From: an uncultured Ruminococcus sp.
GTDB taxonomy: Bacteria; Bacillota; Clostridia; Oscillospirales; Ruminococcaceae
Assembly (NCBI GenBank): GCA_946537515.1
Contig: CAMNFV010000006.1
Span: forward strand, 1 to 34,493
DNA length: 34,493 bases
Direction: 5' to 3'
This document shows, piece by piece, positions 1 through 34,493 of this stretch. The position numbers and the translations under genes are program-made. Numbering within the stretch: the stretch's first letter is position 1; the number at the start of each line of letters is the position of its first letter. The notes below the pieces were generated by a model. It saw only the letters and a program-made list of their open reading frames with translations, was not told the origin of the DNA and made no database searches.

Positions 1-529
1 TCTCATAGGTGTGCGTCAGCACAAAGCCGTCGAGATTGACCATGACCGGTGTCGAGACACGCTGATCCTCTGCGATGCGCCAGCTCATCAATGCAAGATC
101 GAGCGCTTCCTGCGCATTCTCGGCATAGACCTGGATCCAGCCGCTGTCAAGCTGCGAGAGACTGTCGCGCTGGTCGCCGTAAATATTCCACGGCAGCGCT
201 GTCGAACGATCCGCATTCATCATGACGATCGGGAAGCGTCCGCCGGATGCGTAATACAAACATTCTGCCATATACAGAAGTCCCTGCGAGGATGTTGCCG
301 TGAAAGCACGCGCACCTGCCGCACTCGCGCCGATCGCACAGGAGAGCGCGGAATGCTCCGATTCCACATGGATAAACTCGGAACGCAGGCTGCCGTCCTC
401 CACCATTTCGGAAAGCCGCTCGACAACGATCGTCTGCGGGGTGATCGGATATGCAGAGATCACATCGGGCTTTGCAAGGCGGATGCCCTCTGCAAATGCC
501 TCATTGCCGGATAAAAACCGCTTGCTCAT
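1..529 (-). CDS. 2-oxoacid:ferredoxin oxidoreductase alpha subunit (PorA/VorB/KorA-like), C-terminus cut by window edge
   Basis: Minus strand translates from ATG at 529: MSKRFLSGNEAFAEGIRLAKPDVISAYPITPQTIVVERLSEMVEDGSLRSEFIHVESEHSALSCAIGASAAGARAFTATSSQGLLYMAE..., typical alpha subunit (YPITPQT, ESEHSA, TSSQGL). Absent from the ORF track because it runs off the edge. ATGA overlap with the next gene. Confidence 0.92.
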   Translation of the reverse strand, partial: MSKRFLSGNEAFAEGIRLAKPDVISAYPITPQTIVVERLSEMVEDGSLRSEFIHVESEHSALSCAIGASAAGARAFTATSSQGLLYMAECLYYASGGRFPIVMMNADRSTALPWNIYGDQRDSLSQLDSGWIQVYAENAQEALDLALMSWRIAEDQRVSTPVMVNLDGFVLTHTYE

Positions 530-819
530 TTGTGCTCCGCCTCCATTCTGATTGCGCCGATTTTGCAGATTTTTGCGCAGATGCCGCAGCCCTTGCAGAA
601 ATCATAATCAATGACAGCCTTGCCGTTTTCGATCGAGATGACGCCGTCCGGGCAGTAGAGATAGCATTGCTCGCAGCCGATACATCGCCCCGGATCAATC
701 ACCGGACGAATGCTGCGCCAGCCGCTGTTGACCGAGACCAGATAGCCCGCTTCAAACGCGGTTGCTTCCGGAATCTCCGCAGCGGAAAATGTTTTCTTCT
801 CACGCAGATATGGTCTCAT
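526..819 (-). CDS. 2-oxoacid:ferredoxin oxidoreductase delta subunit, 2x[4Fe-4S] ferredoxin
   Basis: CIGCEQCYLYCPDG and CKGCGICAKICKIGAI ferredoxin motifs; lies between gamma and alpha subunits. Confidence 0.92.
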   Translation of the reverse strand: MRPYLREKKTFSAAEIPEATAFEAGYLVSVNSGWRSIRPVIDPGRCIGCEQCYLYCPDGVISIENGKAVIDYDFCKGCGICAKICKIGAIRMEAEHK

Positions 820-1331
820 GCCTGCACCGCCTCTCTCGCCAGCTTCACGGCGCCGATATTGCGCGCCTGAATCTTCTCCGGCATATAGCCTTCGATCGCG
901 CTGACTGCCTGTTCTTCTGTGATATAACCCGATAATGCCGAAACAATGCCGAGCATCACGGTATTGACCGTCGGCAGCCGGAATTCTGATGCAACTGCTT
1001 CGCCGTCAAAGGTGAAGGTATCGGGAATCGGCGCTTTGGAATTGACAATGATCCGCCCGCCCGGTTTCAACTGTGTCTGCAAATCCGGCGCGTAAAGCGT
1101 ATCATCCAGCACCACGATAAAATCAGCCTGCTCGGTCTGACTGCGGTCAAGCACCGGGCTCTCATCAAGCTTTGTAAATGCTCTGACCGGTGCGCCCCGG
1201 CGTTCCGGTCCGAAAGACGGAAATGCAAGTGCATACTGTTTTTCATGCCCCTGAATATAGGCGGCGCCGAACAGCTTGGCTGCCGTAAATGCGCCCTGTC
1301 CGCCGCGCCCGAGCCATAAGATCTCTTTCAT
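816..1331 (-). CDS. 2-oxoacid:ferredoxin oxidoreductase gamma subunit
   Basis: MKEILWLGRGGQGAFTAAKLFGAAYIQGHEKQYALAFPSFGPERRGAPVRAFTKLDESPV is typical of PorC/gamma. Start at 1331 preferred over the ORF-track start at 1394. Confidence 0.9.
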   Translation of the reverse strand: MKEILWLGRGGQGAFTAAKLFGAAYIQGHEKQYALAFPSFGPERRGAPVRAFTKLDESPVLDRSQTEQADFIVVLDDTLYAPDLQTQLKPGGRIIVNSKAPIPDTFTFDGEAVASEFRLPTVNTVMLGIVSALSGYITEEQAVSAIEGYMPEKIQARNIGAVKLAREAVQA

Positions 1332-1364
1332 AGCTTCATTCTCCCAGTCGTTTGATATGCATTT

Positions 1365-1393
1365 ATGATACACCCTTTTCCGCGCATTGTCCA
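1365..1393 (-). promoter_or_regulatory. Putative sigma-70 promoter for the oxidoreductase operon (TGGACA-17-TATCAT)
   Basis: Minus strand TGGACA ATGCGCGGAAAAGGGTG TATCAT upstream of the gamma subunit. Confidence 0.5.
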
Positions 1394-1427
1394 ATACATA
1401 ACTGTGATTGAAAGGTATCGGAAAAAG

Positions 1428-2342
1428 TTATAACGCAAGCCCGAGATATCGCTTGAGTTCTTCAATATAGATCGTGCCGGCCTTGCTGCGGAGCGTATGC
1501 TTCAGCGTGATATAGCCGAGCTCCATGGCATCCTCATCGTCAGTTTCAAACGGGACCGCGAGATAATCGCTGCCGTTGAGTTCCTCGCAGATGATGCCGG
1601 AGCAAAGCGTATAGCCGTTTAAACCGATCATCAGATTGAGCATTGTGGCACGGTCATTTGCCTTGATCGTCCGCGGGTAATCATTCGTGCTGAGGATCTC
1701 CTCGGCATAATAAAACGAGCTGTTCGCGCCCTGCTCAAAGGAGAGGCAGGGGTAATCCGCGAGATCTTCAAAGCGGATGCTCTTTTTCTTCGCCAGCGGA
1801 TGCCCCTTCCAGAGATAGACAAACGGATGGCACTTCGTCAGCGCGGTGAATTCCAGGCCGTTTGCATTCAGCAGCTTCAGGATCGCCTTGCGGTTGAAAT
1901 CGTTGAGATAAAGAATACCGATCTCGCTGCGCAGATTTGCCACATCGCTGATAACCTCTGCCGTTTTTGTTTCACGGATCGCAAATTCATATTTGGCCGT
2001 ATCAAACCGCTTGACCATATCCACAAATGCCTTGACTGCAAAGGAATAATGCTGCGCAGAAACGCCGAATTTCTTTTTGATATTGCCTTTGGCGGAGTAT
2101 TTCTCTGTCAGGATATCAAACTGCCCGACGACCTGATTCGCATACTGCAAAAACTCCGCGCCGTCATTCGTCACGGTGACACCGCGTCCGCTGCGGTTGA
2201 AAATCAGGATGCCGGTCTCCTTTTCAAGCTCCTGCACAGAGGCCGTCAGCGAGGGCTGCGAGACATAAAGCTGCTCTGCGGCCTTGTTCATCGAGCCGGT
2301 CTCTGCGATCATCAGGGCATATTTCAGCTGCTGTAAAGTCAT
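1428..2342 (-). CDS. LysR-family transcriptional regulator
   Basis: N-terminal HTH MTLQQLKYALMIAETGSMNKAAEQLYVSQPSLTASVQELEKETGILIFNRSGRGVTVT; starts 12 nt after the cysteine synthase stop, likely last gene of that operon. Confidence 0.93.
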   Translation of the reverse strand: MTLQQLKYALMIAETGSMNKAAEQLYVSQPSLTASVQELEKETGILIFNRSGRGVTVTNDGAEFLQYANQVVGQFDILTEKYSAKGNIKKKFGVSAQHYSFAVKAFVDMVKRFDTAKYEFAIRETKTAEVISDVANLRSEIGILYLNDFNRKAILKLLNANGLEFTALTKCHPFVYLWKGHPLAKKKSIRFEDLADYPCLSFEQGANSSFYYAEEILSTNDYPRTIKANDRATMLNLMIGLNGYTLCSGIICEELNGSDYLAVPFETDDEDAMELGYITLKHTLRSKAGTIYIEELKRYLGLAL

Positions 2343-2354
2343 TATCTCACCTCA

Positions 2355-3266
2355 TTATCCGAATAAGCCGGTACTGAAATAGCGGTCGCCGCGATCCGGG
2401 AAAATTGTAACGATATTGCCGCTGCTGACGCGCTCCGTCAGCTTCAGGACTGCCGCCATTGCCGCACCGGATGACGATCCTGCAAAGACGCCCTCTGTTT
2501 TTGCAAGCAGACGCGCCGTTGCAAATGCCTCATCGTCCGTCACCTTGACCACATCATCGACTAATGTCATATCCATCGTATCTGCGATGAAATCATTGCC
2601 GATGCCTTCGATATTATAATCGCTGTGTTCACCGCCGCCCATCGTCGAGCCGACCGGATCTGCCAGAATGCCGCGGATCGCCGGATTCTGTTCTTTCAGA
2701 TAGCGCAGCACGCCGGTATAGGTTCCGCCGCTGCCTGCGCCCGCAACAACATAGTCTATTTTTCCGTCGAGTGCTTCATAGATCTCCTTGCCTGTTGTTT
2801 CATAATGCGCGAGCGGATTGCTCTGATTTTTGAACTGCTCCAGCGAGATCGAGCCCGGGATTTCCGCCTTGATCTGCTCCGCCTTCTCCACCGCGCCGAG
2901 CATTCCCTTCTCCCGCGGCGTATTGATCACCTCTGCGCCGAGTGCGCGCATCAGCGCCTGCTTCTCTGCCGAAAATTTCGTCGGTACGACAAAAATGATC
3001 CGGTAGCCGCGGTTGAGCGCTGCAAACGCAATGCCGAGGCCGGTATTGCCCGCGGTCGCTTCGACGATCGTGCCGCCGGGTGTCAGCAGGCCGCGCTGCT
3101 CCGCATCATTCACCATATAAAGGCCGGTTCTGTCCTTGACGCTGCCGGACGGATTCCAGAGTTCCAGCTTCGCAAAGACATTGATGCCCTCTTTCTTCAC
3201 AAGATTGCCGAGCCTGACCAGCGGCGTATGCCCGATCAGCGCCTGCATAGAATCATAATACTGCAT
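2355..3266 (-). CDS. cysK: Cysteine synthase / O-acetylserine-dependent cystathionine beta-synthase family, PLP enzyme
   Basis: IGHTPLVRLGNL, PSGSVKDRTGLYMV (PLP lysine), VEATAGNTGLGIA, GAGSGGTYTGV. Start 3266 has SD CGGAGGAG. CysK versus MccA-type CBS cannot be resolved by eye. Confidence 0.9.
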   Translation of the reverse strand: MQYYDSMQALIGHTPLVRLGNLVKKEGINVFAKLELWNPSGSVKDRTGLYMVNDAEQRGLLTPGGTIVEATAGNTGLGIAFAALNRGYRIIFVVPTKFSAEKQALMRALGAEVINTPREKGMLGAVEKAEQIKAEIPGSISLEQFKNQSNPLAHYETTGKEIYEALDGKIDYVVAGAGSGGTYTGVLRYLKEQNPAIRGILADPVGSTMGGGEHSDYNIEGIGNDFIADTMDMTLVDDVVKVTDDEAFATARLLAKTEGVFAGSSSGAAMAAVLKLTERVSSGNIVTIFPDRGDRYFSTGLFG

Positions 3267-3298
3267 GTTATTCTCCTCCGTATCGGCAAGCCCGTTCA

Positions 3299-6607
<3,309 letters not shown>

Positions 6608-6623
6608 ATTTCCTCCAAAGCAT

Positions 6624-6657
6624 AAAAACAGCGCAGAATGCTCAGAGCACTCCGCGC
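6624..6657 (-). terminator. Intrinsic terminator inside the sulfur-operon leader (candidate attenuator)
   Basis: Minus strand GCGCGGAGTGC-TCTGA-GCATTCTGCGC (11 bp stem, two G-U) followed by TGTTTTTATG, between the leader ORF stop and the methyltransferase SD. Confidence 0.85.
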
Positions 6658-6666
6658 CGTTGCAGT

Positions 6667-6777
6667 TTACAGTTCATGGATGATGTGACAACATCGCCGC
6701 TGCATTGCGTGTGTATGAGCCGGTTGCATGTTCAGTTTTCTGCTTCGACAACACATCATGCAGCACATCGTTTTCAT
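6667..6777 (-). CDS. 36-aa Cys/Met-rich leader peptide MKTMCCMMCCRSRKLNMQPAHTHAMQRRCCHIIHEL
   Basis: ATG at 6777, TAA at 6669-6667; preceded by SD GAAAGGAG; lies between a consensus promoter and the intrinsic terminator. Below ORF-track size cutoff. Confidence 0.8.
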   Translation of the reverse strand: MKTMCCMMCCRSRKLNMQPAHTHAMQRRCCHIIHEL

Positions 6778-6820
6778 GGTCACGCTCTCCTTTCACAGTT
6801 TTCCTATCGGTTATGTATGG

Positions 6821-6849
6821 ATTATAGCACATAACAGACGCGATGTCAA
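6821..6849 (-). promoter_or_regulatory. Consensus sigma-70 promoter of the sulfur operon (TTGACA-17-TATAAT)
   Basis: Minus strand TTGACA TCGCGTCTGTTATGTGC TATAAT. Confidence 0.88.
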
Positions 6850-6921
6850 TAGGTTCAGTCTATATTCGGGAAAATATACAAAATATACCTAGTTTGTTGA
6901 TATGCATACAGGCATAAGAAT

Positions 6922-6948
6922 TCCCTTGTCCGGAACCGAACAAGGGAT
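6922..6948 (-). terminator. Stem-loop downstream of the ABC importer operon
   Basis: CCCTTGTCCGGAACCGAACAAGGG inverted repeat just after the permease stop at 6963; weak T-tract. Confidence 0.5.
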
Positions 6949-6962
6949 TCGCGTTTTCCGCA

Positions 6963-7883
6963 TCACTTTTTCCAGCGGAGAATCCGCTTTTGCAGCAGAT
7001 TAAAGAGGAATGTCACGCCAATCACCACAATGCCGATCACCAGCAGGCCGGTAATCGTCCGGGTGTAGTCACCGAAATCGGAATAATACTTGACATAATA
7101 ACCCATGCCGTCGCGGGCGCCGATCATTTCCGCAGAGGTCAGCAGGATGAATGATACACTCAGCCCCTGGTTGCATCCGAGAAAGATCTGCGGGAGCGCT
7201 GCCGGAAGCAAGACCGAAAACAGCATCTCCGCCTTCGGGACATTCAGCACCTTTGCAGAGTCGATGATACGCTGATCGACATGCATGACGCCGCTCATCG
7301 TACCCGCAAATACCGGCCAGAAGGTCGCAAGAAAAATCACAAAGACCGAGACCGACTGGAAGGTCGGGAGCAGCGCAATGCCGTACGGGATATAGACGAT
7401 CGGCGGGATCGAGCTGAAAAATTTGGAGATGTAGGTCGCGGCACCGCCGAGTCTTGCATTCCAGCCGAGGAACAGTCCGAGCGGGATCGCAACGACGGAT
7501 GCAAGCACAAAGCCCTTGACCGTGATGCCGAGCGAGCTCCGGATATTGATGAGGATCTTCTCTCTGTCCTCTGCAAACTGATGCAGCACCTTGCCCGGTG
7601 CCGGGAACAGCAGATCATTCAGCACATTGAATTTTGCGGTCGCCAGAGACCAGAGCGTCAGCAATACAAAGATAAATCCGACAATATCGAGCAGCAGCGA
7701 AAGGCTCTCCTTTTTCTTTATGAGAAAGCTGACAGCCAGCGTAACGGCCTCCAGACCGATCGCAAATGCGAGCAATGCACCGGTATGGACTTCTTTTGTA
7801 GAACGATCCGGCAGCAGCTGGACGAGCAGCAGAATGACAAACAGCAGATGCGTGATACGCAGCAGACGGTTTTTCAGCGTCAT
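6963..7883 (-). CDS. ABC importer permease, SsuC/TauC/NrtB type
   Basis: BPD_transp_1-type segments: VLHQFAEDREKILINIRSSLGITVKGFVLASVVAIPLGLFLGW, FFSSIPPIVYIPYGIALLPTF. Confidence 0.88.
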   Translation of the reverse strand: MTLKNRLLRITHLLFVILLLVQLLPDRSTKEVHTGALLAFAIGLEAVTLAVSFLIKKKESLSLLLDIVGFIFVLLTLWSLATAKFNVLNDLLFPAPGKVLHQFAEDREKILINIRSSLGITVKGFVLASVVAIPLGLFLGWNARLGGAATYISKFFSSIPPIVYIPYGIALLPTFQSVSVFVIFLATFWPVFAGTMSGVMHVDQRIIDSAKVLNVPKAEMLFSVLLPAALPQIFLGCNQGLSVSFILLTSAEMIGARDGMGYYVKYYSDFGDYTRTITGLLVIGIVVIGVTFLFNLLQKRILRWKK

Positions 7884-8698
7884 ATCACGACCTCCTCTCC
7901 GCCGATGCGTGCCGCGACATCCTGATAAAGCAGCGACAGCAAGCGGTTCCGGAATTTGCCGTATTCCTCTGTTTTGACGAGATCCGCACGGCTTCTCGGA
8001 CGCGCAAACGGTACCTTGATGATCTCATTGACCGTACCCGGATGCGCCGTCAGCACGACGATTTTATCGGAGAGCAAAATTGCTTCATCAATATCATGCG
8101 TGACGAAAACAACAGTCTTGCGCTGCTCCGGGCTGTCGCCCTCCCAGAGGGAGAGCAGCAGCTCCTGCAGCACCACGCGATTCTTTGCATCAATCGCGCT
8201 GAACGGCTCATCCATGAGCAGGATATCTGTATTCATTGCAAGCGCCCGGGCAATCGCAGCGCGCTGCTGCATTCCGCCGGAGAGCTGTCCGGGATACTTT
8301 CCGCCGAATTCGGCGAGGCCGACTTTGCCTAAGAATTCATCCGCGATCTGAAAGCGCTCTCTGCGGCTGAGTTCATGCCGCGTCTGCTTGATGCCGAATG
8401 CAATATTGCGCCGGGTTGTCATCCAGGGGAAAAGCGAATAATGCTGAAAGACGACACCGCGCTCCCTGCCGGTCCCGTGCAGCGGCTCGCCGTTGATCTC
8501 AACCTTGCCTTCCGCGGCCTGATACAGCCCCTCCAGCACGCTGAGCAGCGTCGATTTGCCGCAGCCGCTCGCTCCGATCACGCTGACAAATTCTCCCGCT
8601 CCGACGCCGAAGGAGACATCGTGCAGCGCATTGAACTTTTTGCCGCGTTCGGTATAATCAACCGTCAGGTGACTGATCTCGATCTTATTCGTATTCAT
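7880..8698 (-). CDS. ABC importer ATP-binding protein, SsuB/TauB/NrtD type
   Basis: Walker A GASGCGKST, signature LSGGMQQRAAIARALA, Walker B ILLMDEPFSAID. Start MNTNKIEISHL at 8698; overlaps the permease (ATGA) and the SBP. Confidence 0.92.
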   Translation of the reverse strand: MNTNKIEISHLTVDYTERGKKFNALHDVSFGVGAGEFVSVIGASGCGKSTLLSVLEGLYQAAEGKVEINGEPLHGTGRERGVVFQHYSLFPWMTTRRNIAFGIKQTRHELSRRERFQIADEFLGKVGLAEFGGKYPGQLSGGMQQRAAIARALAMNTDILLMDEPFSAIDAKNRVVLQELLLSLWEGDSPEQRKTVVFVTHDIDEAILLSDKIVVLTAHPGTVNEIIKVPFARPRSRADLVKTEEYGKFRNRLLSLLYQDVAARIGGEEVVI

Positions 8699-9890
8699 TG
8701 AAATGCTCCTCCAATGATTTATAAATGTCATCGGAGTTTTCGGCAAGGATGCTGTTCAGCGCAGTCTCATAGATCTCGGTATTATACAGCGGTTCAATAT
8801 CATAATCCTCTGTATAGCCGAGCGCCACGATCGTATCCTTGAGTGTCAGCGTGCCCTTTTTATCGGGATCGGGACTGGATACGCTGTATCCGCCGTAAAC
8901 TTCCGTATCAATAAATTCCTCGTCGATATCAATGTACTTCTTGACATCGGCAATCGTCTTCTCGTGATCCTCCTGCGTCAGATGATACGCCTTGAGGAAT
9001 GCACGTTCCAGCGCAACAAAGGTATTCGGATTTGCCTTGACAGACTCCGTTGCAGCAACCTGACGGCAGCACGGCTGATTCTCCAGCGCCTTTTCATGTG
9101 CGCAGTAATACACGACCTTATAGCCCTGCGATTTCGCAAGCGACGCATACGGCGAATAGACCGATGCAGCATCAATCGTCTGATTCGAGAGCGCCGCGTA
9201 GGCGTCCTTCTGGCTGTCGAAATAGACGATATTGACCTTGTCCTCGCCCTCACCGATCTCAATGCCGGCATTCTTCAGCAGGATTTGGAGTTCAGCATCC
9301 TGAACGCTGTTCTTGACGGATGCAACATTTCTGCCCTTGAGGATCTCAACGCCGAGTTCATCTTCCTCTGCGTATTCGGACTTGATGACATAGCCGTGGC
9401 CGTTTGTCATTGCGCCGCCGACGATCGTAACATCATGTCCCTGGCTCTGGAAGGTCAGCGTCGGGACGGAGCCGATGAACGCAAGATCAAGCTTGCCGGA
9501 TTCCAGACCGTTGACCAGCTCGCCTGCGCTGGAGAACTGCGTCAGCGTGACGTTCAGGCCTTCTTCCGCAAAATAGCCCTCTTCCGCCGCGACAAACGCG
9601 AGCAGATGCGCGGTGGAATTCAGATAGCCGAGATTGAGTTCTGCCTTTTCCGGCGCAGCTGTTTCATTCTTCTTTTCGCAGCAGTCAGAGTCGCTGTCCG
9701 AGCAACAGTCCAAGTTGTCTCCGCAGCAATCTGCGACTTCTGCGGAATCGGAATCTGCCGGAACGGTTGCCGGTGCATCTGTAATCGGTGCATTGTATCC
9801 GGCCGACTGCTCGGAAGTATTGAAGGCCCCGCAGCCGGTCAGAAGTGTCAGCGATGCAAGGATCGCAGTTAATTTGACTGCATGTTTCAT
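8685..9890 (-). CDS. ABC importer substrate-binding lipoprotein, NitT/TauT/SsuA-like, with Cys-Cys-rich N-terminal linker
   Basis: Lipobox LTLLTGC; NLGYLNSTAHLLAFVAAEEGYFAEEGLNVTLTQFSSAGELVNGLESGKLDLAFIGSVPTL; adjacent permease and ATPase. Confidence 0.9.
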   Translation of the reverse strand: MKHAVKLTAILASLTLLTGCGAFNTSEQSAGYNAPITDAPATVPADSDSAEVADCCGDNLDCCSDSDSDCCEKKNETAAPEKAELNLGYLNSTAHLLAFVAAEEGYFAEEGLNVTLTQFSSAGELVNGLESGKLDLAFIGSVPTLTFQSQGHDVTIVGGAMTNGHGYVIKSEYAEEDELGVEILKGRNVASVKNSVQDAELQILLKNAGIEIGEGEDKVNIVYFDSQKDAYAALSNQTIDAASVYSPYASLAKSQGYKVVYYCAHEKALENQPCCRQVAATESVKANPNTFVALERAFLKAYHLTQEDHEKTIADVKKYIDIDEEFIDTEVYGGYSVSSPDPDKKGTLTLKDTIVALGYTEDYDIEPLYNTEIYETALNSILAENSDDIYKSLEEHFNEYE

Positions 9891-9935
9891 AATATATATT
9901 CACCTTTCATATTTCAAATTCAGAATGCGGACGGA

Positions 9936-9992
9936 TTATGCATAACATCGCATTCGGTCAGAATATGTAAGGAAAATTGGATTCTGCTTCAT
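9936..9992 (-). CDS. Putative 18-aa leader peptide MKQNPIFLTYSDRMRCYA upstream of the importer
   Basis: SD GGGGAG, 7 nt spacing, ATG at 9992, TAA at 9938-9936; lies between the promoter and the SBP gene; its 3' half overlaps a 7-bp stem (9923-9929 / 9949-9955). Confidence 0.5.
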   Translation of the reverse strand: MKQNPIFLTYSDRMRCYA

Positions 9993-10022
9993 GGTTTCAC
10001 TCCCCGTACTTGGTATGGTCTT

Positions 10023-10051
10023 ATCATAGCATATTCCTATGCATTTGTCCA
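10023..10051 (-). promoter_or_regulatory. Promoter of importer operon (TGGACA-17-TATGAT) with palindrome GCATAGGAATATGC filling the spacer
   Basis: Minus strand TGGACA AATGCATAGGAATATGC TATGAT; GCATA-GGAA-TATGC at 10029-10042. Confidence 0.7.
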
Positions 10052-10104
10052 ATATCGAAAGATGATATTCAGTTATCAGAAAAACTGATTGCCCGTTCAG
10101 CACA

Positions 10105-10143
10105 TAAAACAGCCGCTCCGATCTGGCTGACCGGAGCGGCTGT
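10105..10143 (-). terminator. Intrinsic terminator of the FtsX/ABC operon
   Basis: Minus strand ACAGCCGCTCCG...CGGAGCGGCTGTTTTATG immediately downstream of the 10183 stop. Confidence 0.8.
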
Positions 10144-10182
10144 GCTTTCATACTGCTGTAAAAACGAATGACGTCCGCTTGC

Positions 10183-12912
10183 TTATTCCGCATTTTTCAG
10201 CGCAAGCACCTTCGGGATGCGCTTGATCCGGAACCAGTCAAATACGGTAATGAGGAGATACGCGGAGAGGACAAGCACAAATTCCTTGACGAAGTCCTCC
10301 GGCTTGACGATAAACGCAAAATATCCGCCGAGCTTCATCAGCATGACAGACCAGAATACCTTCATCGCTTCAAATCCGATGAACATGGAAATCAGCGAGG
10401 TCAGGACGACGACGATGCCGGTCGGAATGAGATACAGCCTTGCGATCTCACCGTCCTCATAGCCCAGGATCTTTGCCATAGCGATCGGAAGCTCATTTTT
10501 CTCGATGATGATTTTCGTCAGCAGATAAAGGATAATTGCGGCGATGATCACGCAGACATACTGGAAATATTCCATATAGCTGCCGAGAGAATGATCGAGC
10601 TGCTTTGCGACCTTGACCATATCATCTGACGTAATGCGGCTGACGATATCGGTCTCGTCAATATCCGTGATGCCAGTATCGGTCAGATAGCCGCTGAATG
10701 CGCCGTCCTTCCGCTGAAACAGCGTATTGAGCCGGTCATTCTGCATGAAGACCGCAAGCGATGCATCATAGGGATAAACACCGCTGATCTCCCATGTATA
10801 ATCTGTGTTTTCATATTTCTCGGAGAGCTTGACGCTGTCGCCTTCATGCAGATGATATTTATCAGCAAATGCCTGCGAAATCCAGATTGCATCCGGATCG
10901 CTGCCGATGTCGATATAGCGGCTCTCCGGCTGAAGACCGTACACAGAGATATCCTCCTGCATCTGCCCCGTCTCATATTCCAGCGAATAGATCGAGAACG
11001 GTTCTGCATCCGCGGTTTCCGTCCGGATGATCTCGCCGTCTGCATCTCTGTAATCAGAGAGAATGACCTGCTCCTTCGCAAACATCATATCCGGCATCCG
11101 CTCCTGATAATAGGAAAGCGTTGAGGGCATTCCGACCATCATGGAGAGCATCAGCATCACAAAGCTGATTCCGACAAACAGCATCAGATAATTCGGAAGA
11201 TTTTGCAGGAATACACGCAGCCGGAACCGCCGGAAGAACCGCCAGCGCGGCAGCCGCACTGCCTTTGCACGGCGCGTGCGCTTGAGATCATGCCGCAGGA
11301 AGCGCAGCGGCGAGAGCCGGAGCGTCCGCAGGATCACCACAAGATTGATGATCAGCATCAGCACCAGCGGGATCACCGTTGTCCGGATGAATGCCTCCGG
11401 TGTCCAGAGCGTCGTGTAGGTCGGGAGACTGTAGCTGTTGTAGTACATGCCGACGACGACTTCCTTGAATACCGTATAGCCCAGCACATTGCCGACAATC
11501 GCAGCCAGCAGGACCGTCAGGAGCGGCATACTCATATAATAACGAACCAGCTCGCCTTTTGTATATCCCGAGGCGCGGAGCGTGCCGATGACAGAAGATT
11601 CCTTTTCAAGAGAAGAGCTGATCGTCACGGCGGAAATAAACGCGAGCACCGCCGTCAGGATATAGAGCAGCACACCGCCCATTGCCATATCAGAGCCGAG
11701 GTCATCCGCTGCAAATGTGATCGCGTGGTTTGCATAAGCAGGCACGTAGTCCTTGATCTCTGTTTCCTTTTCTGCGACGGCGGCCTGCGTGATCAGCGCC
11801 TTCAGGAAATGATCGGAATACGTTTTTTCTTCATAGAGATCCGCGGGGGGATCCTGATACCGGAATGCATAATTATAATGCAGCGCACGGTTGAGGCGCG
11901 CAAAGCCCTCTTCCGTCACCATGCCGACATTGAAGGTCAGCGCGTCAAACATGGTATCGGTATTGCTTTCATAGAGCGTGATATAATCCGTAAAGGAGAC
12001 AAGCCCGACAACCTCAAATTCCGTTCCGCTGGCCATAAGGCGGTCTCCGATCTGAATGCCGGCATTATCTGCGTGCATCCGGTCGATCAGAATCTCGCGG
12101 TCGTTTTCCGGTGCTCTGCCGGATAGAATGTCATAGAGATCGACTGCGGTACGCGGGCCGTAAATGCGGATCTTGCCCTGATAATCCGAATCCGCCGGAA
12201 GTCGCTCCTCCGCATTTTTATAAAACAGCGCATAAAGATCGACCGGAACTGCATCAAAGGTCTCATCCAGCTCATAGCGCTCGGCAAGCTCATCATATTC
12301 CGAATTGATCTTGTCGTCGATCTCATCCTTTGCCTTCTGCATGGCCTCTGCAAGCGCATCCTTGTAAGCATCGGATTTCCATGTCTCCGTGAGCGCATCC
12401 TGCACGGCCTTGTCATAATTCTCCTTCATCGCAGCAGAGAGCGCTTCATCCAGCATCGCCTGCCGCTGCTCCGCCGGAAGCGCTTTTCCGGCCTTGGCAA
12501 GCTGTGCATCGACCGCCTGCGCGACCTGCTCTGTGATCGCGGCCCGCACCTGCTCACGGACCTGCTCCTCCGCCGCCTCGCGGACAGCCTTCTCAACCTC
12601 AGGCTCCGCTTCTTCATAGGCTCGCGCCCGGAAGACCGCCGGCATATCCGCCTTTTCGCCGGATGCAATCGCGGCAAGCAAATCGTCATCCGCCTGCGCA
12701 GAGAGTTCAAAGTGGCCGTCCTCGCGGCTGAATTTCGATGCATTCTCATCCAGCGCGGTCATCATGCTGTGATTTGCGACGTACATGCCCGAGACAAAGC
12801 CGATCGTCACGACCAGCATCAGGAAGATCATCAGATTGCGCCGCCAGTCGCGGAGCAGATCCCGCCAGACACGCTTCCGTAAAGGATTCTTCGGACGCTT
12901 TCCGTTTTCCAT
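10183..12912 (-). CDS. FtsX-family ABC transporter permease (MacB/YxdM-like) with long extracytoplasmic coiled-coil insert
   Basis: Basic N-terminus then TM (RDLLRDWRRNLMIFLMLVVTIGFVSGMYVANHSMM), Ala/Glu-rich helical insert, several TMs including LLYILTAVLAFISAVTISSSLEKESSVIGTLRASGYTKGELVRYY. Confidence 0.9.
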   Translation of the reverse strand: MENGKRPKNPLRKRVWRDLLRDWRRNLMIFLMLVVTIGFVSGMYVANHSMMTALDENASKFSREDGHFELSAQADDDLLAAIASGEKADMPAVFRARAYEEAEPEVEKAVREAAEEQVREQVRAAITEQVAQAVDAQLAKAGKALPAEQRQAMLDEALSAAMKENYDKAVQDALTETWKSDAYKDALAEAMQKAKDEIDDKINSEYDELAERYELDETFDAVPVDLYALFYKNAEERLPADSDYQGKIRIYGPRTAVDLYDILSGRAPENDREILIDRMHADNAGIQIGDRLMASGTEFEVVGLVSFTDYITLYESNTDTMFDALTFNVGMVTEEGFARLNRALHYNYAFRYQDPPADLYEEKTYSDHFLKALITQAAVAEKETEIKDYVPAYANHAITFAADDLGSDMAMGGVLLYILTAVLAFISAVTISSSLEKESSVIGTLRASGYTKGELVRYYMSMPLLTVLLAAIVGNVLGYTVFKEVVVGMYYNSYSLPTYTTLWTPEAFIRTTVIPLVLMLIINLVVILRTLRLSPLRFLRHDLKRTRRAKAVRLPRWRFFRRFRLRVFLQNLPNYLMLFVGISFVMLMLSMMVGMPSTLSYYQERMPDMMFAKEQVILSDYRDADGEIIRTETADAEPFSIYSLEYETGQMQEDISVYGLQPESRYIDIGSDPDAIWISQAFADKYHLHEGDSVKLSEKYENTDYTWEISGVYPYDASLAVFMQNDRLNTLFQRKDGAFSGYLTDTGITDIDETDIVSRITSDDMVKVAKQLDHSLGSYMEYFQYVCVIIAAIILYLLTKIIIEKNELPIAMAKILGYEDGEIARLYLIPTGIVVVLTSLISMFIGFEAMKVFWSVMLMKLGGYFAFIVKPEDFVKEFVLVLSAYLLITVFDWFRIKRIPKVLALKNAE

Positions 12913-12924
12913 ACGACCGCCCCC

Positions 12925-13641
12925 TTACCATTCCAGTTCGGCGGCGGATTTTTTGTCGGTGATGCGGTCATCGTGCCGGATCACGCCGTCACGCAGCTTG
13001 ATGACATGATCCGCCATTTGCCGGATCGCCTCATTGTGCGTCACCATGATCACGGTATTGTGATACTTCTGATTCACCTCTTCGATCAGCTGCAATATTT
13101 CCTTGGAAGTCGTATAATCCAGCGCACCGGTCGGCTCATCACAGAGCAGGATATCCGGATTCTTGACGATCGCGCGGCCGATCGAAACGCGCTGCTGCTG
13201 GCCGCCGGAAAGCTGATTCGGCAGCTTATAGCGGTGGTCAAACAGTCCGAGCGTCTTCAGCAGATCGTCAATATCGAGCGGGTTGTCTGATAAATATGCG
13301 CCGGTCTCAATATTCTCCTTGACATTGAGATTCGGGATCAGATTGTACATCTGGAATACGTAGCCGAGATGCTTGCGGCGGTAGCGCGTCAGGCTCTTTT
13401 CGTTCATATCTTCGAGCTTGTCGCCGTCGATCAGGATCTCGCCCTCATCTGCCGTATCAATGCCGCCGAGAATATTCAGCAGCGTGGATTTGCCCGATCC
13501 GGAAGGTCCGAGGAGTACGCAGAACTCCCCTTTCCCGACCGTAAAATCCAGCCCGCGCAGAACATCCTGCCGGGTATCGCCGCTGCCGAAGCTCTTTTTG
13601 AGCCCGCGTACTTCCAGAAATGCTTTTGTTTTCTCGTCCAT
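12925..13641 (-). CDS. ABC transporter ATP-binding protein (LolD/MacB family)
   Basis: [52 protein letters not shown]. Confidence 0.94.
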
Positions 13642-13665
13642 GTCAATGCCCTCTTTCTAATCAGT

Positions 13666-13723
13666 CATTTGGTTTACTTTCGCTAACCAAATGCATTATA
13701 ACACGGCTCTCCCGGAATGTCAA
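13666..13723 (-). promoter_or_regulatory. Consensus promoter plus palindromic operator for the FtsX ABC operon
   Basis: -35 TTGACA (13718-13723), 17 nt, -10 TATAAT (13695-13700); directly downstream a 9-bp inverted repeat CATTTGGTT-N10-AACCAAATG (13666-13693). Confidence 0.85.
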
Positions 13724-13882
13724 TATGATACAGGTAATATTTGAATAGTTGCACAACAATTCACCTATCAGTTGCATTTATTTTATCCGGTCAACCGGAC
13801 AGCATGTTTCCTCATGTCGGAATCCGCATTCATCCGTGTATTCCGCTCCGGTTTGTATCCGCAGAAAATATGTGCTGAAATC

Positions 13883-13911
13883 TTGCATTTTCTGAAAAAA
13901 TGTGCTATAAT
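13883..13911 (+). promoter_or_regulatory. Promoter for the GH25 gene (TTGCAT-17-TATAAT)
   Basis: TTGCAT TTTCTGAAAAAATGTGC TATAAT. Confidence 0.75.
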
Positions 13912-13948
13912 ATATAAGATTGTATTTTTTTCAGAAAGGAGTGGTATT

Positions 13949-15337
13949 TTGAATAGCCTGCTGCGCCGCGTTCCGGCGCTTCTGACGGCGTTTTTGCTGT
14001 TTGTTGTCAGCCTCTTTGCGCTCAGACCGGATACCGCTCCGCCGACCGCATCTGCTGCCGCCGAGATTCTCGGTATCGACATCTCCAAATATCAGGAAGA
14101 AATCGACTGGCAGGAGCTCGCAAAGAGCGATGTCAAATTCGTGATCCTGCGCTGCTGCAAGGTCATCCGCGCCTATAACGACTGGGAAGTCGATGCGACC
14201 TTTGAGACCAACTATGCTGCGGCGAAAAAAGCCGGTATCGCTGTCGGATGCTATATGTTCACCGATGCTGCCAGCATCGAGGAATTTGAAGAGGACTGCT
14301 CCTATATGCTGAGCTTCCTCAAGGATAAATCCTTTGAATTCCCGGTCTTTCTCGATATGGAATCCGCATCGCGGCAGGAGCATCTTTCCCCGAGCGTCTT
14401 TATGCCGGCGCTGCTGACAGGCCTTGAAATGATCGAGGATGCAGGCCACACCGCAGGCGTCTACTCAAGCTCCGCTTTCTTCAATGAATGTATCGACCGC
14501 AAGCAGCTTCAGGATGCCGGCTATCCGATCTGGGAAGCCAATTACTTCAACTCCGTCAACGGCCTTGCAAGCCCCGCAGGACATGATCTTTCCGGCGAAG
14601 CGACGATCTGGCAGTATTCCGGCTGCGGCAGAGCCCCCGGCATCCGCACGACCGTTGACTGCAACATCTGCTATACATACAGCTACTTCAATCATGCGGC
14701 TGCAATCGTCAACTCCGTTTTGCCAAGCGGTACGCTCAAAAACGGCTCCAATTTCACCGTTGCCGGAACGATCAATTCCGAATCGGTCATCCGGACGATC
14801 ACCGGCGCGATCTATGATCTCAATAAACCCGGCGAACCCGTGCAGACCGTCACAGTATATCCCCATGCCCGCGAATACAAGCTGACCGGCTTTTTCACCA
14901 AGAAACTGATCTTCTCCACGCTGCCGGACGGAGAATATGAATTCCGCATCAGCGCTGTGGATGCGTCTGATACGCCGATCGACGTTGCATCTTCGGAATT
15001 CTCAATCAGCAAGGACGGCGATATCCCCGCGCCGGAACAGGAATCACAGAGTGACAACGGCAAAAAGCACGGCAAGGATTCGCAGCATGATCTGAATGAT
15101 CCCGCTGCGCCGCACGGCTCCCGCGGTCATCTCGGGACACGCTTCGCGATCTGGACCTTCCGGCATCTCTCCATGAGAAAGGTCTCCGGTACCGCGACAA
15201 AGATCGGCCTGAAACTGGAGCTGGAACGCACACCGCTCTTCCGGATCGTATCCAGGACATCCCGGGCACTCGAAACCGGCTATCTGGCTGCCCAGGTCCG
15301 GCTGGAAATCGAAAAATTAAAGGCGAATGCCGCATAA
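13949..15337 (+). CDS. GH25 muramidase/lysozyme family, secreted, probable TTG start
   Basis: LGIDISKYQEEIDWQELAKSDVKFVILRCC...ATFETNYAAAKKAGIAVGCYMFTDA...FPVFLDMES...AGVYSS. SD AGAAAGGAGTGG precedes TTG at 13949, which gives a signal peptide (LNSLLRRVPALLTAFLLFVVSLFAL). The ORF-track ATG at 13772 lies upstream of the promoter. Confidence 0.85.
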   Translation: MNSLLRRVPALLTAFLLFVVSLFALRPDTAPPTASAAAEILGIDISKYQEEIDWQELAKSDVKFVILRCCKVIRAYNDWEVDATFETNYAAAKKAGIAVGCYMFTDAASIEEFEEDCSYMLSFLKDKSFEFPVFLDMESASRQEHLSPSVFMPALLTGLEMIEDAGHTAGVYSSSAFFNECIDRKQLQDAGYPIWEANYFNSVNGLASPAGHDLSGEATIWQYSGCGRAPGIRTTVDCNICYTYSYFNHAAAIVNSVLPSGTLKNGSNFTVAGTINSESVIRTITGAIYDLNKPGEPVQTVTVYPHAREYKLTGFFTKKLIFSTLPDGEYEFRISAVDASDTPIDVASSEFSISKDGDIPAPEQESQSDNGKKHGKDSQHDLNDPAAPHGSRGHLGTRFAIWTFRHLSMRKVSGTATKIGLKLELERTPLFRIVSRTSRALETGYLAAQVRLEIEKLKANAA

Positions 15338-15368
15338 AAACAGCCGCCCGTTGCACACAGGCGGCTGT
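15336..15368. terminator. AGCCGCC-type terminator hairpin after the GH25 gene
   Basis: ACAGCCGCC (15340-15348) / GGCGGCTGT (15360-15368); T-tract only on minus strand. Confidence 0.55.
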
Positions 15369-15396
15369 CATTATAAGAACGAAAAGGAGCATCCAC

Positions 15397-15795
15397 ATGG
15401 CTGAAAAAATCACAGCGGTCGTTGCCGCACTGCTGCGCGAAAACGACCGCTTTCTCGTATTTCAAAGGCCGGCGGATAAGGCGCGCGGTCTGCTCTGGGA
15501 ATTTGCCGGCGGAAAATGTGAACCGGGTGAATCTCCGCAGGAAGCGCTGATCCGCGAATGCAGAGAGGAACTCGGCTGCGGGATCGCCGTCGGAGAAAAA
15601 TACATGGAAGTCATACACAAGTATCCGGATCTGACGATCTGCCTGACGCTCTATCACGCATCGGTCGCTGAAGGCGAAATCCGGCTGCTCGAACACAATG
15701 CCGTTTGCGCCGCAGATGCCGAAGCGCTGCGCACACTCCCCTTCTGCCCGGCCGATCAGCCTGTCATCGAAAAGATCCTGGCCGACTTTTTCTGA
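15397..15795 (+). CDS. NUDIX hydrolase, MutT-like (8-oxo-dGTP diphosphatase family)
   Basis: NUDIX box GGKCEPGESPQEALIRECREELGCGI; KAGE/SD AAAAGGAG upstream. Confidence 0.9.
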   Translation: MAEKITAVVAALLRENDRFLVFQRPADKARGLLWEFAGGKCEPGESPQEALIRECREELGCGIAVGEKYMEVIHKYPDLTICLTLYHASVAEGEIRLLEHNAVCAADAEALRTLPFCPADQPVIEKILADFF

Positions 15796-15972
15796 TTACC
15801 GGAACCGCCGCTGTGCTTCATCGTAACGGAAGCCTGCGGCGTTCATTTTTTCGGTCAGCGCTTCGCAGTCCAGCTGATGCTCCTCGCAGAATTCCGCAAG
15901 CGTCATACCGGTATCGCGGAGCTGCGTATTCAGAAAGCTGAACAGGATAAATACATCATTCGGAATCTGCAT
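15796..15972 (-). CDS. DUF4250-like small protein (58 aa)
   Basis: MQIPNDVFILFSFLNTQLRDTGMTLAEFCEEHQLDCEALTEKMNAAGFRYDEAQRRFR matches the remembered DUF4250 pattern; overlaps 3' end of the upstream lipoprotein gene. Confidence 0.7.
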   Translation of the reverse strand: MQIPNDVFILFSFLNTQLRDTGMTLAEFCEEHQLDCEALTEKMNAAGFRYDEAQRRFR

Positions 15973-16882
15973 TGCTGATTTCTTCTCCTTCCGCATCTGC
16001 GTTTTTCGGGACGCGCAGATCCTGCGACATTGCCTCAAGGATCAGCGGGTCAATCACGACTGCCTGCTTATTAAGTCCCTCATAAGCGGTCTCAACCGCC
16101 TTCTTATCGTAAACGGTGATCTCCTTATCCGACATCGAGTCGCAGAAATAATACCAGTCATCGTCATAGCCGACCAGCACGAGCGCATGCTCCGGATTGA
16201 TGAACTTAAAAAGATCGCCGTTCGGCAGCCGCCATTGGAATTCGCTGACATACGGGCGCTGCATGTAGATCGAGCCCCAGAAAATGACAGGCTGTCCCTT
16301 GTCAATATAATCGCTGCAAAGTTCATCAATCGAAACGCCGTCCAGCGGAATCGCAAGGCCTTCCGCAATCTGGTTGATCGCCTTGCTGATCGCGGTATTG
16401 AAGCAGCCGAAGCCGCCGCTGTCCCGCGGATCCCCGATGAAAAACTCCCAGGGGCTTGCACCGTGCAGCTCTCCGTCCTTGCCGTAATCCGGATAGTTCG
16501 CACGCGGCAGGTATTTGTCAATAAATGTATCAAGATCAATATCCACGCCGTAATATTGCAGCACGGAAACTGACGCAATGGATTCACATGCAGTATAATA
16601 GCTGGTAAACTGCGTATAATGCGGGACGCCCTCAATCACAACGCCGTTTCTGTCGTTGTAATTGCCGATTGCGTGCTCCTGCCATTCCGGATCAATCGTG
16701 ACGGTCGTTGTCGTCGTGGGTTCCGTCGTCGTACCGATGATACTCTCGACAATATTCTCCGGCAGCAGTCCCTCAGAATCCCCGGGCGGGGAAATCACCA
16801 CGCCGCATCCGCAAAACAGCAGCGCTGTCAACGGCGCACAGATCAGCATCACCAGATCGTGCGGCCGCAAATGATTCTCCAA
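15956..16882 (-). CDS. C39-like cysteine peptidase lipoprotein with Thr-rich linker
   Basis: Lipobox LLFCGC, TTTEPTTTTTVT linker, VPHYTQFTSYYTACESIASVSVLQYYG (Cys region), HALVLVGYDDDWYYFCDSMS (His/Asp region). Confidence 0.8.
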   Translation of the reverse strand: MENHLRPHDLVMLICAPLTALLFCGCGVVISPPGDSEGLLPENIVESIIGTTTEPTTTTTVTIDPEWQEHAIGNYNDRNGVVIEGVPHYTQFTSYYTACESIASVSVLQYYGVDIDLDTFIDKYLPRANYPDYGKDGELHGASPWEFFIGDPRDSGGFGCFNTAISKAINQIAEGLAIPLDGVSIDELCSDYIDKGQPVIFWGSIYMQRPYVSEFQWRLPNGDLFKFINPEHALVLVGYDDDWYYFCDSMSDKEITVYDKKAVETAYEGLNKQAVVIDPLILEAMSQDLRVPKNADAEGEEISNADSE

Positions 16883-16923
16883 TATAATCTCTCCTCATTC
16901 CATTTTCATCTCTTGTCTACGTT

Positions 16924-16952
16924 ATTATACACGAAAACGCAAAATTTGTCAA
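16924..16952 (-). promoter_or_regulatory. Consensus promoter of the C39-like lipoprotein gene (TTGACA-17-TATAAT)
   Basis: Minus strand TTGACA AATTTTGCGTTTTCGTG TATAAT. Confidence 0.85.
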
Positions 16953-17078
16953 ACAAAATACAATAAAATGCGCTGCCTTCCTGAAAAGTAAATTCCAGGA
17001 TGTCCGTTTTTGTAGCAATATGCCCCATTCTGCATAACATATGGCAAACGGCTTCTGCCGCAATTATTGGAGGTCATT

Positions 17079-18131
17079 ATGCAGAGAACATATTTCTTAG
17101 GCGGCGCATCCGCTTCCGGATTCCGAACGGATTTCTGGAATGCGCACCGCAGCGATTACGGATACTATTTGAAAGGCGGGCCGGGGACAGGCAAATCCAC
17201 GCTGATGAAAAAAGTCGCAGCAGCATTTTCCGGTGAACGGGTCTCCTGCTGGCATTGCGCATCCGATCCGCAGTCGCTCGATGCCGTTGTGCTGGAGGAT
17301 CGCGGGGTGTTCATCGCAGACGCAACCGCGCCGCATGAAGCGAGCACGCCGCTCCCCTTTGTCACCGGCGAAACAGTCGATCTCGCCGCCGGATTGCTGC
17401 CGGAGCAGCTGCGCGAAAACCGCGCAGAGATTCTGCGGCTCTATCAGGAAAATCAGGCGGCACATTTGCAGGCGCGCAAGGGCATCGCCGGAATCGCGGA
17501 GCTGGAAGCGATCATTTCAGATGCTGCCGGCCGCGCCCTGCTGACAGAGAAACTCAGGAGCTATGCGGCAAGGCTTTGCAGGCGTCTGCTCCCGAAAACC
17601 GGCGGTCAGCCCGTCAGCCCCTGTTACCGGCAGAGCATGGCGCTCACGCCGGACGGTTTCATCCGGTATCTGCCGGAGGGATTCGATCTGATGCTGATTC
17701 AGGATCCGTTCCGGGCCGCAGGCGCATTTCTGCTGAACCAGCTTGCAGATGCTGCGGCAGAATCCGGCACGGTCTGTGAGATCACGCAGGCGCTGACGCG
17801 GCCGGATACACCGCCTGTCATGCTGATTCTCCCGCAGCAGCGGCTGATTCTTGCTGCCGTAACGGAATCTGCGCCGTCCGATCTGCAAGTACCGGTCTCC
17901 TGCATCCGGATGCAGCGGTTTTATGATGCCGATTTGCTCCGCAGACACCGCGCCCTGATCCGGTTCAGCAGCAAGACAGCCGCCGTCACGACACAAAAGG
18001 TCATTGACCTGCTCGCTGATGCCCTGCGCATTCATGACGAACTGGAATCCTATTATATCGCCGCACTCGATCATGCTTTTCTCAATCAGACTGCGGCGCG
18101 CATCATCGCGGACATTCAGAGCCGCGGCTGA
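17079..18131 (+). CDS. P-loop NTPase of unknown function
   Basis: Walker A YYLKGGPGTGKSTLMKKVAAAF; SD TTGGAGG before ATG at 17079 (ORF-track start TTG at 17067 less likely). Confidence 0.8.
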   Translation: MQRTYFLGGASASGFRTDFWNAHRSDYGYYLKGGPGTGKSTLMKKVAAAFSGERVSCWHCASDPQSLDAVVLEDRGVFIADATAPHEASTPLPFVTGETVDLAAGLLPEQLRENRAEILRLYQENQAAHLQARKGIAGIAELEAIISDAAGRALLTEKLRSYAARLCRRLLPKTGGQPVSPCYRQSMALTPDGFIRYLPEGFDLMLIQDPFRAAGAFLLNQLADAAAESGTVCEITQALTRPDTPPVMLILPQQRLILAAVTESAPSDLQVPVSCIRMQRFYDADLLRRHRALIRFSSKTAAVTTQKVIDLLADALRIHDELESYYIAALDHAFLNQTAARIIADIQSRG

Positions 18132-18185
18132 ATCCCGCCCAATCTTACAGACGCATTCCGCAGCGTTTTGTTCCGGATTAGAAAA

Positions 18186-18228
18186 CAGAAAAGCCGCTCA
18201 GATCTGCAAGGCGCATATCTGAGCGGCT
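18186..18228 (-). terminator. Intrinsic terminator between convergent genes
   Basis: AGCCGCTCAGAT (18192-18203) / ATCTGAGCGGCT (18217-18228), minus strand followed by TTTTCTGTTTTC. Confidence 0.82.
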
Positions 18229-18263
18229 GATCATGATATCGTATGCGTTGCGCGGCTGCTGAC

Positions 18264-19664
18264 TCAGGAGCGGTTGAACGCGAGTACTGCGGCGTAGCAC
18301 ATATAGACGTCGATCTTGCTGACGACTTCAAGCGGTGCGTGCATCGACAGCACCGGTACGCCGACATCGACCGTGTCAATATTGAGATTTGCAAGATATG
18401 CTGCGACCGTTCCGCCGCCGCCGAGATCGACCTTGCCGAGCTCGCCGGTCTGCCAGATGACACCGGCCTCATCAAAGAGCGTGCGCATCTTGCCGATGAA
18501 CTCCGCGGATGCATCCGAGGAACCGCTCTTGCCGCGTGCGCCGGTATACTTCATCATGCAGACGCCGTAATTGAGATACGAGCAGTTTCTGCGGTCATTG
18601 ACATCCGCAAAGGTCGGATCGAATGCCGCCGTGACATCTGCGGAGAGGCACTGCGACTTCGCAAAGACCGTATGCGCCTCGGTACCGAATGCCGCTGCCA
18701 GATCCTTCATAAAATGATAGAAATATGCAGATTGCAGGCCGGTATTGCCCTCGCTGCCGATCTCTTCCTTATCGGTCAGGATCACGACTGCGGTATGCTT
18801 CGGATGCTCGGTATTGAGCAGCGCCGCGAGCGACGGATATGCGCAGACGCGGTCATCGTGGCCGTAGCCGCCGATCATGCTGCGGTCAAAGCCCAGATCG
18901 CGGGACTTGCCTGCCGGAACAATTTCCAGCTCTGCCGAGAGAAAATCCGCCTCGGTGATGCCGTATTTTTCATTGAGAATCTGCATGATGCGCAGCTTGA
19001 CGAGATCGCTGCCCTCATCGCTGCGGAACGGACGCGAACCGATCAGCAGATTGAGCTCCTCGCCCTTGATGCCCTGTGCGAGCGTGCGCTTGACCTGCTC
19101 CTGTGCCAGATGCGGCAGCAGATCGGTCACGCAGAAGATCGGATCGGAAGGATCCTCACCGACGGTGATCTGTACGACAGAGCCGTCCTTCTTTGCGACA
19201 ACGCCGTGCAGCGCAAGCGGCAGAACCGTCCACTGATACTTCTTGATGCCGCCGTAATAATGCGTTTTCAGCAGTGCAAGCTCATTGTCCTCATAGAGCG
19301 GGGTCTGCTTGAGGTCAAGGCGGGGCGAGTCGATATGTGCCGCAGACAGACGGATGCCGTCCTCAAGCGGTTCGCTGCCGATGACCGCTGCAATAATCGC
19401 TTTACCGCGGTTGCAGGTATAAATCTTATCGCCGGCCTTGACTGCATCGCCGCGCTTCCAGAGATGAAAGCCCTTTGCTTCCAGCAGTTCCGCTGCATAG
19501 GCAGCCGCCTCGCGCTCGGTCTTGCTGCGGTCGAGAAAGACCTTGTAATCTTCGCAGAATGCGTCGCACTCCGCAATCTTTTCATCCGAAAGAAGCAATC
19601 CTGCGTGCTTTTTCTGCATCAGCAGAGATTCCTTCAGCGCTTTGAGTGCATCCTTGTTTTCCAT
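18264..19664 (-). CDS. M18-family aspartyl/glutamyl aminopeptidase (own SD and ATG inside a longer ORF)
   Basis: RLSAAHIDSPRLDLKQTPLYEDN, VVILTDKEEIGSEGNTGLQS, SMIGGYGHDDRVCAYPSL; AAGGAGGAACCGATT-ATG at 19664. Confidence 0.88.
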   Translation of the reverse strand: MENKDALKALKESLLMQKKHAGLLLSDEKIAECDAFCEDYKVFLDRSKTEREAAAYAAELLEAKGFHLWKRGDAVKAGDKIYTCNRGKAIIAAVIGSEPLEDGIRLSAAHIDSPRLDLKQTPLYEDNELALLKTHYYGGIKKYQWTVLPLALHGVVAKKDGSVVQITVGEDPSDPIFCVTDLLPHLAQEQVKRTLAQGIKGEELNLLIGSRPFRSDEGSDLVKLRIMQILNEKYGITEADFLSAELEIVPAGKSRDLGFDRSMIGGYGHDDRVCAYPSLAALLNTEHPKHTAVVILTDKEEIGSEGNTGLQSAYFYHFMKDLAAAFGTEAHTVFAKSQCLSADVTAAFDPTFADVNDRRNCSYLNYGVCMMKYTGARGKSGSSDASAEFIGKMRTLFDEAGVIWQTGELGKVDLGGGGTVAAYLANLNIDTVDVGVPVLSMHAPLEVVSKIDVYMCYAAVLAFNRS

Positions 19665-20327
19665 AATCGGTTCCTCCTTGTTATTTGAAATTGATGCAAA
19701 ATATGATTCAGCCAGCTGCCGCAGCTGTTCCGCCGTCTGACGGACTGCCGCAGCCAGCATTTCTGCACTTGCGTTATTTTCGATCACCGCATCGGAATGC
19801 GCACGGAAGAATTCCTCCGAATGCTGCGCGTTCATGCGCTGTTCAGCCTGCTCTGCATTCAGCGAATCCCGTTCAATGATCCTTGCCCGGCGGACTTCCC
19901 GCGGTGCGATCACCGAAATAACGGCGCGGCAGTCACGGTCGATCCCGCTCTCAAAAAGCGTCGGCGCATCCAGCAGAATCATGCGGTGTCCCGCTGCGGA
20001 AAGCTGCTCTGCCTGCTGCCGGATCGTCCTTGTAATATAGGGATAAATGATCGCCTGATACCGCTCACGCGCTGCCGCATCATTGAAAATCAGCGCAGCA
20101 ACGGCCTTCCGGTTCATATGGCCGTCCGGGAGAAGGATGCTGCCGCCAAAGACACGCTGCATCGCCCGCAGACAGGATGTGCCCTTTTCCACAACCTGCC
20201 GCGCAACCGTATCTGCATTGATGACCGCGAAGCCCTCTGCTTCGAGGAGCGCGCTGACAGTCGTCTTGCCGGCACCGGTCTGACCGGTCAGCCCGACGAG
20301 AAAGCTTGCCGTATTGATATGCGTCAC
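18264..20327 (-). CDS. coaE: Continuous ORF: dephospho-CoA kinase (CoaE) N-terminal part fused in frame to M18 aminopeptidase
   Basis: N-terminus FLVGLTGQTGAGKTTVSALLEAEGFAVINADTVARQVVEKG...LLDAPTLFESGIDRDCRAVISVIAP is CoaE; no in-frame stop before the M18 start. Could be a real fusion or a lost stop/indel. Confidence 0.8.
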   Translation of the reverse strand: MTHINTASFLVGLTGQTGAGKTTVSALLEAEGFAVINADTVARQVVEKGTSCLRAMQRVFGGSILLPDGHMNRKAVAALIFNDAAARERYQAIIYPYITRTIRQQAEQLSAAGHRMILLDAPTLFESGIDRDCRAVISVIAPREVRRARIIERDSLNAEQAEQRMNAQHSEEFFRAHSDAVIENNASAEMLAAAVRQTAEQLRQLAESYFASISNNKEEPIMENKDALKALKESLLMQKKHAGLLLSDEKIAECDAFCEDYKVFLDRSKTEREAAAYAAELLEAKGFHLWKRGDAVKAGDKIYTCNRGKAIIAAVIGSEPLEDGIRLSAAHIDSPRLDLKQTPLYEDNELALLKTHYYGGIKKYQWTVLPLALHGVVAKKDGSVVQITVGEDPSDPIFCVTDLLPHLAQEQVKRTLAQGIKGEELNLLIGSRPFRSDEGSDLVKLRIMQILNEKYGITEADFLSAELEIVPAGKSRDLGFDRSMIGGYGHDDRVCAYPSLAALLNTEHPKHTAVVILTDKEEIGSEGNTGLQSAYFYHFMKDLAAAFGTEAHTVFAKSQCLSADVTAAFDPTFADVNDRRNCSYLNYGVCMMKYTGARGKSGSSDASAEFIGKMRTLFDEAGVIWQTGELGKVDLGGGGTVAAYLANLNIDTVDVGVPVLSMHAPLEVVSKIDVYMCYAAVLAFNRS

Positions 20328-21331
20328 ATCCTTTCTGCGGGATCCGCCTGCTTTTGATACAGCGCAGGGATACTGTCATAATACAGCGCATGGATCTTCT
20401 GCGTAAGTTCTTCAAATTCCCGCTTCCGGAATTCCGGCTCCGAACAGATCAGCTCCAGCTCTGTATCATCATAATACAAAAACCAGCCCGTTGTCAGCAT
20501 CCCGTTCCGCAGATAGAAATCCCGGCGCGAACGGCGCTGCTCCGGATTATTGCATTCCTCATATACAGATTCAATCTCAATGACGATCTGCATACCGCCG
20601 TAGTAATCTTTCAGCAGATTGAGCGCTCTGCTGCCGAAGCCCTTGCTCCGATGCGCCGGCGCAATCGCAAAATATCCGGGATATGCAAGCGATTTGTATC
20701 GCCGGACCGAGAAAAAGCCGATCAGCTCTCCCGCATGATAAATGCCGAGGATATCGAGATCGCCGCGATCCGACCGGAACAGATCGTCAATGGATGTCTG
20801 CTGCTCCGCTGCAAAGGAGACAGCATTGATGCGGTCAAGCGCTTCCTTGTCCGGCGTATCCGCGCTGAGTTTCTTCAGGCACAGATCACTCCGGAGCGCC
20901 ATTTTCCAGAGCGGCACGCATTCATCTTCGATCATGCGCACACCGGTCATTTGCAGACCGTGCCGCTTATAAAACGCGATGCCGCGCTTGTTATATTCCA
21001 GCACCCACAGCCATGTGACATGCAGTTCACGAAGCGCATATTGCAGCAATGCCGCGCCGATACCCTGACTCTGAAACTGCGGTTCGATAAACAGCTTCAC
21101 CAGTTCATCCCCGCTGACCCGCATCATGCCCTTGACGGCACCGTCATCATAGACATAGGTATTGCAGAGCACTTCTTCCGGAAATTCCTTCACCGTATCC
21201 AGTACATTCAGTTCCGAAAAATAATATTCCTCATTCTGAAAAAACGGAAAAAAATTCTGCCGGTAATTGACGACAATGATCTCCGCGATCCGGGAGACAT
21301 CCGCGGGCGCTGCACGTCTGATCCTGTTCAT
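20324..21331 (-). CDS. Tandem GNAT N-acetyltransferase protein
   Basis: Two acetyl-CoA-binding-like segments: KLFIEPQFQSQGIGAALLQYAL...GIAFYKRHGLQMTG, and YFAIAPAHRSKGFGSRALNLLKDYY; ATGA overlap with coaE. Confidence 0.8.
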   Translation of the reverse strand: MNRIRRAAPADVSRIAEIIVVNYRQNFFPFFQNEEYYFSELNVLDTVKEFPEEVLCNTYVYDDGAVKGMMRVSGDELVKLFIEPQFQSQGIGAALLQYALRELHVTWLWVLEYNKRGIAFYKRHGLQMTGVRMIEDECVPLWKMALRSDLCLKKLSADTPDKEALDRINAVSFAAEQQTSIDDLFRSDRGDLDILGIYHAGELIGFFSVRRYKSLAYPGYFAIAPAHRSKGFGSRALNLLKDYYGGMQIVIEIESVYEECNNPEQRRSRRDFYLRNGMLTTGWFLYYDDTELELICSEPEFRKREFEELTQKIHALYYDSIPALYQKQADPAERM

Positions 21332-21362
21332 ATGATCCCACCTGATCTGTTTGAGAAGAATG

Positions 21363-21398
21363 AAGCTGATACCTTACAGATAGGGTATCAGCTTTTTT
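21363..21398 (+). terminator. Plus-oriented intrinsic-terminator-like hairpin between two minus-strand genes
   Basis: AAGCTGATACC-N10-GGTATCAGCTTTTTTC, perfect 11-bp stem with T-tract only on plus strand. Confidence 0.6.
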
Positions 21399-21399
21399 C

Positions 21400-22791
21400 T
21401 TATTTATGATTGTCCGCGTCCTTTTTATCCTTTGCATATTTCCGGAGCGTATAGCCTTCCTTGATATGCAGCGTGCCGCGGTCGATCGCGAGGGCATAAT
21501 CCGGCACATCGGTCGTAATCGTCGCACCGGCAGCCGTATAGCTGTACTTGCCGAGGCTGACGGGCGCGATCAGATTGTTGTTGCAGCCGACGAATGCATA
21601 ATCGCCGATCTCGCAGCGGGATTTCTTGATGCCGTCAAAATTGACCGTCACGCAGCCGCAGCCGATATTGACCTTCTTGCCGATATCGCTGTCGCCGAGA
21701 TATGCGAGGTGTGCGATCATCGTGCCGGAGCCGATCTCGCTGTTCTTGATCTCAACAAAGTCGCCGATCAGCGCGCCCGAGCAGATATGGCTGTCCGGAC
21801 GGATATGCACGAACGGTCCGATCCTGACGCCCGCATCAATCTGCGACTGATAGGCCTGCACGGTATTGAGCGTAACCTGATCGCCGATCACGCAGTCTTC
21901 GATGACGCAGTTCGGGCCGATGACGCAGTTTGCACCGATCACGGTCTTCCCGCGCAGGATCGTGCCCGGCAGGATCTCCGTACCGGCGCCGATCTCGACA
22001 CTGCGTTCAATGATGATGCCGTCGGTGCAGGTAAAGCCGACACCGTTTGCCATATGGCGGTTCAGCACGGTCATGCGTGCCGCAGTATTCAGCGCAAGGA
22101 GTCCCTTGCGGTCGTTTGCACCGAGTACAACATCCGGATTAGCCGAGCAGAAAGCGCCTGCACGGAGACCGGAATTCAGCGCAATCGCGACCGTATCCGT
22201 CAGATAGTATTCGCCCTGCGCATTTTTATTGTCGATCTGATCGAGCAGCTCGATGAGATCCGCCGTCCGGAACCAGTAGCATCCGGAATTGATCTCGTCG
22301 ATCTTCTGCTGCTCTTCCGTTGCATCCTTCTGCTCAACGATCCCCGCGATGCCGGAATCTGTCCGCAGAATTCTGCCGTAGCCGGTCGGATCCGCAACCT
22401 TTGCCGTAATGACAGTCACGGCATTCTGCTCTGCAATATGCTGCTCCAGCGATTTTGCAATGGTATCGCTGTCAATGAACGGCGCATCGCCGCAGAGGAC
22501 GAGCGTATTGCCGTCTGTATCTGCATTCAAAAAGGGCAGCGTCTGCATGACGGCATGTCCGGTACCCTTGCGCTCTGCCTGAAACGCAGTTTCACAGCGG
22601 TCTCCGAGATATGCTTTGATCTGCTCTGCCTCATATCCTGTCACAACGCAGATTTTCGTCAGTCCTGCCTTTTCGCAGGCGCCGAGCACCCATTCCAGCA
22701 TCGGCTCTCCGAGCACTTTGAACATCGGCTTCGGAATCGGCGCTTTCATTCGCTTACCCTGTCCGCCGGCAAGAATCACAGCTTTATTCAT
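21400..22791 (-). CDS. glmU: Bifunctional UDP-N-acetylglucosamine pyrophosphorylase / glucosamine-1-phosphate acetyltransferase
   Basis: MNKAVILAGGQGKRMKAPIPKPMFKVLGEPMLEWVL, VVTGYEAEQIKAYL, C-terminal left-handed beta-helix hexapeptides, NFDGIKKSRCEIGDYAFVGCNNNLIAPVSLG. Confidence 0.94.
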   Translation of the reverse strand: MNKAVILAGGQGKRMKAPIPKPMFKVLGEPMLEWVLGACEKAGLTKICVVTGYEAEQIKAYLGDRCETAFQAERKGTGHAVMQTLPFLNADTDGNTLVLCGDAPFIDSDTIAKSLEQHIAEQNAVTVITAKVADPTGYGRILRTDSGIAGIVEQKDATEEQQKIDEINSGCYWFRTADLIELLDQIDNKNAQGEYYLTDTVAIALNSGLRAGAFCSANPDVVLGANDRKGLLALNTAARMTVLNRHMANGVGFTCTDGIIIERSVEIGAGTEILPGTILRGKTVIGANCVIGPNCVIEDCVIGDQVTLNTVQAYQSQIDAGVRIGPFVHIRPDSHICSGALIGDFVEIKNSEIGSGTMIAHLAYLGDSDIGKKVNIGCGCVTVNFDGIKKSRCEIGDYAFVGCNNNLIAPVSLGKYSYTAAGATITTDVPDYALAIDRGTLHIKEGYTLRKYAKDKKDADNHK

Positions 22792-22846
22792 GGCATGTTG
22801 TCCTTTCGTGTCCTTACAAAATCGCGCAGTTTGCCTGCTATATCCT

Positions 22847-22875
22847 ATTATAGCACACTTTTCCCCCGCGGTCAA
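22847..22875 (-). promoter_or_regulatory. Promoter of glmU operon (TTGACC-17-TATAAT)
   Basis: Minus strand TTGACC GCGGGGGAAAAGTGTGC TATAAT. Confidence 0.8.
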
Positions 22876-23036
22876 GCAGAAATATTCAGAACAGCGAAAA
22901 GTCCGGAATCTGAATAATTGGTTACAAATTGATTACAATTTAATCTGAAACGAGACATTTTCTCGTCTGTATTGTTATACAAGCAGTAAACACAGACCGG
23001 AATCTCCGTTTTCACAAAACTTTCACCGAAATAGTC

Positions 23037-23090
23037 TTGACAAATTCGATTATATCGGGTATAATTCAATTAAGCTCAATCGAATTGAGC
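23037..23090 (+). promoter_or_regulatory. Promoter and palindromic operator of the gpx-ohrR operon
   Basis: TTGACA (23037-23042) 17 nt TATAAT (23060-23065); 7-bp perfect dyad GCTCAAT-CGA-ATTGAGC at 23074-23090. Confidence 0.88.
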
Positions 23091-23116
23091 AAAACAAATA
23101 GTCGGAGGTTCCTATC

Positions 23117-23656
23117 ATGAGTATTTATGATCTGACTGTCAAGGATGCACAGGGCAATGATGTTTCTCTGGAAAACTATCGCGGAAAGGTTCTGCTGATT
23201 GTCAACACCGCGACCGGCTGCGGCTTTACTCCGCAGTATGACGGCCTGCAGGACCTCTATGATACCTATCAGGCACAGGGACTTGAAATTCTCGATTTCC
23301 CCTGCAATCAGTTCGGCGAACAGGCTCCCGGCACAGAGGAGGAGATCGTCAGTTTCTGCAAGGGCAGATTCGGCATCACCTTCAAGCAGTTTGCAAAAAT
23401 CGAGGTCAACGGCGAGAATACGCTGCCGCTCTATAAGATTCTGAAGGCGGCGATCCCCGAGGAGACCGTTGAGGGACTGAAAGCGAAAATGGCCATGAAG
23501 GCAATTTCTGCGATCAGCAAGACCTGCAAAGAGCCCGGCGATATCAAATGGAATTTCACCAAATTCCTTGTGGACCGCGAGGGCAATGTCGTCGGCAGAT
23601 TCTCCCCGACCGATGAGCCGAAGGCAATCGAAGACAAAATTAAGGAGTTGTTATAA
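23117..23656 (+). CDS. Glutathione peroxidase family thiol peroxidase (Cys type)
   Basis: YDLTVKDAQGNDVSLENYRGKVLLIVNTATGCGFTPQYDGLQDLYDTYQAQGLEILDFPCNQFGEQAPG. Confidence 0.93.
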   Translation: MSIYDLTVKDAQGNDVSLENYRGKVLLIVNTATGCGFTPQYDGLQDLYDTYQAQGLEILDFPCNQFGEQAPGTEEEIVSFCKGRFGITFKQFAKIEVNGENTLPLYKILKAAIPEETVEGLKAKMAMKAISAISKTCKEPGDIKWNFTKFLVDREGNVVGRFSPTDEPKAIEDKIKELL

Positions 23657-23913
23657 TGGATTACGTGTATCAGACGGAAATGGTATGTGCGCAGGAAATC
23701 CACTTTCATCTGGAGGATGATGTGGTAACGAATATCGTCTTTTTCGGCGGCTGCAACGGCAACCTCAAGGCGATCTCAAAGCTGGTGGACGGCTGGACCG
23801 TCGGCCAGATCGAAGAAAAGCTGCTCGGCAATACCTGCGGCCGGCGCCCGACATCCTGTGCGGATCAGCTCGCCAAAGCTGTCCGGCAGGCCTACGAACA
23901 ATCCAAAGCATAA
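23656..23913 (+). CDS. TSCPD-domain small protein
   Basis: VFFGGCNGNLKAISKLVDGWTVGQIEEKLLGNTCGRRPTSCADQLAKAV; start overlaps gpx stop (TAATG). Confidence 0.82.
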   Translation: MDYVYQTEMVCAQEIHFHLEDDVVTNIVFFGGCNGNLKAISKLVDGWTVGQIEEKLLGNTCGRRPTSCADQLAKAVRQAYEQSKA

Positions 23914-23930
23914 ACCGAATACCGAAACAC

Positions 23931-23960
23931 CGGATCCTGTCCCTCTGCGGGCAGGGTCCG
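23931..23960 (+). repeat. 12-bp stem-loop between TSCPD gene and ohrR
   Basis: CGGATCCTGTCC-CTCTGC-GGGCAGGGTCCG (two G-U); no immediate T-tract. Confidence 0.5.
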
Positions 23961-24005
23961 AAGGTGCTTTCTGTAGCTTTTTCAAATGACAGGAGGGAAA
24001 ATGCA

Positions 24006-24461
24006 ATGTCACAACCGCATTTTGAACAGTTAAAACTTGAGAATCAGCTTTGTTTTCCGCTCTATGCCTGCTCCCGCGAGGTCATCAAGCGTTACCGGCC
24101 GTTTCTCGATGAGATCGGGCTGACCTACACGCAGTATGTCGCGATGATGGTCTTCTGGGAGGAGGAATCCATTTCCGTCAAGGAGCTCGGCCGAAGACTC
24201 TATCTGGATTCCGGCACGCTGACACCCGTTCTGAAAAGCCTCGAACAGAAGGGCTATATCACCCGCCGCCGCAGCACAGAGGATGAACGTGTCCTGATCG
24301 CCGCGCTGACGCCGGAGGGGCGTGCGCTGCAATCTGAAGCTGCGGATATCCCCCAGCAGATCGGCTGCTCTATCCGGATGCAGCCGGAGGAAGCCGTCAT
24401 GCTGCATAAGCTGCTCAATCAGCTGCTTTCCGTCATCGAAACAGACAACGAAAGGAAGTGA
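24006..24461 (+). CDS. ohrR: MarR-family regulator, OhrR-type with conserved N-terminal redox Cys
   Basis: LKLENQLCFPLYACSREVIKRYRPFLDEIGLTYTQYVAMMVFWEEE and YITRRRSTEDERVLIAALTPEG. Confidence 0.82.
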   Translation: MSQPHFEQLKLENQLCFPLYACSREVIKRYRPFLDEIGLTYTQYVAMMVFWEEESISVKELGRRLYLDSGTLTPVLKSLEQKGYITRRRSTEDERVLIAALTPEGRALQSEAADIPQQIGCSIRMQPEEAVMLHKLLNQLLSVIETDNERK

Positions 24462-24467
24462 CACAGC

Positions 24468-25466
24468 ATGACAACGCAGCAGCTCACATACGTTATCGCC
24501 GTTGCGGAATGCCAGAGCATCTCCAAGGCGGCTGAAAAGCTCTATGTAACACAGCCTTCGCTCAGCCAGTACATCCACAGCATCGAGAAGCAGCTCGGCA
24601 TGAAGCTCTTTGACCGTTCGCTGACGCCGATCCAGCTGACCGATGCCGGAAAGCTCTATGTCGAATGGGCGCGCAAGATCCTCGCAATGGAAGAGAGCAT
24701 GAACAATGCCATGTCTGACCTCATGGGACTGGAAACGGGCTCTGTCCGGATCGGTGCTTCGCCCTTCCGCGTCCGCTGCCTGCTCGCCCGGAGCATTGCA
24801 TCCTTTCATGCGAAATATCCGAGCATTCACCTGACCATTCAGGAAGCGGATATGAAGCAGCTCCGCGACCGCCTCACCGCCGGTGAAATTGATTTTGCGA
24901 TCGGTACGGGCGTATTCGAGGAGAAGCAGTTTCATGTGGAATCGCTCGCGGATGAACGGCTCTATCTCGCAGTCTCCCCGGCGCATCCGATCACCGCAAT
25001 CCTGCCGGAGCCGCTCTCTGCCGATGACATCATCAAGAGCACCGCTCGCTATCTGCGGCAGCAGCCGCTCGATCTCACCGTCGTCAAAAATGAAAAATTT
25101 GTCGCAGCAAATGCCGGTGAATATGACATCGACACGCTCAAAAATGTCTGCCGGAAATGCGGATTTGAGCCCGATATCGCCTATACCGTTCAGACCATTG
25201 AGACCGTTTTCTCATTTGTCTGCTCCAATATGGGAATCGCGCTCCTTCCGGATTCGCTGATCTATTACGGCAATTTCCGCAATCATCCCTATTACTATTC
25301 GCTGCCGGATCATCTTGCGCTCTCGCAGATCTCTCTGATCTCGCGCAAGAATGCATTCCTGCCAAAAGCCTCGACCGAATATGCATTGCAGCTGAAGCAG
25401 CTGGTCGATGTCGGCACATGGCGCATGGGCTCAAATGTCCCGAACGGCGGGATGAATCTGCCGTAA
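24468..25466 (+). CDS. LysR-family transcriptional regulator
   Basis: MTTQQLTYVIAVAECQSISKAAEKLYVTQPSLSQYIHSIEKQLGMKLFDRSLTPIQLTDAG; 6 nt after ohrR. Confidence 0.92.
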   Translation: MTTQQLTYVIAVAECQSISKAAEKLYVTQPSLSQYIHSIEKQLGMKLFDRSLTPIQLTDAGKLYVEWARKILAMEESMNNAMSDLMGLETGSVRIGASPFRVRCLLARSIASFHAKYPSIHLTIQEADMKQLRDRLTAGEIDFAIGTGVFEEKQFHVESLADERLYLAVSPAHPITAILPEPLSADDIIKSTARYLRQQPLDLTVVKNEKFVAANAGEYDIDTLKNVCRKCGFEPDIAYTVQTIETVFSFVCSNMGIALLPDSLIYYGNFRNHPYYYSLPDHLALSQISLISRKNAFLPKASTEYALQLKQLVDVGTWRMGSNVPNGGMNLP

Positions 25467-25514
25467 CCTTGCATTTCGTGCAAACTCAAATCATTACAAA
25501 GGGGCTGTGACAAT

Positions 25515-26582
25515 ATGATACCGGATACATTGCGCCGGCAGATCGCCGCAGATACGCTGGAATCCTGCGGCAGCGGCATCCGCTGGCAAAGCCTGCTGAC
25601 AAAACCGAAGCTCAGCATCGGGCTGATCGGCGGCTCTGTGACACAGGGCTACTCCGCAGCCGGATTCTGTCCGACATCCTATCCTGTGCTGTTCGCGGAA
25701 GGACTCCGTGAACGCGGCTATGAAGTTGAAACCAATCTCTGCGCAGAAGCGGGCATGGGCTCTATGGAAGGCAATCTGCTCGCAGATGCACAGATCATTT
25801 CGCATAAACCCGATCTCGTCGTGCTGGAATTCGCAATCAATGAGACAACGCTCCGGCCGAGCGTCATTGCATTTGAAAGTCTGCTCCGCAAGCTGCTCTG
25901 TCAGCCGGAGCCGCCGGTCGTCTGCCTGCTGCTGATCCGCAGCATGAACGATTACTCCTGCGAAAGCTTTATGCTGCCGCTTGCAGAGCATTATAAGCTG
26001 CCCTGCGTCCGGCTGCGGAAGGGGCTGAATCCTGCGCTGGAACGCGGCGATCTCAAATGGGAAGATTACGGCGATCCCGAAAGCCACCCGAATGACGACG
26101 GACAGCGGCTGCTGGCTGACTGTCTGCTGAATCTGATCGACACCGCGAAAAATCTGCCCGATGAACCGGCGGATCCGCTGCCGGAGCCCTGGCTCGATGC
26201 GCCCTATCAGCACTTGCAGTATCTGCATCCGAATGCGGACACGGAAGCCGTCCGGACTTCAGCGCCGATTGTCGCCCGCCGGAATCACTCCTTTCCGGAA
26301 GCATGGCTGCTCTCTGCGCAGAACGGCGGTATGCAGATTGAAACCGAATGCGAGGCGCTGCTGATCTTCTATGAGACACATCATCTGCCGGAATACGGCG
26401 CCTGCAAGATCACCGCGGACGGCGAACCGCTCAATCCGCCGGTGCTGCACAGCAACTCGATCTACGGCTGGGGCAATGCCAGATTTGTCGCGGCGGTGCC
26501 GCCCGGTCCGCGGAAGCTGCATACCATTCAGCTTGAACCGACCGAGGGCAATTTCTATGTACTTGGTTTCGGAATTGTTTAA
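25515..26582 (+). CDS. SGNH/GDSL hydrolase-like (possible carbohydrate esterase)
   Basis: LSIGLIGGSVTQGYSAAG (block I), DLVVLEFAINETT (block III-like), SHPNDDGQRLLADCLL (D-x-x-H region). Confidence 0.72.
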   Translation: MIPDTLRRQIAADTLESCGSGIRWQSLLTKPKLSIGLIGGSVTQGYSAAGFCPTSYPVLFAEGLRERGYEVETNLCAEAGMGSMEGNLLADAQIISHKPDLVVLEFAINETTLRPSVIAFESLLRKLLCQPEPPVVCLLLIRSMNDYSCESFMLPLAEHYKLPCVRLRKGLNPALERGDLKWEDYGDPESHPNDDGQRLLADCLLNLIDTAKNLPDEPADPLPEPWLDAPYQHLQYLHPNADTEAVRTSAPIVARRNHSFPEAWLLSAQNGGMQIETECEALLIFYETHHLPEYGACKITADGEPLNPPVLHSNSIYGWGNARFVAAVPPGPRKLHTIQLEPTEGNFYVLGFGIV

Positions 26583-26589
26583 ATAAAAG

Positions 26590-26615
26590 TGTAACCTTTT
26601 GCGCTGTTTGCGGTC
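26590..26615 (+). promoter_or_regulatory. Possible ECF-sigma-type promoter (TGTAACC ... CGGTCATA)
   Basis: TGTAAC (26590-26595), 15 nt, CGGTC (26611-26615). No good sigma-70 pair seen; a poor TTGCGC-16-TATAAA overlaps. Confidence 0.35.
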
Positions 26616-26691
26616 ATAATTATAAAGAGCACCTGCATCATCAGACATTTCATCCGAACCGATAATCCCCCGACGAAAGGAGTGGTCGAGA

Positions 26692-29600
26692 ATGAAGAAA
26701 TACAGAATCCTATCCGCGCTGACAGCAATCGTGCTGCTTTGCCTGATGCCGTTTCCGCCGCTGCGCGCTCATGCAGAATCCGGCCGGATCGGCAATGACA
26801 TCACATGGGAACTCAAAGACGGCGTCCTGACGCTGACAGGCACAGGCGCGACCGATTCCTTCCAATCGCAGCAGAACTCCCCGCTCTATGCTGTCCGGCT
26901 GGATATCAGCGAAATCGTCATCGGTGAGGGCATCACCGAACTCGGCAGCAATGTCTTTACGACAGTATTTTTTAAGCTGAAATCGCTGACGCTTCCGGAT
27001 TCTCTGCGCCGGATCGGCAGCAATAACTTTACAGGCAATGCACTTGAAGAGATCAACCTGCCGCCCGCTCTGGAATACATCGGCGAACACGCTTTTGAAG
27101 CTTCCACCGGCATTACCGAGCTGGTCATTCCGGATTCCGTGCAGGAGATCGGAGATTACGCCTTCAACGCTGCACACAGCGTGACATCGCTGACGCTTCC
27201 CAATCACAATCTCAAGCTCGGACGCGGTACTTTTCAGGGCTTTACGGCGCTTGAGACCGTACAGCTGCCGGATACGCTCACCGAGATTCCGGATAACCTG
27301 TTCAGCGCCTGTCCCGAAATGCTGGAGATTCAGATTCCGTCAAGCTGCACGCGCATCGGCATGAATGCATTTCACATGACCGGTCTCTGCGAAATCGACA
27401 TTCCGGGGAGCGTTCGGGAAATCGGCGCTGATGCATTTTCCGATTGCATCAGCATCCGGTCAATCACGCTGCATGAGGGCACCGAGATTCTCGGCGACGG
27501 CTGCTTTGCTGATTGCTGCGCAGCAGAGATCCATGTGCCGGAATCGGTGAAATATATCGGCAAGGATTGCTTCTCGGACACGAATGTCGAAACGCTGACG
27601 CTCCCGACACATAAGGATTTGCAGGTCGCGGAGGGCGCGTTGCCGGAGAACTGGCTGAAATCGCAGGAGGGCTTTCTTGTCCTCGGTGACGGCATCCTCT
27701 ATCAGTACCGCGAGCACGCGGAGACAGAAGCTGCGACAGAAACAGCGCCGGAACCGAAACCGGCAGTATCGCTGCCGAAGCCTGCCGCAAATGAATATTC
27801 CGGCAAAATCGGCGACAATATCACATGGGAATATACGGACGGCACCCTGACGCTGACAGGCACCGGCGCGACCTATTCCTATCAGGACCACCATAAGTCC
27901 CCGATCCGATACCACTTCAAAAAGCTCATCATCAGCGAGGGCATCACCGCGCTCGGCGACAATATTTTTCAGCCGTCAGGCATGGAAACAGAAGAGCTCG
28001 TATTTCCGGATTCGCTGAAACGGATCGGCGATAATACCTTTAAAAACAATTATTTCAGCCGGATCACGCTGCCGCCGCATCTGGAATCTATCGGCGACGG
28101 TGCGTTTGCAAACTCTTATAACATCACGGAAATGGTCTTTCCGGATTCGGTCAGAGAGATCGGCGCGAACGCTTTTTCCGGCTGCGGCAATCTGAAACAT
28201 ATCACCCTGCCGGAGCAGAATATCGAATTCGGAAAGGCAGCATTCCAGGGATGCAACAGATTACAGTCCGCGGAGCTGCCGGATGCCGTGACACAGATTC
28301 CGAATCAGATGTTTATGAATTGCAGATCGCTGCGCAGCGTCCATATTCCGGAAAACTGCGTCAGCATCGGCATGCAGGCCTTTTCCCAGACCATTCTCGA
28401 AGAAATCGACATTCCCGCGAATACAAAGGATGTCAGCGGCTATGCGTTTCAGAATTGCAGATATCTCAAAACAATCAACATACAGGAAGGCGTTGAATCG
28501 CTCGGCGAATGCTGCTTTGACGGCTGCTCCGCGCCGGAAATTCACCTGCCGGATTCGCTGAAATACATCGGCAAAGATTGCTTCTCTGACAGATTCGTCA
28601 GAACGCTGACGCTCCCCGACAATCAGGAGCTGCTCGCAGAAGAGAATTCGCTGCCGGAAAACTGGCTGAAAACACAGACCGGATTTCTCATTGTCGGCAG
28701 CATCCTCTATCAGTACCGCGAAGAAGCGGAGCCGGTTGAATTTTCCGATCCGGATATATATGTTCTGGAGGGCAGACTCGGTGACGATATCACCTGGAAA
28801 TATGACGATAACACCATTTTCATCTCCGGCACCGGCGCAACCTATCCGGAACGCACCGGTATGATTACCCAGCCCCTGTTTGTCGTCGATAAAATCGTCA
28901 TCGGGGAAGGCATCACAGAAATCGGTGACGGCGCTCTGTATAACCCGCAATGGAAGATCCGGGAGATTGAACTGCCGGATTCGCTGAAACGGGTCGGTAA
29001 GAATTTCATCTACAGTTACAATCTGAAATCACTCAACCTTCCGCCGCACCTGGAATCTATCGGGGAAGGCGCGTTCAGCAATCTCGGTCAGATCACAGAA
29101 CTGACTATTCCGGATTCTGTCACAGAAATTGGAAGCGGTGCATTTCTGGATTGTTACTATTTGAGAGAAGTACATCTGCCGGATTCGCTCACCGAGATTC
29201 CGGAGTACATGTTTGTACGCTGCAACGCCCTGCGCGAAATCAATATTCCGGCAAGCTGCACGCGCATCGGTGACAATGCATTTACCGGCGCGGCTTTTAC
29301 GGCGATCGACATTCCGGGCAGCGTAAAGGAAATCGGTGCAAGTGCATTTGAAGGCTGCTGGGATCTCTCCGATATCACGCTGCATGAGGGGCTTGAAAAG
29401 CTCGGAGACCGCTGCTTCTATAACTGCCCTGCCAAAGATGTCAGCATTCCGGAATCCGTGAAGGAGATCGGCGCAGACTGCTTCTATCAGGAAGAACGGC
29501 TAAGCACCCAATCGGATATATTATACGGCACAGAGGCGAGCAATGACATCGCAGAGGACACGGAAAGCAGCACAGAACCGACAACCTATACGGAAGCTGT

Positions 29601-31854
29601 CATCCCGTCCCCTGCGCTGCCGGAGCCTGCCGCAGAGGTACAGTCCGGCAAGCTCGGCGACAATATCACATGGGAGATCAAAGACGACACCCTGACGCTG
29701 ACCGGCACCGGCGCGACCTATTCCTATGATGACTACCGCGATACGCCCTTTTACGGACTCAAAACGCCGGAGCGAATCATCATCGGCGAAGGCATCACCG
29801 GGATCGGAGATAATGCGCTCTGTGCGTTTGACAGAAGCACCCTTGTCGATTTTGTGAAACAAGGAGCGAACAAAGAAATTGTTTTTCCGGATTCGCTGCT
29901 GCGGATCGGCGAAATGAATTTTGAAGGGTTTGAGGGAGATCAACTTATTTTGCCGCCCGCTCTGGAATATATCGGGGAAGATGCATTCAGCTCTATGCTG
30001 CATGTTACGGAGCTTGTCATTCCGGAATCCGTCAAAGAAATCGGAGCATGCGCTTTTTCTTCGTCCCCCCTGCTGCAAAAAGTCAAGCTGCCTGATACAG
30101 ATATCCGGCTCCGGGAACAGGTTTTTGCAGGCTGCTGGGCGCTGAGTGAAATCCATCTTCCGGACAGAATGACAGAGATCCCGTCTTCGCTGCTGAACGG
30201 CTGTCTCAATCTGAGAGAAGTCCGTATCCCGCCGCAGGTCACATGCATCGGCTATAGTGCATTCAGTTATTGCGGCCTGAAGAAAATCGAACTGCCGGAA
30301 TCTGTGAAAGAAATCAAGGACGGTGCCTTTGAAAACTGTGCGCATCTGTCCGAGGTCACGCTGAACGACGGACTTGAAACAATCGGCAAGGATGCATTTC
30401 GCGGTTGTCCGATCGTAGAACTTCAGATTCCGGAATCCGTCACGACGCTCGAAGAATTCTTCTGCTCCTCGGCCGCGCCGAATATCCCGGATCAGATTCA
30501 GACGCTGAAGCTTCCGACGCACAAAGATTTACAGCTTGCTGAAAATGCGCTTCCTCAGACATGGGTTGAGGCGCAGAAGGGATTCCTGGTGCTCGGCGAC
30601 GGGCTCCTCTACCATTACACAGCGGACGGCGACTCTGATACGCTGATCGTTCCGGATGGCGTCAAGGTCATTTATCCTGCCGCATTTGACGGCCTGCATA
30701 TCAAGACGCTCATCCTGCCGGATACGGTTCAGGAGATCCGCTCGAAAGCGTTCGTTGACTGCGAAATCGACACGATCATATTCAAGGGACAGGTCGATTT
30801 CATTGCAGCGGATATGCTGTCAAATTCCAAGGTACAGAAAATACAATCCAAATATTATACCAACGGACAGGTATTCGCAATGGATTCCGGTATTCCGTTT
30901 GTCCCATCGGAAGCAGATCAGCCCGGCACACCGAAAACACCGGATCCGGAAACCGAACTGCTGCCATTCGGCAATAACGGCGGCGTTTTCGGCGAAACCT
31001 ATCAGATGAATGATGAAACCAGAAAGGTTCTGCTGAATTATACGCTGAAGAGCCATATTGAATCGGTAAAAGAAGACCTTGCAAAGCCCTGGGGCGGCTC
31101 TTGCTTCGGGCTCTCCACCGTCACGATGCTGGTGCAATCCGGGATGCTTCCGCTTTCCGCACTCGATCCCGATGCAAAAACGCTGCATGACGTAAAGCCC
31201 GGAACACAGGCCGTTGATATCATCAATTACTATCAAATGACAAATACATATTTGCAGTATCTTTATCATATAAACTATCCGAATGAACGCACACAATTCC
31301 AGAAGCTCTGCCATATTATCCGCTGCGCAAATGAATATAATAACGACGGTACACCGTTTGTCATCACGATTCAAACAAAAGGCGGCGGCGGACATGCTGT
31401 TGTCGGATACGGAATCGAATCCGGCAGCTGGGAATGGAACGATCAGGTCTACAGCCGCCGCATCCGTATCTGGGATTCCAATTATGAGGGGCTGGACGAC
31501 CGCTGCTGTATCTATTTCGACCCGGACTCGCTGCATTTTACACTCCCTGCCTACGGCATTGTCTACAACATGAACAAAACAGCTGATACCGGCTGTATCA
31601 ACATGGTTCACAACAATCCTGCGGACTTCTGCGCATATCCGATTCCTTCGCAGCTGATCAAAGGCGACCTCAACCGCGATCAGCAGACAACAATCGCCGA
31701 TGCTGTTCTCTTTGCAAGATACCTTGCGGAAGACAGCGAACTCCCGGCAGATGTTTACAGGAATGTATTCCTTGCAGATTACAATGCAGATGATATCTTT
31801 GACTATACCGACCTGATGAAGCTCTTATCTGCAATTACAACAAAAGCCGCCTGA
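26692..31854 (+). CDS. Secreted 1720-aa protein: four BspA-like LRR modules, papain/C39-like cysteine peptidase domain, C-terminal type I dockerin
   Basis: Signal peptide; repeated (K/R)(I/L)G(D/N)(N/D)ITW....(L/I)...GTGAT modules followed by LRR_5 repeats (IPDSVxEIGxxAF); GGSCFGLSTVTML ... GGGGHAVVGYG ... IWDSNYEG; dockerin KGDLNRDQQTTIADAVLFARYLAED...FLADYNADDIFDYTDLMKLLSAI. Confidence 0.9.
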   Translation: MKKYRILSALTAIVLLCLMPFPPLRAHAESGRIGNDITWELKDGVLTLTGTGATDSFQSQQNSPLYAVRLDISEIVIGEGITELGSNVFTTVFFKLKSLTLPDSLRRIGSNNFTGNALEEINLPPALEYIGEHAFEASTGITELVIPDSVQEIGDYAFNAAHSVTSLTLPNHNLKLGRGTFQGFTALETVQLPDTLTEIPDNLFSACPEMLEIQIPSSCTRIGMNAFHMTGLCEIDIPGSVREIGADAFSDCISIRSITLHEGTEILGDGCFADCCAAEIHVPESVKYIGKDCFSDTNVETLTLPTHKDLQVAEGALPENWLKSQEGFLVLGDGILYQYREHAETEAATETAPEPKPAVSLPKPAANEYSGKIGDNITWEYTDGTLTLTGTGATYSYQDHHKSPIRYHFKKLIISEGITALGDNIFQPSGMETEELVFPDSLKRIGDNTFKNNYFSRITLPPHLESIGDGAFANSYNITEMVFPDSVREIGANAFSGCGNLKHITLPEQNIEFGKAAFQGCNRLQSAELPDAVTQIPNQMFMNCRSLRSVHIPENCVSIGMQAFSQTILEEIDIPANTKDVSGYAFQNCRYLKTINIQEGVESLGECCFDGCSAPEIHLPDSLKYIGKDCFSDRFVRTLTLPDNQELLAEENSLPENWLKTQTGFLIVGSILYQYREEAEPVEFSDPDIYVLEGRLGDDITWKYDDNTIFISGTGATYPERTGMITQPLFVVDKIVIGEGITEIGDGALYNPQWKIREIELPDSLKRVGKNFIYSYNLKSLNLPPHLESIGEGAFSNLGQITELTIPDSVTEIGSGAFLDCYYLREVHLPDSLTEIPEYMFVRCNALREINIPASCTRIGDNAFTGAAFTAIDIPGSVKEIGASAFEGCWDLSDITLHEGLEKLGDRCFYNCPAKDVSIPESVKEIGADCFYQEERLSTQSDILYGTEASNDIAEDTESSTEPTTYTEAVIPSPALPEPAAEVQSGKLGDNITWEIKDDTLTLTGTGATYSYDDYRDTPFYGLKTPERIIIGEGITGIGDNALCAFDRSTLVDFVKQGANKEIVFPDSLLRIGEMNFEGFEGDQLILPPALEYIGEDAFSSMLHVTELVIPESVKEIGACAFSSSPLLQKVKLPDTDIRLREQVFAGCWALSEIHLPDRMTEIPSSLLNGCLNLREVRIPPQVTCIGYSAFSYCGLKKIELPESVKEIKDGAFENCAHLSEVTLNDGLETIGKDAFRGCPIVELQIPESVTTLEEFFCSSAAPNIPDQIQTLKLPTHKDLQLAENALPQTWVEAQKGFLVLGDGLLYHYTADGDSDTLIVPDGVKVIYPAAFDGLHIKTLILPDTVQEIRSKAFVDCEIDTIIFKGQVDFIAADMLSNSKVQKIQSKYYTNGQVFAMDSGIPFVPSEADQPGTPKTPDPETELLPFGNNGGVFGETYQMNDETRKVLLNYTLKSHIESVKEDLAKPWGGSCFGLSTVTMLVQSGMLPLSALDPDAKTLHDVKPGTQAVDIINYYQMTNTYLQYLYHINYPNERTQFQKLCHIIRCANEYNNDGTPFVITIQTKGGGGHAVVGYGIESGSWEWNDQVYSRRIRIWDSNYEGLDDRCCIYFDPDSLHFTLPAYGIVYNMNKTADTGCINMVHNNPADFCAYPIPSQLIKGDLNRDQQTTIADAVLFARYLAEDSELPADVYRNVFLADYNADDIFDYTDLMKLLSAITTKAA
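26785..30600 (+). repeat. Four tandem intragenic modules of the LRR protein
   Basis: Module starts at 26785 (RIGNDITWELKDGVLTLTGTGAT), 27805 (KIGDNITWEYTDGTLTLTGTGAT), 28774 (RLGDDITWKYDDNTIFISGTGAT), 29650 (KLGDNITWEIKDDTLTLTGTGAT). Confidence 0.88.
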
Positions 31855-31870
31855 CGGCAACATACAGCAC

Positions 31871-31917
31871 AGCCGCTGAAATCTCGCTTAGAGGCAGATT
31901 TCAGCGGCTTGTCTTTT
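31871..31917 (+). terminator. Intrinsic terminator after the LRR-dockerin gene
   Basis: AGCCGCTGAAATC (31871-31883) / GATTTCAGCGGCT (31897-31909) followed by TGTCTTTTT. Confidence 0.88.
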
Positions 31918-32075
31918 TGATTGATACAGATTCATCCGCCGCGGCAGGAGACTGCCTGCTCTTGTACACAAGATTTGCCATGCTGACAACTGAACGCGTT
32001 TTCATCAGATTGCATAAAACCCTTCTATCACTCTTGTTCATCTGAACAAAAGTGAAATGAATTATTGAAAACTAC

Positions 32076-32104
32076 TTGACAACATTTTAAACAAGATGTA
32101 TAAT
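32076..32104 (+). promoter_or_regulatory. Consensus promoter (TTGACA-17-TATAAT) of the second dockerin gene
   Basis: TTGACA ACATTTTAAACAAGATG TATAAT, giving a ~145-nt 5' UTR. Confidence 0.88.
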
Positions 32105-32255
32105 AGCAACATAAATTACATTTAGTTTTCACGAATTTTGTTTATATTATCGTGATTACACAGTACAAGACGCAATTCGACATAACAGGTTCAGACGTGA
32201 CAGTACCCAACCCGGACAGCCGCGGCTGTGAATTCTGCAAAGGGAGCAAAAAACT

Positions 32256-33560
32256 ATGAAGAATGTATCTGCGAAGCTTACCTCCGCTTTTCTGGCGGGC
32301 GCGACCGGATTGATTTCTTTCTCCGGTTTCTCTGCACCGATCTGTGCAAGCGCTGCCGATGCCTATGAATACGCGATCTTCCCGCTGCGCACAATGTGCG
32401 TTACGCAGCTTGCCTTTGAAGGCTCACATAACAATTCCTATCATATGGATTGCAGCGGAAAATATGAAGAGTATGCAGCAGCGCCGTTCACCGGCCGGGT
32501 TGTGTATACAACAGAAAATTACGGTCTGGTACTGTTTCAGAGCTGTGAGCCTGTTCATTATGCGGACGGCACGCTGGATTACATGACAGTCATCTTCATG
32601 CATTGCGCCAATACGGATGAGCTCGCAGAATACCGCGCAGCTGAGACTGTCGTTCCGCAGGGAACCGATCTGATCCGCTGCGGCGGCATCGGCAGGGACG
32701 GCGAAGAGGAATACGTCAGGCATTTTGATATCGGCATCTACAAAGGACAAATCGCTTCCCCGTTTGATCCGCCGGAAGCAGGCGGCGTTTACAGCCGGCT
32801 CGGTAATATCTATCCGTTTGAGGGATTCTTCGTTGATCCCGACCGGACGGTCAATATCGTAAACTGGGGCACACTCGTCAACGGCCATACGCTCGCAAAG
32901 GGCGATTATTCCGACTGGAAGAGCTGCTGGGTTTCGCTCAAGGATGCGGATACTGTGCAGGCACAGCCGGCAAAGACATATGAACAGCCCGCAGTCTCCA
33001 CTACACCGGCTGCATCCTCGGAAACGGTAAAATCCGAAGCACCGCCGGAGAAGCGGATGCCGGAAAAGCCGCTGGTTTCCGTCAGCAGCGCAGATGAGGT
33101 CGTGATCTCCTATCAGGACTGCGAAAACGCGACATACTACAATGTCCGTGTATACGACAGCAGCAGCCGTCAGGTTGCATACTGCGTCGGCGTCTGCGAG
33201 GATGCAAATCCGTTCAACGAATGCAGAGTCTTTACGGATACCAGCCTCTCGCATGTCTTTGCACCCGGCTCCTATTACGTTCGTGTGACGGCGGTCAACA
33301 AGGCAGACGGTACCGCGGTTGCATCCGATGCGGTTTCATTTGAAGTCGCACTTCCGGAATATGCAGGCAGCGGCGATCTCGACGGCAATACCTATGTCAA
33401 TGCCGCAGATGTCCGGCTGATGACACGCTGCATCGGCGGAAATGCCGACCTGAAGCAATCCGGCATGATCGCTGCCGACATGAATTTTGACGGCATTGTG
33501 AATGCAGCGGATCTCTCGATCCTGAAGCGCAATGTCCTTTCGCAAAATCAGGCTGCTTAA
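32256..33560 (+). CDS. Secreted dockerin protein with M23-like N-terminal domain and Fn3-like middle
   Basis: Signal peptide; HNNSYHMDCSGKYEEYAAAPFTGRVVYTTENYGLVLFQSC...MTVIFMHC...VVPQGTDLIRCGGIGRDGEEEYVRHFDIGIY resembles M23 LytM layout; C-terminal GDLDGNTYVNAADVRLMTRCIGG...AADMNFDGIVNAADLSILKRNVL dockerin. Confidence 0.8.
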   Translation: MKNVSAKLTSAFLAGATGLISFSGFSAPICASAADAYEYAIFPLRTMCVTQLAFEGSHNNSYHMDCSGKYEEYAAAPFTGRVVYTTENYGLVLFQSCEPVHYADGTLDYMTVIFMHCANTDELAEYRAAETVVPQGTDLIRCGGIGRDGEEEYVRHFDIGIYKGQIASPFDPPEAGGVYSRLGNIYPFEGFFVDPDRTVNIVNWGTLVNGHTLAKGDYSDWKSCWVSLKDADTVQAQPAKTYEQPAVSTTPAASSETVKSEAPPEKRMPEKPLVSVSSADEVVISYQDCENATYYNVRVYDSSSRQVAYCVGVCEDANPFNECRVFTDTSLSHVFAPGSYYVRVTAVNKADGTAVASDAVSFEVALPEYAGSGDLDGNTYVNAADVRLMTRCIGGNADLKQSGMIAADMNFDGIVNAADLSILKRNVLSQNQAA

Positions 33561-33601
33561 GACGGCCGTACATCACCCCCATCCGATTTTTATACAGTAC
33601 G

Positions 33602-33639
33602 AAACAGCCGCTTTCCTATCTTCAGGGAAGCGGCTGTTT
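33602..33639. terminator. Bidirectional terminator between convergent genes
   Basis: AAACAGCCGCTTTCC (33602-33616) / GGGAAGCGGCTGTTT (33625-33639), T-rich on both sides. Confidence 0.85.
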
Positions 33640-33641
33640 GT

Positions 33642-34253
33642 TTATTTGATTCTCCGGATATAGAAATCGCAGCAACTGCCGTCCTTTCCGAGTGTATTCT
33701 TTCGCACAAAGCGCAGCCCCGGCAGGTCGCCGTAGGTGCGCTCATCGTTGTCGCAAAAGATTTTTGTCAGCTCCGGGCAGCCGAGCAGCGTGAAGTATTT
33801 GTGATAGGGACACGCGAGGATATCCATGCGGTACTCCCCTTTTTTCTTCGGATAAAACCGGTTTTCAAAGCCGCAGGATTTGCCGAATATTTTCTTCGTC
33901 ATCGGATCCCATGCCTTGACAAATAAATCCGGCATAAACGGCAGTTTCATCAGTTTTGCAAGCTTTTTGCCGATTGCCGCAGTTTGAGCCACGGCGGCAT
34001 TTTCGATCACCGCATATGCCTGTTCGGCGGGCATGTGCGCTTTCGCGGTCAGATAGATCGCGGCAGCAGGAAAGATTGAGCGGTCTGTATGCATATGTTC
34101 ACCTTCAGGGATATCTGCATATTGCTGCAAAATCTGATCGAGTTTTTTCGCCGCGAGACGCCAGATGCGGTCACTCTGATCCGCAGGGAGCTGACGATCC
34201 AGTTCTGCTTTGATTCCGGCTTTCTTTTGCATGATCTGACCGGCTGTTTTCAC
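33642..34253 (-). CDS. L-2-amino-thiazoline-4-carboxylate (ATC) hydrolase-like family protein, GTG start
   Basis: ACPYHKYFTLLGCPELTKIFCDNDERTYGDLPGLRFVRKNTLGKDGSCCDFYI is the remembered C-terminal pattern of this family; SD AGGAGA before GTG at 34253. Confidence 0.68.
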   Translation of the reverse strand: MKTAGQIMQKKAGIKAELDRQLPADQSDRIWRLAAKKLDQILQQYADIPEGEHMHTDRSIFPAAAIYLTAKAHMPAEQAYAVIENAAVAQTAAIGKKLAKLMKLPFMPDLFVKAWDPMTKKIFGKSCGFENRFYPKKKGEYRMDILACPYHKYFTLLGCPELTKIFCDNDERTYGDLPGLRFVRKNTLGKDGSCCDFYIRRIK

Positions 34254-34315
34254 CGTTGATTCTCCTCTCTCAACTAACCCATTTTCGCAAGTTAGAATAC
34301 ATAAACTGCGCTTGT

Positions 34316-34344
34316 ATTATAACACATTCCTACGCAAAAAGCAA
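34316..34344 (-). promoter_or_regulatory. Promoter for the ATC-hydrolase-like gene (TTGCTT-17-TATAAT)
   Basis: Minus strand TTGCTT TTTGCGTAGGAATGTGT TATAAT. Confidence 0.7.
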
Positions 34345-34493
34345 GATAAGCGTGTTCCAAAACATGCAAAAAATGTGCTGCCGGCGGACTTTAGATCAAT
34401 GCAGGCGGGCGCTGCCCGCTTATAACATATTATGCAATAAAAAGCAAGACGTGATGATAGGGAGAAAGGTGCAGGGAAAAACAGGCGTAAGGA

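Follow-up and report, generated by a model that had tools for sequence, protein, structure and literature searches.

Several described systems resemble parts of the locus analyzed here. Substrate-binding proteins (SBPs) of the SsuA/TauA/NMT1 type (PF13379, PF09084, TIGR01728) share with it the core fold and family, the combination of one ATPase with one permease, and a sulfur context. The extensions of the plant zinc ATPases HMA2 and HMA4 are likewise acidic, poorly conserved regions with repeated CC pairs that vary by whole pairs; for zinc, the di-Cys arrays of HMA4 have an affinity in the nanomolar range, and HMA2 binds three Zn through its six di-Cys motifs (PMC6255694). In AdcA, zinc recruitment to the binding protein is helped by a flexible loop together with an accessory domain, the ZinT-like domain being fused to that protein and separate elsewhere (PMC7858048). 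AdcA/ZnuA proteins, with their His-rich loop and ZinT domain, offer a parallel for a flexible accessory metal-binding part as well as for an accessory domain that one group carries fused and another as a separate protein. Finally, CC motifs accompany the selenocysteine-assisted organometal (SAO) system, which includes the Cys-Cys-COOH protein SaoC and which supplies, with SaoX, SaoA and SaoP, some of the NCBIfam subunits named nearest to parts of this importer.

In this work, we analyzed a stretch of 34,493 nucleotides from an uncultured Ruminococcus sp. (the window), which encodes an ABC importer whose binding lipoprotein carries three Cys pairs in its N-terminal linker. The locus differs from each of the systems above. 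Relative to SsuA, the lipoprotein adds three core Cys, including a PCCR motif, and a Cys-pair module. The HMA2/HMA4 arrays lie in the cytosolic tail of a plant exporter ATPase, whereas here the pairs, three or six in number and with no His stretch, belong to the extracellular linker of a bacterial importer. AdcA/ZnuA proteins use His/Glu ligands on a cluster A-I host fold, in contrast to Asp-Cys-Cys on an SsuA-like fold. As for SAO, the scores stay well below the NCBIfam cut-offs (SaoX 58.8/300, SaoA 230/360 and SaoP 91.7/295 bits), the examined genes beside the importer include neither an SAO lyase nor a selenoprotein, and the accessible part of the SAO review (PMC13188914) mentions no [D/E]CC lipoprotein. 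A literature search that covered few subscription journals returned no relevant account of a Cys-rich linker or lipoprotein on such an importer.

Results

The importer and its binding protein

The features of the importer operon are collected in Table 1. The lipoprotein core scores above the Pfam gathering thresholds (NMT1_2, 96.3 bits vs 24.7; NMT1, 63.3 vs 20.5) and below the curated cut-off of TIGR01728 SsuA_fam (111.5 vs 163.5 bits); its best Foldseek match is SsuA 2x26 (E 1.5e-17), and a ZnuA/AdcA-type (cluster A-I metal) domain is absent from its Pfam and NCBIfam matches. In the AlphaFold2 model the SsuA-like core is confident, with its first strand at residue 84, and pLDDT is below 50 at residues 8-51 and about 56 at residues 51-70; the fold proper is modelled to begin near residue 82. 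The protein has the lipobox LLTGC20, and C20 is shared by 90% or more of the 30 homologues aligned, the lipobox-like N-termini of the fused and split forms discussed below having been judged by reading and motif rather than with a signal-peptide predictor. The stretch with three CC pairs that the preliminary description had placed at residues 55-71 reads CCGDNLDCCSDSDSDCC in the translation and corresponds exactly to window positions 9728-9678 of the minus strand.

Table 1. Features of the importer operon in the window, ordered by position
Feature	Position	Strand	Basis
ABC permease of importer	6963..7883	-	PF00528 8.3e-18
ABC ATPase of importer	7880..8746	-	PF00005 2.3e-33; first in-frame start listed, a start near 8698 being as likely
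Substrate-binding lipoprotein, 401 aa, NMT1_2/SsuA-like	8685..9890	-	Pfam PF13379 E 3.4e-27, PF09084 4e-17, Foldseek
Substrate-binding core, residues 82-401	8688..9647	-	Pfam, AlphaFold2, Foldseek
PCCR motif, residues 273-276	9063..9074	-	Homologue alignment; also in distant paralogues
Disordered acidic linker holding the Cys-pair module, residues 21-81	9648..9830	-	pLDDT about 30-56 over residues 21-70
Cys-pair module DCC-GDNL-DCC-SDSDS-DCC, residues 54-71	9678..9731	-	Translation and homologue comparison
Signal peptide and lipobox LLTGC, lipidated Cys20	9831..9890	-	Read off translation
Conserved upstream ORF MKQNPIFLTYSDRMRCYA, family ...SERMRCC, separate from module	9936..9992	-	Homologous-loci comparison
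Promoter-like site of SBP operon, TGGACA-17-TATGAT	10023..10051	-	Consensus match only

Within the core, every aligned homologue has C274-C275 of PCCR, whether or not its linker bears the module, and the Cys at residue 263 is invariant too, making three core Cys. The TGSF segment of SsuA aligns with PCCR, and two aligned SsuA sequences have no Cys pair at this position. PCCR could lie in the ligand cleft. The Cys motif of Thi5 was considered as a parallel for such a ligand site; sequence alignments of Thi5 leave the PCCR region uncovered.

Downstream of the importer, on the same strand, lie genes for an LCM-family methyltransferase, a Cys/Met-metabolism PLP enzyme, an S-adenosylhomocysteine hydrolase, a PLP beta-family enzyme (cysteine/cystathionine synthase type), a LysR regulator and a 2-oxoacid:ferredoxin oxidoreductase subunit. 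Relatives have LuxS (L074) or TusA- and ThiF-family genes beside the importer (L060), and a multi-subunit oxidoreductase placed 3' of the permease. The locus appears to serve methionine-to-cysteine conversion with disposal of 2-oxobutyrate. Given this gene context, the importer most likely supplies sulfur metabolism, and the tie to sulfur metabolism proposed for it at the outset holds, resting on the adjacent hydrolase, methyltransferase and two PLP-enzyme genes.

The Cys-pair module in fused linkers

A contig scan yielded 80 loci, mostly from Ruminococcus and other Oscillospiraceae, with 79 usable N-termini (window included). Two of the six scan patterns derived from the linker and neither is present in the retrieved N-termini, so that retrieval rested on the core. 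The distribution of Cys pairs is all-or-none: exactly three CC pairs occur in the linkers of 39 of the 79 N-termini, and no linker Cys in the other 40. Six Cys make up the whole complement in 37 of the three-pair linkers, the remaining two having one extra. Every pair is preceded by an acidic residue (117/117; Asp 112, Glu 5) and, because the Asp codons vary freely (GAC 78, GAT 34) while the residue is fixed, the constraint acts on the residue. No pair is broken among the 234 linker Cys codons of these 39 sequences. The surroundings, in turn, drift: spacers between pairs measure 5-10 residues, linker length changes as well, and identity is 100% in the CC pairs vs about 53% in the spacers even when these are optimally aligned. 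This is the pattern, conserved pairs in a drifting linker, that the preliminary description had proposed to look for by aligning orthologues. With its repeated CC pairs in an acidic disordered region, the linker also shares the architecture of di-Cys metal-binding arrays.

Further genomes added four three-pair linkers (L112, L194, L195 and L198), in one of which (L112) Asn precedes one of the three pairs; the sole exception seen is L111, where a single pair is accompanied by a lone Cys. The stretch is not a chance occurrence: the 3.1 Mb genome has just two places with three consecutive [D/E]CC, and the three pairs recur in 39/79 homologues. As judged by these comparisons, the module is either retained complete or lost complete, and intermediates are nearly absent. 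Absence of the linker Cys from close orthologues, which the preliminary description would have counted against the linker, does occur in some of them (L012, with a core 94% identical), solely as clean loss of the whole module.

DCC triples are found in 10 of 295 genomes of the order and, outside the window's genome, the stretches inspected read by eye as simple or differently built repeats. The window's own genome has, on contig C140 at about 1896-2382 (G000, L095), a 162-codon open frame of PKDCGVPKDCGVPKGCCVPKDCC repeats without a clear start. Otherwise, the [D/E]CC arrays of this bacterial family are found in CobW-type GTPases and P1B-type ATPases, both of which are metal-handling proteins. 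The Oscillospiraceae examples are CobW/COG0523-like GTPases and P1B-type ATPases, so assigned by reading rather than by model search, with long ECC-His/Asp arrays such as ECCHHHDHDEEEHECC (L180-L187, L164, L196).

Split lipoproteins carry the same motif

A separate small lipoprotein with the same motif is encoded beside the importer genes in 16 loci in which the binding protein lacks the Cys linker (L060, L064, L074, L076, L078-L083, L085, L132, L190, L193, L017 and L024). Its gene usually lies directly, or a short distance, upstream of that for the binding protein. L017 and L024 differ in that their binding-protein gene is divergent and Cys-free and a six-pair lipoprotein heads the ATPase-permease operon. 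Nine of the split lipoproteins have three pairs and seven have six, with no other number, in a search that required at least three pairs and among proteins many of which are close relatives; this is suggestive of a multiple-of-three rule. Asp precedes 57 of the 60 pairs in the 14 split lipoproteins examined by residue, and no lone Cys follows the lipobox. No Pfam or NCBIfam Cys-rich family, metallothionein included, scored above any cut-off for four split modules.

Fused and split forms interleave on the core tree, a quick tree in which many forks have less than 80% support. One clade holds the split L064 and L132 beside the fused L056-L058, L061, L062 and L069; in a second, the fused L053 falls near the split L074-L085; and the split L017 and L024 sit within a mostly fused R. 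flavefaciens clade (re-splitting). Single PDCC relics were read from the sequences of L063 and L066. The all-or-none pairs, the adjacent split lipoproteins and the interleaved tree together show that the importer has here a modular protein part at the cell surface and not a linker accident.

These results bear on one alternative, a neutral low-complexity linker whose Cys pairs are merely inherited by descent. Linkers of lipoproteins are indeed free to drift, and pairs are missing from close relatives such as L012; nevertheless, the lack of any broken pair despite spacer drift, and the repeated fused and split arrangements, make this explanation very improbable.

Copies that lack the module

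Several genomes, among them those of R. flavefaciens strains ATCC 19208 (L018, L047), 007c (L032, L037) and YRD2003 (L033, L051), have two such binding proteins; the copy with ATPase and permease has the module and the orphan copy does not. Orphan or apparently orphan copies, all without the module, are L014, L015, L035, L037, L038, L041, L042, L047, L051 and L052, L014 being counted as apparently orphan as it sits at a contig end. The module has also been lost from some operonic copies (L012, L020, L036, L046, L055 and several distant loci). No compensating [D/E]CC lipoprotein was found elsewhere in the checked genomes without a module next to the importer, the only [D/E]CC triple in the L012 genome being a P1B-type ATPase, which implies that the module is dispensable there.

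Leader peptides, the upstream ORF and translational control

A different role suggested for the pairs was that of a within-gene checkpoint of Cys supply, in which ribosomes would stall at the CC codons under Cys scarcity and thereby regulate the operon. The pairs do lie early in the operon's first gene, and Cys-rich leader peptides are present in the locus, one of them followed by a terminator. However, (i) the linker Cys codons are the bulk codon TGC (224/234), whereas in the leaders upstream of the methyltransferase 129 of 178 are TGT, (ii) the acidic residue before each pair is conserved at the protein level, (iii) the linker lacks the terminator or alternative RNA fold of a Cys-codon leader or attenuator, its RNA in four fused cases folding no better than shuffled sequences (z -0.6 to -1.4), (iv) in the split loci L074 and L085 a distinct Cys-rich leader, with a terminator hairpin of its own, precedes the module gene, and (v) the module also occurs as a separate lipoprotein bearing a signal peptide. 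Both the conservation of the acidic residue and the presence of signal peptides on the split forms argue for a function of the protein, and we regard a checkpoint as extremely improbable.

The neighbouring leader peptide (window 6777-6667, minus strand; MKTMCCMMCCRSRKLNMQPAHTHAMQRRCCHIIHEL) indeed has three CC pairs, and the linker had been said to mirror it. This comparison does not stand: leaders in relatives have 0-4 pairs and mostly the rare codon TGT (129 vs 49 TGC), whereas a linker with the module always has three, written with TGC, and the resemblance looks coincidental. Upstream of the methyltransferase, window 6849-6627 (minus strand) combines a 12/12 promoter match (6849-6821), the leader and a terminator-like hairpin (6661-6627), and is likely a Cys attenuator. 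No Rfam family matched anywhere in the window.

Another small ORF, ending ...SERMRC(C), lies about 50 bases before the SBP start and in the same place in about 40 related loci. Its bases CGAATGCGAT are identical in 24/24 aligned loci. Across 45 such ORFs, CGA encodes the Arg before Cys in 44/47 cases, vs 9/325 in the core, and TGT the Cys after Arg in 53/75, vs 3/240 in the core. This codon usage suggests a Cys-responsive or nucleotide-level control element; RNAalifold predicted no structure for the SBP upstream region.

Discussion

The movement of the module in and out of the binding protein constitutes strong genomic evidence for an accessory function, of which we found no description. Among the roles proposed in the preliminary description, capture of a metal or thiol at the cell surface is the best remaining reading: the conserved surface module stands, and the choice between a metal and a thiol or disulfide is one that sequence alone cannot make.

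We give even chances to a module in which the six thiols bind a thiophilic ligand, likeliest a soft metal or a metal-thiol complex, and so raise its supply for the SBP. An extracellular, membrane-tethered, disordered acidic stretch presents units of three [D/E]CC pairs; their six thiols would form a site for zinc, copper(I) or a similar soft metal ion, or for the imported sulfur compound as a metal-thiol complex; and the bound ligand, enriched at the membrane, would then be handed to the SsuA-like binding protein. This mechanism is drawn by analogy with di-Cys zinc sites and with the His-rich loops and ZinT domain that serve zinc-binding proteins in this way. On chemical grounds, an acidic neighbour suits cation binding over reactive thiolates, and the remaining arrays of the family belong to metal-handling proteins. 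Several findings count against a metal: the module has almost no His, unlike the CobW/P1B arrays; the adjacent genes concern methionine and cysteine metabolism, not metals; the core is not of the ZnuA-like metal type; and some operonic copies do without any module.

Instead, the vicinal Cys might act as a trap that, by exchange outside the cell, captures the sulfur nutrient itself (a thiol, a disulfide or sulfane sulfur) and passes it to an SBP with its own PCCR. A locus devoted to sulfur amino-acid conversion, the TusA- and ThiF-family genes adjoining the importer in L060 and the invariant core Cys, PCCR included, would all suit it. Nevertheless, the fixed acidic residue should, by chemical reasoning, disfavour reactive thiolates, the core Cys are equally present in homologues without the module, and exchange chemistry has no obvious need for a fixed three pairs, so that we hold such a trap to be unlikely, though a serious contender.

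A purely protective or scaffolding role, in which the thiols act as a sink for toxic soft metals or oxidants close to the importer, or disulfides pair SBPs or lipoproteins, with no hand-over to the SBP, seems to us distinctly unlikely. The six pairs of some split modules may exceed the need of one site, and the entire module can be lost, both of which fit this role; the strict association with importer operons and the absence from orphan SBPs would be unexpected for a general protectant.

It is tempting to speculate, and possible if doubtful, that these proteins constitute a new family of detachable three-pair Asp-Cys-Cys modules serving as a thiol antenna that harvests a sulfur nutrient (thiol, disulfide, sulfane sulfur or metal-thiol complex) for the ABC importer. 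If true, this would be a sulfur-starvation system that invests six to twelve extracellular Cys to capture sulfur. Since the module costs cysteine amid genes for sulfur amino acids, its benefit must outweigh that cost.

Importer binding proteins have usually been studied as a folded core; here, a disordered tether bears a counted and conserved set of six thiols. The module gives a testable handle on the acquisition of sulfur compounds, or of metals bound to them, by Oscillospiraceae of the gut and rumen.
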